Below, piece after piece: positions 1 through 64,000 of a DNA stretch of 64,000 nucleotides (the first letter of the stretch is position 1; each line of letters begins with the position of its first letter). A program made the translations under genes and the position numbers. The notes below the pieces were generated by a model that had not been told where the DNA came from, did no database searches, and saw only the letters and a list, made by a program, of their open reading frames with translations. Source of the stretch: Polynucleobacter hallstattensis (GTDB lineage: Bacteria; Pseudomonadota; Gammaproteobacteria; Burkholderiales; Burkholderiaceae); the NCBI RefSeq assembly GCF_018881835.1, contig NZ_JACVPO010000002.1:806001-870000 (forward strand). Reading direction: 5' to 3'.

Positions 1-252
1 CATCACTACATAGATGAACATCGACATCCAAGAAACGGGTACATGAACAAAAATAATGCGGTAGCCCTGACCCTGAACTGCATCTACTGGCGCCACAAAG
101 AAACTGACCCACAAACCGGCAGCTCCAAAAATCATGGTGAGCGCCCAAAACCAAGGAATCATTTTTCCAGCTAGCGGATAAAAGGCGCTCGGACTCGAGA
201 ATTTGAACCAGCTCATTACGTGACTAGAAGATAAATTGTTTACATTACTCAT
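1..252 (-). CDS. ccmC: Heme exporter protein CcmC (partial, N-terminal 84 aa)
   Basis: This is the N-terminal part of CcmC, the inner-membrane protein that handles heme with CcmABDE and loads it onto the chaperone CcmE during cytochrome c maturation. Translation from the ATG at 252 gives a first transmembrane segment (PWFWALTMIFGAAGLWVSFF) and then the family stretch ending in VPVSWMSMFIYVV; the gene runs off the left edge of the window. Its start overlaps the ccmB stop by four bases (ATGA), so the genes are translationally coupled in the order ccmA-ccmB-ccmC. Identity rests on conserved sequence and operon order. Confidence 0.9.
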   Translation of the reverse strand, partial: MSNVNNLSSSHVMSWFKFSSPSAFYPLAGKMIPWFWALTMIFGAAGLWVSFFVAPVDAVQGQGYRIIFVHVPVSWMSMFIYVVM

Positions 253-914
253 TCAATAGCAATCTTTACGGCGCTCGCACAAACCCAAGGTACAAATGCT
301 AATGCCAAAATCAATAAAGCGCCTAACAGTGAAAAATGCCCTGTGATATCGAGCCCTACACTACTGGCGTATACGGCACCTGCACCAAAAATTAATACCG
401 GAATATAGAGCGGCAAGATCAGAAGGCTCATCAATACGCTACCACCCCTCACTCCAAGGGTTAGGGCCGCCCCAACAGAGCCTAGCAATGATAAAACAGG
501 TGTTCCGAGCAACAAGGCTGCCATTAGCACACCTAAAGACTGGGCATCTAAGTCAAACTGAATACCGATCACCGGCGCTAACAACACCAAGGGCAGCCCA
601 CACACCAGCCAATGGGCTACGATCTTGCCAAATACTAAGGCGGTAAATGAATTCGGGGACAAGACCAGTTGCTCTAAGGTGCCGTCTGCGTAATCAGCCG
701 CAAACATCCGCTGTAAACCAAGCAAGGTTGAGAGTAAGGCTGCAACCCAAATCACACCAGGCGCAATCTTTCTCAACAAGGCAGTATCAGCACCAATTCC
801 CAATGGAAATAAGCTCGTCACAATCACAAAGAAAGATAATGCAGTAAGAACCTCGCTCTTACGACGCATCACTAGCAACAGGTCGCGATGAACAATGGCG
901 ATAAAGGCGTTCAT
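249..914 (-). CDS. ccmB: Heme exporter protein CcmB (ABC permease)
   Basis: This is the membrane subunit of the CcmAB ABC transporter, whose ATPase activity frees holo-CcmE from CcmC in system I cytochrome c biogenesis. The 221-aa protein has the family's usual length, begins with the typical AFIAIVHRDLLLVMRR cytoplasmic stretch, and has about six hydrophobic helices. It is translationally coupled to ccmA upstream (four-base overlap) and ccmC downstream (four-base overlap). Nothing in the sequence looks degraded. Confidence 0.93.
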   Translation of the reverse strand: MNAFIAIVHRDLLLVMRRKSEVLTALSFFVIVTSLFPLGIGADTALLRKIAPGVIWVAALLSTLLGLQRMFAADYADGTLEQLVLSPNSFTALVFGKIVAHWLVCGLPLVLLAPVIGIQFDLDAQSLGVLMAALLLGTPVLSLLGSVGAALTLGVRGGSVLMSLLILPLYIPVLIFGAGAVYASSVGLDITGHFSLLGALLILALAFVPWVCASAVKIAIE

Positions 915-1558
915 AGGTCTAGCACTCGCAGACCAGAAATAGCTAAGGACTGATGACTAGTCAGTACGATCAAACCATTACCCTGAAGATGCTCGACGAT
1001 CAAATCTTGCAACTCCCCAATGGCATGGGTGTCTAGGGCATTAAAGGGTTCATCCAAAATCCAGACTTGCGCCCGTCGCGTTAGCATCCGCGCCATCAAA
1101 ACACGTTTTTTCTGTCCGGCCGATAAACAATTGACAGGCAGGTCTTCGCGCCCTTTTAGGCCAAATCGCCATAAGCTAGCAAAAGCGTCTTGCTCGGAGA
1201 GTGCAATGCCATCGATCGCAGCATACATACGCAAGTTCTCAATAGCACTGAGGTCTTCTTTCAGTGCATCGCGATGACCTAAAAACAATAGTTTGCTGTG
1301 ATATTCCGATGCTTGTTTTTTGATGGGTTGACCATACCAAAGCACCTCTCCAGACTCGGGAGAAGCCAAGCCCGTGAGCAAGCGTAATAGGCTTGTTTTA
1401 CCAACGCCATTCTCGCCACGAATATGGAGGCACTGCCCAGCAAATAACTGCAAATCAAGACCTGAAAAAAGAGCTCTTTCACCACGCACGCAAGTGATGT
1501 TCCGAGCCTCAAGGGCTGCGGTTGTAGATGCTGGAAAGGAGGAGTTGGTCGTTGTCAT
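911..1558 (-). CDS. ccmA: Cytochrome c biogenesis ATP-binding protein CcmA
   Basis: This is the ATPase subunit of the CcmAB complex. Walker A (GENGVGKTSLL), the ABC signature (LSAGQKKRVLMARML) and Walker B (VWILDEPFNALD) are intact, and the 215-aa size is normal. I chose the ATG at 1558 over an in-frame TTG at 1567 because the extra residues are not conserved in the family; neither start has a clear Shine-Dalgarno site. It is the first of the three ccm genes in view, so the operon promoter should lie within 1559-1719. Confidence 0.92.
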   Translation of the reverse strand: MTTTNSSFPASTTAALEARNITCVRGERALFSGLDLQLFAGQCLHIRGENGVGKTSLLRLLTGLASPESGEVLWYGQPIKKQASEYHSKLLFLGHRDALKEDLSAIENLRMYAAIDGIALSEQDAFASLWRFGLKGREDLPVNCLSAGQKKRVLMARMLTRRAQVWILDEPFNALDTHAIGELQDLIVEHLQGNGLIVLTSHQSLAISGLRVLDL

Positions 1559-1719
1559 TGGAAGCAATGGCTTGAATCAAACCACCTCAGGCATTGTCCA
1601 AGACCCACTTGGGGCTGTCAAACAAGCTAAAAACGGTCTTTAAAAAAGAAACTTCTTTTAATTCAATTACTTAGATAATTATAAGCTCGATACCATTGAT
1701 TACGGGAATACTAAAATTA

Positions 1720-2517
1720 TCAGTCTTTTAAAGGCATTCGAGAGAGTGGTGCAACTGATACGCCTTGCACCTGATATTGACTAATCAGATCAGCCACCAA
1801 GCCAGATCTAATGAATTCTTCTACACAAGCATCCAAAAACTCAATCGACTCTAGGTGGGACTTATGTGCAGTAATCGCCTGTTGTATTCCAGTAAATTGG
1901 CCATCCAGAATTCTGGATCCAGGAATATCTTGAGAAGCAGCAACTAGGCCAGTTCGTAAACCTGCCAAAGCATCTAATTTCTTGCTAACGAATAATTCAA
2001 TACTGGCTTTCACACTGTCAGCATGCACTAAGCTGGCATGCTTGAGATTACGCTGCAACCATAGGTCATAAGCACTTTGTTGAAAAGATGCAATCTTCAC
2101 TCCTGGCTGATCTACCTGTGATAACTCAGTTATAGGAGAGTTGGCGGAAACCAGATAGCTAGCTTCTAGTTCGACATAAGCTGGTGTGAAAGTAATTTTT
2201 TGAGCACGAGCAGGATCAGAGCCTAACAACGAGATACCGCATCTTGCACTAACGACAGCCTCAACTACCTCAGCCTGCGTATTGAAGCCTACGAGACTTA
2301 ACTCCACGCCCAAACGCTTTGCAATAGCTCGACAGATATCTGGTGAGATCCCTGTAGGCTCACCAGAAGATGATCGACCAGTCACCAACAAGAAATTACC
2401 TAAATACACTGCAGCAGACAGAACACCATTCGGTGCGAGCTGCTCTAATACTTTAGGTGAAATCGTATTCAAGTAAGTCTCCAAATTTTTATCAACTGTT
2501 TTACGACAAGTAGGCAT
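1720..2517 (-). CDS. Family 3 extracellular solute-binding-like protein without signal peptide
   Basis: The 265-aa protein has the SBP_bac_3 fold of amino-acid ABC transporter binding proteins: a ligand-pocket stretch (GISPDICRAIAKRLGVELSLV), a central segment (ISLLGSDPARAQKITFTPAY) and a DALAGLRT motif. There is no signal peptide at the N-terminus and no ABC permease or ATPase nearby, so transport is not supported by context; a cytoplasmic or moonlighting role is possible. The ATG at 2517 lies directly after the T-tract of a terminator-like hairpin and has no Shine-Dalgarno site, so the true start may be an internal TTG. The ligand is unknown. Confidence 0.75.
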   Translation of the reverse strand: MPTCRKTVDKNLETYLNTISPKVLEQLAPNGVLSAAVYLGNFLLVTGRSSSGEPTGISPDICRAIAKRLGVELSLVGFNTQAEVVEAVVSARCGISLLGSDPARAQKITFTPAYVELEASYLVSANSPITELSQVDQPGVKIASFQQSAYDLWLQRNLKHASLVHADSVKASIELFVSKKLDALAGLRTGLVAASQDIPGSRILDGQFTGIQQAITAHKSHLESIEFLDACVEEFIRSGLVADLISQYQVQGVSVAPLSRMPLKD

Positions 2518-2545
2518 AAAAAATCCCCACTAAATCAGCGGGGAT
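2517..2545 (-). terminator. Rho-independent terminator of the quinone oxidoreductase gene
   Basis: Read on the minus strand, the arms ATCCCC(GC) and (GT)GGGGAT enclose a 7-nt loop and run straight into TTTTTT. It lies 35 bp after the quinone oxidoreductase stop codon and abuts the ATG of the next gene, which leaves no room for a normal leader there. Confidence 0.8.
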
Positions 2546-2579
2546 GTGGTGCAAACTAGGTTAGTCAGCAAACCAAAAA

Positions 2580-3560
2580 TTAAGGCGTGATGACAATCGC
2601 GCCCGAAACTTTTCTACCTTCTGCAGCTTTATGAGCTTCAACAGCCTGCTCAAGCTTAAATCTAGCGCCGATCTGTACTTTCACACGGCCTTGGGCAATC
2701 GCATCAAATACTGCGCGAGCATTTTCCTGAAGCAACTCGGGAGTAGCATTGTGCGGGAATACAGAAGGTCTAGTTAAGAAGAGGCAACCCTTCTTATTGA
2801 GAATCTCTGGCTGAATCTCTGGAGCAGGTCCAGAAGCGGCACCAAATAAAGCCACCGTCCCAAATGGTGCAGCACAATCGAGTGAGCCCAAGAAAGTAGT
2901 CTTAGCAACTGAGTCATAAACCACATTCGCTTTACGACCGCCTGTTGCCTTCATAAACTCTTCGACCCAATTTGGTTTTGAGTAGTCCACAACAGCATCA
3001 CAGCCAGCCTCTTTTGCTGCGGCAAACTTGGCTTCAGACCCTACTGTACCCACTACAAAAGCACCCAAAGATTTTGCCCATCCCGATAGAATTTGACCAA
3101 CACCACCAGCGGCAGCGTGAACTAAGACGACGTCACCAGACTGCACCTTATAGGTTTTTTGAACTAAGTACTGAGCAGTCATTGCTTTAAAAAACACAGC
3201 GGCGGCAACTTCATCGGATACATTATCTGGCACTGAAACCAATTTATCCACTGCAACATTACGCGCACTGGCATAAGCACCAATACCGGCATTCATATAG
3301 GTGACACGATCACCTAGCTTAAATCGAGTAACGCCTTCACCAAGCGCCTCAACTACACCGACCGCTTCATGACCTAAACCCGTTGGTAATTCCAAGGGAT
3401 AAAAACCAGAACGCTGGTACACATCAATAAAGTTAAAACCAATAGCGGTTTGACGGAGTTGCACTTCGCCCTTACCCGGAGCTGGAAGCTCTTTATCGAT
3501 TAACTGAATCACATCGGCATTGCCGAGTTCTGAAAGACTAACAATTCGAGCAGTTGTCAC
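2580..3560 (-). CDS. qor: NADPH:quinone oxidoreductase (zinc-less MDR family)
   Basis: This is a medium-chain dehydrogenase/reductase of the quinone reductase type, expected to transfer hydride from NADPH to quinones in the cytosol. The 326-aa length is typical. The N-terminal catalytic domain carries GFNFIDVYQRSGFYPLELP and GHEAVGVVEALGEGV. The cofactor domain carries HAAAGGVGQILSGWAKSLGA, the family's nucleotide-binding loop. The structural zinc cysteines of alcohol dehydrogenases are absent, as expected for this subfamily. The gene appears to be single, with a terminator immediately downstream. Confidence 0.88.
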   Translation of the reverse strand: MTTARIVSLSELGNADVIQLIDKELPAPGKGEVQLRQTAIGFNFIDVYQRSGFYPLELPTGLGHEAVGVVEALGEGVTRFKLGDRVTYMNAGIGAYASARNVAVDKLVSVPDNVSDEVAAAVFFKAMTAQYLVQKTYKVQSGDVVLVHAAAGGVGQILSGWAKSLGAFVVGTVGSEAKFAAAKEAGCDAVVDYSKPNWVEEFMKATGGRKANVVYDSVAKTTFLGSLDCAAPFGTVALFGAASGPAPEIQPEILNKKGCLFLTRPSVFPHNATPELLQENARAVFDAIAQGRVKVQIGARFKLEQAVEAHKAAEGRKVSGAIVITP

Positions 3561-3588
3561 AAGTCACCTTATTATTTTTATAAAAAAA

Positions 3589-4041
3589 TTATCTTACTGC
3601 AAGCGAGGAAGAGACAACCTCGTCCTCCTCAACGATAGCCCAGGTGCTATCGCCAAGTTTTTTGACTGCCATCGAATAAGTCCAAGCATCCGGAATGCCA
3701 CAACTCCACTGATCAGGTCCATTTTGAATCAATACATTGCTGCCAATACGGCTATCGAAGTAGAGATGGTAGGTTTTTCCATGGAGGGGATTAAAACTAA
3801 ATTTGGCACTATGGACCATTTCTGTAGCATCCAAACGAGCCTGCAGAGAACGTGCTTGCTTCATTAATACTTCGGCCTGTTCCATGATGCGATCGTATTC
3901 AAGCTTTGCGTTCTGGCGCGCGACATTGACTGCCTTGTCTTTTTCTTCCAAGACCTTAATCGGTGCAAATACAGGTGCACCCACTTCCATGGGATATTCA
4001 ATGCCAGCATGCCGCGCTGGATCAGTATCTTCAATTCTCAT
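3589..4041 (-). CDS. DUF2452 family protein
   Basis: This is a 150-aa cytosolic protein of the DUF2452 family, whose function is unknown. The recognisable core is the central helix (LMKQARSLQARLDATEMVH) followed by FNPLHGKTYHLYFD, conserved in the family, and a C-terminal WSCGIPDAWTYSMAVKKLGDSTW stretch. There is no signal peptide or membrane segment. It lies 28 bp upstream of the quinone oxidoreductase on the same strand and could be cotranscribed with it. Confidence 0.75.
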   Translation of the reverse strand: MRIEDTDPARHAGIEYPMEVGAPVFAPIKVLEEKDKAVNVARQNAKLEYDRIMEQAEVLMKQARSLQARLDATEMVHSAKFSFNPLHGKTYHLYFDSRIGSNVLIQNGPDQWSCGIPDAWTYSMAVKKLGDSTWAIVEEDEVVSSSLAVR

Positions 4042-4129
4042 AACTTTTTTAACCTGCTGATTTACTTAGTGAAAGTGTGACACAAATTCACAAAATGTGT
4101 TTTTTAGAGCTACAAATAGGGTGAGTCTC

Positions 4130-5656
4130 TTACAGGGAGTTCAAATCCCCTAAAAGGCCTTTGGCATGCAGTGTAATTGCCTGCTGATCTGTATCGCTAA
4201 TACGGGATAAGTTGGCAGTCATCAGCCGGGTACGTGGGCTTGCCTCAAATTGGGTGCGATGCTTAATGAGAAAGTTCCAATAGAGGGTAGTCATGGGGCA
4301 AGCACTCTCCCCAAATCGGATATCAGGCTTGTATTGGCAGGAGTCGCAATAGTTACTCATTCTCTTAATGTAAGCGCCACTCGCAATATAGGGCTTGCTG
4401 GTGAAACGCCCACCACTTGCAAATAAGGCCATGCCCGCTGTATTGGGCAATTCCACCCACTCAACTGCATCAATATAGACCGCTAAATACCAGTCACAAA
4501 CGTCTTTTGGCAAGATTTCTGCAAGCAACGCAAAGTTACCAGTCACCATCAGGCGTTGAATATGGTGGGCATAACCATACTCCAGGGTTTGATCTATCGC
4601 CTGCTGCATACACTTCATCTTGGTGTTGCCAGTCCAATACCAGGAGGGCAATGCATTCTGATGGTCATAAAAATTATCTAAAGCCATTTGCGGCATATCA
4701 AGGTAGTACATGCCCCTTACAAATTCTCGCCAACCCAGAATTTGACGAATAAATCCTTCTACCGTTGCAAGATCTAAATCGTCTTTCTTCCACGCCTTGA
4801 GGACGGCCGCAATCACCTCTCTGGGATTGAGCAACTTTAAGTTCAATGAACTCGATAGCAGGGAGTGCCAACCAAAAGGCGTATCTGTCCACATTGCATC
4901 TTCATGAATACCAAAGGTCACTAAGCGGTGCTCTACAAACCCTTTGAGTGCCTGTAAGGCTTGTGTGCGCGTAACCGGCCACTGAAAGTGCTCCAGAGAT
5001 CCAGGATGTTTGGGAAATTTTTTCTCAACTAATGCGATGACTTCTTGAGTAATGTCATCGGGCTCAAATAACTCCGGCGGCGGAATTAAGCCTGGTCCTT
5101 TTTTTGGAAACGGCTTGCGATTGTCTCGATCAAAATTCCACTGACCACCTTCAGGATTACCCTCTTTATCAACCAAGATATTGTGAGTCTTACGCATCAG
5201 TCGGTAGAAATACTCCAAACGCAATTCTTTTTTGCCTGCAACCCAATTTTCAAACTCATGGCGTGAGCAAAAGAAATGGGGGTCCTCTTGCATTTCTAAA
5301 TCGATGCTGAATTCAGATGCGACATTCTCTATTTCGCACTTGAGTCGATACTCCCCCGGCTCAAGACATACCAAGTGTGTAAATTGTTTCTTGGGAATCA
5401 AGTCTCGTAAGGTATCTCCGATCGACTGCGGAGACTGCTTAATATAGATCAGCGGCAAACCCCGCTCTTCCAGTTGCTCAGCAAAATGCCGCATCGCCGA
5501 TAAGAACAAAACGATTTTGGCCTTATGCGACCAAACATACTGAGCCTCATCGATAGACTCAATCATGACGACTTGCTCAGTCTTGGGATTCAGGTTTTTT
5601 AATATCGGGCTATCGATATCCAGCTGGTCACCCAGAATGAGAACAAGCTTTTTCAA
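4130..5656 (-). CDS. FeS-containing bacterial cryptochrome/(6-4) photolyase
   Basis: This belongs to the FeS-BCP/PhrB group, flavoproteins that carry a [4Fe-4S] cluster and repair (6-4) photoproducts with light. The N-terminal Rossmann-like domain starts LVLILGDQLDIDSPIL. The C-terminal helical domain has HHIQRLMVTGNFALL, WYLAVYIDAVEWVELPNTAGM and SYCDSCQY-like signatures. The four expected cluster cysteines are present at about residues 349, 437, 440 and 453. At 508 aa the length is full. It leads a photolyase-associated gene group that also contains a second photolyase-family gene at 9287-10549. The exact photoproduct repaired is inferred from the family. Confidence 0.9.
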   Translation of the reverse strand: MKKLVLILGDQLDIDSPILKNLNPKTEQVVMIESIDEAQYVWSHKAKIVLFLSAMRHFAEQLEERGLPLIYIKQSPQSIGDTLRDLIPKKQFTHLVCLEPGEYRLKCEIENVASEFSIDLEMQEDPHFFCSRHEFENWVAGKKELRLEYFYRLMRKTHNILVDKEGNPEGGQWNFDRDNRKPFPKKGPGLIPPPELFEPDDITQEVIALVEKKFPKHPGSLEHFQWPVTRTQALQALKGFVEHRLVTFGIHEDAMWTDTPFGWHSLLSSSLNLKLLNPREVIAAVLKAWKKDDLDLATVEGFIRQILGWREFVRGMYYLDMPQMALDNFYDHQNALPSWYWTGNTKMKCMQQAIDQTLEYGYAHHIQRLMVTGNFALLAEILPKDVCDWYLAVYIDAVEWVELPNTAGMALFASGGRFTSKPYIASGAYIKRMSNYCDSCQYKPDIRFGESACPMTTLYWNFLIKHRTQFEASPRTRLMTANLSRISDTDQQAITLHAKGLLGDLNSL

Positions 5657-5703
5657 TTCACATCTTTCAAAGAGACACTCAATATTAGGAGAGGAGTCAG
5701 CGC

Positions 5704-6258
5704 TTAGCGTTTATAAAAACTGAGAGTCACTTCACCCAAATTAATACCGAATTTACTCATTTGAGCCCTATTAATCATGACCTTCGGGCTTACTAAATAC
5801 ATCCAGTCGTCAAATTGCACATGATAGATAGACTTATCTACAGGCAGAGCCAATGTATAAGACCAGTTCAAGGCATTGCCAGCAGATTCACCAATGGCCT
5901 CACCGATGACGTCATCTGCAGTGCCAGTGTATTTTCCAGGAGCGGTTTCTACTAAAGTCCAGATACGCTTTTGCTTCGTGCCATCGGAGTACTCAAAGCT
6001 CTCATCCAAAATGCCCGTCTTTTTACCATTGACAACTGACCATTTGGCAACTAATAAAACGGTAAAACGTTTTTTAACCTCACCACTACGATCGGTGAAG
6101 ATGCCATACGCATCAATCGTACCGTTGAAGTATTCACTTAGATCAAGCTTGGGTGTCTCTTGTGCGTATTGATTGACTGAAGGTGAGGAACAACCAAATA
6201 GGCCGAATGCAATCAAACCAATAGCCAAATATTTTTTAACGAAGTAGGTCTTTGACAT
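5704..6258 (-). CDS. DUF3833 family lipoprotein
   Basis: This small lipoprotein has a type II signal peptide: MSKTYFVKKYLAIGLIAFG followed by a LFGC lipobox. The mature part contains LDLSEYFNGTIDAYGIFTDRSG and KKRFTV, diagnostic of DUF3833. I chose the ATG at 6258 because it overlaps the preceding stop (TAATG) and places the signal peptide correctly; an in-frame start 33 bp upstream adds residues before the signal. DUF3833 genes often accompany photolyases in light-responsive gene sets, but the molecular function is unknown. Confidence 0.82.
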   Translation of the reverse strand: MSKTYFVKKYLAIGLIAFGLFGCSSPSVNQYAQETPKLDLSEYFNGTIDAYGIFTDRSGEVKKRFTVLLVAKWSVVNGKKTGILDESFEYSDGTKQKRIWTLVETAPGKYTGTADDVIGEAIGESAGNALNWSYTLALPVDKSIYHVQFDDWMYLVSPKVMINRAQMSKFGINLGEVTLSFYKR

Positions 6259-6815
6259 TAACAGGCTCCAGTAATTAGTGGGGGTGGGCAACCGTTGCCC
6301 AGTAATTCAGATCTCAGCTTGGGTACGCTCGTTTTGGAATCAAGCCAAATCCCGAAGAATGCCTTTGAAAAATCTGCCCCCGGAAATTGAGCAATTTTCT
6401 TGCCGTCATAAAAAAAAGTGGTGCCTTGTTTTGGTGAGTAGACTCCCGTGAGCGTTTGTCCAGACTCTACATTGGGTAAAACCGTAGCAAGCTCTTTTCC
6501 CCAAATTGCGGACTGCGCCTCTGATACACCCATGTTCTTCATTTCATCAGCAGTGCGGCTTGCGATGGCCGCCCCAGAGAATGATTTTTGATATTTAATG
6601 TCCAAGGCAAATTCAGCAGAATCCTTGCCTGCAGAGCGATATAGGGTCACATCATAAACATGAAAACCCCAAAAGTTCAGACGGCCAGTACCCTGAGGCT
6701 GCACTTGATTAATTACGCTCTCAATGTGCGCCAAGCTCTTAGCTGACACAGAACCACTCAGCAGAGCTAAGCACAGTAATAGGACGACACTACTTTGTGA
6801 AATTATTTTCATCAT
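6258..6815 (-). CDS. Chalcone isomerase-like periplasmic protein
   Basis: This 185-aa secreted protein has a cleavable signal (LLLCLALLSGSVSAKS) and the chalcone-isomerase-like domain, here with LNFWGFHVYDVTLY, FALDIKYQKSFSGAAIASRTADEM, YSPKQGTTFFYDGK and AFFGIWLD. Bacterial members are not thought to be true flavonoid isomerases; a fatty-acid-like ligand has been proposed for the fold. Two ATGs lie in tandem at 6815 and 6812 behind an AAGGGA ribosome site; the second has the better spacing. It is translationally coupled to the DUF3833 gene. Confidence 0.82.
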   Translation of the reverse strand: MMKIISQSSVVLLLCLALLSGSVSAKSLAHIESVINQVQPQGTGRLNFWGFHVYDVTLYRSAGKDSAEFALDIKYQKSFSGAAIASRTADEMKNMGVSEAQSAIWGKELATVLPNVESGQTLTGVYSPKQGTTFFYDGKKIAQFPGADFSKAFFGIWLDSKTSVPKLRSELLGNGCPPPLITGAC

Positions 6816-6822
6816 CGTCCCT

Positions 6823-7218
6823 TTATTTATCTTTACGAGTTAAATTCACCAACCATAAAGCAGATGGTCCAAATAGACCTGAAATAGCATGTCGGTTCTT
6901 GGCAAAAAAACGATAGGCCCCGGTCAATATAGGGCGCAAGCTTGGTCGAGAAAATAACCAAGCTAACTTCGGTAAATTTGCTCTCGCATAGGCAGCCGAA
7001 AAAACATCCACGCCATTAATCAGTTCGCCGTCGTCATACTGAGCATACATCGAATCTAAGGCCTGTTGGCAAGATACGCCAACCTCATCAGCGTTATAAC
7101 GATTTGAGTTCACATCTACAAAGCTCAATAAACCAGCTTGATTGCGGTCAGACAAAAACAGAATCTCTGCCTGACATAGAGGACAAAGGCCATCGTAGAA
7201 CATAGTGAGTTTCTTCAT
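6823..7218 (-). CDS. DCC-family (DUF393) thiol-disulfide oxidoreductase-like protein
   Basis: This 131-aa protein has the DCC motif near the N-terminus (FYDGLCPLCQAEI), in which a CxxC-type pair suggests thioredoxin-like redox chemistry. The C-terminal half contains AYRFFAKNRHAISGL, typical of the family. I chose the ATG at 7218 because it puts the conserved strand at residue 4 and leaves a 5-bp gap after the upstream stop; a TTG at 7251 would overlap that gene. It sits inside the photolyase-associated operon. The substrate is unknown. Confidence 0.8.
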   Translation of the reverse strand: MKKLTMFYDGLCPLCQAEILFLSDRNQAGLLSFVDVNSNRYNADEVGVSCQQALDSMYAQYDDGELINGVDVFSAAYARANLPKLAWLFSRPSLRPILTGAYRFFAKNRHAISGLFGPSALWLVNLTRKDK

Positions 7219-7223
7219 GGCAG

Positions 7224-7493
7224 CTACTTTTGCTTGTACTGCATCGAGCAATAGGCGCGGGTTACCAATTTACTTCTTAAAGCGACATGCTTGGTTGCCC
7301 TACCCGTTACCCGCTCACGCCATAGATTGAACGAGCCTCTCTTAAGCTCTTTGCGCATCAGCGCAATCACTTGTGGCTCGGATAGTCCAAAATGTTGCTC
7401 AATCGCATCAAATGGCGTGCGATCTTCCCATGCCATCTCGATCACCCGTGAGAGATCGGCAGCGGAGAGTGCTTGAGTTATCTTGGTGCCCAT
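7224..7493 (-). CDS. TIGR03643 family protein
   Basis: This 89-aa protein matches TIGR03643 almost end to end: RVIEMAWEDRTPFDAIEQHF, LSEPQVIALMRKELKRGSF, LWRERVTGRATKH. The fold appears helix-turn-helix-like, but no DNA target is known. Families of this kind recur beside photolyase and cryptochrome genes. It is probably the first gene of the minus-strand run 5704-7493, with the promoter in 7494-7564, shared divergently with the SDR gene. Confidence 0.85.
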   Translation of the reverse strand: MGTKITQALSAADLSRVIEMAWEDRTPFDAIEQHFGLSEPQVIALMRKELKRGSFNLWRERVTGRATKHVALRSKLVTRAYCSMQYKQK

Positions 7494-7564
7494 CAAGCAA
7501 GTTTAAGACTTATTCAATAAACTAGCTGAGCCTGCTTTCACCCGATACTTAAGCCTCTTTATTT

Positions 7565-8260
7565 ATGCCCCTAGTTCCAAAACCCTTTCGAGCTTTGATT
7601 ATTGGATCCTCTGGGACTATTGGGTCAGCATTTATGGAGCTTCTAGAAGCCTCTCCTGACTGTGAGGTGGTTTGGGGTCTAAATCGCAACTCGGCACAGC
7701 CAATCAATTACCAAGATCTCACCACGATTGAAGCTGCTGCAGCTAGTCTTATTCAGGAGGGCTCTTTCCAGCTCATTATTAATACGATTGGTGTATTGCA
7801 TTCTGAGCACTGGATGCCTGAAAAGAAATTGGATGATCTCAACGCCGAACAGTTACAGATATTGATGCAGACCAATGCCGTTGGCCCTGGACTAACAATC
7901 AAGCATTTCTCCAAATTACTCGACCCAGCGGGATCGGTTATGGCAACCCTCTCCGCTAAAGTAGGCAGCATTGAGGACAATCGTTTGGGAGGCTGGTTTA
8001 GCTATCGCGCCTCTAAGGCGGCCCTGAATATGCTGATCAAAACAGCCTCCATTGAATTTACCAGAACAAAACCCAATACGGCCTTAGTGGCCTTGCATCC
8101 GGGAACGGTAAACTCTCTTTTATCCAAGCCCTTCAAAGGCGAGCAAATAGGAAGGCCTGCTTTAGATGCTGCAAGCGATATGCTTGCGGTATTACTCTCA
8201 CTTCAAAAGACTGATTCAGGTAGTTTTCTAAGTTACTCCGGAGAAAAGTTACCTTGGTAA
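7565..8260 (+). CDS. SDR family oxidoreductase (C-factor-like)
   Basis: This is a short-chain dehydrogenase of 231 aa with the Rossmann motif GSSGTIGSAF, the NTIGVLH strand and the catalytic YRASKAALNML (Tyr-x3-Lys). It resembles CsgA/C-factor-like SDRs, which occur repeatedly in photolyase-containing clusters. The ATG at 7565 lies 71 bp from the divergent TIGR03643 gene, so the two probably share a regulatory region. The substrate cannot be told from the sequence. Confidence 0.85.
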   Translation: MPLVPKPFRALIIGSSGTIGSAFMELLEASPDCEVVWGLNRNSAQPINYQDLTTIEAAAASLIQEGSFQLIINTIGVLHSEHWMPEKKLDDLNAEQLQILMQTNAVGPGLTIKHFSKLLDPAGSVMATLSAKVGSIEDNRLGGWFSYRASKAALNMLIKTASIEFTRTKPNTALVALHPGTVNSLLSKPFKGEQIGRPALDAASDMLAVLLSLQKTDSGSFLSYSGEKLPW

Positions 8261-8267
8261 CCCAATC

Positions 8268-8849
8268 ATGATTATGAAATTTTTATCCCTATTGCTGATT
8301 GCACTCACTACCCTCATTGGAGCCCATAGCAACGCTCTCGCCCAAACTGAGTTGGCTAACGCAATGCAAGATGGCCAGCATGTCTTACTCATGCGACATG
8401 CTGACGCGCCTGGGTACGGAGATCCAGCGGGCTATCAATTAACGCAGTGCTCCACCCAACGCAATCTAGGTGAAGCAGGTAAGCGTCAGGCTCAGCTGAC
8501 CGGTGAATGGCTAGCCGAGCAGGGCATTACCAAAGCGCAGGTCTATAGCAGTCCTTGGTGTCGTTGCTTTGATACGGCAATCCTTCTGAATAAGGGTGCC
8601 GTTACCAAGGAGGCAGCGTTGGGTTCTTTTTTCGATGATATGAGTCAGGCTAAAAAACAAACTGATGATTTAGCCAAGCTGATTCAGGATGAGCGCAGCA
8701 AAAATCCTAAAGTACCAATCATCATGGTGACTCACCATGTCAATATCCAATCCTTTACCGGCAAGGTTGTTAATTCAGGGGATATGGTTTTGGTAAAAGT
8801 AAATTCATCCGGTCAAGCTGTATCCCATAGGCTTTACCCTAGCCCGTAG
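8268..8849 (+). CDS. Secreted histidine phosphatase family protein
   Basis: This is a histidine acid phosphatase/phosphoglycerate mutase-like protein of 193 aa exported by an N-terminal signal (LLLIALTTLIGAHSNALA). The catalytic loop is LLMRHADAPG near residue 40, followed by NLGEAGKRQAQLTGEWL and SSPWCRCFDTA, and the second catalytic histidine is in MVTHHVNIQ. Two ATGs (8268, 8274) are possible. It starts 7 bp after the SDR stop, so the two are likely cotranscribed. The phosphorylated substrate is unknown. Confidence 0.85.
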   Translation: MIMKFLSLLLIALTTLIGAHSNALAQTELANAMQDGQHVLLMRHADAPGYGDPAGYQLTQCSTQRNLGEAGKRQAQLTGEWLAEQGITKAQVYSSPWCRCFDTAILLNKGAVTKEAALGSFFDDMSQAKKQTDDLAKLIQDERSKNPKVPIIMVTHHVNIQSFTGKVVNSGDMVLVKVNSSGQAVSHRLYPSP

Positions 8850-8901
8850 CTTTATGCGCCAATCCATCAATCGTCCATACATCACCACTTAAAGAACATT
8901 C

Positions 8902-9282
8902 ATGTCTACTGAATTACCCCTCAATGTTTTAGGCCAACCCTTAGTTGCCTGCTCGTTTGATCCACTCACTGGATTTTTTAGAGATGGTTGCTGCAAGACC
9001 AATGAACAAGATCTTGGTAGTCACTTAGTCTGCGCGATTGTGAGTAATGACTTTCTACAATTTAGCCTCAAGCGTGGCAACGATCTCATTACCCCACGTC
9101 CTGAATATCAGTTCCCAGGACTGATTGCTGGAGATCAGTGGTGTCTTTGTTTGAACCGCTGGATTGAGGCCTTAGAGGCCAACTGTGCACCTAGGATTAA
9201 GCTAGAGAGCACACACATCAAAGCTTTGGAGAAAGTCTCGCTAGAAGTACTAGAACAATATGCAGCGGTAGAGCAGTTATAA
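8902..9282 (+). CDS. DUF2237 family protein
   Basis: This 126-aa protein is a full-length DUF2237 member: NVLGQPLVACSFDPLTGFFRDGCC, LGSHLVCAIVSNDFLQFS, and PGLIAGDQWCLCLNRWIEA with conserved cysteines. DUF2237 proteins have no assigned activity but frequently neighbour cry-DASH/photolyase genes, as here. It converges with the cry-DASH gene, leaving only 4 bp between the stop codons. Confidence 0.88.
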   Translation: MSTELPLNVLGQPLVACSFDPLTGFFRDGCCKTNEQDLGSHLVCAIVSNDFLQFSLKRGNDLITPRPEYQFPGLIAGDQWCLCLNRWIEALEANCAPRIKLESTHIKALEKVSLEVLEQYAAVEQL

Positions 9283-9286
9283 AAAC

Positions 9287-10549
9287 CTATTGGGGTGAGA
9301 GCCAAAGTTTGCGGTAGATTTCTTTTGGATCATGGTCTTGGGTTTGCTTGGCCACATTAAAAGGTCTGCCACCCCTGGGATCCGTTCCGCGTCCAGCAAT
9401 GTAAAGCCAATTTCCTTGATTGCTATAGACGTCATAGTCAATTAGCTGAGATTCAAACCACGCTGCACCTGCGCGCCAATCACCTTTCATATCGTATATC
9501 CAATAACTAGCCACAATCTGACGCATACGGTTGGATAGATAACCGCTCTGATACAACTCGCGCATACCTGCATCAACTAAAGCAGTGCCCGTAGTGCCTG
9601 TACGCCATTGTTCAAAGCTGGGTGCATAAGATGGTTTTACGGGCACACCAGTTAAACCACTGGCGCGATACAACTGCTGACCATACTTGAAGTGAATAAA
9701 ACGGAAGTAGTCACGCCAGAGTAATTCAAACCAAAGCCAATAGGTCCCATCATTGGCGCCATAGTGATTTTCATACTCGTTGATTTGCGCTGCGATATCC
9801 CGCGCTGAAATGCAACCTAAAGCCAACCATGCTGAAAACTTACTAGAGTAATCTCTCCCAATGAGTTGATTGCGGGTCTCCTTATAACCATCAGGAAGAC
9901 GTCGCTCTAGATATTGACTAAGATGTGCTTGTGCAGCAGTAGCGCCTCCTAAAAAGAAAGGGTGAGGGTGAAACTTAGATTGAGGACTACAGGACAATGT
10001 TGAGCTCCGAGGTAAGCCTGCTGGCAACATCGGAATCTGCTTAGGCGCATTGATGGGCTGAGCGAACTTGAGTTGCGCCCGTTCTACATCACGACGAAAT
10101 GCCGTAAATACATCGGGCATGTTTTCCAAGGTGAATGGAAAGTCTTGTGGATCCAACATACTCGATTGCCAAAACACTTCAACATCAATACCCTGCTCTT
10201 GCATTACTCTGACTTGCTCGATTTCTTCAGGGGCTTCGATTTGCTCGCAATAGATTGCCGTTGCAGCGGTATCTTTGACTAGCTGCAGTAATACTTTCGC
10301 TGACTTTCCGGATAACTCCAACAGGTCTGACCCTTGGACCTGAAGCTGAGCCTTTAAATCATCTAAGGATGTCCTTAAAAAAGTCTGTCGATGAGGTCCT
10401 TGTCGCTCAAAGCCATACACAGTCTCTTGTTCTTTTGAATCGTGCACATAAACCGGCAAGAGCTGGTCAGCTTTTAAACATGCTTCTACAAAGGCAGAAT
10501 TATCTGCCAAACGTAAATCATTTCTAAACCAATAGATGATGACTGTCAC
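9287..10549 (-). CDS. DASH family cryptochrome/photolyase
   Basis: This is a 420-aa cry-DASH, an FAD/MTHF protein that repairs cyclobutane pyrimidine dimers in single-stranded DNA and may signal light. Photolyase N-domain motifs (IYWFRNDLRLADN) and the FAD domain are complete: FSAWLALGCISARDI, FELLWRDYFRF, GYLSNRMRQIVASYWIYDM, DYDVYSNQGNWLYIAGRGTDPRGGR. The start is GTG, overlapping the upstream DUF2256 stop (TAGTG), so translation is coupled. It is the second photolyase-family gene of the group. Confidence 0.93.
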   Translation of the reverse strand: MTVIIYWFRNDLRLADNSAFVEACLKADQLLPVYVHDSKEQETVYGFERQGPHRQTFLRTSLDDLKAQLQVQGSDLLELSGKSAKVLLQLVKDTAATAIYCEQIEAPEEIEQVRVMQEQGIDVEVFWQSSMLDPQDFPFTLENMPDVFTAFRRDVERAQLKFAQPINAPKQIPMLPAGLPRSSTLSCSPQSKFHPHPFFLGGATAAQAHLSQYLERRLPDGYKETRNQLIGRDYSSKFSAWLALGCISARDIAAQINEYENHYGANDGTYWLWFELLWRDYFRFIHFKYGQQLYRASGLTGVPVKPSYAPSFEQWRTGTTGTALVDAGMRELYQSGYLSNRMRQIVASYWIYDMKGDWRAGAAWFESQLIDYDVYSNQGNWLYIAGRGTDPRGGRPFNVAKQTQDHDPKEIYRKLWLSPQ

Positions 10550-10746
10550 TAATTCTTTCCGCTGGTACTAGCTGCGGTATTTATAGTTGTTTTTTTAGAG
10601 CGGCAAGCATCGGAGCAATACTTCACCTCATCCCAATTTTTAGCCCAGGACTTACGCCAAGTCATTTCTTTACCGCAGACCACACAAGTCTTACTAGGCA
10701 GAAATGATTTGTTTCCTTTAAAACCCAATTTTTCAGCTCGAGCCAT
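10549..10746 (-). CDS. DUF2256 zinc-finger-like small protein
   Basis: This 65-aa basic protein has two CxxC-type pairs (TCVVCGKEMTWRKSW and KYCSDACR), the signature of DUF2256, and probably binds zinc. Genes of this family are very often adjacent to photolyase or cryptochrome genes, and here it is translationally coupled to cry-DASH. Its role is unknown; a DNA- or RNA-binding accessory is a reasonable guess. Confidence 0.88.
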   Translation of the reverse strand: MARAEKLGFKGNKSFLPSKTCVVCGKEMTWRKSWAKNWDEVKYCSDACRSKKTTINTAASTSGKN

Positions 10747-10812
10747 ACTTACCTATTGAAAAACGAATAGACTATTCAACACACTCAAGAGCCAAGAAAA
10801 GTCCAGATCGCA

Positions 10813-11715
10813 TTGAAAGCCTTTTATACCGACCACTATGTTTTACCACTTCCGCCGGGACACCGCTTTCCGATGGAAAAGTACAGCCAGCTTCGTGATT
10901 TAGTGAGTAAGCTGGCAGGGTTAGATCTGGTAGAGGCTCCCGCCGTCTCTGATACTCAGATTCTGTATGCGCATGATCCCAGTTATCTCATCAAAATCCT
11001 CTCAGGCAATTTGAGCCCTAAGGAGCAGCAAGACATTGGCTTTCCTTGGAGCGAGCTAATGGTCGAGCGCTCACGTCGCTCTGCTGGTGCTACCCTTGCC
11101 GCTGCGAAGGCAGCGCTCAATGAGGGCTTAGCAGCCAATCTCGCTGGCGGTACGCATCACGCTTATCGTAATAAAGGAAGTGGCTTTTGTGTTTTTAATG
11201 ATTCTGCTATTACTGCTAGAGCACTCCAGAGGGAAATCAACACCAACTTAAAAGTTGCCATCATTGATCTGGATGTTCATCAAGGCAATGGCACTGCTGC
11301 TATTTTAGAAAATGACTCTTCCATATTTACCTTATCGATACATGGGGAGAACAATTTCCCTTTTACAAAAGAGCGTAGCGATCTTGATGTTGGTCTACCA
11401 GACGAAACGGGAGATGCTGCCTATTTAGCAGCGCTTCATCAAAGCCTAGAAATAGTAGATACCCGCTTTAAGCCCAACTGCATTATTTACTTAGCTGGAG
11501 CCGATCCCCATGAAGGGGATCGCTTAGGTAAGCTCAGCCTGACTCAAGCAGGAATGCGACAGCGGGATGAGGCTGTATTTCAGTATGGCTTAGATCGCCA
11601 AATTCCAATTGCTTTTAGTATGGCAGGCGGATATGGCAGAGAAATTGCGTCAACTGTGGATATTCATTTTCAGACCATCCAAACTGCGCTTCAGCTTCAA
11701 CAGAAATACAGTTGA
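10813..11715 (+). CDS. Histone deacetylase family (class II type) amidohydrolase
   Basis: This 300-aa zinc-dependent deacetylase-like protein belongs to the HDAC/acetylpolyamine amidohydrolase superfamily. Active-site elements are present: LAGGTHHAYRNKGSGFCVFND (tandem histidines), IDLDVHQGNGT (zinc ligands) and YLAGADPHEGDRLG. The start is TTG at 10813, with no ATG available upstream in frame. Bacterial members act on acetylated polyamines or other small acetyl compounds; a spermidine-synthase-like gene lies 2.2 kb away, but no direct link is shown. Confidence 0.85.
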   Translation: MKAFYTDHYVLPLPPGHRFPMEKYSQLRDLVSKLAGLDLVEAPAVSDTQILYAHDPSYLIKILSGNLSPKEQQDIGFPWSELMVERSRRSAGATLAAAKAALNEGLAANLAGGTHHAYRNKGSGFCVFNDSAITARALQREINTNLKVAIIDLDVHQGNGTAAILENDSSIFTLSIHGENNFPFTKERSDLDVGLPDETGDAAYLAALHQSLEIVDTRFKPNCIIYLAGADPHEGDRLGKLSLTQAGMRQRDEAVFQYGLDRQIPIAFSMAGGYGREIASTVDIHFQTIQTALQLQQKYS

Positions 11716-11737
11716 CTTACCCTAGAATACGCTCACC

Positions 11738-12619
11738 ATGATTTCTATTAGAGTCGCCCTACTTTTATTGGTATTAATCAGACCAGCTCAAACATGGGCG
11801 ATAGATTTGCAGCCTAACGATATTGTTGCACCTCTGCCTAATAAAAATTACGTCACGGTGAGTTACCTGAATACCGAGAACAATACACTCTATCGAAACG
11901 GTAGCATTGCATCGAGTAGTCCTGTTATTGATACCCAGAGCGCGATTTTTCGTGGCACCAGAACATACGATCTTGGCAGTCTGCCAGCAGTCAGCTTTAT
12001 TCAATTACCTTACGGATCTATTCAACCAGGGGGTTCACTAGTAAGCCAAACAGGCGATACCGGGATTGGTGATCTCACTATTGCAACAGCCATATGGCCG
12101 TATCACAACAGAGCCACCAGAACCTATCTTGGTCTAGCGGGATACCTCATTAGTCCAACTGGCAGCTATTCTAGTCAGCGAGCTTTTAATGTGGGTGAAA
12201 ATCGCTTTCGTACGGACTTGCAGATGGGCTTTCAAACGCCGATCACCTCTAATGTGGATGGCATGATTGCGGTTGACACCATGTGGTTTGGCGGCAATAG
12301 TCAATGTGCTACTGCATGCAACTTAACTACTAACGGATCCTTAACCCAAAAGCCACTGACCACCACTCAGCTAGGGCCTATCTACCGTATCAATCAAACC
12401 TTTACCGTAGCAGCCTCTTACATTTATGTCGCTGGTGGTGCAACATCAATTAACAACAACTATCAAAATAACGTTGCCAATACACAAAGATTCTTACTAA
12501 GTGGGCAAGCCCATACATCGATTGGTAGAATCTCTTTGCAATACGGACGTGATACAGAAATTAAAAACGGCTATGTTCAAACGCGCTTACTTGCTGTCAG
12601 ACTCATGAAAGAGTTTTAA
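11738..12619 (+). CDS. Outer-membrane transporter, phenol-degradation MetA-like family
   Basis: This 293-aa protein has a signal peptide (MISIRVALLLLVLI...TWA) and alternating aromatic-rich strands ending in phenylalanine, as in beta-barrel proteins. It matches the MetA-pathway phenol degradation-like family: GDTGIGDLTIATAIWPY, LGLAGYLISPTGSY, FRTDLQMGFQTP. These are presumed outer-membrane channels for hydrophobic substrates. It starts 22 bp after the deacetylase stop. The substrate is unknown. Confidence 0.75.
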   Translation: MISIRVALLLLVLIRPAQTWAIDLQPNDIVAPLPNKNYVTVSYLNTENNTLYRNGSIASSSPVIDTQSAIFRGTRTYDLGSLPAVSFIQLPYGSIQPGGSLVSQTGDTGIGDLTIATAIWPYHNRATRTYLGLAGYLISPTGSYSSQRAFNVGENRFRTDLQMGFQTPITSNVDGMIAVDTMWFGGNSQCATACNLTTNGSLTQKPLTTTQLGPIYRINQTFTVAASYIYVAGGATSINNNYQNNVANTQRFLLSGQAHTSIGRISLQYGRDTEIKNGYVQTRLLAVRLMKEF

Positions 12620-12628
12620 TCGCATTAC

Positions 12629-13084
12629 TCAATACCGATTGGCCTTATAAGTAGTCCAGTATTTTTGCATCTCAATGAATAGAAATGAAGCAGACCAAGT
12701 AATCAAGATGAAGCCAGTCAGCGCTTCCACTCCAGTCAAATAGCGTAGGTAGCCTTGCGCCACAATCTCGCCGTAACCTAAAGTTGTGAAGGTAACAAAT
12801 GACAGGTAGGCGCAATCCAACAAAATGCCATGGCCTGAAAGCTCACCAACGAGACCGCCCATAAGAGGGAACTGCAAGGTAAAGAAGTAGCCTAAGGCAA
12901 ACAGCCAGATCTCTACTACATGCGCCATGAAAATGGCGCCAACCCCTACTAGCACCCGAAAACGCGGTGCAATATGAGCTATCTTAGGGAGCAGCTTATC
13001 AAGCTGAAAAAGAACTTCGTAATGCAATAGGATCGCAAGCAGTGCCAGCGATCCATTAATGATGAAGGCGGTGATGAGTAACAT
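12629..13084 (-). CDS. Two-helix potassium channel family protein
   Basis: This 151-aa membrane protein has an ion-channel pore region near the C-terminus: LSFVTFTTLGYGEI, where TLGYGE is the potassium selectivity filter. It is flanked by the pore helix and a last transmembrane helix (GFILITWSASFLFIEM). Two further hydrophobic segments lie in the N-terminal half. It lacks a cytosolic RCK domain, so gating is unclear. It converges with the outer-membrane transporter gene. Confidence 0.83.
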   Translation of the reverse strand: MLLITAFIINGSLALLAILLHYEVLFQLDKLLPKIAHIAPRFRVLVGVGAIFMAHVVEIWLFALGYFFTLQFPLMGGLVGELSGHGILLDCAYLSFVTFTTLGYGEIVAQGYLRYLTGVEALTGFILITWSASFLFIEMQKYWTTYKANRY

Positions 13085-13120
13085 CGCTCAATGATCCCCC
13101 ATTTTCGGAGGGATAAATAA

Positions 13121-13525
13121 TCAACCAGTAATAATGGTATCGCCTTTTAAGGCATCTACTTTGACAAAGTACTTTTTGGCATATGCCAATAGCTGACCAT
13201 CACTTGGATGATCAACTGTTTCAATACCAACTATTTTTTCAGCAATAGCATGATCATGCTTAGTAGCATGTTTCATCAAATCCAATTTTGCAGAGCCTGG
13301 CCCCACAATCAAAATCTCTTTAGATTCTATGACCGCTTGAATAACTTCATGTAAGTAATGCTGATCTGGTTCAGCGCGCGCGCCACTGACGGAGCCGCTT
13401 TTATGATGAACGTTTTTATGCGTAGATCTAGTCTTGATGACTTCGCTCTCACTAGTAGTGGGGTTAAAGTAAATAACGTGTGCCTCTTGATGGTCAATCC
13501 AGATTACTGAGTGATTAAATGACAT
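13121..13525 (-). CDS. eRF1/baeRF-like 'translational machinery' protein
   Basis: This 134-aa cytosolic protein starts with SVIWIDHQEAHVIYF and ends with ALLAYAKKYF-like and KVDALKGDTIITG segments, with EILIVGPGSAKLDLMKHA in the middle. This is the pattern of small bacterial proteins annotated as translational machinery protein, related to the eRF1 domain 2/3 fold. Histidine-rich stretches (HKNVHHKSG) suggest a flexible loop. The function is not established. It is followed by an equally small DUF1488-like gene upstream, both probably stress-type accessory genes. Confidence 0.6.
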   Translation of the reverse strand: MSFNHSVIWIDHQEAHVIYFNPTTSESEVIKTRSTHKNVHHKSGSVSGARAEPDQHYLHEVIQAVIESKEILIVGPGSAKLDLMKHATKHDHAIAEKIVGIETVDHPSDGQLLAYAKKYFVKVDALKGDTIITG

Positions 13526-13575
13526 ATATTTTTCTTTCTAGTTAAAAAACGGAATGCTTAATGCAGTAGAAATAA

Positions 13576-13842
13576 TTAATCCAAAACTAAATCATGACTG
13601 AAAAGGTGCACGGCACCATCTACAGCATGACCATTCAGAATCTTTTGCTCAACTATCGAGAGTAGCTTTAATTGATGGGTTTTAAACAATTCCAATACAT
13701 TTGTCTCAACACCTTCAGGGTCTAAGTCCTGAAGAGCTTCATAACTAAAGCTGCATTTGAGATCTTTGCCATCCAACACTGCCGGGTAAAAGACATCACC
13801 AGTTTCTAAAAGGGATGCGGGACCAACAAATTCAAGCTTCAT
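13576..13842 (-). CDS. Small DUF1488-like protein
   Basis: This 88-aa acidic protein contains FSYEALQDLDPEG and IVEQKILNGHAVDGAVHLFSHDL. The layout resembles DUF1488 proteins, but I am not certain of the family. There is no signal or membrane segment. It precedes the baeRF-like gene with a 50-bp gap on the same strand. The function is unknown. Confidence 0.6.
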   Translation of the reverse strand: MKLEFVGPASLLETGDVFYPAVLDGKDLKCSFSYEALQDLDPEGVETNVLELFKTHQLKLLSIVEQKILNGHAVDGAVHLFSHDLVLD

Positions 13843-13937
13843 ATAGGTTCACTTTATTAAGAGTAGTCAAACAACGTTAATAGTCTGAACCCAATTAGGA
13901 AAGTGTACTTGATATAAATCAAAGAACCTATCTCTAA

Positions 13938-14750
13938 CTAGCGAGAATCTAGCTTTCGCTGTGCCAAAAAGTTTTGAGCAGTTCTTGCTAAATGGATATC
14001 ATGTTTTTTACTCAAGGCTGTAGATCGCCTTAGAAGATCCTCAGCAGGGATACTGAGACTTGGATCATTGCTCACAAATAGAATTTGATTCATTTGGTCA
14101 TCCTCCGTAACCAATACCGACGGATAAGCAAAGCCTCGATCGATTCGCTTTTGATAAACTTGATTCAGGTCTGCCATACCAGAAAAATTAATAAGCAATA
14201 GACCACCTGGTTTTAAGCATGCTAGGCAGCTGGCATAAAAATCCTCGCTACAAAGTTGGGTCGCTTGCCCGAGCTTGTTATACCCATCAACCAGTAATAC
14301 ATCAAATGCTTCTTCGGTATCCCGTAAATAAGCTGCGCCATCTGTCTCCAGCACCTTAAAGTGACTACTATTTTCAGGCACATGGAACTTAGCTTTAAGT
14401 GCAATCACCTTAGGGTTATTTTCCAAAACTAAGATGGATGCTCTTGGCAAGTAATGGTGGCAATACTTAGCAAGCGAGCCTCCACCCAAACCAATCATGG
14501 CAATACTTTTAGGATCAGATTGGAACAGTAGAAAACCCATCATTGTTTCCGTATAACTCACCACCAAACGAATGGGTGCCCGCATATCCATCAGGCTTTG
14601 CGTGGATTCGCTATCAAAATAGAGCGCTTTGAAGTGATTGCTTTCAACGATATAGGGCTCGCCCTGTGTACCGTCAAACTTTTCCTTTAACTTGGATAGG
14701 CTTTCTTTGAAGAGCTGCAGACCCGTAGGGCTATTTTTTAGCCTAGACAA
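13938..14750 (-). CDS. Spermidine-synthase-like SAM-dependent protein
   Basis: This 270-aa protein has the polyamine synthase/methyltransferase Rossmann fold: AMIGLGGGSLAKYCHHYLPRA, VLENNPKVIALKAKF, FDVLLVDGYNK and LKPGGLLLINFSG. Members of this group are often annotated SpeE-like but lack the full putrescine-binding set, so aminopropyl transfer is uncertain. A TTG at 14750 is the only plausible start, because a stop codon immediately precedes it in frame. It follows the cupin gene of the catabolic cluster by 17 bp. Confidence 0.7.
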   Translation of the reverse strand: MSRLKNSPTGLQLFKESLSKLKEKFDGTQGEPYIVESNHFKALYFDSESTQSLMDMRAPIRLVVSYTETMMGFLLFQSDPKSIAMIGLGGGSLAKYCHHYLPRASILVLENNPKVIALKAKFHVPENSSHFKVLETDGAAYLRDTEEAFDVLLVDGYNKLGQATQLCSEDFYASCLACLKPGGLLLINFSGMADLNQVYQKRIDRGFAYPSVLVTEDDQMNQILFVSNDPSLSIPAEDLLRRSTALSKKHDIHLARTAQNFLAQRKLDSR

Positions 14751-14767
14751 TCAACGCTCGATACCAA

Positions 14768-15052
14768 TCAATTACCTTCAGATCCATCTTTCCTACTTGC
14801 CAAGTATTGCACGCCATTACTTCCATAGCGCTCAGTATGAACTTGATTTGCTGACAGGTGAAACACATCCCCAGAAACATATATTGTTCTCACGCCATCA
14901 ACCACTAGGTCAATTTGCCCAGAAACCACCAATGCCTTGACCTCGAAGGGATGTGTATGGGCATCCAGAAATCCGCCTGCCTCCTGCTCCACTAGGATTG
15001 GCTCCGGATATCCCCTCAAGACCAGCATACTTAAAAATTGATCTTTAGTCAT
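14768..15052 (-). CDS. Cupin domain protein
   Basis: This is a single cupin of about 94 aa: GGFLDAHTHPFEVKALVVSGQ (first motif with two histidines and a glutamate) and GDVFHLSANQVHTERYG (second motif with histidine). The longer frame reaching into the HMG-CoA lyase gene has no cupin residues, so I place the start at the ATG at 15052. It probably binds a metal, but its reaction is unknown. It is the last gene of the lyase/CoA-transferase run. Confidence 0.75.
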   Translation of the reverse strand: MTKDQFLSMLVLRGYPEPILVEQEAGGFLDAHTHPFEVKALVVSGQIDLVVDGVRTIYVSGDVFHLSANQVHTERYGSNGVQYLASRKDGSEGN

Positions 15053-15107
15053 CTGAGAAAGCTCAAACAAGCCCCCATCTATCAACTTCAATTTATACAA
15101 AAATGAA

Positions 15108-16034
15108 TTAACGCAACTCACCAATATAAGCTGGGGCTGGATGTAAAACACAGCTACTACCAGCCTTAGCAACTTGCCCTGGCACGGGATGCCCAACAAT
15201 CAAAGGAAGCTCACATGCTAAGTCGATTAATTTCTGGATGTTGATGCCCGTATCGTATCCCATGGCATCGAGCATATGAACAGCGTCTTCACTAGAGATG
15301 TTGCCGCTAGCACCTGGTGCATAGGGACATCCGCCCAAGCCACCTAGGGAGCCATCAAACCGAGTAATCCCGGACTGCACTGCAGCTAGCACGTTAGCCA
15401 AGCCCATTCCACGCGTATTGTGAAAATGAAAGGTCAGCTGCAGATCAGAAAACTTCTTCTGTAAATCATTTGCCATTGTCGCCACTTGTCCAGGATGCGC
15501 CATCCCGGTTGTGTCGCAAATAGAGACGCCACGTACACCCAAGTCTGCAAAGCGCCGCACCAAGTCCTCCACTACGCTTTGCGGTACATCGCCCTCCATG
15601 GGGCAACCAAAAGCAGTCGATAGCGAAACATTGATGGGAGTTCTGCCATCCACATACTGGATCACTTCAGCTAATCCAGCAAAACTTTTTTCTCGGCCCA
15701 TGCGCAAATTAGCTAAGTTATGGGTTTCAGAAGCAGACATCACCAGATTGAATTCATCTGCGCGAGATTCAAAGGCGCGCTCCGCGCCACGCAGATTAGG
15801 CACTAAGACTGTATATTCAACGCCGGGTACACGCTTAATTCTACCCATAACCTCTTCTGCATCGCGTAGCATTGGAATAGCTTTAGGCGAGGTAAACGAG
15901 GTCACTTCAATCTTGGCAAATCCACACTGACTAAGCTCATCTACCAGCTTAACCTTGTCATCCGTAGGAATGAAATTGGGCTCAATCTGAAATCCGTCTC
16001 TAGTCACAACGTCATTGAAATAAATTCTAGTCAT
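15108..16034 (-). CDS. Hydroxymethylglutaryl-CoA lyase family protein
   Basis: This DRE-TIM metallolyase of 308 aa fits cleavage of HMG-CoA, or of a related 3-hydroxy-3-methyl acyl-CoA, to acetyl-CoA plus a keto acid. Catalytic elements are visible: the N-terminal VTRDGFQIEP stretch, STAFGCPMEGDVP, FHFHNTRGMGLANV and the mobile loop GGLGGCPYAPGASGN with the catalytic cysteine. It follows the CaiB CoA-transferase by 15 bp, which would supply its CoA ester. The natural substrate is inferred, not shown. Confidence 0.88.
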   Translation of the reverse strand: MTRIYFNDVVTRDGFQIEPNFIPTDDKVKLVDELSQCGFAKIEVTSFTSPKAIPMLRDAEEVMGRIKRVPGVEYTVLVPNLRGAERAFESRADEFNLVMSASETHNLANLRMGREKSFAGLAEVIQYVDGRTPINVSLSTAFGCPMEGDVPQSVVEDLVRRFADLGVRGVSICDTTGMAHPGQVATMANDLQKKFSDLQLTFHFHNTRGMGLANVLAAVQSGITRFDGSLGGLGGCPYAPGASGNISSEDAVHMLDAMGYDTGINIQKLIDLACELPLIVGHPVPGQVAKAGSSCVLHPAPAYIGELR

Positions 16035-16049
16035 AAGATTGAATTGTTT

Positions 16050-17255
16050 TTAGGTTGATGATTTTTTAGTAAAGGCAATGCCACGCTCTTTTAAGGATGC
16101 CACCTGAGCCTCTGTTAAACCAATACTTTGTAAAATTTCATCCGTGTTTTCTCCAATATCCGGAGCCAGAGTTTTAATGGATCCAGGGGTACGTGAGAGC
16201 TTTGGCAGTACGCTTGGAACATCTAATTTAGCTCCATCGCGCATCTGAATATGTTCAATATTTCCACGGGCTTTGTAATGCGGGTCGCTAGCAATATCCG
16301 CTACGGTATATATTTTCCCTGCAGGAACGGCTACTGTATCAAGTAACTGTAGAGCTTGATCAGTCGTCATTGTTTGTGCCCAAACACCAATTGCCTGATC
16401 CAACTCTGCAACACGAGCCACCCTGCCATCATTATTTTCAAGTGCTAGGTCATTCGCTAAATCTGCTCTGCCAATCAAATTCATCAGGCGCTTAAAGATA
16501 CTATCGCCGTTCCCAGCAACTAATACATAACCGCCATCAGCGCAAAGGTAGGCATTGCTCGGGGCAATGCCTGGCAGGGCGCTTCCACCTGCTTGCCGTA
16601 CCTCTCCAAAAGCGCTGTATTCGGGTATCAAGCTTTCCATGCAATTAAAGACTGCTTCATATAAAGCAACATCAATTACCTGGCCCTTGCCACTCTGATG
16701 ACGCTCTTGAAGTGCCAATAAAATTCCAATCACGCCATGTAATGATGCCAAGGTATCGCCGATGCTAACACCAACACGAACAGGCACTCTTCCTGGCTCA
16801 GCAGTTAAATGTCGCAAGCCACCCATCGCCTCTGCAACTACACCAAATCCCGGCTTATCTCGATAAGGTCCAGTTTGACCGTAACCACTAATTCTTAAAA
16901 CAATCAACTTAGGATTGAGCTCAAGTAATTTCTCTGGATCAAGCCCCCAACCCTCTAAAGTGCCCGGTCGAAAATTCTCGATCAATACATCTGCTTCTTT
17001 AATTAAGGTGCGAACAATTTCTTGGGCTTCGGCTTGCTTTAAATCTAATGAGAGAGAGCGCTTATTGCGGGACTGAACCTGCCACCAGACTGAAGTGCCC
17101 TCCTTGAGCAAGCGCCATTTACGTAAGGCATCACCTACTTTTGGTGACTCAATCTTGATGACATCGGCACCAAAATCACCCAGCGTTTTAGCGGCAAATG
17201 GTCCAGCGATTAGCTGGCCCATCTCAATCACTTTTAACTTGGCTAATGGCTCCAT
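16050..17255 (-). CDS. CaiB/BaiF family CoA-transferase
   Basis: This 401-aa class III CoA-transferase moves CoA between carboxylic acids via an aspartyl-CoA intermediate. The sequence shows LAGPFAAKTLGDFGADVIKIESP, SRNKRSLSLDLK, LIENFRPGTLEGWGLD and GFGVVAEAMGG, all typical of the family. It lies directly upstream of the HMG-CoA lyase, suggesting it activates the dicarboxylate that the lyase then cleaves. Donor and acceptor acids are unknown. Confidence 0.9.
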   Translation of the reverse strand: MEPLAKLKVIEMGQLIAGPFAAKTLGDFGADVIKIESPKVGDALRKWRLLKEGTSVWWQVQSRNKRSLSLDLKQAEAQEIVRTLIKEADVLIENFRPGTLEGWGLDPEKLLELNPKLIVLRISGYGQTGPYRDKPGFGVVAEAMGGLRHLTAEPGRVPVRVGVSIGDTLASLHGVIGILLALQERHQSGKGQVIDVALYEAVFNCMESLIPEYSAFGEVRQAGGSALPGIAPSNAYLCADGGYVLVAGNGDSIFKRLMNLIGRADLANDLALENNDGRVARVAELDQAIGVWAQTMTTDQALQLLDTVAVPAGKIYTVADIASDPHYKARGNIEHIQMRDGAKLDVPSVLPKLSRTPGSIKTLAPDIGENTDEILQSIGLTEAQVASLKERGIAFTKKSST

Positions 17256-17324
17256 ATTGATCCTTGATTAGGCTATGTTTTAATAAATTATGCTCTTTTA
17301 GCCTGCTTAGGATTAAGCACCTAA

Positions 17325-18626
17325 CTAATTTGCTGGACATCCATTTGCTAACTGCTTTCCAGCAATCCGATCTTTAATCCAAGCTAGATACATTGGGGCT
17401 GAGACACTAGGAGTAGTAAAGTGGGTTTGCTCTCCTGGCAACTGGACTCTCTGTACATTTGCACCTATAGTGCACATCTGCTTTTGATACAGCTCATGCT
17501 CGATTGGGGGAACTGCAGTATCTTTGGTGCCCCAGTAGATAACGACTGGGGCTACAGGCTTCACTGGCTTCACACTCCCATCAATTAATGCCTTCACCCA
17601 AGCCAAGGAGTTGCTAGCCTGTGGCTTCAGTAAAGACTTGTACTTATCTCCATAGGCATAGTTAAAAGAGTCTGCCATCACATGGACACATTTATTGCTA
17701 GCCAATTTATCCACAAACTTTGCACCCTCATCCGTCAGAATATCTGTCAACTTGAGATGTGGATATGCGGCTTGAGTACCCCAAAGACCCATCACATAGT
17801 GCGCAAATAAAAATATGTTTGGGACGTTAGCCTGAGTAAATCCATTGATCAATTTATTCGCCCCAAGCTCATCAGTCGGTGGGTTGCGGAGCATAGCTGC
17901 TTGATCATCTGGCGCCAAGCCAACAAAACCAAGGTATTGAAGATTGTCTGCGACAGTGCCTGGAAGGGTCTGATAGTCAGGCAGACTTGCAGCAGCAAGA
18001 ATTGCTCCACCACCTTGCGACCAGCCATAAGCAATCGCCTTCTTACCAGCACCTAGCTCTTTCATTGAGCTTGCTGCTCTTAGAGAATTAATCACATCCC
18101 TACCATTGGTTGCCGCAACAGCATATTGATGCTTACCGCCACCACCCAACCCTTGATAATCCGTGGCAACGATCACATAACCTTCCTTAATGAATTGCTC
18201 AACATTCGGAATACCGTAGTCAGTCCAAGAGTTTCCATCCGCCAAGAAATATTCATTTAAAGGAGCGGTTGGATCAATAATTTGGGAAGGGCCGCAATTT
18301 TGAGCTGAACCCGTAGTACCGTGTGCCCAAGCCAAAATGGGTCTCCCTTCTTTTGGGGCAACCCCCAGAGGGGTAATAGCAACCCCAGTAGCAATAGTCT
18401 TGCGCTCACCCACATCAGATGAAATATAAGCAATTCTCCATGCTTGCGCACCCTTCACTGATGTTTTAATTTTCTCTTGCTTTACGATTTGCCCCAATTT
18501 TCCTTCGGGGCTCATTTTTGTTACGGCTTCATAAAATGGAGGAAGTGGTGGATCTGCTTGTGCGCACGAGGGAGTTAAGCCAATTAAAAATAGGGGGAAT
18601 AAAAATACTTTGAATAAATTTTTCAT
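17325..18626 (-). CDS. Secreted lipase family protein
   Basis: This secretory-lipase-type alpha/beta hydrolase has the N-terminal export signal MKNLFKVFLFPLFLIG...AQA. The nucleophile elbow is GWSQGGGA; YQGLGGGG and the acid/histidine region (YWGTKDTAVPP, QTHFTTPS) complete the family picture. I chose the ATG at 18626, which begins the signal peptide, over a TTG at 18650 that overlaps the upstream stop. It may release the carboxylic acid used by the neighbouring CoA-transferase and lyase genes; that link is inference. Confidence 0.8.
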   Translation of the reverse strand: MKNLFKVFLFPLFLIGLTPSCAQADPPLPPFYEAVTKMSPEGKLGQIVKQEKIKTSVKGAQAWRIAYISSDVGERKTIATGVAITPLGVAPKEGRPILAWAHGTTGSAQNCGPSQIIDPTAPLNEYFLADGNSWTDYGIPNVEQFIKEGYVIVATDYQGLGGGGKHQYAVAATNGRDVINSLRAASSMKELGAGKKAIAYGWSQGGGAILAAASLPDYQTLPGTVADNLQYLGFVGLAPDDQAAMLRNPPTDELGANKLINGFTQANVPNIFLFAHYVMGLWGTQAAYPHLKLTDILTDEGAKFVDKLASNKCVHVMADSFNYAYGDKYKSLLKPQASNSLAWVKALIDGSVKPVKPVAPVVIYWGTKDTAVPPIEHELYQKQMCTIGANVQRVQLPGEQTHFTTPSVSAPMYLAWIKDRIAGKQLANGCPAN

Positions 18627-18646
18627 AAAAAATTCCGTAAACACAA

Positions 18647-19300
18647 TCAATCTAATAAATGCCCAGTCTTAACAAATATAGTACATCCCTCTTTGCTGAA
18701 AGGCTGATGCAAACTTAGATGAGGGCTCCTGATCCAGGATCCAGCTGGATAACGTCCATGTTCATCTTCAAACACACCATCCACCACAAAGATTTCTTCG
18801 CCACCATAGTGCTTATGTGGATTGAAATAGGTTTGGGGAGCCCATTGCACCAAAGTTGAGCCATTGCCCTGCCGCATGAGTGGCATTACATGAAGGCCAG
18901 GCACCATGCCTTGATGCCAAGGGGCTTTTTTTGTATCGATGAGCTCTCGTTCCACATGCTCAACGCCAAGATGTCGTAGTTTCACAAAAAGAGTGCAGCC
19001 AGTTTTACTGTGAGGTGCATGAGAGGACCCAGGGGGATTCATGATGTAGGTGCCAGCCGGATAATCGCCGGTTTCATCGCTAAATACCCCATCCAGCACT
19101 AATATCTCTTCACCAAATTCATGGGTGTGCGTTGGAAAATGAGCATTAGGTAAATAACGAACGATCGAGGTTGCTTTTGCAATTTCATCGCCAATACGAT
19201 CAAGCATGCGTCTCTCAATACCTGCTTCAGGGCTAGGAACCCAAGGTAAATCATGGTGATTAATCACGACTCTCTTGCTATAGTCAGAGTTGATATTCAT
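18647..19300 (-). CDS. Tandem ChrR-like cupin protein
   Basis: This 217-aa protein is made of two ChrR-type cupin domains. Repeat 1 has PTHTHEFGEEILVLDGVFSDE and YIMNPPGSSHAPHS; repeat 2 has NPHKHYGGEEIFVVDGVFEDE and WIRSPHLSLHQPFS. Each carries HxH, E and H metal ligands. The zinc-binding anti-sigma domain of true ChrR is missing and no ECF sigma gene is adjacent, so an enzymatic or sensing role is more likely than sigma control. It lies in the catabolic cluster just upstream of the lipase. Confidence 0.8.
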   Translation of the reverse strand: MNINSDYSKRVVINHHDLPWVPSPEAGIERRMLDRIGDEIAKATSIVRYLPNAHFPTHTHEFGEEILVLDGVFSDETGDYPAGTYIMNPPGSSHAPHSKTGCTLFVKLRHLGVEHVERELIDTKKAPWHQGMVPGLHVMPLMRQGNGSTLVQWAPQTYFNPHKHYGGEEIFVVDGVFEDEHGRYPAGSWIRSPHLSLHQPFSKEGCTIFVKTGHLLD

Positions 19301-19367
19301 TTATTACATTCAGATATTTCAAATGATACAAAGCATAGCAAGCAATTGAATCTGACGCTGAGTAAAC

Positions 19368-20009
19368 TCAATTTAACCTATCCATAGTTTTTCTTGCAAC
19401 ATCCTTTACCCAGGGTTGCTCATTCCAGTGCTCTTGGGCAAAGGCATCAATTTCTGTCTTGTACTTTAAGGTAAGACCAATCACATCCAAACCTTCCAAG
19501 AACATACGGCGATGCCTTGCTGACATGACAAATGTGAACTCATGATGAAGAGTGCGAACCGTGAGATTCTCAATATCAATATCGAGACTCATTGGTGCGC
19601 CCTTGTCATCAGCCTCTTTCATTAGGGCTTGCACTTGATCTTCAGGCAAAACAGCCAACAATAAGCCATTCCCCATTGCATTGGAGTAGAAGATTTCTGC
19701 AAAGCTAGAAGCAATGACTGCCTTAAACCCAAACTGCTGCATTCCCCAAACAGCGTGTTCACGACTAGAGCCACATCCATAGTTTGGACCTGTAATCAAA
19801 ACATCAGTTCTCTCATAAGCAGGCTGATTCAAAAAGAAGTTTTGTTTTGGGTTTCCATACTCATCAAAGCGCAGATCATAAAATAAACCCTGTGCTAAGC
19901 CAGCCTTATCGATACCGCGCAAAAACTGCTTTGGCATTACTTGATCGGTATCGAAATTAGCAATGTGCAATGCGGCAGCATGACCATGAATTTTGGATAG
20001 CTTATGCAT
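19368..20009 (-). CDS. leuD: LeuD-like dehydratase small subunit
   Basis: This 213-aa small subunit of the aconitase superfamily has swivelling-domain motifs NFDTDQVMPKQFLRG, YGCGSSREHAVWGMQQFGF and SFAEIFYSNAMGNGLL. It overlaps the leuC-like gene by 8 bp and so forms the LeuCD heterodimer. Normal leucine biosynthesis would place leuB alongside; here the neighbours are a CoA-transferase, an HMG-CoA lyase and hydrolases. The pair may therefore hydrate or dehydrate another branched dicarboxylate. Family membership is sure, pathway is not. Confidence 0.85.
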   Translation of the reverse strand: MHKLSKIHGHAAALHIANFDTDQVMPKQFLRGIDKAGLAQGLFYDLRFDEYGNPKQNFFLNQPAYERTDVLITGPNYGCGSSREHAVWGMQQFGFKAVIASSFAEIFYSNAMGNGLLLAVLPEDQVQALMKEADDKGAPMSLDIDIENLTVRTLHHEFTFVMSARHRRMFLEGLDVIGLTLKYKTEIDAFAQEHWNEQPWVKDVARKTMDRLN

Positions 20010-21423
20010 TTACAGCTCCTTGTAATTTACGCACATCCGTAATCTTGCCGGTAACTGCGGCAGCAGCGGCCATAGCAGGACTCATCAAATGGGTAATTGC
20101 GCCTCTACCTTGACGACCTTCAAAGTTCCGATTAGTTGTAGAAGCACAGCGTATGCCAGCAGCCAGAACATCATCATTCATAGCAAGGCACATAGAACAA
20201 CCAGGCTTGCGCCATTCAAAACCAGCAGCAATGAGCTTGTCAGCAATCCCCTCTTTTTCAGCTTGGGCTTTAACAGCGCCAGAGCCAGGCACAACCATGG
20301 CTCGAACACCAGATGCTACTTTGCGATCGCCGATTACGGCAAGCACGTTCCGCAAGTCTTCAATGCGCCCGTTAGTGCAAGAACCGATAAAGACGTGGTC
20401 AATTGGTGTGCCCTCCAATGTTTGACCATCAGATAACTTGGTATATCTCAACGCTTGTTCAAGACTCAGCTTATCTAGCGGATCCTTAATAGAATCCTTT
20501 TGAGGAATTGAGTCATTAATGGCAATCGCTTGATCTGGACTGGTTCCCCAAGTGACAAAGGGCGCCATATCACTTGCATCGAATTCATATTCTTTTTCAA
20601 ACTGAGCATCTTTATCGGAATATAAGTCTGCCCAATACGCTAATGCACGGTCCCTCATCTCGCCCACAATATCAGGACATCTTGCTAATACGTAATCAAT
20701 CGCTGTTTGATCTGGTGCAATTAAAGCTCCTCGAGCACCTGCCTCCACTGCCATATTGCATAAAGTAAAGCGCGCCTCAGTACTCAAATCTTTTAATGCA
20801 GATCCGCTAAACTCCACTACGTAGCCAATTGCACCCTTAGCACCAATCTGACTAATGATGTTCAATATCATGTCTTTAGAGGTGGTACCCACTGGCAATG
20901 TGCCACTGATCTTGATGTGCATATTTTTAGCTAAGCGGTATACCAAAGTTTGTGTAGCCAACACGTGCTCAACTTCGGATGTGCCAATACCGAAACCTAG
21001 GGCTCCTAAGGCTCCGTAGGTAGTAGTGTGACTATCGCCACAAATGATCACCATCCCCGGACGTACCATGCCATGCTCAGGGGATACGACATGTTCAATA
21101 CCTTGTAATGGATGATTAGTATCAAACAAAGGGATATTGTGCTTCACACAATTCTTCTTTAGGTTGAGAGCTTGCAATGAAGAGGCTGGATCAGCAATCT
21201 TTCTGGGCATTTCATTATGGGTGGGGATGATGTGACTTATAACAGAGATGTTCTGCCCCGGAATAAGCACTCCACGACCTTTTTCATCGAGACCTGAAAA
21301 CGCTTGTGGACTCGTATATTCATTCATCAAATGTAAATCGCAGAAGAGCAGCACATTCTCCTCATCCAACTTCACTACCGTATGAGAATCCACTAATTTT
21401 TGATACAGGGTTTTAGCGCTCAT
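20002..21423 (-). CDS. leuC: LeuC-like dehydratase large subunit
   Basis: This 473-aa large subunit of isopropylmalate dehydratase type has a complete [4Fe-4S] cysteine set: CGDSHTTTYGALG, VFIGSCTNGRIEDL and KPGCSMCLAMNDD. The substrate-recognition stretch SHIIPTHNEMPRK and VTWGTSPDQA are also present. Translation is coupled to the upstream hydrolase by a 4-bp ATGA overlap and to the small subunit by 8 bp. The lack of leuB nearby and the catabolic neighbours suggest a paralogue working on a related hydroxy-dicarboxylate such as citramalate. Confidence 0.87.
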   Translation of the reverse strand: MSAKTLYQKLVDSHTVVKLDEENVLLFCDLHLMNEYTSPQAFSGLDEKGRGVLIPGQNISVISHIIPTHNEMPRKIADPASSLQALNLKKNCVKHNIPLFDTNHPLQGIEHVVSPEHGMVRPGMVIICGDSHTTTYGALGALGFGIGTSEVEHVLATQTLVYRLAKNMHIKISGTLPVGTTSKDMILNIISQIGAKGAIGYVVEFSGSALKDLSTEARFTLCNMAVEAGARGALIAPDQTAIDYVLARCPDIVGEMRDRALAYWADLYSDKDAQFEKEYEFDASDMAPFVTWGTSPDQAIAINDSIPQKDSIKDPLDKLSLEQALRYTKLSDGQTLEGTPIDHVFIGSCTNGRIEDLRNVLAVIGDRKVASGVRAMVVPGSGAVKAQAEKEGIADKLIAAGFEWRKPGCSMCLAMNDDVLAAGIRCASTTNRNFEGRQGRGAITHLMSPAMAAAAAVTGKITDVRKLQGAVNA

Positions 21424-22331
21424 AAACTATCCCGATTTAAAAATGTCGTCACTTTTTCCAGCAGAATCTCTGGAGCCTCCTCTGGAAGATAATGCCCGCA
21501 TGGCAAGGTCTCACCAACCACACTTCGACAAATCGCCTGCCACTCCTCTAGGGGCTTAAAGCATTTATCAACAACTCCATCTGCACCCCAAAGTACCATC
21601 GTTGGCATCTCCAACTTCCTACCAGCTGCAATATCTTCGCGATCATGAATCAAATCAATTCCAGCTGCAGCGCGGTAATCCTCACACATGCCATGAGCAG
21701 CTCCAGGCAAGGCAATACAACGCATGTATTCAGCTAAAGCCCTAGGATCAAAGGGCTTGAGTCCGGCATGGCGCCTTCCCATTAAATCCCGAATATAAGC
21801 GGCAGGATCCGCCTCAATTAGTCGCTCTGGTAGAGGAAAAGGCTGTATTAAAAAGAACCAGTGCCAGTAGGCTTTGGCAAATGCATCATTAGTTTTTTCA
21901 TACATAGAGAGCGTTGGAGCAATATCGAGCATGATCAAGCTTCTGACTGATTCGGCATGGTCCATTGCTAGACGATGAGCGACTCGCGCACCGCGATCGT
22001 GCGCCAGCACATCAAAACGATTAAATCCAAGTTGCTGCATTACTTCCACTTGATCCTGCGCCATCACTCTCTTTGAATAATTACCATGATCACTTGTACC
22101 CTGTGGCTTAGAAGAGTCACCATAACCCCGTAAGTCCGTCATTACTAATGTGTGCTTCTTCATGAGCTCTGGCGCAACCTTATGCCAAATGGCGTGGGTT
22201 TGGGGATGTCCATGCAGCAGCAATAGTGGTGAGCCAGTCCCACCCACATGGCCAGCAATCTGAACCCCATTCACCTCAAAAACACGTGCCTGAAATCCAG
22301 AAAACAATGCATCTAATGACATAAGTACCAT
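21420..22331 (-). CDS. Haloacetate-dehalogenase-like alpha/beta hydrolase
   Basis: This 303-aa alpha/beta hydrolase is closest in pattern to fluoroacetate/haloacetate dehalogenases and epoxide hydrolases. It has LLLHGHPQTHAIWHKVAP, TDLRGYGDSSKP, the nucleophile elbow with aspartate AHDRGARVAHRLAMDH, and HWFFLIQPFPLPERLI. An aspartate nucleophile fits C-halogen or ester-like hydrolysis. In-frame ATGs at 22331 and 22322 are both possible. It is the first gene of the LeuCD-containing operon. Actual dehalogenase activity is only a family inference. Confidence 0.8.
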   Translation of the reverse strand: MVLMSLDALFSGFQARVFEVNGVQIAGHVGGTGSPLLLLHGHPQTHAIWHKVAPELMKKHTLVMTDLRGYGDSSKPQGTSDHGNYSKRVMAQDQVEVMQQLGFNRFDVLAHDRGARVAHRLAMDHAESVRSLIMLDIAPTLSMYEKTNDAFAKAYWHWFFLIQPFPLPERLIEADPAAYIRDLMGRRHAGLKPFDPRALAEYMRCIALPGAAHGMCEDYRAAAGIDLIHDREDIAAGRKLEMPTMVLWGADGVVDKCFKPLEEWQAICRSVVGETLPCGHYLPEEAPEILLEKVTTFLNRDSL

Positions 22332-22412
22332 TCGTATATTGATTTAAGCTACAGTAATACTAAGCTGATTTATCTATGCCTTTAAGCTGAATGTAGTCCA
22401 AAAATACCAACC

Positions 22413-22463
22413 CTAGAGGTGGGATTAATGTTGCTGGTGAGGCTACTAGAACCCCAACTCTAG
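22413..22463. other. Stem-loop in the divergent region before the DsbA-like gene
   Basis: Arms CTAGAGGTGGG and CCCCAACTCTAG can pair over about ten positions with one mismatch around a 28-nt loop. It lies between two divergent genes and could be a structured leader, a small RNA or an operator. No family is recognised. Confidence 0.3.
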
Positions 22464-22523
22464 CACCACATTCGAAAGTTAATATTTCAATCCCAATAAC
22501 TTGGCTTCTGTAGAATAAAGCGC

Positions 22524-23180
22524 ATGAAACCAACAATCAAAATTGACTATGTATCGGATGTTGCTTGCCCTTGGTGTGCCGTAGGCTTAGGCAATCTTAA
22601 TCAGGCAATTGCCCAATTAAGTGATAAAGCAAATTTTGAAGTTCATTTTCGACCCTTTGAGCTCAACCCGAAGATGCCCTTAGGTGGTCAAGACGCCATT
22701 GAACATCTCACCGAAAAATATGGCTTAACCGTAGAACAGGTCCAAGCTAACCAAGCTAATATACGAACGAAAGCTTCAGAAGCAGGATTTGAGTTTCATC
22801 CGGAAGGACGGAAAAGGGTTTACAACACCTTTGATTGTCATCGTCTTTTGTATTGGGCCGCGAAAGAATACAGCTTGCAAAAACAAGCCGAGCTTAAAAA
22901 AGAATTACTCATTACTTACTTTTGCCTTGCCGTAAATTTAGATGATCAAGATAACCTGGTAGATGCAGTAATGCGTGCCGGATTAGATAAAGACCGAGCT
23001 CGAGAAATACTCAAAGGCAAAGAGTTTACTGACGAAGTGCGTGAAGAACAATCTACCTATACAGGCGCTGGTATCAGTTCTGTTCCTTCGATTATTCTTG
23101 ATAACCAGCATCTTTTACAAGGAGCTCAGCCTCCTGAGTCATTTATGAATGCATTTGAGCAACTAATTCAAAAGAGCTAA
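22524..23180 (+). CDS. DsbA family oxidoreductase (FrnE-like)
   Basis: This 218-aa thioredoxin-fold protein of the FrnE/2-hydroxychromene-2-carboxylate isomerase-like group has the active site DVACPWCAVGL near residue 12, FRPFELNPKMPLGG, and the C-terminal GISSVPSIILDNQ cis-proline loop. There is no signal peptide, so it acts in the cytosol, presumably as a disulfide or glutathione-linked redox enzyme. A terminator-like hairpin follows directly. It is the last core-type gene before the accessory region. Confidence 0.87.
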   Translation: MKPTIKIDYVSDVACPWCAVGLGNLNQAIAQLSDKANFEVHFRPFELNPKMPLGGQDAIEHLTEKYGLTVEQVQANQANIRTKASEAGFEFHPEGRKRVYNTFDCHRLLYWAAKEYSLQKQAELKKELLITYFCLAVNLDDQDNLVDAVMRAGLDKDRAREILKGKEFTDEVREEQSTYTGAGISSVPSIILDNQHLLQGAQPPESFMNAFEQLIQKS

Positions 23181-23185
23181 AAGAC

Positions 23186-23261
23186 AAAACCCCTACCATT
23201 GCTGATGAGGGTTTGCTTTTCTGGTGGGCCCACCAGGACTTGAACCTGGGACCAAAGGATT
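23186..23261 (-). repeat. tRNA 3'-end fragment with terminator (att-like copy A)
   Basis: On the minus strand 23261-23222 reads as the 3' part of a tRNA: variable region, T-arm with GGTTCAAGTCC and a CCA-terminated acceptor strand. It is followed by an AAACCC...GGGTTT hairpin (23187-23214). The 5' half of the tRNA is absent, so this is not a functional gene. The same sequence, including the terminator, recurs at 43838-43919. It marks the left border of the accessory region. Confidence 0.75.
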
Positions 23262-23348
23262 CCGGTTTGTGTAGCTTTCACTACTCCCTTGACTATGCCT
23301 TCATCATATCGATTGCTCGACTTAGCTGGATGCCGTCTTGTTTCTACC

Positions 23349-24383
23349 CTAAATGCTTTGAGCAGCCTTAATCATTTTTTTAACCTCTAAGCTCTCATTA
23401 ATAGGGTGAATGGTAATTTGCGGATTTTGTTTAATAAAAACACGAAACACTTCGTCCGCAAATGCCTGACCAATTGATTCAACACCTTTAAAATCTAATA
23501 GTACAGTCTTAAAACGATCAACACGATTTAAAATTCGCTTCGCCTGCGAACGCGAAATAAGTTGCCCACCTTCATATAGAGCCAACTTCACTGGAACAAC
23601 GGTTTTATTAAACGCGTAATCTTCATCTTCCGTACCGCTAAAACTATCAAATACCGTACGTAGTACTCTTTCTGAATTAAGCGCTATTTTCATGACAACC
23701 CTGGTTCCTTGATGACTGTTTTCGTTATGAAGTAAAAAATCTATTCCCGAACCATCAGCATGCGTAAAGACTAAATCACCAGAGAAAATAAAGAATTCAT
23801 CGAACGCACGGGATGAGAAAAAGATTCCTTGCCCAGTATGATTTCGTGGATCGGTAGTGAGCTTTCCTTTGCTCAACTCCAAAATAGACTCGCGTGGATC
23901 ATGTAACTTCAATAATCTAGCAATATGGTTAAAAATTCCCTCGCCATTATCAACAATTGATATTGAAACAAAATCAGGCGTTCTTTCTACATGAATATAG
24001 ACCTCAGTACCTTCTGAATGATCAATGGCATTGTTTAGCATTTCAGTAAAACCGTAATGGCAAATATTGGCAATTTCTTTAGGCAAGCCATTAAATATTT
24101 CACTAAAGTCACGTGAATAGACTTCAGACTCCTCCAGCCCACTTAATTTAAATAGGCCATCATGAAATCGTTTTACGCCTAACTGATATACACGCGCCTT
24201 CGTGCTGCCGCTGGAAGCTAAAAATCCATCCTTAACTAACGCTGCAAAATGAGCATGGATAGCCTGCCTTGTAAGGCCAAACCTTTCCATTGCGGCATGA
24301 GCTAAATCGAGTTGATTGGCTTTAACGCCATCTACCAAGAACTGACGTATTTCTTGGGAGCGCTTTGTATTGGCAAATTTCAT
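23349..24383 (-). CDS. HTH - GHKL ATPase - STAS-like DUF4325 protein
   Basis: This 344-aa three-domain protein starts with a winged HTH (AMERFGLTRQAIHAHFAALVKDGFL, about residues 25-60). A histidine-kinase-like GHKL ATPase domain follows, with N-box EMLNNAIDHSEG, G1 VDNGEGIF and G2 HTGQGIFFSSRAF. A C-terminal STAS-like DUF4325 domain (LDFKGVESIGQAFADEVFRVF) ends it. There is no phospho-acceptor histidine domain, so it is not a classic kinase; an ATP-gated regulator of the anti-sigma/STAS kind is likely. Related architectures occur in predicted defence and conflict loci. Three 21-bp spaced repeats upstream suggest autoregulation. Confidence 0.82.
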   Translation of the reverse strand: MKFANTKRSQEIRQFLVDGVKANQLDLAHAAMERFGLTRQAIHAHFAALVKDGFLASSGSTKARVYQLGVKRFHDGLFKLSGLEESEVYSRDFSEIFNGLPKEIANICHYGFTEMLNNAIDHSEGTEVYIHVERTPDFVSISIVDNGEGIFNHIARLLKLHDPRESILELSKGKLTTDPRNHTGQGIFFSSRAFDEFFIFSGDLVFTHADGSGIDFLLHNENSHQGTRVVMKIALNSERVLRTVFDSFSGTEDEDYAFNKTVVPVKLALYEGGQLISRSQAKRILNRVDRFKTVLLDFKGVESIGQAFADEVFRVFIKQNPQITIHPINESLEVKKMIKAAQSI

Positions 24384-24391
24384 ATCTATTT

Positions 24392-24445
24392 TTGTAAAGT
24401 TTTGTGAAATTATTGTAAAGTTTTATTAAATTATTGTAAAGTTTT
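24392..24445. promoter_or_regulatory. Three iterated operator repeats at 21-bp spacing
   Basis: TTGTAAAGTTTT occurs at 24392, 24413 and 24434, exactly 21 bp apart (two helical turns), with AAATTA between the copies. The array ends 9 bp upstream of the HTH-GHKL-DUF4325 start codon, where a ribosome site would be expected. Cooperative binding by the gene's own HTH domain would block transcription and start-codon access. Confidence 0.65.
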
Positions 24446-24521
24446 TCGTCAAGGATTGACAAGAAACCCTGAATAAATAGTACTTATATGCGCCCTGAGG
24501 CCCTTTTAACCCTATTCACCG

Positions 24522-24668
24522 CTAAATCAAGTGAGTCTCTTTGGTAGTAGAGCGTATCCACTTGTTATCCACCTTATAGCGACATTGCCACACGGCGCTA
24601 TGCTCGCGCTGATAGAGGGTTAGGTTACGGTGTATGAGTTGATGTGTACTTTCTTTTTTAGTTGCCAT
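24522..24668 (-). pseudogene. Truncated tyrosine integrase N-terminus
   Basis: An ATG at 24668 opens a 48-residue frame ending at TAG 24522. It reads as the arm-binding N-terminus of a phage/island-type tyrosine recombinase: LIHRNLTLYQREHSAVWQCR then YKVDNKWIRSTTKE. The core-binding and catalytic domains are missing. It lies 120 bp left of a palindrome that borders the next unit, as expected for the remains of an integrase that once stood beside an att site. Confidence 0.7.
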
Positions 24669-24789
24669 ACACATACTTTAGCTTCTGACGCTAGGCTAGA
24701 GCAAGCTGATTGGAGCAAAAACAGGGGTCAATTTAGCCAAAAGAAAGTGTGGCTATTTTTGGTGATTATTGGGGAGATTGCGGGGAACG

Positions 24790-24810
24790 AGCGTAACTTA
24801 AAGTAACGCT
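24790..24810. repeat. Palindrome copy (unit border)
   Basis: Arms AGCGTAACTT and AAGTAACGCT around one central base; one arm has a single change from the consensus AGCGTTACTT. It lies 3 bp beyond the stop codon of the HEPN-like gene. The same palindrome recurs at 27303, 29040, 43810, 44113, 48725, 49016, 54803 and 55098. Confidence 0.8.
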
Positions 24811-24813
24811 TAT

Positions 24814-25386
24814 CTATGATGTGCCAATTGCTATTTCTATTTGAGATATTTTTTCAAGATAAAAATCTAGACCAATTGCTGCAATGATATGCGGGGTTTC
24901 GGTAGAAATATCTTTACCTGCACATATTTTAGGCGGATCAAATTTTTTCCCACAATTGATTACCAAAATAATATGTAAAGAATCAATTTTGAATTCAATA
25001 TCAAAATTTCCCTCTATTACTAAATTATCGGGCGCTTTTCCACCTTCAAGAATTCCTCTAATTATTTTTCCACCACCCAATCCGCCTGTAATTTTTGTAT
25101 AACCTCCAGCCTTATCGGTAATCTGACGCATAGAATGCTCATCCGAATTTCTTGCTTGCATTAGGTAGGCTATTAAAGGATCTGAATTTCTAGCCGTGTT
25201 TATAGTATCAATTACCCTTTTAGCTCGCTTATCATTTTTATATAAATCTTTTAGCTTATTAAAGCCTCTATCTAAACTGTGTAGAAATTCTTTCCAATAC
25301 TCTTCATGCTCCTCTAGATTAGATACTGAGGACATAAGCTCTATTAGCTCTTTAGCTTTCTCGAATTCTTTAATTTTTTTCTGCAT
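24814..25386 (-). CDS. HEPN-like hypothetical protein (putative RNase/abortive infection)
   Basis: This 190-aa protein has no recognised full-length family. It is helix-rich at the N-terminus and carries RNSDEH at residues 79-84, which fits the RNxxxH motif of HEPN ribonucleases. A glycine-rich segment (GGLGGGKIIRGILEGGK) and a beta-rich C-terminal half follow. The base composition is AT-richer than the core genes. It sits between an integrase remnant and a tRNA fragment, beside AbiE genes, so a defence role is plausible. HEPN assignment rests on the motif and context only. Confidence 0.55.
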   Translation of the reverse strand: MQKKIKEFEKAKELIELMSSVSNLEEHEEYWKEFLHSLDRGFNKLKDLYKNDKRAKRVIDTINTARNSDPLIAYLMQARNSDEHSMRQITDKAGGYTKITGGLGGGKIIRGILEGGKAPDNLVIEGNFDIEFKIDSLHIILVINCGKKFDPPKICAGKDISTETPHIIAAIGLDFYLEKISQIEIAIGTS

Positions 25387-25406
25387 ACCTAATTATGGAC
25401 AAAAAA

Positions 25407-25656
25407 ATACCAACCCGAAGGTTGGTATTTTCATTTCTGGTGGGCCCACCAGGACTTGAACCTGGGACCAAAGGATTATGAGAGCAGACATCCAAAGAAA
25501 ACCATTAGGATTTCAAGAGGTTACAGCGTCTCATTATCGGTGTGTGAGTATTTGTGTGACTAGATTAACAAGATCACAATAAACACAATCTCACTCTTTG
25601 GTTTTCCAAACCAAAGGAATTTTGGAGCAACCATCTAACACTTCGTTGCTCCAAAA
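25407..25656 (-). repeat. att-like unit B with tRNA 3' fragment and terminator
   Basis: 25438-25482 is the complement of a tRNA 3' portion from a CTCATAATC anticodon loop (CAU) to CCA. On its 3' side is a strong TTCG-loop terminator (arms AATACCAACC/GGTTGGTATT, 25407-25432). On the other side are a diverged copy of the GTGT repeats, a TTTGGTTTTCCAAACCAAA-type palindrome, and the hairpin GGAGCAAC...GTTGCTCC (25624-25652). The tRNA 5' half is missing, so no functional tRNA is encoded. Confidence 0.75.
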
Positions 25657-25665
25657 TGGATATAC

Positions 25666-26607
25666 CTACAAAACCTTTAGATGCTGACTTATCCGATTTA
25701 ATAGATCAGGAAAATTTGGCTGGCCTTTGTAATATAGGCTAGCTACTTTTTGATATTCTGATTCAAACAACTTTCGGTCTTCCGAATCACTCAGAAGAAA
25801 AGCTGGGTTTTGAGAAATGATTAAGTTATCGGACTTGGGAAAACGCTCTACCTTCCTAGTCTGATACCTATCAGTCTTAATAAATTCCAACACTGATGGG
25901 TAATCCAATAAACAATATACGTCGTAGTAATGCCTTAGGAAGTTCTTAGGAAATCCTTTGCCATCTTTGTATTGGCGATACTTCGTAGAGATGGTTTGCA
26001 GTTTTTCCACAAAAGTATATTCAGGCAAGTAACACAAGACATTTTTGGCTCTATTATCATCAATGTCTTTGACGTACTTAATTGCATAATCGTATGCCCA
26101 TGATGAAATATCTACCGGCTGATTGGGTGCCGTATCGTCAAAGCCTAACTCTAATAAAACACCATCCTTTAAACCACCCAACGATGGCATTATTGATTGG
26201 TAATTTAAGCGGACCCCACCACTGCGCATTTTTTCTGAGTCATCAAATGCATGATCTCGCACAACATCTTGTATACCAAGAATCTTCAGTTCACTGGCAA
26301 CCCAATCGTAAAAATCAGATCGAGATTTTATATGCGCTTCTTTATCTTGATTTTTGCCAGTCTTAACATCCATGCCTGCTGGCGGCTCAATGCGGATATC
26401 AATATCTTCGGAAAAGCGATGAATGAGCCCAAACCCCTTGGATAATGAAGTTCCGCCTTTCAATTCAAATGTAAATCCTTGTTGCTGCAATCCCCAAAGG
26501 CAATGCATGATCCAATAATCCTTTTCAACCAATGTGGGATCAATACCCATATTGTCTGATACAGTAGCAATCAGATCTTTGAAATCCTTATGTTCATGCA
26601 AAAGCAC
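25666..26607 (-). CDS. abiEii: AbiEii-type nucleotidyltransferase toxin
   Basis: This 313-aa type IV toxin belongs to the AbiEii/AbiGii nucleotidyltransferase family. The nucleotidyltransferase core is intact: FELKGGTSLSKGFGLIHRFSEDID, with the GS-like GGTSLSK loop and the DID metal ligands. LRHYYDVYCLLD is typical of the C-terminal part. It starts with GTG overlapping the AbiEi stop (TAGTG), so toxin and antitoxin are translationally coupled. Members modify tRNA or other targets and give phage abortive infection; the target here is unknown. Confidence 0.88.
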   Translation of the reverse strand: MLLHEHKDFKDLIATVSDNMGIDPTLVEKDYWIMHCLWGLQQQGFTFELKGGTSLSKGFGLIHRFSEDIDIRIEPPAGMDVKTGKNQDKEAHIKSRSDFYDWVASELKILGIQDVVRDHAFDDSEKMRSGGVRLNYQSIMPSLGGLKDGVLLELGFDDTAPNQPVDISSWAYDYAIKYVKDIDDNRAKNVLCYLPEYTFVEKLQTISTKYRQYKDGKGFPKNFLRHYYDVYCLLDYPSVLEFIKTDRYQTRKVERFPKSDNLIISQNPAFLLSDSEDRKLFESEYQKVASLYYKGQPNFPDLLNRISQHLKVL

Positions 26608-27251
26608 TAAGTACTCGCTCTCTGCGTATCACGCAACCAAGATGAAACCCGCTTCTTCGTTCTCCCTGCCCCATAAGCACTAACTGTTTTTTGCAATTTA
26701 GCAGTTTCAAACTTATTTAACTGCTTCTCTGCCTTAGCCAATACATCATCTTTATTCTCAGCAAGCGAATCTAGATTATTCAGTAGATCCACCAATAAGA
26801 ATTCTTTATCCAGCTTTTTTGGAAAGCGCGGTTTTACCCGAAATTCAAAACTTCTATTACCCAATTTAAAGACGCCATGGCGTTTATGGTTATACACCAC
26901 AGTCTTGTTATAGAGCTGGGTTGTTCCTAGACCCAAGGAGTTGTAGCTATTAGGTGAGAGCAACAAAAAGTTCTCGTCTTTTAAAAAAGCTTCTACTAGC
27001 TCACTGTCTTTCGGAGGCACCCTACCAAATACAGATGATTTGGGTGCGTAATATAGTCCTTGGGCAAGCTTTTCTAAATCACCTGCATCAACCAATTGTT
27101 TTAAATGACGATCAACTGCATTGGAGTCACCTAGAAGATCCTCTCTTCTATAGACATGACCCCTCTTAAGGTGCGAGCGAAGTCTCCCCAATGCGCTATT
27201 GCGCACTTCAGGCAAAGTACTTAAGGAGGCTTTTACTGGCTCTTTTTGCAT
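26607..27251 (-). CDS. abiEi: AbiEi-type antitoxin (DUF6088, winged HTH)
   Basis: This 214-aa type IV antitoxin/repressor partner has an N-terminal winged HTH (RGHVYRREDLLGDSNAVDRHLKQLV) and the DUF6088 region GDLEKLAQGLYYAPK and LLSPNSYNSLGLGTTQLYN. AbiEi proteins repress their own operon and neutralise AbiEii without forming a stable complex. The promoter lies in 27252-27363 and contains a border palindrome at 27303-27323, shared with the divergent 430-aa gene. Confidence 0.85.
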   Translation of the reverse strand: MQKEPVKASLSTLPEVRNSALGRLRSHLKRGHVYRREDLLGDSNAVDRHLKQLVDAGDLEKLAQGLYYAPKSSVFGRVPPKDSELVEAFLKDENFLLLSPNSYNSLGLGTTQLYNKTVVYNHKRHGVFKLGNRSFEFRVKPRFPKKLDKEFLLVDLLNNLDSLAENKDDVLAKAEKQLNKFETAKLQKTVSAYGAGRTKKRVSSWLRDTQRAST

Positions 27252-27302
27252 GATTTTTTATTGAATTTTCATGCATATTAGCATAGGTAAACGATCTTAA
27301 CA

Positions 27303-27323
27303 AGCGTTACTTAAAGTAACGCT
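27303..27323. repeat. Palindrome in the abiE/430-aa divergent promoter
   Basis: Perfect 10-bp arms AGCGTTACTT/AAGTAACGCT around a central A. It separates the AbiE block from the 430-aa protein block and, from its position between divergent starts, could also act as an operator. Confidence 0.8.
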
Positions 27324-27363
27324 CTCGCGTAATCTTCATAGAATTCCACTAAAGGAGGATCCC

Positions 27364-28656
27364 ATGAAAACCACCCGTTTAGAGCTCTTTGAACAAGTTT
27401 GGGTTACACCCATGACTAAGCTTGCTAAAAATTTTGGTTGCAGCGATGTTGGGCTTCGTAAAGCTTGTATTAAGTTTGAGATTCCGCTGCCGCCACAGGG
27501 TCATTGGCAAAAACTACTTTACGGCAAAGGCTTTGCAAAACCTGAAATTCCAAGACCCAAATACAACCCCGAAATTGAAATTAATCCCGTAGCTATCAAG
27601 GTCGCGAGAGAGGCACATCAACGTGATAAGGCCATAGAGGAGGCCTTAGAAAAATCGCCAGAGCAAAAACTAAAACCTCTTAAAGATCTAACTAAGTTGC
27701 ATCCACTCACCAAGAACATCTACGACTTAGCAACACGCTATCAACAGGCTATTGAAAAGCATCGTAAAAATGGCAACTCACGTTACAGATCTTTAGGTGA
27801 CGATATGCCATACGAGGATAAAGGACGATTTCATTATCGGCCCTCAGATGGGTGCATTCCCATTTGCGCATCCTTTTCCACAATGTTTCGAAGTCTAAAA
27901 ATCCTAGATCCAATTCTTAAAGCCTTGGCTGATGAAGGGTACAAATTCTTATTTGAGGAAAAAGATCGTTATAGACAGAAAGAATTCGCTATAGAAAAGG
28001 ATGGCGAAAAGATGTATATCAATATTAGAGAGGGTTATTCGAAAACCAGCTTGTCAATCAAGAGTCAAAAGTTGCTTGAGAAGCTTGACGTTTATAGCGG
28101 CGACTACAGAAATTATCCCAATGGCGTTATTTACTTTGAGATTAAGCATGAGTTTAAATATTACCCTGAGATATTCAAGGACCAAAAACGCATCAAACTA
28201 GAGCAGCAAATGGATTTGGTTCTGCACTATCTTTTAGAAGCGCCAAGTGACATAAAAGCTGAACGGGAACGTCGATACAGGGAGCAAGTTGAATACGAGC
28301 GCAAAAAAGCCATAAGAATTCATAATGAAAACATAGTTACAAGTCAACACGCTCAACTTGATAAAGCCCTTCAAGAATCAAAACTTATTCAAGAACTACG
28401 CGAGTTAGAAAACTATCTAATTAGCATTGAAGCTGCCACCAATGATTTCTCAGATCAAGAAAAGAGATACGCAGAACATTGGCTCAATATTGTTCGACAC
28501 TTTGCAGAAGAAAAGCATCCCCTGAAGAAAAGGGTAAATTTATTCAAGAAGCTTGCAACTGAACCAGAAGATCCATACAAATACTACTGGGCCAAGGAAG
28601 AGAAAAGCTATGTGGGAATTACTGAAGATGAGGATGCCGATGAAGAAGATTACTAA
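27364..28656 (+). CDS. Uncharacterised 430-aa protein with N-terminal HTH-like region
   Basis: I do not recognise a named family. Residues 6-45 (LFEQVWVTPMTKLAKNFGCS, then DVGLRKACIKFEIPLPPQGH) form a helix-turn-helix-like stretch of a type that recurs in bacterial hypothetical proteins. The middle is alpha/beta with FLFEEKDRYRQKEFAIEKDG, and the C-terminus is a long charged helix with an acidic tail. An excellent ribosome site (AAAGGAGG) precedes the ATG. It is divergent from abiE and bounded by palindromes, so a defence or regulatory cargo role is possible. Confidence 0.75.
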   Translation: MKTTRLELFEQVWVTPMTKLAKNFGCSDVGLRKACIKFEIPLPPQGHWQKLLYGKGFAKPEIPRPKYNPEIEINPVAIKVAREAHQRDKAIEEALEKSPEQKLKPLKDLTKLHPLTKNIYDLATRYQQAIEKHRKNGNSRYRSLGDDMPYEDKGRFHYRPSDGCIPICASFSTMFRSLKILDPILKALADEGYKFLFEEKDRYRQKEFAIEKDGEKMYINIREGYSKTSLSIKSQKLLEKLDVYSGDYRNYPNGVIYFEIKHEFKYYPEIFKDQKRIKLEQQMDLVLHYLLEAPSDIKAERERRYREQVEYERKKAIRIHNENIVTSQHAQLDKALQESKLIQELRELENYLISIEAATNDFSDQEKRYAEHWLNIVRHFAEEKHPLKKRVNLFKKLATEPEDPYKYYWAKEEKSYVGITEDEDADEEDY

Positions 28657-28759
28657 TTTCAGGTTCAGTTAAATGTACTAATAGTTAAGATGCCCAAGCT
28701 AGAGCCATATATCTATTGGGGTCTAACGGTGATATGCGCTACACACCAACTACACAGAA

Positions 28760-29060
28760 AGAAAAACAACTTAGGAATTTCTCCCTAAGTCGTTGATTTC
28801 ATTGGTGGGCCCACCAGGACTTGAACCTGGGACCAAAGGATTATGAGAGCAGACACCCAAGATAGACCTATATAAACAGGGGATCTGCGGGTGGTCAGTG
28901 TCGGTGTGTAAGCAAATGTGTAAGCAAATTCATGGATTTAAAGGAAGTAGCCTCTCACTCATTGGTTTTCAAAACCAAAGGAATTTTGGAGCAACCATCT
29001 AACACCTTATTGCTCCAAGGTACTTTTGAGGGATTGATAAGCGTGACTTAAAGTAACACT
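28760..29060 (-). repeat. att-like unit C: tRNA 3' fragment, tandem 12-mers, hairpin, palindrome
   Basis: 28803-28847 is the same CAU-anticodon tRNA 3' fragment as in units B and D, with a terminator hairpin on its 3' side (ACTTAGG...CCTAAGT, 28768-28790). Then come two perfect tandem copies of GTGTAAGCAAAT (28906-28929), the hairpin GGAGCAA...TTGCTCC (28988-29016) and a slightly decayed border palindrome (29040-29060). Between 28657 and 29193 there is no gene. Tandem 12-mers next to a tRNA-derived core resemble integrase arm sites. Confidence 0.75.
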
Positions 29061-29106
29061 CACTTTTCTGGACGGTGGCTAACGACCCATATTAGACACC
29101 CAAAGA

Positions 29107-29182
29107 AAAACCACCCGAAGGTGGTTTTGGTATTTCTTGGTGGCCCGGTGTGGAATCGAACCAGAGCCTCAGGACACTAATC
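29107..29182 (-). repeat. Second-family tRNA 3' fragment with terminator (left copy)
   Basis: On the minus strand a decayed tRNA 3' end (GGTTCGATTCCACACC plus GGGCCACCA) is followed by a TTCG-loop terminator, arms AAAACCACC/GGTGGTTTT. The T-stem has one mismatch and the 5' half is missing. A further decayed copy lies at 29680-29755, so the two bracket the lipoprotein gene. Confidence 0.65.
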
Positions 29183-29193
29183 CTGAATAACTG

Positions 29194-29589
29194 TTACATC
29201 TTGATAATCTGCCAAGCACCCTCTGAGCGGCCATCACCAATCTTGTCCCCTGGTTTTGTGTCCTTGGCATAAAAATACAAAGGCATGCCATTAAAGGCTA
29301 ACTGCTTTTTGCCATCATCGCGAGTAACGATTGAATAACCAGCAGAGACGGCAGGACTTCCATCAACTAATAGGGGCGGCCAATTCGTTGCGCACATGCC
29401 ATTACAAACTGACTTGCCTGAACCGGCTACATCCTTGGTATAGATATACAAGGTCATATTGTTATTGCCTGCTAAAACGCCATCGTTAGCCTTAGTAAAT
29501 GGTGCCAATGCCACTCCAGTCATTGAAGCGCAAGCGGCTAATGTAGCCGTAGCGATCAAAGCAATTAATACGCTCTTAATACGATTCAT
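29194..29589 (-). CDS. COG4315 secreted-repeat lipoprotein
   Basis: This 131-aa lipoprotein has the signal [20 protein letters not shown] with the lipobox LAAC. Two copies of the secreted repeat of unknown function follow: [21 protein letters not shown] with MCATNWPPL, and [19 protein letters not shown]. It is predicted to be periplasmic or outer-membrane anchored; no activity is known. It is the only gene between the paired tRNA-3' fragments at 29107 and 29680, consistent with a small inserted cassette. Confidence 0.85.
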
Positions 29590-29679
29590 TTAGATCTCCT
29601 TTTAAGGTTATGTAAATACTCTACTGGTAATTTATGTTTAATGTGTGACGCGAGTAAAACTAAGGGGCTAGGCATGAAA

Positions 29680-29755
29680 AAACCGCCCGAAGGTGGTTTT
29701 GGTGTTTCTTGGTGGCCCGGCGTGGAATCGGTCAGAGCTGAGGATGCCTAATCCA
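29680..29755 (-). repeat. Second-family tRNA 3' fragment with terminator (right copy)
   Basis: This is a decayed direct repeat of 29107-29182. The terminator arms (AAACCGCC/GGTGGTTT) and the CCA-terminated acceptor strand are kept, but the T-loop has lost two bases. With the left copy it gives a direct duplication of about 75 bp around a single gene. Confidence 0.6.
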
Positions 29756-29763
29756 TTTAAGAA

Positions 29764-30243
29764 TCAAGCCTTGGTATGAATCTCTTTTAAGCTCATTGAG
29801 TCCAGCTTATCTAGCGGCATAGATGCCAAGAGCTCGATACGCTTTTTCAAACCAATCATGACATCTTTAAACGCCTTACGCTTTTCTTCATCACTACCTT
29901 GAACTTGCGATGGATCAGGAAAGCCCCAGTGAGCTGTCGCTGGGTTACCGGGCCATACTGGACAGACTTCACCGGCGGCATTGTCACAAACAGTCACAAT
30001 GAAATCCATCTTAGGGGCATCGGGCAAGCCATACTCATCCCAGCTCTTGCTTCTCAACTTGCTTTGATCGTAGCCCATTTCTTTAGTCAATTCAGCCGCA
30101 ATTGGATTGACTGAAGTGCCAGGAGTTGATCCTGCGGAATATCCAACAAATAATCCACTTTGATGTGTAGATGCCAAAGCCTCTCCCAATACTGAGCGAG
30201 CGGAGTTGTGGGTACATAGAAAGAGAATGTTGTATTGCTTCAT
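29764..30243 (-). CDS. arsC: Arsenate reductase (low-molecular-weight phosphatase type)
   Basis: This 159-aa enzyme reduces arsenate to arsenite for export. The P-loop CTHNSARS (CX5R) lies at residues 10-17, followed by the conserved SAGSTPG and TVCDNAAGEVCPVWPG with the redox cysteines. It is divergent from arsH. A well-matched Pho box (30307-30324) oriented toward this gene lies 64 bp upstream, suggesting induction under phosphate starvation, when arsenate uptake rises. No arsenite efflux gene is visible in the window. Confidence 0.9.
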   Translation of the reverse strand: MKQYNILFLCTHNSARSVLGEALASTHQSGLFVGYSAGSTPGTSVNPIAAELTKEMGYDQSKLRSKSWDEYGLPDAPKMDFIVTVCDNAAGEVCPVWPGNPATAHWGFPDPSQVQGSDEEKRKAFKDVMIGLKKRIELLASMPLDKLDSMSLKEIHTKA

Positions 30244-30306
30244 TTGGCTTAGATCCTACTTTTTGTTGATTGATTTTTGATTGTACGGAATCTACTTTGC
30301 TAATCT

Positions 30307-30324
30307 ATGACAGTTTTATTACAG
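30307..30324 (-). promoter_or_regulatory. Pho box upstream of arsC
   Basis: Reading the minus strand, CTGTAATAAAACTGTCAT matches the PhoB consensus CTGTCATAWAWCTGTCAY in all but one base, with the correct 11-bp repeat period. It points toward arsC, whose start is at 30243. Confidence 0.65.
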
Positions 30325-30348
30325 CCAATTACTCATTACACTCTACCT

Positions 30349-31062
30349 ATGACCGACCTTCCTAATATCGACAAAGAACTCTTTCATAAGCCAAGTCTTG
30401 ATGAAACTCACGGCAACTCTTTGTCTAGTCACCCACCTAAGATTTTGCTTTTATATGGATCATTGAGAGAGAGGTCCTTTAGTCGCCTTTTAGCAGAAGA
30501 AGCGGAACGCATATTAAAGGCGATGGGCTGTGAGACTAAGTTTTTTAATCCTCATGGATTGCCGCAAGTAGATGACGCTCCTGAAACACATCCCAAAGTA
30601 GTAGAACTCAGAGAACTTGTAGAGTGGTCGGAGGGAATGATTTGGAGTAGTCCAGAGCGCCATGGCGCTATGACAGGGCTGATGAAATCTCAAATCGATT
30701 GGATACCACTTAGCGTTGGCGCTGTCAGACCCTCTCAAGGTAAGACTTTAGCTTTATTACAAGTGAGCGGTGGTTCGCAATCTTTTAATGCGCTCAATCA
30801 AATGAGAGTTCTGGGCAGATGGATGCGGATGATCACGATTCCCAATCAATCATCCGTACCCAAAGCATTTCTAGAGTTTGATGACACCAATCGCATGAAG
30901 CCATCCGCAAACTATGATCGTGTAGTAGATGTGATGGAAGAGCTGGTTAAATTTACCTTATTGACTCGCTCAGTTTCAGGCTATTTGACTGATCGCTACA
31001 GTGAGCGAAAAGAAAGTGCTGAGGAATTATCAAAGCGGGTGAATCAAAGATCTAGCCAATAG
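30349..31062 (+). CDS. arsH: Arsenical resistance NADPH-FMN oxidoreductase ArsH
   Basis: This flavodoxin-like ArsH has [21 protein letters not shown] (FMN phosphate loop), [22 protein letters not shown] and [18 protein letters not shown], all diagnostic. ArsH oxidises trivalent organoarsenicals and reduces quinones. I chose the ATG at 30349; an in-frame ATG at 30307 lies inside the Pho box and would add 14 non-conserved residues. The gene is divergent from arsC, the usual pairing. Confidence 0.9.
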
Positions 31063-31154
31063 ATCACAATCGCGCCGTGCAATAAACCTTCTATCCTAGA
31101 AAACTAAACCCCTGTTAATGATTGACCATTTTCAGTAATAATAGATTTCAGACT

Positions 31155-31337
31155 TTAATTTAAATCTTCAAACTCAATCTCAGGTCCATCTTCCACCTGA
31201 TAAGAGATAAGCTTAGACTTTCGATATATATCTTGAACCTTGGACATAGCTTCTCTCAAACTCTCTCCATGTATTCTGATCTTTGAGCTATGTGATCCAC
31301 TTTCATCAAAATGACGAACTTTAATAGTCCAATACAT
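31155..31337 (-). CDS. Hypothetical small protein
   Basis: This is a 60-aa frame: MYWTIKVRHFDESGSHSSKI then RIHGESLREAMSKVQ and an acidic tail. There is no known family and no signal peptide. It starts 3 bp after the stop of the HTH gene upstream, which supports its being real and cotranscribed, possibly with the HTH protein as partner. Confidence 0.5.
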   Translation of the reverse strand: MYWTIKVRHFDESGSHSSKIRIHGESLREAMSKVQDIYRKSKLISYQVEDGPEIEFEDLN

Positions 31338-31340
31338 TAC

Positions 31341-31604
31341 TCAACCTATTGACTCACTTGAAGATAGAAACTGATCCTCTGAAAGGCCAAGATGATTGCC
31401 AATCTTCTTAGCAGCTTGTATTTTGATGTTCATTGTGTAAAAGGTGGAAAAACTTTCAGCTTCTTCAATCTCTCTTATGTGCCACTTTTTTAAGCAGACA
31501 GCTTTAGCAAGTTCTTCATAGCCCAAGCCTCTCTCCTCACGTGCTACCTTCAGCACTTCTTTGAGAATCACAATGACTACCTTAGTTTTAGGTGCTAGAA
31601 ACAT
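31341..31604 (-). CDS. Small helix-turn-helix protein (XRE-like)
   Basis: This 87-aa protein has a lambda-repressor-like HTH: VAREERGLGYEELAKAVCLK followed by KWHIREIEEAE, and a C-terminal GNHLGLSEDQF. The layout resembles RodZ-type or phage repressor HTH domains. It is followed by a 60-aa gene on the same strand. A weak Pho-box-like site (31651-31668) lies about 50 bp upstream. The target is unknown. Confidence 0.6.
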   Translation of the reverse strand: MFLAPKTKVVIVILKEVLKVAREERGLGYEELAKAVCLKKWHIREIEEAESFSTFYTMNIKIQAAKKIGNHLGLSEDQFLSSSESIG

Positions 31605-31694
31605 AGAGGCCGATTAAATAGTTGTCACAAACCGATGCTAGAGTAAGTAATTGACAGTTTTATTACTAATCATTAACTGAGAGCGGTAGTGACT

Positions 31695-32144
31695 ATGTTT
31701 TTTAAAAAAGAGATAGAAGCGCCCCCAAATACACAATCAGAGATGATTCCTACTAAAGACTTGCCTCATAACGAGGAGATTGGTGAAGCAATCCAAAGTG
31801 CGCCAACTTTGCCAGAAGAGCAAAATATAAGGCGAGCAGGAAATCTAGTTGTTGGTGAGGGGGTTCGCTTAAGAGGCAGTTTCAGCGTCCCCAATAAAAC
31901 CACCGTAACCGGGTTAATTGAAGGCAGCCTTGCTACGACAGAACTATTAGTTGAGAAAGAAGGTAGAGTCCAAGGCGAAGTCAATTGCCAATTAGCAGAT
32001 ATTGCTGGAAACGTTGAAAACGATCTTCAAGTACATATCGCCCTTACGATTCGGGCAAGCGCAGTCATTGCAGGCAATATTTTTTATCAAGAAATTACGA
32101 TTGAAAAAGGTGCCAAGATTAGTGGCAAATTAGCCAGACTCTAA
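31695..32144 (+). CDS. Bactofilin family polymer-forming protein
   Basis: This 149-aa bactofilin is a beta-helical cytoskeletal polymer former. The core shows the repeating pattern GEGVRLRGSFSVPNKTTVTG, LIEGSLATTELLVEKEGRVQG and GNIFYQEITIEKGAKISGKL. I prefer the ATG at 31695 over a GTG at 31689. The N-terminal about 40 residues are disordered, as is usual. There is no M23 peptidase neighbour; it lies next to an HU-family gene on the other strand. Confidence 0.85.
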   Translation: MFFKKEIEAPPNTQSEMIPTKDLPHNEEIGEAIQSAPTLPEEQNIRRAGNLVVGEGVRLRGSFSVPNKTTVTGLIEGSLATTELLVEKEGRVQGEVNCQLADIAGNVENDLQVHIALTIRASAVIAGNIFYQEITIEKGAKISGKLARL

Positions 32145-32250
32145 CTGGACTTAGATAAGCTGGCTTAAAGTTACTCAAAGAGTCAGCCAATAATTCTCAT
32201 TCCTCCAATCGATAAAGCACCCATTAAAGCCTCACTTTGCATCTATCAGA

Positions 32251-32529
32251 TTAAGAATGATTAACCTGTCTTTTGAAAGCTGAGCTAGCTCTAAAGCCTA
32301 CTGACTTCATGGCTGGGATTTGCACTGAGAGCCCAGTGGAAGGGTTGCGCCCCACTCGAGCACTTCGATTAACTTGGAGAAACGAACCCAGACCTCCAAT
32401 CTGGACTACATCATTTGCGCTAACTGCCTCCACAATTCGATATACGATTGACTCCAATGCAAGCTTAGCAACAGTATCTGGGATATCTGCCCCGACTGCA
32501 ATCAACTCTATTAGCTCTACTTTATTCAT
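32251..32529 (-). CDS. HU family DNA-binding protein
   Basis: This 92-aa histone-like protein has ELIELIAVGADIPDTVAKLA, DVVQIGGLGSFLQVNRSARV and the arm GRNPSTGLSVQIPAM, giving the full HU fold. The sequence diverges from housekeeping HU near the N-terminus, which suggests an accessory copy as carried by mobile elements. It is convergent with the bactofilin gene. Confidence 0.88.
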   Translation of the reverse strand: MNKVELIELIAVGADIPDTVAKLALESIVYRIVEAVSANDVVQIGGLGSFLQVNRSARVGRNPSTGLSVQIPAMKSVGFRASSAFKRQVNHS

Positions 32530-32949
32530 ATGGCTTTTATTTCTTTGGCTTCAATATTTCCTAATTTCGTAAAGCAATTTAGCATAGCTATATGTCAATC
32601 AGTAACGTAATAGTCAATCAATTGTCATAAAGTAATTAAAGATTCAAACGGCCATTGCTCCGTATTACAAGTGAGTCTTGTTAGAAATTAATGAAATGGA
32701 TAAGCGTTAACAGCCATAAAAATACTATCTTTGTTAATTCAGGAGTTCCACACCACCCAACTGTCGTTTTTAACCATCATCTAAGCGCTTAAACGGGATA
32801 TTTTTATCATCGCGATAGACATGTAATTTTTAGATGATCACACTTCCGCTTGCAAGGTGACTGAGAGTAAAAGTAATTTCATCAAAAAATGCAATGCCTA
32901 TCCTCTTCAGTCTATAGGTCAAAAACCTTAATAGATCCTGGAGCAAGCG
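32530..32949. other. Gene-free stretch
   Basis: I find no credible gene here. It holds TGTCA-type half sites (32592-32628, two of them 11 bp apart as in a weak Pho box) and a distant 9-bp inverted repeat ATCATCTAA (32776) / TTAGATGAT (32830) that could form a stem around a 45-nt loop. Confidence 0.4.
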
Positions 32950-33120
32950 ATGACAATTCATTATTATTTTAGTGAGTATGATGATTCATTTGATGAGTAC
33001 ACAGATTCAATTAAGCACGATCTTTTAAAAGAGCGACTTACATGGCAACACCGAATCCGAAAACAACTTCATTTGGAATATCAATTTTATGATGATGATT
33101 TCGAATCAAACCTCGATTAA
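32950..33120 (+). CDS. Small acidic hypothetical protein (56 aa)
   Basis: An ATG at 32950 preceded by a GGAGC ribosome site opens a 56-residue frame ending at TAA 33120. The protein is tyrosine- and aspartate-rich: SEYDDSFDEYTDS at the start, and FYDDDFESNLD at the end around a basic middle. No family is recognised. It is one of several small orphan genes in this block. Confidence 0.5.
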   Translation: MTIHYYFSEYDDSFDEYTDSIKHDLLKERLTWQHRIRKQLHLEYQFYDDDFESNLD

Positions 33121-33266
33121 CGAACATTTCCGTCCAATAGGCCGGTGCACTCTTATTCAAATATTTCTCACCACCAATACTTGAACAAATGAGGCCCAAC
33201 ACAGGCGATGGTAATTAGTGCAAATACAGCCTCAAACCACAGGTGCTAGCATTAATTTTAGTCTTA

Positions 33267-33500
33267 TTACTCAAACTCAAGCTCGAGATGCAGACAAAAT
33301 TCTGCGTCAGCTAGCTCTGCACATTCCGTCGCATTCATCTGGTCTTCAAATGACAGTTGCGCGAAACGCTCTGCAGCTATGAAATTATTTTCTCTGTAGT
33401 TATCTAATGCTAATAACTGATTCCATGCCGCCTTTTGATAATACTCAGCAGACATTCTCCTGAGATTGATAATTTTGTCACTTAGACTTTGATTTAGCAT
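33267..33500 (-). CDS. Hypothetical helical small protein (77 aa)
   Basis: This 77-aa, probably all-helical protein contains INLRRMSAEYYQKAAWNQLL and an acidic C-terminus (LADAEFCLHLELEFE). A good AAGGAG ribosome site precedes the ATG at 33500, supporting expression. There is no known family, signal or membrane segment. Confidence 0.55.
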   Translation of the reverse strand: MLNQSLSDKIINLRRMSAEYYQKAAWNQLLALDNYRENNFIAAERFAQLSFEDQMNATECAELADAEFCLHLELEFE

Positions 33501-33803
33501 TTTTTATCTCCTTCAATTTTTATTGAACTTGATTGTGATGCTCCACTTTTCTCATGACATCTCTGTGAATGCTTTAAAGTTTTTGTCACATTTGAAGCCG
33601 CTTTATCAAGCCCAAATATGACAATTTCACCTCTTAAAATTTAGCCCTCAATATTTCAGTTAACGATAGATTTGTCACATTTATTGATTGAGAATGCAAT
33701 CTACTTATGGGAGATGAAGAGCAATTCTGCTCCTTTCCGGTCTCCTCAGCTTGCTCTAACAGCCCATAGGTAACCACTTCTAATTAATTTAGGGAGAGCG
33801 CTA
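33501..33803. other. Gene-free intergenic region with a repeated 12-mer
   Basis: No gene is seen. TTTGTCACATTT occurs identically at 33582 and 33671, possibly a shared regulatory half site. The right end supplies the AGGGAGAG ribosome site of the next small gene. Confidence 0.4.
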
Positions 33804-33983
33804 ATGACTACCTTTACTACTGAAGATCGTGAGCTTGCTGAAAAAGAACCCATACCCTTTTATGGCTACTACCATTTAACCGATCCATCGCCAAAGGATG
33901 CAAACCCACTTTTACATCCGGTATTAAAGAAAATACAGCTGGAATACCGGGTAGATGACAGCAGCGAGGATTCGGAAGATTAG
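33804..33983 (+). CDS. Small hypothetical protein (59 aa)
   Basis: An ATG at 33804 behind a GGGAGAG ribosome site gives a 59-aa acidic protein containing EKEPIPFYGYYHLTDPSPKD and the tail DDSSEDSED. Its stop overlaps the stop of the convergent 60-aa gene by four bases. There is no known family; the good ribosome site and clear stop favour a real gene. Confidence 0.5.
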   Translation: MTTFTTEDRELAEKEPIPFYGYYHLTDPSPKDANPLLHPVLKKIQLEYRVDDSSEDSED

Positions 33984-34162
33984 GCCTTAATGCTCTTTAT
34001 GTTTCTTGCCCAATTTTTAGGCTTACCGTTGCCATAAAGACACCACTCTTTAATTTCCTCAGTGAGGACTTCAAGTTCTTTCATCTTGAGATTTCTAAAG
34101 TCTTCCAGCCCAATAGTTCCAGTCTGCTTTAATTTCTCAACAGTCTCTAGCAATCTACTCAT
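33980..34162 (-). CDS. Hypothetical small protein (60 aa)
   Basis: This 60-aa frame starts MSRLLETVEKLKQTGTIGLE and continues with FRNLKMKELEVLTEEIKEW, likely two amphipathic helices. An AAGGA ribosome site lies just upstream of the ATG. It converges with the 59-aa gene, overlapping at the stops. Function is unknown. Confidence 0.5.
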   Translation of the reverse strand: MSRLLETVEKLKQTGTIGLEDFRNLKMKELEVLTEEIKEWCLYGNGKPKNWARNIKSIKA

Positions 34163-34415
34163 AGGAATGTCCTTTCTTATCTATATAAGGTGGGGCTTAA
34201 ATTTTATCCCGTAACTTTATATTGACAAAAAGACTGTCAAAATCAAATTGCTCCATTTTTTCTTCCTTGTAGGGGCTTAGTTAGAAACATTGCATTTTTT
34301 ATAGAAATAATGGGGTTTTTAGTGTCAAAAGTACCTTGCTGTCATGCAACATACTTGCAAAGGTGATAATCTAACTAAGTATTAACCCTAATACATTTTA
34401 GATAAGGAGCCTTAA

Positions 34416-34577
34416 ATGACACAATTATTGAGCCTCTTCAATCAAGTTTTTGGTGACCAATCCAAAAGCAACGATTTAGAGCATTTCATCAATAGCCGCA
34501 ACCCTAATAGCCACCAGCAATTAGAAGAACTCACTCGTGATTACCTGTATCACTTCACCACTTCAAGAGGACTTTAA
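34416..34577 (+). CDS. Small hypothetical protein (53 aa)
   Basis: An ATG at 34416, 6 bp after an AAGGAG ribosome site, gives a 53-aa protein: MTQLLSLFNQVFGDQ, LEHFINSRNPNSHQQLEEL. Such short proteins with an NSRNP motif occur in freshwater Burkholderiales by my recollection, but no function is known. It is followed 3 bp later by another small gene on the same strand. Confidence 0.55.
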   Translation: MTQLLSLFNQVFGDQSKSNDLEHFINSRNPNSHQQLEELTRDYLYHFTTSRGL

Positions 34578-34580
34578 ATT

Positions 34581-34682
34581 ATGAGAAATATTGAGCGAGT
34601 AATTCTAGATCTTTGGGCTGCATGGTTAGATGCTAGATCTGCGCAGGCAAAGTATTACAACAAGCATAGTCATATTGAGTAA
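34581..34682 (+). CDS. Very small hypothetical protein (33 aa)
   Basis: A 33-codon frame starts at ATG 34581, three bases after the previous stop: MRNIERVILDLWAAWLDARS, then AQAKYYNKHSHIE. The amphipathic helix and tight coupling to the 53-aa gene suggest a translated pair. It is followed within 5 bp by the acetyltransferase start. It could be a leader peptide or a functional microprotein. Confidence 0.4.
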   Translation: MRNIERVILDLWAAWLDARSAQAKYYNKHSHIE

Positions 34683-34686
34683 TGCC

Positions 34687-35229
34687 ATGTTGATTACTGA
34701 GTTTCTATTGCGAAATCAGTATTCAAAATATGGATCTTGGTTAAAAGCCCAAGATCCACAAACTCTTCATGACTACTTTGGTCATTCAATGAGTAAGAAA
34801 TCCATTGATAGCCTAGTTAAACAGTTTGCGAGTGATCCTAAAAAAAATCATTTTTTAGTGGCTAAGATTGATGGCAAATGGGCAGGCACCATTCATATTG
34901 CCTCGCGTGAGTCTGAAGTAGAGTTTGGTGTCATTGTGAGCCCTCAATATCGCAAGCAAGGTATTGCTAACACCATGATGGATGAAGCTATCACGTGGGC
35001 TCGCAATCGCCATTACCGCCACCTTTTCATGCACTGCATTAGCTGGAATCGCCCGATCAAACGTCTCTGTGAAAAGCATGGCTTATTGCCACGCAATATG
35101 ATGGGTGATTCAGAGGCCAATTTGATACTTCAGCCACCAACACCGGCAACTTTTTTTAAAGAGCAGATGAGTGTTGCTATGCGAAATTGGTTAGCATTAA
35201 TCTGGCTACAAAGATTAAATTCGGCCTAA
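34687..35229 (+). CDS. GNAT family N-acetyltransferase
   Basis: This 180-aa GNAT protein has VAKIDGKWAGTIHIASRESE, VEFGVIVSPQYRKQGIANTM (the acetyl-CoA pyrophosphate loop R/QxxGxA) and HCISWNRPIKRLCEKHGL. The ATG at 34687 fits a GNAT N-terminus; a longer frame from 34630 would overlap the small gene. The acceptor substrate is unknown. It forms a tight run with the two small genes upstream. Confidence 0.82.
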   Translation: MLITEFLLRNQYSKYGSWLKAQDPQTLHDYFGHSMSKKSIDSLVKQFASDPKKNHFLVAKIDGKWAGTIHIASRESEVEFGVIVSPQYRKQGIANTMMDEAITWARNRHYRHLFMHCISWNRPIKRLCEKHGLLPRNMMGDSEANLILQPPTPATFFKEQMSVAMRNWLALIWLQRLNSA

Positions 35230-35242
35230 AAATTGACGGGAC

Positions 35243-35725
35243 TTAATTTAGCAGCCTCATTTTGACTAATGATGCTTTATCTAAATGCTTCCAATCTTTA
35301 AATTCGAAGGAAAGCTCTATTAATGCGCAGGTCGACATAAAAATTGATTCACCGGCAATTAATAAAACGAAATCCTCTAATGCGGGGTTATGGCCTACAA
35401 GCATGACACTTTTGATTTTCTTATGCAATTTTCTTACTATCGCCAACAACGCAGTGGAATCTGCCTGATATAACTTTTTATCAACTTCTAAAAATCTTTG
35501 CTTATGATCAAGTTGATTCGATATGATTTGAGCAGTTGTGATGGCTCGAATTGCAGGACTTGTGAGAATAAGATCAAATCTAATTTCTTTTTTAATGAGT
35601 TTTGTGGCCAATTTTTTAGCATCATCAATACCTCTGTTAGATAAGGCGCGATCCTCATCTGAAGACTGAAGAGTTGCACTTTCAGCTTTAGCATGTCGTA
35701 AGAGGTACAAAGATCTTGTATGCAT
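35243..35725 (-). CDS. SixA-type histidine phosphatase
   Basis: This 160-aa phosphohistidine phosphatase-like protein has LYLLRHAKAESA (catalytic RHA), DEDRALSNRGIDDAKKLA, LILTSPAIRAITTAQII and the second histidine in MLVGHNPALEDFVLL. SixA acts on phosphohistidine of phosphotransfer proteins. I chose the ATG at 35725, preceded by GAGGGT, over an ATG 12 bp upstream. It is convergent with the acetyltransferase. Confidence 0.83.
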   Translation of the reverse strand: MHTRSLYLLRHAKAESATLQSSDEDRALSNRGIDDAKKLATKLIKKEIRFDLILTSPAIRAITTAQIISNQLDHKQRFLEVDKKLYQADSTALLAIVRKLHKKIKSVMLVGHNPALEDFVLLIAGESIFMSTCALIELSFEFKDWKHLDKASLVKMRLLN

Positions 35726-35794
35726 CGTGACCCTCATTAGCAATTCAAACCACTCTACTGCTTAAATGTAATCCTGACTACTCCTTATAGAAAA

Positions 35795-36388
35795 TCATAA
35801 TGAAGCCAATTTCGCACAACTCCCACCCAAAGTATTTTTTTGCAGCATCACACGATCGGCCATCATTTCAAAGCGCTTGGTAGCACTATTTTCCATAAAG
35901 AATCTAATTAAAAAGAATGGGATAGATGTTTCCAGCTCAAATGTTGCGTGATGTGTAAAACGGGTACCATTTTTATCGGGCTCAATAGTCCAGCTACCTT
36001 TATAGGATTTTGCATCACCTTCTATCTGGATGAATTCCTGACGTTTATCCGAAACCTCCGAAAACTCCAAGATTGAGCGCAGGAGAATGGGATAAAACAA
36101 CACTCTCTCTTCTGCAATCCTTTCAACCTGAACTTTATTACCTGCCCTGGAGAGTACTTTAGAATCCCTAATACCGGGGATATTTTTAGCACCTTCGTAA
36201 TCGGTTAAAAAAGCATAAGCTTGACACTCATTAACCGGTGCCACGTAAGTAGCTTGCACTTGAAAACCAGAGCCGGATCTTCCTACAAATACCTTTAAAT
36301 CAAAAGGCACTCCATCACTGGCAGCAAAGCAGGCAAGGGGTATTAGCAAAAGTTGCAAACATAAAATTCTTGCTAAAAAAATACCCAT
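35795..36388 (-). CDS. Secreted SRPBCC/START-like protein
   Basis: This 197-aa exported protein has signal LARILCLQLLLIPLACFA. The SRPBCC (polyketide cyclase/Coq10-like) domain shows ECQAYAFLTDYEGAKNIPGIRD, SKVLSRAGNKVQVERIAEER and KSYKGSWTIEPDKNGTRFTHH. The fold binds a hydrophobic ligand. A paralogue with the same layout lies at 42621-43208, and the two flank the lipid cluster. A palindrome (GAATAAG/CTTATTC, 36405-36420) sits 17 bp upstream. The ligand, perhaps a lipid, is not known. Confidence 0.78.
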   Translation of the reverse strand: MGIFLARILCLQLLLIPLACFAASDGVPFDLKVFVGRSGSGFQVQATYVAPVNECQAYAFLTDYEGAKNIPGIRDSKVLSRAGNKVQVERIAEERVLFYPILLRSILEFSEVSDKRQEFIQIEGDAKSYKGSWTIEPDKNGTRFTHHATFELETSIPFFLIRFFMENSATKRFEMMADRVMLQKNTLGGSCAKLASL

Positions 36389-36404
36389 AACACCCTCAAA
36401 TTTG

Positions 36405-36420
36405 GAATAAGCTCTTATTC
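36405..36420. promoter_or_regulatory. Palindromic operator candidate
   Basis: GAATAAG-CT-CTTATTC is a perfect 7-bp inverted repeat 17 bp upstream of the SRPBCC start codon, where a repressor could act. No matching regulator is evident. Confidence 0.35.
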
Positions 36421-36656
36421 TTATTTTAATTTATGACCGCTTGATGGCAATTTGACGATTTTTTTGATAAAAATAAAAGCAATTCGTCAATACTTTTTTT
36501 AGTTACTCATTGAATAACTTAAATTGAACACTATAGATAATACTTTTTGCATTCTTGAATCAAATATTACGCGACTAAAAAATTATCGCTACCGATTCAA
36601 ACTTTATATATTGCCGTTGTGATGTGAGCAGCTTACTTGTCCAATAGTGAAATTGT

Positions 36657-37970
36657 CTAGGCTATTTGATTTTCTATTGGATCTACAGCTCGTTTACCTA
36701 AGCGAAAATATTGATACATGATCAATAGTGTTAATACAGTAACCGATCCACCAAAGCCTAAAATGATCAGTGGAAGGCTTACATCAAACCATAAGAGTGC
36801 CGAGTAAATCAACAACATCAACAAAACAGCAATATTTTCACAAAACCCTTGAGCGGCAATTGACTGGCCGGTAGACATTAATGCATAGCCTCTAGATTGC
36901 AATAAGGCATTCATGGGAACTACAAAGTAGCCAGATAAATAGCCTAAAAGCATGAGTAAGATATAGGCGGGCAGATGGTTCAGAGTCAATGCTATCGAAG
37001 ATAGATTAAAAATCACGGTTGGAGGCAGAAGCCCATCATGATAGATTGCCATTCCACAGACTACGAATCCCATCATGGCACCATAGGGCAAAACCTTGGT
37101 AGAACTTTTAAGTGACACAGTATACGCAGCATAAACTGCACCAGCGGCCACACCAATTGCTGAAACAGCTTGAAGTGCAGCACTCTCAGCGAGATTCATG
37201 TGTAAAGCATATTGAGCCCACTTGAGCATAATAAATTGCAGTGTCGCCCCTGCACCCCAAAATAGAGTAGTTACCATCAAAGACAGTTTTCCAAGATGGT
37301 CTCTAGATAATATAGTCAAACAGACTGCAAACTCCTTTAAAAGGAATTGGTAATCTAACTTTAGCTTGTTAAATGTCAGGCCGACATTAAATATCGGTAA
37401 GTTTAAAAGCGCTGCGAGTAAATATAAAAAGGCAATAAAACAGATGGCAATCTCGATAAGGCCATATGAACCTGTTTGCAAAAGTTCAGGAGCGAATTTG
37501 ACTAGCGATTGATTCAGAGTGTCGCTAATGAGAAATCCACCCAGTAAAGTACCAAAAATAATGGCGGCAATAATTAAACCCTCCATCCAGCCGTTGGCAG
37601 CCACCAATTTATCCGAAGGAAGTAGCTCAACTAAAATTCCATATTTAGCGGGAGCGTAAAGAGCCGCACCAATTCCAACGATTCCATAACCCAATAATGG
37701 ATGCAAGCCAAATACAATCAATATGCAACCACCTGTTTTAAGGATGTTAGAAACCAGCATGACCTGACCCTTAGGTCTTGAGTCTGCGAATGCGCCAACG
37801 AAAGGCGCAAAAATCACATAGGGAATAACAAAGAAAATTTTCAGTGCCGGAGAAAACCAACTAGGCTCACTCATTTGAACCAACAAAGCAATAGATGCAA
37901 TTAGTAAAGCGTTATCTGCTAGGGAAGATAGGAATTGTGAAGAAGCAACGACGTAGAAAACACGATTCAT
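36657..37970 (-). CDS. lplT: Lysophospholipid transporter LplT
   Basis: This 437-aa MFS flippase is of the LplT type, moving lysophospholipids to the inner leaflet for re-acylation. Family sequence: FYVVASSQFLSSLADNALLI, YVIFAPFVGAFADSRPKGQV and KYGILVELLPSDKLVAANGWMEG, with about twelve helices. It starts 8 bp after the glycosyltransferase stop, so it is cotranscribed and should share that gene's Pho-box promoter. A fused acyltransferase domain, found in some relatives, is absent. Confidence 0.9.
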   Translation of the reverse strand: MNRVFYVVASSQFLSSLADNALLIASIALLVQMSEPSWFSPALKIFFVIPYVIFAPFVGAFADSRPKGQVMLVSNILKTGGCILIVFGLHPLLGYGIVGIGAALYAPAKYGILVELLPSDKLVAANGWMEGLIIAAIIFGTLLGGFLISDTLNQSLVKFAPELLQTGSYGLIEIAICFIAFLYLLAALLNLPIFNVGLTFNKLKLDYQFLLKEFAVCLTILSRDHLGKLSLMVTTLFWGAGATLQFIMLKWAQYALHMNLAESAALQAVSAIGVAAGAVYAAYTVSLKSSTKVLPYGAMMGFVVCGMAIYHDGLLPPTVIFNLSSIALTLNHLPAYILLMLLGYLSGYFVVPMNALLQSRGYALMSTGQSIAAQGFCENIAVLLMLLIYSALLWFDVSLPLIILGFGGSVTVLTLLIMYQYFRLGKRAVDPIENQIA

Positions 37971-37978
37971 TATTTAAT

Positions 37979-39232
37979 TCAGGCCTCGCTTAAAGCAAGG
38001 GTATTCATCTTTTTTTCTTGTAGAGGATGACTGTGCAAGAGCTCGATGTAATTTTGGATTAATTTAGCGGTGACAGATTCCCAGGAAATATTCAAGGTAG
38101 TTTGTCGAGCATTTTTTCTTAGAGCATCTAACTCGGGGCCTTTCTTTAACAATTCCAAGCTTTGATTAACGAAGCTATTCGGTTGGTTGCAGTCAGCCAA
38201 CATTCCGTTTACCCCACTCTGAATAATTTGACCAGCAGCTGCGTAGTCATACGCCAATACCGCTAAGCCACTAGCCATTGCCTCTAAAGTAACATTCCCG
38301 AATGTTTCACTTAAGCTTGAGAAAAGAAAAATATCGCCACTGGCATAGTACTGGGCGAGACTTTCTCCAGACTGAATACCTGCAAAAATACTGTTAGGGC
38401 ATGTAAGCTCTAAAAAACTTTTTTGTGGCCCATCGCCAACCCATACTATCTTCAGATTTGGCTTGACGGCCAGCATCGCCTTAAAAGCGCTTACAGTCAC
38501 CAGCAAATTTTTCTCTGACGCCAGTCTACCAACGTAGACAACTACCTCTTCATCACCCTTAACGCCCCAGCTTTCTCTTAATGCTTTCGATCGCTTGGAA
38601 GGATTAAATAAGCCAGTATCAATCCCTCTGGCTAGCACTCTCAGCCTCTCAAAACCAGCATTGTGAAGCTGATTTTTAAGCCCTTGGGTCGGAACCATAG
38701 TGAAGTTTGTTCGGTTGTGAAAATACTTCATGTATTTTTGTATAGGGCTTTTTAGCCAACTCAAACCGTAATGAGATGAATAAGCATCAAAGTTAGTTCG
38801 GAAATCTGAGCAGATAGGAATGCCTAGTTTCTTAGCAGCCTCTAGCGCTGACCAGCCAAGAGGACCCTCTGTCACGATATGAACTAGATCAGGGCGATTT
38901 ACTGACCATTGCTGGAGGAACATCCCTCGCCTTGGCAGACCAATTTTTAAAGAGCTATAACCAGGGATAGGAATTCCTTGGGTCAATATTTCCTGAAAAT
39001 GAGCCTGGGTTGCGGGGTTATCACCCCTTCCTTGACGCGGTCTTATGAGCGTGATGTGGTGGCCTAGATCTCGTAAACCTCGGATGAATCGGGCTAGCGT
39101 GCTTGCAACTCCATTCACCTCTGGAGGGTAGGTTTCTGTGACGATGGAGATATTTAAGGGCTCGGCTAAAAGAGCATTATTTTCTAAATGGTTATCTACA
39201 CAAGTCATCGACCGAGTATTCGTTAATTTCAT
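37979..39232 (-). CDS. GT4 glycosyltransferase (MgtA/Agt-like, probable glycolipid synthesis)
   Basis: This 417-aa GT-B glycosyltransferase has NISIVTETYPPEVNGVASTL, GHHITLIRPRQGR, LARGIDTGLFNPSKRS, VVYVGRLASEKNLLVTVSAF and SETFGNVTLEAMASGLAVLAYD. This pattern matches alpha-mannosyl- and lipid glucosyl/glucuronosyltransferases such as SqdX/Agt. A Pho box (39231-39248) overlaps the annotated ATG, so the true start may be the ATG at 39208, perhaps on a leaderless message. Coupling to lplT suggests membrane lipid remodelling under phosphate limitation. Confidence 0.87.
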   Translation of the reverse strand: MKLTNTRSMTCVDNHLENNALLAEPLNISIVTETYPPEVNGVASTLARFIRGLRDLGHHITLIRPRQGRGDNPATQAHFQEILTQGIPIPGYSSLKIGLPRRGMFLQQWSVNRPDLVHIVTEGPLGWSALEAAKKLGIPICSDFRTNFDAYSSHYGLSWLKSPIQKYMKYFHNRTNFTMVPTQGLKNQLHNAGFERLRVLARGIDTGLFNPSKRSKALRESWGVKGDEEVVVYVGRLASEKNLLVTVSAFKAMLAVKPNLKIVWVGDGPQKSFLELTCPNSIFAGIQSGESLAQYYASGDIFLFSSLSETFGNVTLEAMASGLAVLAYDYAAAGQIIQSGVNGMLADCNQPNSFVNQSLELLKKGPELDALRKNARQTTLNISWESVTAKLIQNYIELLHSHPLQEKKMNTLALSEA

Positions 39233-39248
39233 AACAGTTTTATGACAG
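39231..39248 (-). promoter_or_regulatory. Pho box of the glycosyltransferase-lplT operon
   Basis: Minus-strand CTGTCATAAAACTGTTAT matches the PhoB consensus with one mismatch and an 11-bp period. About 10 bp downstream is AATACT, a possible -10 element, which would put transcription start near the ATG at 39208. Confidence 0.7.
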
Positions 39249-39260
39249 TCTTAGTCTTGA

Positions 39261-39278
39261 CTGTCTTGTTACTGTCAT
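39261..39278 (+). promoter_or_regulatory. Second, divergent Pho-box-like site
   Basis: Plus-strand CTGTCTTGTTACTGTCAT has both CTGT halves 11 bp apart, with three mismatches to the consensus. It faces the gene at 39338. Together with the opposite box it forms a divergent pair separated by 12 bp, with an overlapping GACAGTC/GACTGTC inverted repeat. Confidence 0.5.
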
Positions 39279-39337
39279 ATTTAAACTGTAAATATTACTT
39301 AGGCGTCACTATTTTGTCATGATGTTCACTCTAAGTA

Positions 39338-39985
39338 TTGGAAACTAAATTGATTCATTTTCTAGAAACTTTAAAAAAGCAACGATGGGATGATCATCGC
39401 TACTATCACCATAGCCGAATCAACCAGTCATTACACTTAGTTAGTGCAATCAGCTTTTTGACTGCTTATGTTTTACTTTTTATAGATCCCATTGCAGCAT
39501 CATTGCTTGCATGGCTTGTTGCCATGACAACACGACAAAGCGGTCACTTCTTCTTCGAGCCAAAAGGTTACGACGAAGTAAATAAAGCCACGCATGAATA
39601 TAAAGAACAAATTAAAGTGGGCTACAACCTCAACAGAAAGGTCGTTCTTCTGTCGATATGGGCTGCAATCCCTCTGCTAGTCTGGGCTAACCCAATATGG
39701 TTGCAAAAATTTGTTGCCCTTAATACCTTCACAAATACTGACGGATTCATAAGGCAGACAGGATTACTATGGCTTTGGCTTGGCGTTGGCGGAGTTTTGT
39801 TCCGCACATTCCACTTGTTCTTTATTCATAATGTGGAAGCTGCCTTTGCCTGGATGACAAAAATTATGACCGATCCGTTTCATGATGCAAAGATTTATGC
39901 CACTTCCCCACTATATTTACTGAAGGGTCAATTAATCGACCCAATGGATCATGGCAGCTATGAGGAAGAACCGCTTCCTCAGTAA
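39338..39985 (+). CDS. Membrane protein of unknown function with histidine-rich motifs
   Basis: This 215-aa protein has about four membrane helices. The histidines in HRYYHHSRINQSLHLVS and RQSGHFFFEP, and a late RTFHLFFIHNVEA, recall Mpo1/DUF962 or fatty-acid-hydroxylase-like proteins, but I cannot assign a family. The start is TTG (39338, or 39350). The Pho-box-like site upstream suggests co-regulation with the divergent glycosyltransferase operon and thus a lipid role. Confidence 0.65.
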   Translation: METKLIHFLETLKKQRWDDHRYYHHSRINQSLHLVSAISFLTAYVLLFIDPIAASLLAWLVAMTTRQSGHFFFEPKGYDEVNKATHEYKEQIKVGYNLNRKVVLLSIWAAIPLLVWANPIWLQKFVALNTFTNTDGFIRQTGLLWLWLGVGGVLFRTFHLFFIHNVEAAFAWMTKIMTDPFHDAKIYATSPLYLLKGQLIDPMDHGSYEEEPLPQ

Positions 39986-40006
39986 AGTCTCCGCTAAAGA
40001 AATGAT

Positions 40007-41659
40007 TTAGGACTTTCTACCAAAAATCATTTCTCTAAGAATTTGTCGCTTGATGATTTTGTTTGTCAAGCCACCTTCATTCCACCACCAACCATCCTGC
40101 TTCATGGCTTGAGCGGCGCGAATGAATTTTTCTTGCACGATAGCCATATCCGCATCACTGTAATTCAAGCTAAAGATAAATCTTCCAGTCCCAATCCAAC
40201 TGAGTGCCAAACCCTGCTCCTTTAGGTAGTACTGGAACATCCAGTTGTAACGAGATGGCTCTGTATAGCAAATAGTCCAAATACTAGACATATTCACTAC
40301 CTTGACAGGCAAATTAAGTGTTAGAAGACTTTCGTTCAGATCGTTTACGCGACGGTCCCAAACGACATCCAAGTCAGAGTAAATCTTTTTAACCGGATCA
40401 GTATCTAGACTCTCTAAGAAAACTTGCATAGCACCCATCACATAAGGATGAGAATTGAAGGTACCTCTTGCAAAACAGATATCAGCAGGCTTGTTTGCTT
40501 TAAATCGCATCATCAGTTCTTTTTTGCCACAAACGACGCCGATTGGCAAACCACCGCCCAGAGTCTTTCCATAGGTCACCATATCAGCCTTAACCCCAAA
40601 GTACTCTTGCGCGCCACCTAGCGCCAAACGAAAGCCTACAAAAACCTCATCAAAAATTAAGATGATGCCTTTATCGCTGCATACCTGCCTGAGTTCCTTG
40701 AGCCACTTTGTATAGGCTTCACGATCAAAAAATGCATTACGTGAACTATCTAAAAGGGATGAATCGCCAGGAGCACCCTTATTAGGATGTAAGGCCTGAA
40801 GTGGGTTTACTAACACACAAGCAATATTCTTTTTATTACGAAGAACGCGCAGCGTATCCTGATCAACCTCTTTGAGCGTATAGGTTTCCCTCGGAGGAAG
40901 TGGGTTGCCTATGCCTGGTTGAACATCCTCCCACCAGCCATGATAGGCTCCACAGAACCTGACAACATGACTCTTTTTAGTGTGATATCTAGCTAAACGA
41001 ACCGCCTGCATAACTGCTTCTGTACCCGACATATGAAAAGAGATCTCATCATGTCCAGAAACTTCTTTTAAGCGCTTGACGTTATCTGCAACGATGGGAT
41101 GATAAAACCCTAAGACAGGACCTAGGTCAGACACTCGCTTTGCCCCCTCCTCTATCGCGTTCTTATAAAAATCGTACCCAAGAACGTTGACGCCATAGGA
41201 ACCAGTCAAATCATAAAATATATTTCCATCTAAATCTGTCATTGAAACGCCAGAGGAAGATTGCATGAAACTACCGGACTTTAGATGCTTACTAACGAGA
41301 TCGCTAAATTGAAAGGGGACGCGATATCTTCCTGTAAATTGAAGATCTGATATCACTTCAGCAGCCTGATTAGTCAACTCAACGGATTTTGTAAAACGCT
41401 CTTTGTAAGCTTTTGAGAGGCGCATAAAGCCCGCCTCTCTCAAAAGCGCAATTTCTTCAGGAGCTCCATCAACCTTAAAAAAGACGTCCTGATTAAATGA
41501 GTAATGAGGGATTAAACGAGCCACCCGCTTGGCCATTCTAGAGTGCCCAGCCAATGAAGGATGTTTTGCCATAGAAAGTTGCAGTCTTGTATAAACCTTC
41601 TTAATAATCCAAAGACCGAGGCCAGCACCGAATATACTTAGCGCAAGTTGGTTTTCCAT
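40007..41659 (-). CDS. Class III aminotransferase with N-terminal membrane anchor
   Basis: This 550-aa PLP enzyme is of the glutamate-1-semialdehyde aminotransferase-like class. Cofactor residues: HMSGTEAVMQAVRLARYHT, FCGAYHGWWEDVQPG, FDEVFVGFRLALGG and the Schiff-base lysine in TYGKTLGGGLP. Unlike soluble relatives it begins with a hydrophobic segment (LALSIFGAGLGLWIIK) and about 100 extra residues, implying membrane association. The ATG at 41659 has a GGGGGT ribosome site; another lies 12 bp upstream. It is divergent from a phosphatidylserine decarboxylase, so an aminolipid substrate is conceivable. Confidence 0.82.
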   Translation of the reverse strand: MENQLALSIFGAGLGLWIIKKVYTRLQLSMAKHPSLAGHSRMAKRVARLIPHYSFNQDVFFKVDGAPEEIALLREAGFMRLSKAYKERFTKSVELTNQAAEVISDLQFTGRYRVPFQFSDLVSKHLKSGSFMQSSSGVSMTDLDGNIFYDLTGSYGVNVLGYDFYKNAIEEGAKRVSDLGPVLGFYHPIVADNVKRLKEVSGHDEISFHMSGTEAVMQAVRLARYHTKKSHVVRFCGAYHGWWEDVQPGIGNPLPPRETYTLKEVDQDTLRVLRNKKNIACVLVNPLQALHPNKGAPGDSSLLDSSRNAFFDREAYTKWLKELRQVCSDKGIILIFDEVFVGFRLALGGAQEYFGVKADMVTYGKTLGGGLPIGVVCGKKELMMRFKANKPADICFARGTFNSHPYVMGAMQVFLESLDTDPVKKIYSDLDVVWDRRVNDLNESLLTLNLPVKVVNMSSIWTICYTEPSRYNWMFQYYLKEQGLALSWIGTGRFIFSLNYSDADMAIVQEKFIRAAQAMKQDGWWWNEGGLTNKIIKRQILREMIFGRKS

Positions 41660-41712
41660 TAATACCCCCATTAATATTCATTACACTTTTACTTCATTTA
41701 TTTGACACAAAT

Positions 41713-42597
41713 ATGTCAATCAAGAAAACCATACAAAATCTCTTATCCCAGGAAGATCTAAATTTTCTTTTAACCAATCGCATTCCTCGAAATACCCTGA
41801 CTCGCTTTATTGGGTGGTTTAGTAAAATCGAAAATCCCTTGATCGCCTATGCCTCTATCAAAATTTGGCAATTCTTCTCTGCTTTGGATCTAACAGAAGC
41901 AAAAGACACCCACTTTAAAAGCATGCATGCCTGTTTTACGCGCGAGCTTAAGCCCGATGCGAGACCAATCCATCAGGACCCGGACGTCCTCAATAGTCCC
42001 TGTGATGCATTAGTGGGTGCATTTGGCCAAGTAAAGGATGGGGAAGTTTTTCAAGCCAAGGGGTTTCCATACACCATCAAAGATTTAATACCTATCCCCT
42101 CTTTGGCCATGCAATACGATGGCTGTGATTATGTAACTCTCAGACTCACTTCTAGCATGTATCACCGCTTCCATTCACCAAGCTCAATGCGCATGAAAAG
42201 AGTGACCTATATTTCTGGGGATACCTGGAATGTCAATCCTATTGCACTAAAAAGAGTCGAGCGACTATTTTGCAAAAATGAAAGGGCAGTTCTTGAATGC
42301 GAGCTCACCGATCAGAATGGGTTAGATACAGGGGCTACATTGACTATTGTTCCAGTTGCAGCAATTCTAGTTGCTAGCATTCGCCTGCACTGTCTTAATC
42401 TTCTTTTACATCTTAAATACCAAGGTCCTAATACTATTGAATGCGATGTTCAATTTAACCGAGGCGAAGAAATGGGATGGTTCCAACATGGCTCAACCAT
42501 TATTGTCTTTGCACCAAGTAACTACCGATTACTTGAGAACCTTAAACTAGGGGACGCTATTCGTATGGGTGAGCCTCTCTTTAGCAAGCTTAACTAA
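41713..42597 (+). CDS. psd: Phosphatidylserine decarboxylase proenzyme (type I-like)
   Basis: This 294-aa protein has ACFTRELKPDARPI, LTSSMYHRFHSPSSMRMK and FNRGEEMGWFQHGSTIIVFAPS. The HGST motif replaces the usual LGST, with serine as the self-cleavage site that creates the pyruvoyl group. It would make phosphatidylethanolamine, or decarboxylate a related serine lipid. It is divergent from the membrane-anchored aminotransferase; TTGACA/TGTCAA (41702-41719) overlaps its start codon. It may be an accessory copy of the housekeeping enzyme. Confidence 0.87.
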   Translation: MSIKKTIQNLLSQEDLNFLLTNRIPRNTLTRFIGWFSKIENPLIAYASIKIWQFFSALDLTEAKDTHFKSMHACFTRELKPDARPIHQDPDVLNSPCDALVGAFGQVKDGEVFQAKGFPYTIKDLIPIPSLAMQYDGCDYVTLRLTSSMYHRFHSPSSMRMKRVTYISGDTWNVNPIALKRVERLFCKNERAVLECELTDQNGLDTGATLTIVPVAAILVASIRLHCLNLLLHLKYQGPNTIECDVQFNRGEEMGWFQHGSTIIVFAPSNYRLLENLKLGDAIRMGEPLFSKLN

Positions 42598-42620
42598 GAT
42601 CTTGACCGATACCGTTAATA

Positions 42621-43208
42621 TTACCTGCAGGCTAAATTAAGAGCATCACGATTCTTATCCATTGCTTGAGCAATATTCTCAAAGCTCTTTTGCATATTAT
42701 TTTTCATAAAATATTCAATCACCCCTTTTGGGACGGAAGAGTTGGGCTCTAAGAATGCTTGATAACGTACCTGAACTCCCTTATCACCTGTTTTAAGACG
42801 CCAACTGCCTGAATAGGCCTTGCTATCACCCTTCGTTTGAACAAAGTTCAAACCTTGATTTAGCTGTTCTGTGTACTCAAGAATAGAATGCATCCTTAAG
42901 GGAAAAAGGAGCGCTCTTTCCTCAATCAATCTTTCTATGGTGACTTTATTGCCTTCTCTCTTTTTGACTTTAGATTCAATCAAGCCGGGCGTCATCCCAA
43001 CAACCTCATAGTCCGTTAGAAAAACATATGCCTCACACTGACTGACGCTGGCAATGTAACTTGCTTCAATGGAAAATCCAGCGCCTACCCTATCAATGCT
43101 GACTTTTAAATCGTATGGGGAAGAGCTCTGATCTGCTCGAGAATGCTGATTGCACATAAGCGCTAGCAAGAGGAAGGAGATTTTAAAAACTGTACTACGG
43201 TAATGCAT
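42621..43208 (-). CDS. Secreted SRPBCC/START-like protein (paralogue)
   Basis: This 195-aa exported protein is paralogous to 35795-36388: signal KISFLLLALMCNQHSRA, then QCEAYVFLTDYEVVGMTPGL, IESKVKKREGNKVTIERLIEER and KAYSGSWRLKTGDKG. I chose the ATG at 43208, which begins the signal, rather than the TTG at 43238. Two paralogues framing the lipid genes suggest periplasmic lipid or isoprenoid binding, but this is inference. Confidence 0.75.
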   Translation of the reverse strand: MHYRSTVFKISFLLLALMCNQHSRADQSSSPYDLKVSIDRVGAGFSIEASYIASVSQCEAYVFLTDYEVVGMTPGLIESKVKKREGNKVTIERLIEERALLFPLRMHSILEYTEQLNQGLNFVQTKGDSKAYSGSWRLKTGDKGVQVRYQAFLEPNSSVPKGVIEYFMKNNMQKSFENIAQAMDKNRDALNLACR

Positions 43209-43278
43209 AGCATGGAATCTTCTTAATAGACTATTCAAATTATTTCTTCTTGCTTATGATCAATCATGATTTAAAAGA

Positions 43279-43719
43279 TTAGGAATTAAGGCGGGTTAAT
43301 TTGTTTTGTATAGAAGCTGGCAATGTTGCAAACCATGCCTTATCACTGCCCACAGATGGCAAAATTTGTCCGTATTCAATCATCAGGGATGGTGCAAGTT
43401 CGTCAAGATATGCCCATATTTGATGACCGGCAAGCTTGGTGATTTTTTGAATCGCAATTTCGATCTCAACTAGCAATTGCTTTTTGATCTGCTCACTTCG
43501 TCCATTTCTAATCTGGCCACTCAGAAAAATATGGGGCTCATCGAGTAAGACGCCCCCGATAAAACAGTCATGAAGATCTAGCTCTTTAAAGATAACTTGA
43601 GCAAAGTAAGCCTCAGCACCCGTGACATTTGCATGAATCTTGGTAATTTCTTGCGCTAGAGTGAACTTTTGAAAGGTATTTAAGGATATACCCGCATGAT
43701 AGATGCTGTATGTTGCCAT
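43279..43719 (-). CDS. Tautomerase-superfamily protein lacking the catalytic N-terminal proline
   Basis: This 146-aa protein resembles cis-CaaD-like tautomerases: LAQEITKIHANVTGAEAYFAQVIF, FIGGVLLDEPHIFLSGQIRNGRSEQIKKQLL and WAYLDELAPSLMIEYG. The family's catalytic base is Pro-1 after Met removal; here the second residue is alanine (MATYSIYH). The enzyme is therefore either inactive in the classic sense or uses other chemistry. It lies beside the right border of the arsenic/lipid block. Confidence 0.7.
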   Translation of the reverse strand: MATYSIYHAGISLNTFQKFTLAQEITKIHANVTGAEAYFAQVIFKELDLHDCFIGGVLLDEPHIFLSGQIRNGRSEQIKKQLLVEIEIAIQKITKLAGHQIWAYLDELAPSLMIEYGQILPSVGSDKAWFATLPASIQNKLTRLNS

Positions 43720-43809
43720 CTAAGTCTCTTGAATAGATAAAGATTAATACTAGTAGTGGTTTATTAAATATTTATTACAAGATGAGTACGAAGAGTATTT
43801 GGCATGCTC

Positions 43810-44133
43810 AGCGTTACTTAAAGTAACGCTCAAATGACAAAACCCCCACCATTTCTGATGAGGGTTTGCTTTTCTGGTGGGCCCACCAGGACTTGAACCT
43901 GGGACCAAAGGATTATGAGAGCAGAAGCCCAAGGTAGACCCATATAAACAGGGGCTCTGCGGGTGGTCAGTGTCGGTGTGTAAGCAAATGTGTAAGCAAA
44001 TTCGGGGATTGAAAGGAAGTACGGAGCCACTCTTTGGTTTTTGAAACCACAGGATTTTTGGAACAACCGTGTAACACCTCGTTGCTCCAAAGTACTTTTT
44101 GAGTGATTTGTAAGCGTTACTTTATGTAACGCT
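43810..44133 (-). repeat. att-like unit D (324 bp, bounded by palindromes)
   Basis: Palindromes at 43810-43830 (perfect arms) and 44113-44133 bound the unit. Inside are a terminator hairpin, the CAU-anticodon tRNA 3' fragment (43875-43919), two perfect tandem GTGTAAGCAAAT copies (43978-44001) and the hairpin GGAACAAC...GTTGCTCC (44060-44088). Open frames crossing the unit are chance readings. No target-site duplication is obvious at its borders. It separates the lipid block from the copper block. Confidence 0.8.
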
Positions 44134-44183
44134 CAATAGATTGGCATCCTAGAGCAAAGTCAGCCAGAATTTTGGATATCAAT

Positions 44184-44657
44184 CTACTTATAGGACTGAT
44201 AGACAGAAGGCTCGCCATTCAGCCCAATTATTAGAACATCGTATGGATCTTTTCTGCCTTTGTATTCAGCGCCATCCATGCCTGGTGAGCCAATCGGCAT
44301 AGCAGGAACAGCGAGCCCAATTGCCTTGGGTTTTTCTGCCAAGAGTCGCTTAATTTCTTTAGCAGGTACATGTCCTTCGATAACATAACCATTGATTTGA
44401 GCGGTATGGCATGAGCCAAACTGAACTGGCATCCCCAGCTTTTGGCGCATTTCAGTATTGCCGATATCAATTGCCTTTACATTAAAACCATTTTTTTCTA
44501 AGTACGCCGCCCAATCTTTACAGCAACCGCATTTTGGGCCGCGCCACATCGTGATAACTTGCTTTTCAGTCACAGCAAAACTCAATGTCGGCAACAAAGC
44601 TAGGCCAAAAGAAATAAGCCTTCTTTGTTGATTTACTGATCTAACAGTTTTCATCAT
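44184..44657 (-). CDS. DUF411 metal-associated protein
   Basis: This 157-aa exported protein has signal RLISFGLALLPTLSFA. The DUF411 domain shows MWRGPKCGCCKDWAAYLEKN, FGSCHTAQINGYVIEGHVPA and MPIGSPGMDG. The CGCC pair and downstream cysteine likely bind copper. It starts 30 bp after the CusF-like gene and is the last gene of the copper operon. The start at 44657 is chosen because it begins the basic signal N-region. Confidence 0.85.
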   Translation of the reverse strand: MMKTVRSVNQQRRLISFGLALLPTLSFAVTEKQVITMWRGPKCGCCKDWAAYLEKNGFNVKAIDIGNTEMRQKLGMPVQFGSCHTAQINGYVIEGHVPAKEIKRLLAEKPKAIGLAVPAMPIGSPGMDGAEYKGRKDPYDVLIIGLNGEPSVYQSYK

Positions 44658-44687
44658 TTCATCTTTAATTAAATTCAATTTGACCTC

Positions 44688-44966
44688 CTACTGAACTTTT
44701 CTAAACTGCTTTGCAAATAGCTTAGTGCCCTTTTGCTCCGCTACAAATTCAACTTGATCCCCAGGGTTAACTCCCTTTAAAACTTCTGTAGTCTCAACAT
44801 TAAAAACCATGGACATCGGCGCCATATCAAGGCTTTTAATTTCCTCATGCTTGATGGTGACTTTCTTATTTTCAGCATCAACACGACGAATTTCGCCCTT
44901 AGTCCACTCGGTAGCTCCAACAGCAAAACTTACTAAACACATCATTAAGGTTATTATTTTTTTCAT
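44688..44966 (-). CDS. CusF-like periplasmic copper-binding protein
   Basis: This 92-aa protein has signal MKKIITLMMCLVSFAVGATE and the CusF fold: KGEIRRVDAENKKVTIKHEE, IKSLDMAPMSMVFNV and GDQVEFVAEQKG. The histidine and two methionines fit the Cu(I)/Ag(I) site, with lysine-histidine before and MAPMSM after. It overlaps the upstream cupredoxin gene by 4 bp (ATGA). No CusAB efflux pump is in the window, so it probably serves as a periplasmic copper chaperone. Confidence 0.85.
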   Translation of the reverse strand: MKKIITLMMCLVSFAVGATEWTKGEIRRVDAENKKVTIKHEEIKSLDMAPMSMVFNVETTEVLKGVNPGDQVEFVAEQKGTKLFAKQFRKVQ

Positions 44967-45439
44967 TGCTGTACCTCAATCTTTCCAACCATTCCAGCCT
45001 GATAGTGCCCGGCAATCAAGCAAGCAAAATCAAAACTTCCAGCACGATTAAATTTCCAAATAATTTCACCTTTTTTACCAGGTGAGATATGTGCCATGTA
45101 GGGTTCATCATGCTCCATATTGGGATGCTTTACCATCATCTCGGCATGCTTATCAAGCACTTGCTTTGTGCCAATTACCATTTCGTGTAACAGCTTTCCG
45201 TTATTTTTAATTTCAAAGCGTATAGTTTCACCAGCCTTGATATTGATTTTTTCTGGCTTAAATTTCATATCATCACCCATTGATATAGCAATGGTTCGAT
45301 TCACTTCATTCTTTGTGCCGCCAATACCCCACTCCTCTTGTTGAAAGGATGCCTGTTGATTCATTTTTTTATGCTGATCCCCATGAGCAAAGCTAAGCTG
45401 AGCTATTGCTAAACCAATCATTAAATAAATTATTTTCAT
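44963..45439 (-). CDS. Cupredoxin family copper-binding protein
   Basis: This 158-aa periplasmic blue-copper-like protein has signal MKIIYLMIGLAIAQLSFAHG. Copper ligands are in NNGKLLHEMVIG (His) and FDFACLIAGHYQAGMVGKIEV (Cys-x4-His-x4-Met). A histidine/methionine stretch (HAEMMVKHPNMEHDEPYM) may bind extra copper. It lies 9 bp after the multicopper oxidase gene and resembles CopI-type copper tolerance proteins. Confidence 0.87.
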   Translation of the reverse strand: MKIIYLMIGLAIAQLSFAHGDQHKKMNQQASFQQEEWGIGGTKNEVNRTIAISMGDDMKFKPEKINIKAGETIRFEIKNNGKLLHEMVIGTKQVLDKHAEMMVKHPNMEHDEPYMAHISPGKKGEIIWKFNRAGSFDFACLIAGHYQAGMVGKIEVQQ

Positions 45440-45448
45440 TTTTTACTC

Positions 45449-46852
45449 CTAGTGTTTGTGATTATTAGTACCTGGCTTTTTAACCTGTACTTCTACCTCG
45501 GGTTTGGGTTGAACGCGATTCATCGCTGATTCGCCAGCATTATTACTGCGCTTGGCTGCGGGCATGGCGCCCTTCCACTCATACGCCCTAGTGCCTGCTG
45601 GCTGTTTAAACCAACCAGAATTTCTATAGTCGTTAGGCGCTTGATCTTTCCGAACCTTTAATACAGTAAACATGCCACCCATTTCAAGCGAGCCATAAGG
45701 ACCATCACCTGTCATCATTGGAATGGTATTAACAGGTAATGGCATCTCCATTTCTGTCATATCAGCCATACCTCGCTCACCCATAGCCATGTAGTCTGGA
45801 ATAATTTTTTTTATCTTTCCAGCTAATCCGCGGTGATCAACCCCAATTAAATTTGCCATATCGTGACCCATCGCATTCATAGTGTGATGGCTTTTATGGC
45901 AATGAAATGCCCAATCTCCCTCTTCATCTGCTAAGAATTCAATTTGGCGCATCTGCCCTACAGCAACATCAGCCGTAACTTCATACCAACGACTTGCTTT
46001 TGGAGTCGGCCCACCATCTGTGCCCGTAATTTGAAATTCATGGCCATGAAGATGTATTGGATGGTTTGTCATTGTCAAATTACCAACACGAATCCGAACC
46101 TTGTCATTTAATCGAACATTCAATGTATCTATTCCAGGAAAGACTCTGCTATTCCATGACCAGATATTAAAGTCGAGCATGGTTGCTGGTTTTGGGGTGA
46201 AGCTTCCTGGATCGATATCGTAAGCGCTTAACAGAAAACAAAAATCACGATTAACTTCATCAATGTCGGGATTCTTGACTTTTGGATGCGTTACCCAAAA
46301 ACCCATCATGCCCATCGCCATTTGAGTCATCTCATCGGCATGCGGGTGGTACATAAACGTCCCAGGACGCCGAGCGGTAAATTCATAAACGAAAGTTTTG
46401 CCTGATGGAATGGCTGGCTGATTTAAACCAGCTACACCATCCATGCCATTTGGTAAACGCTGGCCGTGCCAATGAATTGATGTGTGCTCTGGTAGCTTAT
46501 TAGTAACAAATATTCTTACCTTATCGCCTTCAACAACCTCAATTGTTGGGCCAGGCGACTGTCCGTTATATCCCCATAAATGTGCTTTAAACCCTGGCGC
46601 CATTTCTCGCACTACAGGCTCTGCAACAAGATGGAATTCTTTAACGCCATTGTTCATTCTCCATGGCAAGGTCCATCCATTTAATGTCACAACTGGGTTG
46701 TAGTCTCGGCCACTATTCGGTATCAATGGTTTCTGTGTATTTGGGCTATTTTGGATTACTGGCTCAGGCAAACCCGCTAAAGCATGACGACTTACACCAG
46801 CCGCAGCCATTGTCACTGCCGCCCCAGTTAAAAATTTTCTACGTGTGTTCAT
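45449..46852 (-). CDS. copA: Multicopper oxidase (CopA-like copper resistance)
   Basis: This 467-aa laccase-type oxidase is exported by Tat (TRRKFLTGAAVTMAAAG). All copper sites are present: SIHWHGQRLPNGMDG, MYHPHADEMTQM, NHPIHLHGHEFQITG and WAFHCHKSHHTMNAMGH. It oxidises Cu(I) in the periplasm. A methionine-rich stretch near residue 355 (MGERGMADMTEMEMP) probably binds Cu(I). It is followed by cupredoxin, CusF-like and DUF411 genes in one operon. Confidence 0.92.
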   Translation of the reverse strand: MNTRRKFLTGAAVTMAAAGVSRHALAGLPEPVIQNSPNTQKPLIPNSGRDYNPVVTLNGWTLPWRMNNGVKEFHLVAEPVVREMAPGFKAHLWGYNGQSPGPTIEVVEGDKVRIFVTNKLPEHTSIHWHGQRLPNGMDGVAGLNQPAIPSGKTFVYEFTARRPGTFMYHPHADEMTQMAMGMMGFWVTHPKVKNPDIDEVNRDFCFLLSAYDIDPGSFTPKPATMLDFNIWSWNSRVFPGIDTLNVRLNDKVRIRVGNLTMTNHPIHLHGHEFQITGTDGGPTPKASRWYEVTADVAVGQMRQIEFLADEEGDWAFHCHKSHHTMNAMGHDMANLIGVDHRGLAGKIKKIIPDYMAMGERGMADMTEMEMPLPVNTIPMMTGDGPYGSLEMGGMFTVLKVRKDQAPNDYRNSGWFKQPAGTRAYEWKGAMPAAKRSNNAGESAMNRVQPKPEVEVQVKKPGTNNHKH

Positions 46853-46855
46853 TGA

Positions 46856-47827
46856 TTACCTCACATTAATATTTGAGAAATCCATCTGGACATCCATTAG
46901 ATCTTTGTCTAATCGAGCAGACTGAATTAAAAAAGCTGTATTGACATCGATATAGTCCATCACAGTTTTACTTTGAGTTTCTACATCTTCTAGCAAATGA
47001 AACACATCAATGAGCATGCCGTTATATCTCAGCAAGTTCTCTTCAGAAATTTTCTTCTGAGTTGGTAAGATTTCTTCTTTATATGATTTAACGCCCTGAT
47101 ATTTTTCTAAATAGCCTTCGTAAGAGAGGCGCGCTGTTGAGCGAGTTTTTACTGACTCTGGATTATTGATGTCCCCTAGTCCAATGGCTTTTAACTCTTT
47201 AGCGCTTAACTTTCTTTGCTCTTTGGGCGGTTCTGGTAAGCGAGCATCAACATCCACTCTGACATCGCGACTATCAAAGTTCATGCGCTGAATGAAACGC
47301 TCCTTTGCTTCTAGATATTTGCCCTGTAATGCTTTGTATTCAAGCCTTTTTTTGTATAAAGCCTTGTTCTGCTTTAAAAGCGCCAGCTCATTAATATTCC
47401 CAACCTTATACATACGAGCACTGAGCTCAGACGCTGCCTCTACAGCATCAAGAACATCTTCCATATGTATCAGCTTTTCTTTAAGTGCTACCAGCTCATA
47501 ATATGACTTAGTCGTATCGTAAATAATTGATGAACGCTTTTGTAATGCTGAGCGTTGCGCAGGCGTTAAGAGATAGTAGTCGGATGTTGACTCGGAGCCA
47601 CGAAGATAATTAGTCCAATCAAGCTGTTGATTTAATGCTCTCTCAATTGCCTGATTCAAAGTAAATATATTTTGATTGGCAGGGCTCTCGCGTAAGACTT
47701 GCTCCTTTGAATAAACCCTCCAACCCCCTATCTCACCAACAAGTTTGTTTTGCTCAATCCATGAAGATGGATTAGCAAATGCCTGAGATATAGCAAGGCT
47801 TAGTACAGCAATAACAATTTTTTTCAA
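46856..47827 (-). CDS. TolC-family-like periplasmic/outer-membrane protein (short)
   Basis: This 323-aa exported protein (signal KKIVIAVLSLAISQAFA) has TolC/OMF features: FTLNQAIERALNQQLDW, YDTTKSYYELVALKEKLIHM and MYKVGNINELALLKQNKALY, with long coiled helices. Usual members are 420-480 aa; this one seems to keep one helical-hairpin repeat and part of the second. It stands 4 bp upstream of copA, with no RND pump or adaptor, so an efflux role is uncertain. Confidence 0.75.
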   Translation of the reverse strand: MKKIVIAVLSLAISQAFANPSSWIEQNKLVGEIGGWRVYSKEQVLRESPANQNIFTLNQAIERALNQQLDWTNYLRGSESTSDYYLLTPAQRSALQKRSSIIYDTTKSYYELVALKEKLIHMEDVLDAVEAASELSARMYKVGNINELALLKQNKALYKKRLEYKALQGKYLEAKERFIQRMNFDSRDVRVDVDARLPEPPKEQRKLSAKELKAIGLGDINNPESVKTRSTARLSYEGYLEKYQGVKSYKEEILPTQKKISEENLLRYNGMLIDVFHLLEDVETQSKTVMDYIDVNTAFLIQSARLDKDLMDVQMDFSNINVR

Positions 47828-47883
47828 TTTAACTCTCCAATAAGAATCTAGCCCAAATTTTGGGCGGACTTATGCTAGAAGAG

Positions 47884-48228
47884 TTAAAGAATGGGTGGTT
47901 TGATTAGAGCAGAGAGATCACGACTAGCAAAACTAGTCTTACCGGAATTAAAAATCGCAGTAAATGTGATTTGATTAAAGCTGGAATGAGTGGGGATGAA
48001 ACCAAATCCAACACAAAGTGCGCAGGAGTTACAACCATTGCCCTCGGACTGAGCGCTTAGTTTGGCACCCTCTTCATTTGAAGCTGAGGCTTGGTGGCAA
48101 TTATGAGAAATTTCTTTTGCCTCTACACTAGCCATATTAGTTTGATGTTTAAATGACATGTCCAATCCCGCCCATGCCTGGACTGGCAAAAGTAATACCA
48201 GCGAAATTAAAAATATCTTTCTCAACAT
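47884..48228 (-). CDS. Small exported cysteine-rich protein of the copper operon
   Basis: This 114-aa protein has signal FLISLVLLLPVQAWAG and the cysteine cluster CHQASASNEEG plus GNGCNSCALCVGFG. It resembles DUF2946-type proteins found in copper loci. Five cysteines in the mature part could bind metal. It is probably the first gene of the copper operon, with the promoter within 48229-48330. Confidence 0.65.
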   Translation of the reverse strand: MLRKIFLISLVLLLPVQAWAGLDMSFKHQTNMASVEAKEISHNCHQASASNEEGAKLSAQSEGNGCNSCALCVGFGFIPTHSSFNQITFTAIFNSGKTSFASRDLSALIKPPIL

Positions 48229-48333
48229 ATAAATTATGTTAGCACCATTTTCAACTTAATGTTTAGGCAATTGATTGCTTAGTATATGTTAAATTTTTCG
48301 CCATTATTTACCCTAATCCATTAGGAGGCCTTG

Positions 48334-48684
48334 ATGACTTGGATAATCACCAAATACTTACTAACAGCAGGAATGGTTGTATTCATTTCTGAAGTTACCA
48401 AACGAAGTGATAGGTTGGGTGGCTTTATTGCGGCATTGCCGCTGATGACTCTTCTAACACTTGCATGGCTTTACATTGAAAACCAGCCAGAAGATAAAAT
48501 TGCCAATCACGCGTATTACACCTTCTGGTATGTGATTCCAACATTGCCGATGTTTCTATTATTTCCATACCTGCTTCCAAGATTGGGATTTTGGATGACT
48601 ATGGGCGCCTGCATAGTGGCAATCATGATCTGCTTTGGACTGTTTACTTTGCTGATGAAGGGCTTTGGAATTGAACTACTGTAA
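48334..48684 (+). CDS. DUF3147 family membrane protein
   Basis: This 116-aa inner-membrane protein has four predicted helices. Family motifs are SEVTKRSDRLGGFIAALPLM, YTFWYVIPTLPMFLLFPYLL and MGACIVAIMICFGLF. An AGGAGG site precedes the ATG at 48334 (a TTG three bases upstream is less likely). DUF3147 function is unknown. Its stop codon is part of a strong terminator hairpin. Confidence 0.85.
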   Translation: MTWIITKYLLTAGMVVFISEVTKRSDRLGGFIAALPLMTLLTLAWLYIENQPEDKIANHAYYTFWYVIPTLPMFLLFPYLLPRLGFWMTMGACIVAIMICFGLFTLLMKGFGIELL

Positions 48685-48715
48685 AAAGTGTGCAGTAATT
48701 ACCTACACACTTTTT
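48683..48715 (+). terminator. Rho-independent terminator after the DUF3147 gene
   Basis: AAAAAGTGTG and CACACTTTTT pair around a 13-nt loop and end in T residues; the stem overlaps the stop codon. A near copy of this hairpin lies 10 bp left of unit F (54763-54795), showing that the repeated block extends beyond the palindromes. Confidence 0.8.
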
Positions 48716-48724
48716 ATCACTCCC

Positions 48725-49036
48725 AGCGTTACTTAAAGTAACGCTCAAATGGCCAAATCTCACCTTTAGTCTCAAAAGCCAGCTTTTTGTGATGTTTAGG
48801 TACTGTTTAGGTTCTCTGGTTATGAGAGCAGAAGCCCATGATAGAGCCATATAAATAGGGGGTCTGCGGGTGGTCAGTATCGGTGTGTAAGCAAATGTGT
48901 AAGCAAATTCACGAATCCATAAGAAGCTCTAGCTCACTCTTTGGTTTTCGAAACCAAAGGAATTTTGGAGCAACCATCTAACACTTCGTTGCTCCAAAGT
49001 ACTTTTTGGTGAGTGAGCGTTACTTTAAGTAACGCT
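48725..49036 (-). repeat. att-like unit E (312 bp, bounded by palindromes)
   Basis: Palindromes with perfect 10-bp arms lie at 48725-48745 and 49016-49036. Inside are TTATGAGAGCAG (the continuation of the tRNA-fragment block), two perfect tandem GTGTAAGCAAAT copies (48885-48908), a TTTGGTTTTCGAAACCAAA palindrome and the hairpin GGAGCAAC...GTTGCTCC. The T-arm of the tRNA fragment is replaced here by a different sequence shared with unit F. Similarity to unit C continues for about 45 bp past the right palindrome. Confidence 0.78.
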
Positions 49037-49101
49037 TACTTTTCTGGACGGCAGCTAACGACCCAAAGAGGACATTCACCAAGAAAACATAAAAATCTAA
49101 T

Positions 49102-49917
49102 TTATTTAGATTTAAGAATTTGCCAATTCTCAATGATTTGATGAATCTGCTTTATTCCATCTGTCAGTGCTGCAGGCCCTGGTTGAAGAATATAAGAAGA
49201 TTTAATTTCAAATAGCTGCTGATTTTTTACAGCAGAAATAGTAGACCATCCACTTCTTTGCGCAACCCGTTCGCTACGAAATTTTTTACCGCACCATGAT
49301 CCGATAATGATATCAGGATTCCTATCAATCACTAATCCCTCATCATGAATTATTCTGTTTTTAGCTAAAGACTGAGCTGCCAGTTCTGGAAAGCAGTCTT
49401 GACCGCCTGCAATTTCAATGAGCTGTGAAACCCATTTAATACCAGAAATACATGGGCTATCCCATTCCTCAAAATACACCTTTGGGCGAACCGTAAAACT
49501 TGATACCTTAGTCTGTATAGATTTAAGGTGCGCCTGAATTAATTCAATTTGTCTAACTGCCTCCTCAACCTGACCAACGAGAGAGCCAACTTGATAAAGC
49601 ATCGAAAATATTTCCTCAACGCTTCGTTGGTTAAAGATTGTGACAGGAACACCATTACGAATCAATGAGGATGCTATATCTGCTTGTAAATCTGAAAACC
49701 CAAAAATATGATCGGGTTTAAGAGCCAGGATTTCATCGATTTTTGCACTTAAAAAAGCGCTAATTCGTGGCTTTTCTTTTCTTGCTTCTGGAGGTCTCAC
49801 TGTGTAGCCAGATATCCCAACAATACGCTCTTGCTGACCTAGCATGTACAACCATTCCGTCGTTTCCTCAGTCAGGCAAACGATTCGACTCGGGAATTTT
49901 ATATCCACAGAAGACAT
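49102..49917 (-). CDS. btuF: Cobalamin-binding protein (BtuF-like, no signal peptide)
   Basis: This 271-aa TroA-type helical-backbone binding protein has RIVCLTEETTEWLYMLGQQE, ERIVGISGYTVRPPEAR, KPDHIFGFSDLQADIA, VYFEEWDSPCISGIKWVSQL and DPDIIIGSWCGKKF-like segments. It resembles BtuF/cobalamin-binding proteins, but no export signal is visible, so a cytosolic location or another export route must be considered. ATG 49917 is preferred to a TTG at 49926 overlapping the upstream stop. No BtuC/BtuD genes are adjacent. Confidence 0.8.
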   Translation of the reverse strand: MSSVDIKFPSRIVCLTEETTEWLYMLGQQERIVGISGYTVRPPEARKEKPRISAFLSAKIDEILALKPDHIFGFSDLQADIASSLIRNGVPVTIFNQRSVEEIFSMLYQVGSLVGQVEEAVRQIELIQAHLKSIQTKVSSFTVRPKVYFEEWDSPCISGIKWVSQLIEIAGGQDCFPELAAQSLAKNRIIHDEGLVIDRNPDIIIGSWCGKKFRSERVAQRSGWSTISAVKNQQLFEIKSSYILQPGPAALTDGIKQIHQIIENWQILKSK

Positions 49918-49922
49918 GTTAT

Positions 49923-50774
49923 TCAAACTGGACTTTCAACATAAGCAATCCAATTTGATGGGTATACAAAAGTATGTCCTTCTCCATTTTCAAGCATGAT
50001 GTCAATATTAGATTTTTCTAGTTCTGTAACTAATTCTGGAGTGTATGGAGTACCCGTTGGCAGAACCCCGTTTACTGTTTTTACATCAGTAGAAAGAGTG
50101 ATTGATAGATTCATTCCCCTTCTATACTCCCATAATCTAGAAAGAAGTTCTTTGTAAGGGGTGCCAAAAAGAGGGGTGAATACTTCGTACTCAGACCAGG
50201 TATCGACTCGCCATTTACGTATATCTTCTAAGTGCAAGTCACCAAAAACTAGTCGTTCGATAGAACAACTCGTTCGATCTTGAACCATTACTAGAGCCTC
50301 TTCAATAGCTTTTTTATAGTCACTATTGGGATAAAGAGGAACTAAGCATAAAGGAATCTTTAAGAACTCGGATTGTTTTGCAATATTTTTAATATGGATG
50401 TCTTGAATTGATACTCGATTTGTAAGTGTGCCAAAACTCGTTAGCAATACAACGTTTCTTTTTTCTTCAAGTAAGTGCATTAAAGTTAAAAAGCTATCCT
50501 TGCCGCCAGACCAAAAGAGAACGTCCAACCCACCCTCTTTTGGAGTCCAATTCATGAGTATTGAATTAGCTATTTGTAGTTCGGTACGCTTGTGATTATT
50601 AACATTAATATGACCATATGGACAGTGACGGCAAGAGTTCCCACAGCATTTACCCTGCTTTAGAAGAGCATCACTTGTTAGCACTTGATATCCTGTAGCA
50701 GGGTCAATATAAGTACTTCGACCCTCATTGCATGCTGCTAAATGCAAATCACCTACATTAACCATAATTACCAT
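49923..50774 (-). CDS. DUF5522-Dph6-like ATP pyrophosphatase fusion
   Basis: This 283-aa protein has two parts. The N-terminal about 60 residues form a cysteine-rich DUF5522-type module (KCCGNSCRHCPYGH). The rest is an N-type ATP-pyrophosphatase of the Dph6/diphthine-ammonia ligase family, with the PP-loop FWSGGKDSFLTL and FGDLHLEDIRKWR. Bacteria lack diphthamide, so another amidation is implied. Its place between btuB and the cobalamin-binding protein suggests a corrinoid-related reaction. The Cys cluster may bind metal. Confidence 0.78.
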   Translation of the reverse strand: MVIMVNVGDLHLAACNEGRSTYIDPATGYQVLTSDALLKQGKCCGNSCRHCPYGHINVNNHKRTELQIANSILMNWTPKEGGLDVLFWSGGKDSFLTLMHLLEEKRNVVLLTSFGTLTNRVSIQDIHIKNIAKQSEFLKIPLCLVPLYPNSDYKKAIEEALVMVQDRTSCSIERLVFGDLHLEDIRKWRVDTWSEYEVFTPLFGTPYKELLSRLWEYRRGMNLSITLSTDVKTVNGVLPTGTPYTPELVTELEKSNIDIMLENGEGHTFVYPSNWIAYVESPV

Positions 50775-50793
50775 CCCTACTATACAAATAAAA

Positions 50794-50811
50794 GGCCACC
50801 TAATGGTGGCC
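50794..50811 (-). terminator. Terminator after btuB
   Basis: GGCCACC-ATTA-GGTGGCC on the minus strand is followed by TTTTATTTG, a compact rho-independent terminator 19 bp after the btuB stop. Confidence 0.75.
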
Positions 50812-50829
50812 GTAGATCGTTAAAGATTA

Positions 50830-52761
50830 CTATTTCATGGCATAACGAGCTCCAACAAAGACGTTAGAGCCTGGAGTGTTGTATCCATAGCTTAGCTGGT
50901 AGTCTTTGTTGAAGATATTATTCCAACGTCCAAATAAGGACCAATCTTTGGTAAGTTCATAATTACCATACAGGTTATAAATTGCATAGCCGCCCATGTA
51001 GCCGGTATTGTCGTAATTAGTACGATTAGCCTGGAAAGTGCCTTCAGCTCCTGCAGTCAATCTAGTGTTTTTGTACTCCGTGCCAATATTTCCAAATTGA
51101 CGTGCTCGTTTGGCTAAAACATATCCAGTACTCTGATCAATTGGGTTCTGTTGATCAAAAGAGCCTCGAATACTCATGTTACCGAATCGAGTTGTGCCAC
51201 CAACTGATAAACCAGTAATCTTTGCACTTGCTACATTACTCGCACAGCCGTAATTAGGGGCGGTATTTATTTGGGTTGAAGTGCAAGGAGGGGATGTGCT
51301 TGAGTACTGGATTAAGTTTGCAATTGAGTTGCTATAGGCAGCTAAACGAAGATCATATTGCCTAGTTTCGTAGTTAAGTCCAATTTCACTATTTTTACTT
51401 TTTTCTGGCTTAAGCGTTGGAACTCCATAGACTGGATAGTACATGTCATATAACGAGGGGGCCTTAAATCCTGTGCCGTAATTAATATTTGCCCTCAGCT
51501 GCTTTGTAAAGAAATAACCGTATGCAAGGTTACCAGTGGTCTGTGGACCATACCCCGTAATGCTGTCATTACGGATGCTGGCATTGCCCAGATGTGATCC
51601 ACGCTTTAGTTGATAGGCGCCAGCAAAAGAGTTTGTTGTTTGACTGAGATTTAAAGCGCCATCAGTTGCAGTTGCAGTAGCAACTTTTCGCTCAGCAACA
51701 AGCTGGATTAAATCGGACCCTACGTTAATATCATTTTGCCATGTATAAATATTTTGTCGTGAATTACTAATGGCATTACTGGTTGGAGTAAGTGACTGTG
51801 ATAAGTCATATGATTGTGAAGCTTGAAGAAGACTTTTCCAGTTCTGGGTAATTTGATTTTTTGAAAAAAGCGAATATGTGCTCACGTCATTGACTTGATT
51901 CCCAATTGGCTTGGAAGCTGAATAAACAGCATACTGGTTATTATTTCTTGCGGCAAATACTTGCAACCCAAATTCTTGCCCGCGTGCCCATTCCTGACTT
52001 ATTTTTCCAGCCCCTCCACTACGTGTATATCCCATATTTGAGCTGGTGTTAAATGAATTTCTAGAGGCATTATTTTGTGCAACGCTATTAAATCCGGTAG
52101 AAACTTCTTGCGTTGCACTTACGGAGTATCGAATCTTTTGATCACCAGATGTACTGCCGTAGAGACTTACATCTGAGATCGAGGTGCCGTAAGAGCCATA
52201 TCCAGTAGAAGCACCAACTTGCATTGGACCATCACCTGTTTTAGTAAAGATTTGTACAACACCACCAATGGCATCAGATCCATACAAGCTACTTTGCGGA
52301 CCAAAAATGATTTCAATATGATCAATTATTGATAAAGGAATAGCTTGCCATGCAGGTGAGCCGGTTAGGGTCGACTGAGACCGAACTCCGTCAATTAATA
52401 CCAAGGTTTGATTGGAGTTTGATCCCCTTAAAAAAACACTGGCAATTCCTCCGTTACCACCACTGCTGGATATTTCAACGCCACGCTGTCTTTGTAGCAG
52501 CTGCACTAGGCTCGACTGCGCCGCATCTGCAATTTCTTCTGGCCCAATATAAACGTAGTCTGCTAGAACATCATCGGCCTTAGTTGGCGTTCTTGTTGCG
52601 GTGACAATAATTGGATCCAACTGATTATTCAAATTTGATACCGAAACGGATGATGCTGCGTTTTGGGCAAATGCTACTGGCTGAGTAAAACTAAGCCCTA
52701 TTGATGCAACTAAAAATACAAAAAATGCGCTGTTGTTTTTTTTGGATATGCTGCGAAACAT
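50830..52761 (-). CDS. btuB: TonB-dependent cobalamin receptor BtuB-like
   Basis: This 643-aa outer-membrane receptor has signal SAFFVFLVASIGLSFTQPVAFA. The TonB box region and plug are DPIIVTATRTPTKADDVLAD, GGNGGIASVFLRGSNSNQTLVLIDGVR and IEIIFGPQSSLYGSDAIGGVVQIFTK. A beta-barrel follows, ending in GARYAMK. I place the start at the ATG at 52761 (GAGG ribosome site) because the upstream extension is the riboswitch leader. The cobalamin riboswitch and B12 neighbours support the substrate assignment. Confidence 0.9.
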   Translation of the reverse strand: MFRSISKKNNSAFFVFLVASIGLSFTQPVAFAQNAASSVSVSNLNNQLDPIIVTATRTPTKADDVLADYVYIGPEEIADAAQSSLVQLLQRQRGVEISSSGGNGGIASVFLRGSNSNQTLVLIDGVRSQSTLTGSPAWQAIPLSIIDHIEIIFGPQSSLYGSDAIGGVVQIFTKTGDGPMQVGASTGYGSYGTSISDVSLYGSTSGDQKIRYSVSATQEVSTGFNSVAQNNASRNSFNTSSNMGYTRSGGAGKISQEWARGQEFGLQVFAARNNNQYAVYSASKPIGNQVNDVSTYSLFSKNQITQNWKSLLQASQSYDLSQSLTPTSNAISNSRQNIYTWQNDINVGSDLIQLVAERKVATATATDGALNLSQTTNSFAGAYQLKRGSHLGNASIRNDSITGYGPQTTGNLAYGYFFTKQLRANINYGTGFKAPSLYDMYYPVYGVPTLKPEKSKNSEIGLNYETRQYDLRLAAYSNSIANLIQYSSTSPPCTSTQINTAPNYGCASNVASAKITGLSVGGTTRFGNMSIRGSFDQQNPIDQSTGYVLAKRARQFGNIGTEYKNTRLTAGAEGTFQANRTNYDNTGYMGGYAIYNLYGNYELTKDWSLFGRWNNIFNKDYQLSYGYNTPGSNVFVGARYAMK

Positions 52762-52850
52762 ACTGAATACCTCAATGTGGATTCCCTGACCAAAATCCCT
52801 GTTAGTCAGAATCAACGAAACCTGCAAAAAAGGTATGCAAAATGAACGCC

Positions 52851-52872
52851 ATCGCAAGATAGCGATAGCATC
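52851..52872 (-). promoter_or_regulatory. Expression-platform hairpin of the cobalamin riboswitch
   Basis: GCTATCGC-TATCTT-GCGATGGC forms a stem of eight pairs (one G-U) on the minus strand, followed at a short distance by a CCTTTTTT run. This fits a terminator that the cobalamin-bound aptamer would favour, upstream of the btuB start. Confidence 0.55.
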
Positions 52873-52879
52873 ATCGGCA

Positions 52880-53090
52880 TGCAAAGTCCCTCGTTGCAAA
52901 TTTCACCTGTTGAGGCCGGTATCCGGGCTGGAGAAACTAGGAATTTGGCCTTCCCGTGCAGTTAGACTGAACAGTGGCTATTTCAAATTCTTTGCCGACA
53001 CTACAAATTCGGCTTTCTCTTACCGTTGCGGGGACAGCGCACGTTTGGGTAGTGCTTCCCGTTTAACTTCAATGTCAAAGACATCAAAGC
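52880..53090 (-). promoter_or_regulatory. Cobalamin riboswitch upstream of btuB
   Basis: On the minus strand the canonical adenosylcobalamin aptamer elements occur in order: AACGGGAAGCAC near 53050, GCGCTGTCCCCGCAACGGT near 53030, a GCCACTG and GGGAAGGC segment near 52950-52980, and the conserved box AGCCCGGATACCGGCC (52929-52914). It occupies the gap between the small gene at 53129 and btuB and should switch btuB off when cobalamin is plentiful. Confidence 0.93.
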
Positions 53091-53128
53091 ACCATCAACT
53101 TGCTAAATGTAACATATTTAGGTGATGC

Positions 53129-53359
53129 TCACGAAGTTTCATCCAGTAGCGTGATTTTTAAGGGCACCTTATCTTGGGGTTTATAGACTTTAAGATAATT
53201 CTTAAGATCTCTTTTAGCCCCTTGAGCCTCAACTAAAGTGTTAAATCTGTAGGAATAATCCTGTAATTCTGGATAAATCAGCAATATAGGCAACCACTCA
53301 TTTGAGCCAGTTTTCCCAAGAAGGACATACTGACCCAAATGCTCATGCCCTACACTCAT
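53129..53359 (-). CDS. Hypothetical protein of the cobalamin block
   Basis: This 76-aa protein contains GHEHLGQYVLLGKTGSNEWL, LPILLIYPELQDYSYRFNTL and KDLKNYL-like charged helices. There is no signal or family that I recognise. It starts 8 bp after the BtuM-like gene stop and is thus probably cotranscribed with it, just upstream of the riboswitch. Function is unknown. Confidence 0.55.
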   Translation of the reverse strand: MSVGHEHLGQYVLLGKTGSNEWLPILLIYPELQDYSYRFNTLVEAQGAKRDLKNYLKVYKPQDKVPLKITLLDETS

Positions 53360-53367
53360 TGGCTTAA

Positions 53368-53922
53368 TTATTTAATTTTATTAAGGGCAACTACTCGACT
53401 TGCGATTGAAGTAACGACTAAGTGGGCCACCAATGCAACAAGTAAATAGCCAAGAGTAATTTCTAGAGCATACGGAAGGTACTGAACTATTCTGCTTGCA
53501 AATTCAGACAAGGATGACTGCCCAGCAACATTAATAAAGTAGTAACTTCCGCTTGAAATTAATTCGCAAACTATTGTTCCCAAGATTGAAGCCAATATGA
53601 AGTTTTTAAATGACGCGATGTCTAAAGAGGCATTTTTAGCAAGCCATCTACCTGCGAACCAAAGAGAGAGGTATGCAGGCAACAGAAAGGGATAAGCCAT
53701 TCCGAGCTGTGTAAAAGCTAAGTAATCAATTAAAAAAGCTTGGGCTAAAAATAAAGCAATTACCGCAAAACTCGAACAATAAAAGCCTACTATAAAAAAG
53801 ATAGCCCAAGATGCGTCCGGCAACTGGGAGAGGGATGCCATGTGGTGACCTCGGGTGAGCCACATAATTGCAGACAAGACAAAAATTAAAGCAATATTTT
53901 GATTTTTGGATAAACTCGACAT
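53368..53922 (-). CDS. BtuM-like cobalamin/cobalt membrane transporter
   Basis: This 184-aa protein has about six hydrophobic helices. The stretches MWLTRGHHMASLSQLPDASW, AIFFIVGFYCSSFAV and YPFLLPAYLSLWFAGRWLA resemble BtuM, a solitary ECF-type S component for vitamin B12. BtuM is known for a cysteine that binds cobalt shortly before the LPAY motif; I do not see a cysteine at that place (FTQLGMAYPF), although C49 is present. The location beside a cobalamin riboswitch and btuB supports the assignment. Confidence 0.7.
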   Translation of the reverse strand: MSSLSKNQNIALIFVLSAIMWLTRGHHMASLSQLPDASWAIFFIVGFYCSSFAVIALFLAQAFLIDYLAFTQLGMAYPFLLPAYLSLWFAGRWLAKNASLDIASFKNFILASILGTIVCELISSGSYYFINVAGQSSLSEFASRIVQYLPYALEITLGYLLVALVAHLVVTSIASRVVALNKIK

Positions 53923-54016
53923 GATTACTCTCCAATATTAGGGTGTCAGAGTTATTTTATATCCCATCGGCTTAATAGCCCCCTAAAAACACCTACCTGC
54001 ACGAAATACATTAAAA

Positions 54017-54691
54017 ATGATAATTCCAGCCATGGCCTCCTGGAGTGGCGGTAAAGATTCTTGCCTTGCTTTATGGCGTGCCCAACAGTCCGGAGTGTAT
54101 GTGACGCACCTATTAACAGCCCTTGATGAAACGGGTCTAAAGACACGCTCACATGGAGTTACGAAGGATTTAATCATTTCTCAAGGCAAATCCCTTGGGT
54201 TAATAAACGAATTTATTTGTGCCTCCTGGCAAGACTATGAGGGTCAATTCATAGAAAAACTTACTGAGCTACATAAAATTGGTATCAAAAAGGCAATCTT
54301 TGGAGATATTGATTTAATTAGTCATCGGGAATGGGAGGAAAAAGTTTGTCTTGCAGCAAACCTCACACTAACGCTACCACTCTGGAACGAAGATCGCTTA
54401 AAGCTAGTCCATGAATTTTTAGAAGCAGGGTTTAAAGCAAGGGTAGTTTGTGTTGACGGAAGATTTCTGAATGAATCTCATGTAGGGGTTGAATTTAATC
54501 ATCAATTCATCGAGAAATTACCTGACGGTGTTGATGCTTGTGGAGAGAATGGAGAATTTCATACATTTGTTTATGACGGTCCAAATTTTAAACAACCCGT
54601 CAGTTGGAAGAGTCTCGGAATAAAAACATATATATCTCCAGAGGAATTTGGCGCTCTAACATTTCATTTTGACTTGCTTGGATCACCCTGA
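54017..54691 (+). CDS. Dph6-like ATP pyrophosphatase
   Basis: This 224-aa N-type ATP-pyrophosphatase of the diphthine-ammonia ligase family has the PP-loop ASWSGGKDSCLALWRAQ, FGDIDLISHREWEEKVC, RFLNESHVGVEFNHQFIEKL and GENGEFHTFVYDG. It is the second Dph6-like protein in the block (compare 49923-50774) but lacks the cysteine module. As bacteria have no diphthamide, an amidation or activation step linked to corrinoid salvage is a reasonable hypothesis. It is divergent from the BtuM-like gene. Confidence 0.85.
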   Translation: MIIPAMASWSGGKDSCLALWRAQQSGVYVTHLLTALDETGLKTRSHGVTKDLIISQGKSLGLINEFICASWQDYEGQFIEKLTELHKIGIKKAIFGDIDLISHREWEEKVCLAANLTLTLPLWNEDRLKLVHEFLEAGFKARVVCVDGRFLNESHVGVEFNHQFIEKLPDGVDACGENGEFHTFVYDGPNFKQPVSWKSLGIKTYISPEEFGALTFHFDLLGSP

Positions 54692-54762
54692 AGCGAAGTT
54701 TCTTGTTAATCGTAAGCAGCTCTTAAGCACCCAAAGACCATAATCTATCGTCATTAGTATAG

Positions 54763-55118
54763 AAAATGTGCAGTAATCGCCTGCACACTTTCTAGAATGC
54801 CCAGCGTTACTTAAAGTAACGCTTAAATGACCAAACCAATAATTTTCTTCACAAGCCTATCTTTTTGTGACTTTTAGGTTGAGTTTAGGTTCTCTGGTTA
54901 TGAGAGCAGACATCCATGATAGATCCACATAAACAGGGGGTCTGCGGGTGGTCTGTGTCGGTGTGTAAGTAAATGTGTAAGCAAATTCACCAATTTACTA
55001 GAAGAGCTCTATCGGTCTTTGGTTTTCGAAACCACAGGATTTTTGGAGCAACCATTTAGCACTTCGTTGCTCCAAAGTACTTTTTGAATGATTTATAAGC
55101 GTTACTTAAAGTAACGCT
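54763..55118 (-). repeat. att-like unit F (palindrome-bounded 316 bp plus upstream hairpin)
   Basis: Palindromes with perfect arms lie at 54803-54823 and 55098-55118. Inside are TTATGAGAGCAG, the 12-mers GTGTAAGTAAAT/GTGTAAGCAAAT (54963-54986) and the hairpin GGAGCAAC...GTTGCTCC. Left of it, 54763-54795 repeats the terminator hairpin found before unit E. Right of it is half of the TTCG-loop terminator seen at 29107, cut off after CCGAAGG. No gene lies in 54692-55271. Confidence 0.78.
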
Positions 55119-55271
55119 CAAAAAAAACCACCCGAAGGAAGCTGCCGATTCTCCTAAGGCAGTATCACAAAAATCTCCGTGGACTTCTAGATCATTTGTG
55201 CTGAACATAATGAGGCAAGACTTGATTTTCCTTAGTTCAATATGGGTGCTAATAATAACTAAAGTAGTCAA

Positions 55272-55460
55272 CTAATTTAAACTATCAATTATTGACATTC
55301 GAGTGACGGTATTACGAATAAATTGCTTCTCATAATGACGATTACGCCTAGACTTCTTAGCTATGGAACGCTGACCTCTGCGCTTATCGCAGACAATATT
55401 ACTAAGCTGACTCAGATCTTCAAGGTCTTGTATCTGATTGGGTGAGTTACGGCGAGGCAT
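55272..55460 (-). CDS. Small basic hypothetical protein (62 aa)
   Basis: This highly basic 62-aa protein contains MPRRNSPNQIQDLEDLSQLS and DKRRGQRSIAKKSRRNRHYE. There is no signal or known family. Start is ATG 55460 (a TTG lies directly before it). The charge suggests nucleic-acid or ribosome binding. It lies just outside the accessory array, so it may be a core gene of this lineage. Confidence 0.5.
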   Translation of the reverse strand: MPRRNSPNQIQDLEDLSQLSNIVCDKRRGQRSIAKKSRRNRHYEKQFIRNTVTRMSIIDSLN

Positions 55461-55597
55461 CAATGAGAAAGTAAATCGCTAATTTAATAATATTTGCATT
55501 AAATCATGTAAATTAAATACATGCTGAAGTCGCAAATTTAGGCTTTTTTGGGTGTTGAGACTCAAGCTAGAATTCATCACAAATTATGAGGGAAGCG

Positions 55598-56149
55598 ATG
55601 ATTAATAGATACTCAAGCTATGCTCGCGTAATACATTGGTTTACAGCATTGGCCATACTCGCTCTGGTAATTTTAGGCTTTTGGATGACTCAAAGAGCTG
55701 CAGCCAATTTATGGGACAACCTAACCAATACACTCTATGGATGGCATAAATTGATCGGCTTTACAGTCTTACTGGTTACGATCTTTAGATTTTGCCTCAA
55801 ACTAAATTCCAAAACACCCCCCTATCCCAATGCCATCTCGCCTTCTTTGGTCAAAGTTGCATCAATAGTGCACTACACGCTTTACGGCTTATTGTTTGTT
55901 GTGCCTATGCTGGGGTGGGCCGGCGTTACAGCATATCCAGCTTTGATTACCCTAGGAGGCTACTCACTGCCAGCCATGCCAGGCATACCGAAGAGCGAAC
56001 TGATTGCCAAGCAGATCTTCCAAATACATGGACTGCTAGCAATGACCCTCATAGCCATCATACTCTTACATATCGTAGCCGGCCTTAATCACCTCATTAT
56101 CAAGCGGGATGGTATTTTTCAAAGAATCTGGTTTGATAAAAAGAAATAG
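55598..56149 (+). CDS. Cytochrome b561
   Basis: This 183-aa four-helix di-heme cytochrome b of the bacterial b561 family has RYSSYARVIHWFTALAILAL, YGWHKLIGFTVLL, VKVASIVHYTLYGLLFVVPM and LLAMTLIAIILLHIVAGLNH, which place heme-ligand histidines in each helix pair. It is thought to carry out superoxide or quinol electron transfer in the inner membrane. I chose the ATG at 55598 because a GAGGGA ribosome site precedes it; an ATG 12 bp upstream overlaps that site. Confidence 0.88.
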   Translation: MINRYSSYARVIHWFTALAILALVILGFWMTQRAAANLWDNLTNTLYGWHKLIGFTVLLVTIFRFCLKLNSKTPPYPNAISPSLVKVASIVHYTLYGLLFVVPMLGWAGVTAYPALITLGGYSLPAMPGIPKSELIAKQIFQIHGLLAMTLIAIILLHIVAGLNHLIIKRDGIFQRIWFDKKK

Positions 56150-56188
56150 GCTTAGCTTATTTACCGAAGCCTGATTTTCTTAAAAGCG

Positions 56189-57268
56189 CTAAATCTCAAA
56201 TAAGTGCCCGCTTTTTTTAGCTTTCACACGAAGATATTCGTCGTTATGCTTATTTGAGGGATAAATATGAGGAACCCTCTCGGATACTTCAATGCCGCAC
56301 TTTTGCAATGAATCCACTTTTGCAGGATTGTTTGTCATGAGTCGAACTTTATGGATCCCAAGCATCTGGAGCATTTGTGCAGCTGGAAGATAGTTGCGCT
56401 CATCCGCATCAAAACCAAGTTGAAGATTAGCATCTACAGTATCAAACCCTGAATCTTGAAGTTGATAAGCTCGGAGTTTATTAACGAGGCCGATTCCACG
56501 CCCCTCTTGCGCGAGATATAAAAGAATGCCGCTGCCTGATTTGGACATTTCTGAAATAGCACCCCTCAGCTGAATCCCACAATCGCAACGTAAGGATCCG
56601 ACCAGATCGCCGGTAAAGCATTCTGAATGCAAACGAACTAATACTGGTTTTAGTGGATCAATCTTGCCGATCATGATGGCGAGATGTTCTATGCCGCCAT
56701 CTCGAGGACGAAAGGCAATCACTTGAGCATCCTCAGCGTTCTCCAGCGGCACACGAGCCTGACTCACTTGCGTCAGTGAATTGGCTGCATTTTTCATATA
56801 GTCATCAATTAAAGATGCTTTGACCGTTGGAATATCTGTCAATGGCAAATTCTGAATCACTAGCGCAGCTGGTAGCAGTCTAGATAATTTGGCGAGAGTA
56901 ATACAAGAGGCCTCTAATGAATTGGCATCTCTAATACTGAGACCGTCTAAGTTGGGAGGACTCATCACCATAGATAATGGATTAGCTAGAAATTCAACAA
57001 GCTCAATTGAAAGACCGTCTGTGCCAGTTAAAAGGCTAATTGGCCGATCTGATTTATCGATACCCAACACATTGAGTCGGGTACCGGTTAAGACTAGACC
57101 AAGAGGGATAGCATCAAACTGTGACAGTAATTTGAAATTGTCGGCATTCAAGGCATCAACTGCCAGCATTACGATACTGCTGCCCAAATGCTCTACACGA
57201 ACCATACCGCCTCTACGGAGCTCTGAAATGACTCGGTCAACTTCTATCAGGGGGTCAAGCATTAACAT
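56189..57268 (-). CDS. ribA: GTP cyclohydrolase II-like protein with atypical N-domain
   Basis: This 359-aa protein's C-terminal half is a complete GTP cyclohydrolase II: zinc cysteines in SECFTGDLVGSLRCDCGIQL, LAQEGRGIGLVNKLRAYQLQ, LGFDADERNY and RLMTNNPAKV. It would open GTP to a diaminopyrimidine. The N-terminal 165 residues have the place and rough pattern of a RibB domain but lack the RENEGD catalytic motif, so they are probably degenerate. With a RibD reductase domain, a PTPS-like protein and a glycosyltransferase nearby, this looks like a specialised paralogue rather than the riboflavin gene. Confidence 0.85.
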   Translation of the reverse strand: MLMLDPLIEVDRVISELRRGGMVRVEHLGSSIVMLAVDALNADNFKLLSQFDAIPLGLVLTGTRLNVLGIDKSDRPISLLTGTDGLSIELVEFLANPLSMVMSPPNLDGLSIRDANSLEASCITLAKLSRLLPAALVIQNLPLTDIPTVKASLIDDYMKNAANSLTQVSQARVPLENAEDAQVIAFRPRDGGIEHLAIMIGKIDPLKPVLVRLHSECFTGDLVGSLRCDCGIQLRGAISEMSKSGSGILLYLAQEGRGIGLVNKLRAYQLQDSGFDTVDANLQLGFDADERNYLPAAQMLQMLGIHKVRLMTNNPAKVDSLQKCGIEVSERVPHIYPSNKHNDEYLRVKAKKSGHLFEI

Positions 57269-57361
57269 GTTGGTAAAAGTAGAAAAGTATGGATAAACTA
57301 ATTATTACACCTTATGGTAAATTCGTTTTACCGCCTTTCATCACCCTAAAGAAGCTTCTTT

Positions 57362-58171
57362 GTGACCATCCTAGAGCCAAATTCTCAAGATATAAAAGTA
57401 GAGCTCGATACAGAGGCAATTGAGCAGTGGTCCATTTTTTTGAGCCAATTTTTTTCATCTCAAGCACTTGCAAATTCAACACTTAAAGCCATTTTTGATC
57501 CCATCAGAATATCCACGATTGACTCAATGATGGTGGTTGGTCAGTTGGGACAAACCATTGATGGACGTATTGCCACTATTACCGGTCAATCCAGATACAT
57601 TAACGGCCACTACGGCCTTATGCACCTTCATCAGTTAAGGGCACTCGTAGATGCGGTTGTTGTTGGAGTTGGGACCGTATTGGCAGATGACCCACAGCTC
57701 AACGTAAGGCTTGTCGAAGGAAAAAATCCAGCACGTGTTGTCATTGACCCCAAAGGGAGGCTAGACCCAAAGGCACGTATTTGGGAGAATGATGATGCTA
57801 AAAGATTATGGATTGTTTCCGATGGGCTCGATCTAGAACCGCCTGAGGGAGTAAAAATCATTTCATTACCTATTACCGATGGTCATATTGAACCGGCAAT
57901 GATCTTAAAAAGCTTAAGTCTAGAGGGTCTCAAGAGGATTTTGATTGAGGGAGGCGCAGAAACCATTTCTCGTTTTTTGCAAGCAAATTGCTTAGACCAC
58001 CTTCATGTAATTGTTGCCCCAATTATTATGGGTTCGGGAAGAGCTAGCTTTAATTTAAAAGCGATTGAACACATGGATCAAGCATCACGGTTAAATGTAC
58101 AAACACATTTACTGGGTAGTGATGTGCTTTTTGACTGCGACCTCAGCTCATCACGCACTAAGTTAAATTAA
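57362..58171 (+). CDS. RibD C-terminal (reductase) domain protein
   Basis: This 269-aa protein contains the RibD_C/dihydrofolate-reductase-like reductase domain: GQLGQTIDGRIATITGQSRY, DAVVVGVGTVLADDPQLNVR, RVVIDPKGRLDP and RILIEGGAETISRFLQ. The deaminase domain of RibD is absent; instead about 60 unassigned residues precede the reductase. Start is GTG at 57362, 93 bp from the divergent GTP cyclohydrolase II-like gene. It would reduce a ribosylaminopyrimidine or similar sugar in an NADPH-dependent step. Confidence 0.85.
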   Translation: MTILEPNSQDIKVELDTEAIEQWSIFLSQFFSSQALANSTLKAIFDPIRISTIDSMMVVGQLGQTIDGRIATITGQSRYINGHYGLMHLHQLRALVDAVVVGVGTVLADDPQLNVRLVEGKNPARVVIDPKGRLDPKARIWENDDAKRLWIVSDGLDLEPPEGVKIISLPITDGHIEPAMILKSLSLEGLKRILIEGGAETISRFLQANCLDHLHVIVAPIIMGSGRASFNLKAIEHMDQASRLNVQTHLLGSDVLFDCDLSSSRTKLN

Positions 58172-58183
58172 TCAGCAATCTAA

Positions 58184-59281
58184 CTAATTAGCTCTATAGG
58201 CTTTAATAACATCTGCAAATGCTGTTGCAGATTCTATCCAAGTAGGTAGTTTTTCGGCAGCTTCTTTCGCACCTAAAGACAATTGCTGGCGTCGATGCGC
58301 ATCAAGCATTACTAGTTTCAAAGCTGCTGTAAGAGTTGTTACATCACCCGGAGGAGTCAGCACCCCGGCAGAGTCTGGAACAGTCTGACTAATTGCGCCG
58401 CCACTGGTTCCCACGACTGGGAGTGCATATGACAGAGCTTCAGCATATGCCATCCCGTAGCCCTCAAACAGAGAGGCGAGCACAAATCCATCGGCCTCTC
58501 GATAGAAAGAATCTAGGTGCATGCTATCGACAACACCATGAATATGTATTCGATCCTGCAATTGAAAATATGCAATGCTCTTAAGCAAATTAGAATAGGC
58601 TTTCACATCACGAGTGTTATCGCCAACAATAGACAAACTCCATGGCAATTCATTTAAGGGAGCAAGGGCTGCGATCAAAATATCAAAACCCTTACGGGGA
58701 ATGATGCTCCCGACAGAGAGCCACTTAAACTCGTTTTGACTTGTAAAGTGACTTCTCACTTGATGCAAAGGAGGGGATACCTGATTTGTTCCCGGAATTA
58801 CAGTAGTTATTTTTTTGCCATCAACCCCAAATGATTCCATTAGAGTTTGAGCCGTCAATGGACTGTTCGCAATCACGTGATCCGCATATGAAAGCGCTAA
58901 TTTCTCGCTTCTCTGAAACTTTACTTGCTGATCTATAGTCAAACCAGACTCAAAAGCTAATGGATGGTGTATCAGAGCAATGATAGGGTGGTTAACGGAC
59001 GCCTGAGCAATGGCCTCTGGCATGACACCAAGCGCTAAACCATCTATAACAATGGGCTTATCTGGCTCTATCTGAGATAGAAGGTACTCTGCTTTATTGA
59101 GCGTTTCCTGATCTGGGAAAGGAAAGCTAGGCCCCAGACTCAGCAGCTCTATCTCCCAACCCTGGGTCCTTAGCTCTTTAATAACATGACGATCGTATAT
59201 GTAGCCACCGCTGACTGTTTGCAAATCTCCAGGGTATGCGAAAACGAAAGCATTCACACATGAAGGAGATGTTGTACTCAA
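58184..59281 (-). CDS. GT4 family glycosyltransferase
   Basis: This 365-aa GT-B glycosyltransferase has AYPGDLQTVSGGYIYDRHVI, HVIANSPLTAQTLME, WLSVGSIIPRKGFDILIAAL, VLASLFEGYGMAYAEALSYA and LPVVGTSGGAI. It starts at TTG, overlapping the PTPS-like stop by 4 bp (TTGA), so it belongs to the same operon. Its association with pterin- and flavin-type enzymes suggests glycosylation of a pteridine-like product. Sugar donor and acceptor are unknown. Confidence 0.87.
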   Translation of the reverse strand: MSTTSPSCVNAFVFAYPGDLQTVSGGYIYDRHVIKELRTQGWEIELLSLGPSFPFPDQETLNKAEYLLSQIEPDKPIVIDGLALGVMPEAIAQASVNHPIIALIHHPLAFESGLTIDQQVKFQRSEKLALSYADHVIANSPLTAQTLMESFGVDGKKITTVIPGTNQVSPPLHQVRSHFTSQNEFKWLSVGSIIPRKGFDILIAALAPLNELPWSLSIVGDNTRDVKAYSNLLKSIAYFQLQDRIHIHGVVDSMHLDSFYREADGFVLASLFEGYGMAYAEALSYALPVVGTSGGAISQTVPDSAGVLTPPGDVTTLTAALKLVMLDAHRRQQLSLGAKEAAEKLPTWIESATAFADVIKAYRAN

Positions 59282-59679
59282 TGCAGCTTACCTTCGTACC
59301 ACGCTCTTGCTATATGTGATTCTGAAATAGTCACGCGGATGGCATGTAATTCGCTCATCGGACGACCCAAACTATTTGCTTTCGCTGCTGCAGCGAGTTG
59401 ATCAAAGATATATTTAGTTAAAAATTCTGTAGTTGTATTCATACCTTTAAATTGCGGAAGAATATCTAGGTTGGCATAATTTAAGGGTTTTAAAGTTGCC
59501 TTCAGAACATCTAAGGCGCAGCCAATATCAATCACAATACCGTTTTCATCAAGCTCTTGTGAAATAAAAGCAGCATCAACTACGAATGTTGCGCCATGCA
59601 AAGCTTGTGCCGGCCCAAAAACTGCGCCCTTAAAAGAATGGGCAATCATGATGTGATCGCGAACTTCAACTGTAAACAT
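59278..59679 (-). CDS. 6-pyruvoyltetrahydropterin synthase-like protein with altered zinc site
   Basis: This 133-aa T-fold protein is of the PTPS/QueD family, starting FTVEVRDHIMIAHSFKG and containing LHGATFVVDAAF, VIDIGCALDVLKATLKPLNY and MNTTTEFLTKYIFDQL. Zinc ligands H14 and H28 are kept, but the third ligand of the usual HGH motif is alanine (HGA, residue 30), the catalytic cysteine before it is absent, and the DH of the LDHxxLN motif is NY. The chemistry must therefore differ from queuosine or BH4 synthesis. It is coupled to the glycosyltransferase and follows the dehydrogenase by 13 bp. Confidence 0.8.
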   Translation of the reverse strand: MFTVEVRDHIMIAHSFKGAVFGPAQALHGATFVVDAAFISQELDENGIVIDIGCALDVLKATLKPLNYANLDILPQFKGMNTTTEFLTKYIFDQLAAAAKANSLGRPMSELHAIRVTISESHIARAWYEGKLH

Positions 59680-59692
59680 ATATTTTTCCTTA

Positions 59693-60679
59693 TTAATATT
59701 GAATCAAACAGCACAGCGCAGAACTCTGAGCGCTAAAGATCTGTGGTAACTCTGATGGTAAGGCTTCAAAGCTGATTGGCTTAGTCAGGAGAACATCTAA
59801 ACGAGAGTCGCTCAACATTGCTAGTGCAGTGGCAAGTCTACGACGATGGCTCCAGCGCGGTCTGTGAGATAGAGAGATATGTCCAACCTGGCTAGACTGG
59901 AGTTTTAACTGACGACTATGAAAAGCACCACCCAAAGACACATCTATTTTGTTTGAGCCATACCAACTCAGCTCGAGAATGGTTGCTTCTTCACCTGCCG
60001 ACGAAATTGCAGTTGAAAGGCCGGCGGCACTCGCACTACAGTGAATCACCAGATCACAATCTTTTGGCGCTAATTCAGGAGAGCTAAACTGAACACCCAG
60101 TTTTTTTGCGACCTCTTCACGCTCAGGATTGATGTCGACTAAAGTTACCTCAGCACCAGGAAGATGCCCACATAAATAGGCGATTAAGCAACCGAGTACA
60201 CCCGCACCAATAATCACAATACGGTCGCCAGGCCCTGGAGACGCATCCCAAACAGCGTTTAAAGCTGTTTCCATATTGGCTGCTAACACTGCACGTTGGG
60301 CCGGGATTTCTCTAGGAATCACTAGGATATTGTTAGCATCGGCTTGAAAAATCGATTGGTGGGGCATGAGGCTAAATACAAGCTGTCCGATTAGTTCAGG
60401 GGGACCAAGCTCGACCCTACCCACATTGGAATACCCATACTTGACTGGAAATGGGAACTTGCCACCCATAAATGGCGCCCCCATACGACTGTATTCACTT
60501 TCGGGGATAAGCCCTTTAAATACGAGAGATTCTGTACCTCGACTGAGCGCACTAAATAAAGTACGCACTTGAACATTGTTTTTAGGCAAGGGGTCAAGAA
60601 TTTCCGAGCGAATCTCAATACGCTCAGGAGCCACATACCATAAAGATTGACTAACGACTGAGTCCAAAGGATGATCCAC
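59693..60679 (-). CDS. BchC-like medium-chain dehydrogenase
   Basis: This 328-aa MDR-family dehydrogenase has SALSRGTESLVFKGLIPE in place of the catalytic zinc CGTD loop, KYGYSNVGRVE, and the NAD(P) loop IIGAGVLGCLIAYLCGHLPG followed by VDINPEREEVAKKLGV. The SRGTE variant is typical of BchC-like and related zinc-poor dehydrogenases. Start is GTG. It is the first gene of the operon with the PTPS-like and glycosyltransferase genes, and likely oxidises a side-chain alcohol of their substrate. Confidence 0.82.
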   Translation of the reverse strand: MDHPLDSVVSQSLWYVAPERIEIRSEILDPLPKNNVQVRTLFSALSRGTESLVFKGLIPESEYSRMGAPFMGGKFPFPVKYGYSNVGRVELGPPELIGQLVFSLMPHQSIFQADANNILVIPREIPAQRAVLAANMETALNAVWDASPGPGDRIVIIGAGVLGCLIAYLCGHLPGAEVTLVDINPEREEVAKKLGVQFSSPELAPKDCDLVIHCSASAAGLSTAISSAGEEATILELSWYGSNKIDVSLGGAFHSRQLKLQSSQVGHISLSHRPRWSHRRRLATALAMLSDSRLDVLLTKPISFEALPSELPQIFSAQSSALCCLIQY

Positions 60680-60720
60680 GTAAAAATCCTTACTAGGAAA
60701 AGTGAAAATGTGCTTGCTAC

Positions 60721-60753
60721 CCTATACTGCTGATGCGTATTTCATAGTATAGG
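60721..60753. promoter_or_regulatory. Inverted repeat between dehydrogenase and opgH-like genes
   Basis: CCTATACT (60721) and AGTATAGG (60746) are perfect 8-bp complements with a 17-nt spacer, located in the divergent promoter region and ending 15 bp before the glucosyltransferase start. It could be an operator or a small stem-loop. Confidence 0.4.
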
Positions 60754-60768
60754 TGAGCTTAGGATAAA

Positions 60769-62538
60769 TTGAAGACCTCAGTAAATAAACACCCCATAAA
60801 AGCAGTGTCGATTCGTCGAGCCATTTTCTGCTTACTTTTCATACTCACATCAGTATTCATGTTGTGGCTTCTATATCAAACACTACATCAGTATTTCCCC
60901 ACCCCAATTCTCTGGTCATTAATAGTCCTTTTTTCGCTCACCTTACCCTGGATGGTGATTGGTTTCTGGAATGCGATTATTGGCTTTTTAATTTGTCTTT
61001 TAATAAAGAATCCACTTTCTATTGTTCTACCTAAAAATATGCAAGATTGCGAAGATATGCCTTTAAATAGCTCTACAGCTCTTTTACTGTGTATTCGAAA
61101 TGAAGAGTCATCAAGGGTAGTTCGTAATCTGCAAATTATGATTGACAGTCTAATCAATGCAGGCATTGAAAAATATTTCCATGTTTATATCCTTAGCGAC
61201 AGCACTACTGAAACCATTAGGCAATCTGAAAGTGCGCTTTTCGAGAAATTAAATAAAGAGTATGGACAAAGAATTAATATCGTCTATCGCTGTCGCGAAA
61301 ATAATGAAGGATATAAGGCAGGAAATATTGCTAACTTTTGTCAGCAGTATGGAAAATTGCATCACTTTGCCATCACGCTGGATGCTGATAGCTTTATGAC
61401 TGCTGCAGCAATGAAAAGACTTGTTCAAATGATGCAATCGAATCCGCGACTAGGGATATTGCAAGGTCTTGTTATTGGTCTGCCATCAAGCAGTGCCTTC
61501 ACTCGTCTTTTTCAATACGGCATGCGTCTTGGAATGCGCTCATACACTATGGGTTCAGCATGGTGGCAATCTGATTTTGGTCCTTATTGGGGTCATAACG
61601 CAATTATTCGCCTTGATCCTTTTGTGCAGCACTGTCAGTTTTCGGAGATTAAGACCGCTTCAGGGTATACGAAACAGATACTTAGCCATGATTTAGTCGA
61701 AGCAGTACTCATGCGTCGTGCTGATTTTGAAGTGCGCGTTTATCCATCTGAAGATAGCAGTTGGGAAGAAAATCCACCAACTCTGACAGAATATATTCGT
61801 CGCGATTTAAGATGGTGCGAAGGAAATCTTCAATACATCCATCTCCTCACCCTTCCCAATCTCAAGTTGATTAGTCGGATACAGCTTGTTTTAGCAATAT
61901 TTATGTTTCTGGGCTCACCAGCATGGATTGCGCTGATGATTATCTGCACTCTCTCTATCGCTACTTTTCCATCCATTCAAGAAACTGCCAGTGGAGTTTA
62001 TTTTCATACGTTTATTTGGCTTACTCTCTTAATGTGGTACCTACCAAAAGTTGCTGGAGCCCTCAATGTCTTACTCAATACAAAAGAATCCCAACGTTTT
62101 GGTGGTCGATGGCGTTTTACCATTAGCCTCTTACTTGAAACGATATTTTCTCTATTGATGACTCCAATTGCCTGGCTTAATCACACTATTTTTATGATGA
62201 ATCTTGCTCTAGGACGTCAAGGGGGTTGGTCATCACAGGCGAGGGATGACCATACCGTCAACATATCGAATGCAGTCAAGCAATTTTGGCCACATACAGC
62301 ATTAGGAATTGCCTTGACCTTGACGCTATATCTTAGTCATAGAAATGCTACCTATTTTGGTTTATTAATTTTTGGCGGTCTATTAGGATCGATACCCTTA
62401 GCAGTGATAACGTCGCAGTCCTGGCTAAGCAATCTCATGATGAAATACAAACTTTTATCCTCTCCAGAAGAAATTACTACGCCAGATGAATTAGCACCCC
62501 TCCGCCTAAAAGCTTTAAATCATCACCACAGTAATTAA
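60769..62538 (+). CDS. opgH: OpgH/MdoH-like glucosyltransferase
   Basis: This 589-aa membrane GT2 glucosyltransferase of the osmoregulated periplasmic glucan type has N-terminal helices. The catalytic region runs VYILSDSTTE, TLDADSFMTAAAMKRLVQMM, HDLVEAVLMRRADFEVRVYP, the acceptor-site SEDSSWEENPP and RRDLRWCEGN, and further helices follow. At 589 aa it is shorter than E. coli OpgH (about 850), lacking the long N-terminal extension. Start is TTG with TTAGGAT upstream. It is followed 8 bp later by an NdvA-type exporter rather than opgG. Confidence 0.88.
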   Translation: MKTSVNKHPIKAVSIRRAIFCLLFILTSVFMLWLLYQTLHQYFPTPILWSLIVLFSLTLPWMVIGFWNAIIGFLICLLIKNPLSIVLPKNMQDCEDMPLNSSTALLLCIRNEESSRVVRNLQIMIDSLINAGIEKYFHVYILSDSTTETIRQSESALFEKLNKEYGQRINIVYRCRENNEGYKAGNIANFCQQYGKLHHFAITLDADSFMTAAAMKRLVQMMQSNPRLGILQGLVIGLPSSSAFTRLFQYGMRLGMRSYTMGSAWWQSDFGPYWGHNAIIRLDPFVQHCQFSEIKTASGYTKQILSHDLVEAVLMRRADFEVRVYPSEDSSWEENPPTLTEYIRRDLRWCEGNLQYIHLLTLPNLKLISRIQLVLAIFMFLGSPAWIALMIICTLSIATFPSIQETASGVYFHTFIWLTLLMWYLPKVAGALNVLLNTKESQRFGGRWRFTISLLLETIFSLLMTPIAWLNHTIFMMNLALGRQGGWSSQARDDHTVNISNAVKQFWPHTALGIALTLTLYLSHRNATYFGLLIFGGLLGSIPLAVITSQSWLSNLMMKYKLLSSPEEITTPDELAPLRLKALNHHHSN

Positions 62539-62546
62539 GCATCCTC

Positions 62547-64000
62547 ATGAGCCTTGTTAGAACCTATACACGTGCATTAAAAAAGCTTAGCTCTGATAGT
62601 AGGCTTGCTTGGATTTTGGCGCTTGCCAATATAGCACTTGCTATTACACTTTTTGCAGAACCAATATTGTTTGGCAAGGTTATCAACACTCTAGCTAATA
62701 CTGAAGCTTCGCAATCCACCCCTTTATGGAATGAAGTCGCACCTTTATTAATTATTTGGATACTTTTTGGATTTTTTACGATTGGTACTTCAACACTCGT
62801 TGCCCTATTTTCTGATCGTCTAGCACATCGCCAACGTCATAAAGTCTTTGGTGAATATTTTGAGCATGTATTACATATGCCTCTGAAACAGCAGTCACAA
62901 ACTCACTCTGGTCGTTTGATGAAAATCATGATCGCAGGTACAGACACCCTCTGGTGGCTCTGGCTAAGTTTTTTTCGTGAACATCTAGCCGCTTTCATCT
63001 CTTTAGTCATACTCATTCCATTAGCGCTATATATGAATTGGCGGTTAGCTTTAGTGCTCATTGGGCTCTGTTTATTTTTTGGACTGCTTACCCACTTCAT
63101 CTTACGAAAAACTCAAGATCTGCAGCAAGCAATTGAAAGCCACCATTCAGACTTAGCGGAATTAGCTTCTGACACTCTCAGCAATATTGCACTAGTACAG
63201 AGTTTTTCTAGAATTCAGCTTGAGGTGAAAGCTTTGAAGGGCATCAGCCAAAAGGTACTCAATGCTCAGTTACCCGTTCTATCATGGTGGGCAATAGTCA
63301 CGGTACTCACAAAATCTGCAACAACACTCAGTATTCTCTGTATTGTTATTTTAGGATCATGGCTTTACACGAAGTCACTAATAACAATAGGCGAAATAGT
63401 TACCTTTATTGCTTTTGCAGGTATTTTTATTGGCCGCTTAGAACAAATCGTTACATTTGCTGATAAGTTAGCAATAGACGCCCCCAGACTACAGCAGTTT
63501 TTTGAAATCTTAGATACATCACCAGATATTCAAAATATACCGAATGCAATAGATCCGGGGCGATGTGTTGGTTTGATCGAATTTAATGAAGTCTTCTTTA
63601 GTTATAACAATCGCCATAAAGCGATTGATGGGGTTAGCTTTAGTGTAAATCCAGGCGAGACAATTGCTTTAGTTGGCGTGTCTGGGGCTGGAAAATCTAC
63701 TGTGCTGAGCCTGCTGTATCGCGCCTTTGATACCCAGTCCGGACGAATCACTATAGATGGTATTGATGTCAAAAATTTTGATCTATCAGCACTGCGCAGA
63801 AATATTGGCGTGGTCTTTCAAGAGCCCTTGTTATTTAATCGCTCTATTGCTGAAAACCTTCTGGTTGGTGCGCCAAACGCGAGTGAAGAAGAGATACGAA
63901 AAGCCTGTCAACGTGCACAAGCTCTTGAATTTATTGAAAAACAGCCTGAGGGTTTTGACACTATCATCGGCGAAAGAGGGAGAATTCTTTCTGGAGGCGA
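62547..64000 (+). CDS. ndvA: NdvA/ChvA-type glucan ABC exporter (partial)
   Basis: This ABC exporter half-transporter, cut by the window end after 484 codons, has a six-helix membrane domain (residues about 20-320). The nucleotide-binding domain follows, with VGVSGAGKSTVLSLLYRAFD (Walker A), the Q-loop region IGVVFQEPLLFNRSIAENLL and the start of the signature (GRILSGG). The N-terminal AWILALANIALAITLFAEPILFGKV is characteristic of NdvA/ChvA cyclic beta-glucan exporters. It overlaps no gene and sits 8 bp after opgH, so the glucan made by OpgH is presumably its cargo. Confidence 0.88.
   Translation, partial: MSLVRTYTRALKKLSSDSRLAWILALANIALAITLFAEPILFGKVINTLANTEASQSTPLWNEVAPLLIIWILFGFFTIGTSTLVALFSDRLAHRQRHKVFGEYFEHVLHMPLKQQSQTHSGRLMKIMIAGTDTLWWLWLSFFREHLAAFISLVILIPLALYMNWRLALVLIGLCLFFGLLTHFILRKTQDLQQAIESHHSDLAELASDTLSNIALVQSFSRIQLEVKALKGISQKVLNAQLPVLSWWAIVTVLTKSATTLSILCIVILGSWLYTKSLITIGEIVTFIAFAGIFIGRLEQIVTFADKLAIDAPRLQQFFEILDTSPDIQNIPNAIDPGRCVGLIEFNEVFFSYNNRHKAIDGVSFSVNPGETIALVGVSGAGKSTVLSLLYRAFDTQSGRITIDGIDVKNFDLSALRRNIGVVFQEPLLFNRSIAENLLVGAPNASEEEIRKACQRAQALEFIEKQPEGFDTIIGERGRILSGG

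Follow-up and report, generated by a model that had tools for sequence, protein, structure and literature searches.

Gene content and layout of the locus

The window, the whole stretch of 64,000 nucleotides analysed in the present study, contains five neighbouring reading frames that the original prediction had described as a cluster within 4.5 kb. The open reading frame list and the Pfam and NCBIfam profile matches bear out both the position and the families given for these genes, and the five are members of a larger, nine-gene unit in Polynucleobacter (window positions 55586-65225), the last two genes of which extend or lie beyond the window end. The order begins with a cytochrome b561-like membrane protein, a peripheral member (55586-56149, plus strand; PF01292, 91.8 bits), followed by a RibA-like GTP cyclohydrolase II (56189-57268, minus strand; PF00925, 203.5 bits, cut-off 23.3), a stand-alone RibD_C reductase domain (57362-58171, plus strand; PF01872, 139.4 bits, cut-off 24.1), a GT4 glycosyltransferase (58184-59281, minus strand; PF00534 Glycos_transf_1, 79.3 bits, cut-off 26.4), a PTPS-like T-fold protein (59278-59679, minus strand; PF01242, 69.9 bits, cut-off 22.4) and an MDR-fold dehydrogenase (59693-60679, minus strand; ADH_zinc_N, 26 bits, below the cut-off of 31.8). 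Divergent from the dehydrogenase are an MdoH-like membrane glucosyltransferase of family GT2 (60769-62538, plus strand; NCBIfam PRK05454.2-1, 507.5 bits, cut-off 419), a glucan-type ABC exporter (62547-64000, the full gene reaching 64304, plus strand; NCBIfam PRK13657, 807.6 bits, cut-off 733) and, just outside the window, a class I SAM methyltransferase recognized by a cluster-family match (64338-65225 in window numbering, L139:17339-18226, plus strand).

The coupled starts noted earlier are found for the dehydrogenase, T-fold and GT4 genes only, with a gap of 13 bp between the first two and an overlap of the T-fold stop with the GT4 start within TTGA; RibD_C lies on the opposite strand, and thus the five genes are not one operon. 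The absence of a deaminase domain from the RibD-type reductase is confirmed, and ribE and ribH are likewise absent among the cluster genes.

Two elements were observed in the divergent intergenic regions. The box ATTATNNCACCNTATGGTAAATT (57301-57323), between RibA and RibD_C, was recognized by alignment in 10/10 Polynucleobacter loci, and among the 227 loci examined its exact core was confined to those of Polynucleobacter. In P. rarus (L053), both the box and RibA are absent at the locus. No second copy was found in the genome with up to 3 mismatches allowed, and a regulon defined by this box was therefore rejected. The inverted repeat CCTATACT/AGTATAGG (60721-60753, spacer 16-17), between the dehydrogenase and the MdoH-like gene, has similar but imperfect versions in congeners.

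Conservation of the cluster

The co-occurrence survey suggested with the original prediction was performed in a 299-genome sample of the phylum, in which a close homologue of the PTPS-like gene (E 3e-37 or better) was observed in 18 other genomes, accompanied by the dehydrogenase and GT4 in 18/18, RibD_C and the methyltransferase in 16/18 each, and RibA in 7/18. Judged from these counts rather than from a formal statistic, the genes are linked above chance. In a scan of genome contigs, at least 582 stretches encode a relative of the T-fold protein. The locus set comprised 104 loci, 80 of them the best of at least 582 matches to the window protein; removal of the duplicates of five twice-represented genomes left 99 distinct loci, the duplicates being retained in the 111-sequence, RibA-row and fusion counts. 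Gene presence was scored with phmmer on stop-to-stop frames inside the locus flanks, which are shorter than 6 kb on one side in 24 of the 104 loci.

The dehydrogenase, T-fold protein, GT4 and methyltransferase are all present in 83/99 distinct loci (GT4 alone in 97/99) and represent the constant core of a conserved cluster, to which RibD_C, RibA and the membrane genes are variable additions. RibD_C is absent in 31/99 and RibA in 57/99 distinct loci, or in 23/75 and 39/75, respectively, when at least 6 kb was available on both sides. Of the 24 long-flank loci without this gene, 22 were followed up by a search for distant RibD_C copies, two plasmid loci being left out; such copies were found in 5/21 genomes at 44-52% identity, 15 of the 21 genomes gave no more than a weaker match of the housekeeping RibD type, and 1 had no match. 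The GT4 and methyltransferase genes are fused in one reading frame in 5 loci. A CDP-alcohol phosphatidyltransferase and a flippase-like protein accompany the cluster in other lineages, and the same core is present on actinobacterial plasmids, with lone T-fold genes on Streptomyces plasmids. Clustering of neighbour genes revealed no additional strongly shared family, apart from ABC transporters and from genes that occur in closely related genomes. Six rows were left out of the tree for gaps.

The T-fold gene is carried by 12 other congeners, and the nine-gene order is kept in all 9 compared, one of these loci being truncated. Selection on the unit is evident from dN/dS values of 0.056-0.267 for all nine genes against congener L218; the synonymous distances to a second congener, L220, are mostly saturated. 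No paper on this gene cluster was found in a search that covered few subscription papers and is thus not proof of absence.

The T-fold protein and the other core enzymes

The T-fold family matches the SCO6650 structure (3d7j) over its full length (E 8e-60, profile positions 1-131), and by sequence the protein is assigned to the SCO6650 type. The PTPS active site has been lost: the catalytic Cys and the third zinc His are both replaced by Ala, and the triad His is lost, in 111/111 sequences, and the triad Asp is retained in 4/111. Glu120 is retained in 111/111, as are G, A, Q, H28, A30 and T31 of the GPAQ..HGAT motif (P in 110/111). SCO6650 itself is said to lack zinc and PTPS activity and to bind a pterin-like ligand. 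An identity as QueD or PTPS was rejected, the catalytic Cys or Glu before HGH and the second His of HGH, a zinc ligand, being absent. Passages of one report give CxxxHGH, CxxxxxHGH and ExxHGH as the COG0720 motifs of PTPS-I/QueD and PTPS-II/III and describe PTPS-V as of unclear function (PMC5041015); the PTPS-V group may correspond to the present one. The label "6-carboxytetrahydropterin synthase" is attached to this gene in 14/20 plasmid records, although the active site is missing in every one of the sequences checked.

The best solved chains for RibD_C are 6p8c, named as a reductase of the non-deaminated pyrimidine, followed by 2azn, deposited as a uracil-type reductase; the bacterial and archaeal NCBIfam models score about equally, both below cut-off. 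The dehydrogenase had been called BchC-like, and TIGR01202 is indeed its best NCBIfam match, but the score of 40.6 bits against a cut-off of 291.25 does not make it BchC. Its AlphaFold2 model (mean pLDDT 93.1) retrieved only general MDR folds with tied top matches (e.g. 4oh1, Z 31.1, rmsd 2.8, 296 aligned), and a model of the P. rarus methyltransferase retrieved only general class I methyltransferase folds.

RibA and the supply of riboflavin

The cluster RibA, with 2bz0 as the closest solved chain, carries an N-terminal extension of approximately 160 residues without a Pfam match and has an intact active site, retaining the equivalents of the Cys54/65/67 zinc triad, Tyr105 and Arg128 (E. coli numbering). 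Riboflavin synthase, a full ribD, ribBX and lumazine synthase are located elsewhere in the host genome (G000:C1, about 588 kb), as is a queuosine-type QueD-like PTPS with an intact C..HLHGH motif adjoining a radical-SAM protein resembling QueE; the cluster itself lacks riboflavin and queuosine partners, as originally reported. Only two GTP cyclohydrolase II matches were found in a whole-genome search, the cluster RibA and ribBX, and the cyclohydrolase domain of ribBX is without its zinc cysteines. Therefore, RibA of the cluster stands as the one canonical enzyme of this type found in the genome and might also feed riboflavin synthesis. The original prediction had depended on second copies of both ribA and ribD, of which the full ribD is present and a second canonical ribA was not found in this genome.

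Among 61 genomes of the genus, of which 10 fall short of high completeness and purity, 9, host included, have a canonical GTP cyclohydrolase II by score; of the remaining 52, 47 have only a lower-scoring match, mostly of the ribBX kind, and 5 have none, suggesting that the genus mostly manages without the canonical enzyme. Loss of the zinc cysteines was read directly in 22 ribBX rows (L002, L180-L200). In G330, the match is in two broken pieces. Four congeners (G322, G329, G342 and G359) have a canonical ribA and no T-fold match.

A Streptomyces variant

The residue equivalent to Tyr105 is Tyr in 41/43 scorable RibA rows, window included. In the Streptomyces clusters with RibA (2/2), Met replaces this Tyr and a creatininase-family gene adjoins, as would be expected if ring opening and deformylation were split between two enzymes. 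Both the Met-type RibA (Spoonamore 2006) and the Streptomyces paralogue SCO6655 reportedly stop at the formyl intermediate. A strict pairing rule was rejected and is kept as a hint, since creatininase also occurs with a Tyr-type RibA in 4 loci and without RibA in 4 loci (creatininase loci number 9 by any hit, or 8 by best hit with duplicates removed). The creatininase-like proteins of L134 and L044 reach 37 and 21.9 bits with the ArfB model NF033501, missing its cut-off of 180, and ArfB deformylase identity was rejected; scores are higher with the MftE and creatininase models, still below cut-off.

Discussion

Herein, we propose that the cluster encodes a dedicated route to a glycosylated and methylated GTP-derived pyrimidine or pterin that is finished or exported at the membrane, a reading to which we assign a probability of roughly 55%. 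The product would branch from the riboflavin/pterin route, starting with GTP. RibA would open the ring of GTP and remove the formyl group to yield a diaminopyrimidine, and the RibD_C reductase would convert its ribosyl chain to a ribityl chain. The T-fold protein, in which the Glu thought to hold the pterin is kept despite loss of the PTPS/QueD site, might, together with the dehydrogenase, construct or remodel the ring or the side chain. GT4 would attach a sugar to the compound that the methyltransferase also caps. Completion or transport of the product at the membrane would fall to the MdoH-like enzyme and the ABC exporter, a role that the CDP-alcohol phosphatidyltransferase and flippase-like protein might take in other lineages. 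Each substrate, the order of the steps and the export are inferences. The constant core with its occurrence on actinobacterial plasmids, the intact RibA site, the 6p8c match of RibD_C, the GT4-methyltransferase fusions, the uniform replacements and retained Glu120 of the T-fold protein, and the nine-gene order in congeners favour this reading. The Met-type RibA and adjoining creatininase of Streptomyces also fit it. The 2azn match, the near-equal scores of the bacterial and archaeal RibD_C models, the lone T-fold genes on Streptomyces plasmids, the low ArfB score of the creatininase-like protein and its pairing with a Tyr-type RibA in 4 loci count against it. Since RibD_C and RibA are often absent and distant copies of RibD_C are few, a housekeeping intermediate, possibly deaminated, may serve as the substrate. 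The dedicated glycosylated pteridine or aminopyrimidine route originally envisaged is largely sustained by the conserved core and the separate riboflavin and queuosine genes, except that the unit is larger and that RibA might not be reserved for it. For the light-related pigment suggested with it, no support emerged from the present results.

Other explanations were considered. The PTPS and RibD relatives might have been recruited to sugar or lipid-head-group chemistry in an envelope-glycan system with no free pterin product. An MdoH-like enzyme or a CDP-alcohol phosphatidyltransferase is present at 87/99 distinct loci, the unit includes an ABC exporter of the glucan type, and sulfatase-type, FkbM and flippase-like genes are among the neighbours; nevertheless, the membrane genes change among lineages while the core is constant, the RibA active site is intact and the host has no MdoG/OpgG match (0 in its genome, with MdoG detected in E. 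coli by the control search), and we regard this explanation as unlikely. For the same missing partner, synthesis of osmoregulated periplasmic glucans by an OpgGH system was rejected despite the OpgH-like protein.

Somewhat harder to sustain is the idea that RibA and RibD_C serve mainly riboflavin synthesis and that the remaining genes are a separate adjoining unit. The zinc-less host ribBX and the four congeners with ribA and without the T-fold gene would fit such a role, and passages of one report state that RibBX of Aeromonas salmonicida and Shewanella oneidensis is without GTP cyclohydrolase II activity and that ribA is essential for riboflavin in A. salmonicida (PMC10012899). However, the host has a full ribD, RibA and RibD_C adjoin the core in 9/9 congener loci and also in other classes, and the 52/61 genus genomes without a canonical enzyme led us not to prefer the housekeeping explanation. 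An extracytoplasmic redox cofactor or pigment in the form of a pterin or flavin analogue, with cytochrome b561 as electron partner, appears more improbable still: b561 accompanies the cluster in 9/9 congener loci and at 36/99 distinct loci, and an exporter belongs to the nine-gene unit, but b561 was not found at the other 63/99 and no acceptor protein was identified.

The proposed glycosylated pyrimidine or pterin route would give a role to a T-fold family with a solved structure and no assigned function, and the constant partners of this protein define a testable pathway. In its broadest form, which we put forward as speculative and rather doubtful, a widespread and horizontally spread pathway with zinc-free T-fold chemistry and two interchangeable membrane modules would lead to a novel ribityl-pterin, glycosylated and methylated, that is either exported or bound to the membrane and serves as a pigment or a flavin-like cofactor.

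The cluster resembles several known systems in part. The RibA and RibD_C families are shared with the riboflavin operon, whereas the deaminase, ribE and ribH are absent and the riboflavin set of the host lies elsewhere. The PF01242 fold is common to QueD/PTPS-I and PTPS-II/III of COG0720, but the motifs CxxxHGH, CxxxxxHGH and ExxHGH give way to GPAQxxHGA. Compared with the OpgGH/ChvA glucan systems, the MdoH-like enzyme and the ABC exporter exceed the curated cut-offs, whereas MdoG/OpgG has no counterpart in the host. GTP cyclohydrolase II, a RibD relative and a methyltransferase also occur in the toxoflavin cluster (toxABCDE), which to our knowledge has neither a PTPS-like nor a GT4 gene. The SCO6650/SCO6655 system of Streptomyces is likened to the cluster by the T-fold match to 3d7j and by two Streptomyces plasmid loci in which the core is joined by a Met-type RibA and a creatininase; in Polynucleobacter, the key RibA residue is Tyr, and the MdoH-like enzyme and ABC exporter occupy the place of the Streptomyces CDP-alcohol phosphatidyltransferase.

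Results

The five ORFs of the original prediction, a pterin/flavin-like cluster with a glycosyltransferase at 56189-60679, are real and correctly placed in the window, and their assigned families match those obtained in family searches; the unit, however, is larger and extends on both sides of this set (55586-65225). In the 2.1 Mb host genome (window, G000:C2:806001-870000), the genes for an MDR-type dehydrogenase, a PTPS-like T-fold protein and a GT4 glycosyltransferase are tightly ordered, with a TTGA overlap. RibA (GTP cyclohydrolase II) shares their strand but is set apart from them, and RibD_C lies on the opposite strand between RibA and GT4. Past the dehydrogenase are an MdoH-like GT2, an ABC exporter scoring above the curated glucan-exporter cut-off and a methyltransferase, which lies beyond the end of the window (64338-65225 in its numbering), and a b561 gene is the last member on the other flank. 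A conserved box between RibA and RibD_C (57301-57323), present once in the host genome and in 10/10 aligned Polynucleobacter loci, is a candidate shared operator or promoter. Elsewhere in the window, two DUF71/Dph6-like ORFs (49923-50774 and 54017-54691) flank a TonB-receptor-like ORF (50830-52899); their motifs, ENGEGH and ENGEFH, resemble ENGEF/YH, which one study links to B12 salvage and not to diphthamide (PMC3541065).

T-fold homologues at E 3e-37 or better were observed in 19 of 299 genomes of the phylum, including the host, and the first match beyond these stood at E 2e-10. A scan of genome contigs gave at least 595 pattern matches, at least 582 of them encoding a T-fold relative at E 1e-3, and 80 of these loci were kept; 20 plasmid records also matched, Streptomyces, Rhizobium and Methylosinus among them, and none of the phage records searched for the T-fold did. 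Across 99 distinct loci, the dehydrogenase was found at 94, GT4 at 97, the methyltransferase at 88, RibD_C at 68, RibA at 42, b561 at 36, a flippase-like gene at 15, the glucan-type exporter at 12 and a creatininase at eight. GT4 and methyltransferase share one frame at L045, L046, L049, L050 and L132. Where RibD_C is missing from the locus, five of the 21 genomes checked encode an orthologue elsewhere, so RibD_C is not strictly required. The MdoH-like gene (70/99) and a CDP-alcohol phosphatidyltransferase (19/99) look like alternatives: no loci but L049 and L050 have both, and there the MdoH hit scores poorly (69 and 58 bits) and sits at the edge of the locus. A YfhO/PMT-like large membrane protein was seen at 13 of 104 loci, and in L089 (13790-16129) its gene immediately follows RibA. 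At L136, L167 and L169, which are loci of Streptomyces plasmids, a T-fold gene of this family stands alone, with neither dehydrogenase nor GT4 nearby; BTAD regulators, sigma factors and cupin genes occur in the neighbourhood.

All 43 RibA rows that could be scored keep the zinc triad (one genome counted twice; truncated L063 left out). At the position equivalent to Tyr105, 41 of them, the window's included, have Tyr, L112 has Leu and the Streptomyces plasmid locus L134 has Met; RibA of a second such locus, L168, adjoined by a creatininase, is also Met-type. All 111 T-fold sequences tallied (3d7j included, five genomes counted twice) have Ala in place of the catalytic Cys and of the third zinc His and have lost the triad His, and the triad Asp is retained in four; the first two zinc His and Glu120 are invariant. 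From the family alignment, these positions are presumed to correspond to PTPS active-site residues, and on the same basis we take Glu120 to be the equivalent of the pterin-anchoring Glu of PTPS, the 3d7j alignment stopping before it. The dehydrogenase model has an MDR fold. Across 32 sequences His107 and His254 are invariant and Cys323 of the window's protein, near the C-terminus, is the only Cys column common to at least half, so the usual MDR zinc site looks absent, and metal binding may still occur.

The T-fold gene is patchy in Polynucleobacter (13 of 151 genomes, host counted). Unit order is kept in the nine loci fetched from the 12 other congeners carrying it, the L224 contig stopping within the exporter so that its methyltransferase is not visible. 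Against congener locus L218 (G362), dN/dS of the nine genes is 0.056 to 0.267; against L220, synonymous distances are mostly saturated. A tree built from the dehydrogenase, T-fold and GT4 (99 rows, six dropped; rooted on Streptomyces L134) places ten rows labelled betaproteobacterial by record title in one group (support 0.545) nested in a clade of 24 (0.995), whose remainder, except two rows, has alphaproteobacterial titles. This nesting weakly suggests acquisition from Alphaproteobacteria.

Discussion

The unit is most simply read as a pathway devoted to turning GTP into a pyrimidine or pterin that carries a sugar and a methyl group and is dealt with at the membrane. RibA would act first on GTP, as its intact active-site residues suggest, and RibD_C, judged by its family membership, might provide a reductase step. 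With moderate confidence, we propose a ribityl-pterin or ribityl-pyrimidine as the product.

An envelope-glycan system is a rival explanation, and riboflavin supply is another. On the latter, the host encodes riboflavin synthase, full RibD, RibBX and lumazine synthase (G000:C1, ~588 kb). Of the second ribA and ribD copies whose absence the original prediction named as counter-evidence, a full ribD is present, but RibBX (L051:5754-6896) has lost the zinc cysteines of its cyclohydrolase domain, as 21 congener RibBX rows also appear to have done. In two other bacteria, RibBX proteins of this kind are inactive as GTP cyclohydrolase II (PMC10012899). Judged by score, only nine of 61 Polynucleobacter genomes, the host's among them, carry a canonical form of this enzyme. 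The host also has a QueD-like PTPS with intact motif, adjoining a QueE-like radical-SAM protein (G000:C2, ~499 kb).

No paper on the conserved cluster was found in the open-access literature searched. A Streptomyces paralogue has reportedly been studied earlier. A 2016 review lists PTPS-V with its function as unclear (PMC5041015). A solved structure exists for one member of the T-fold family: 3d7j, whose deposited entry describes an uncharacterised protein.
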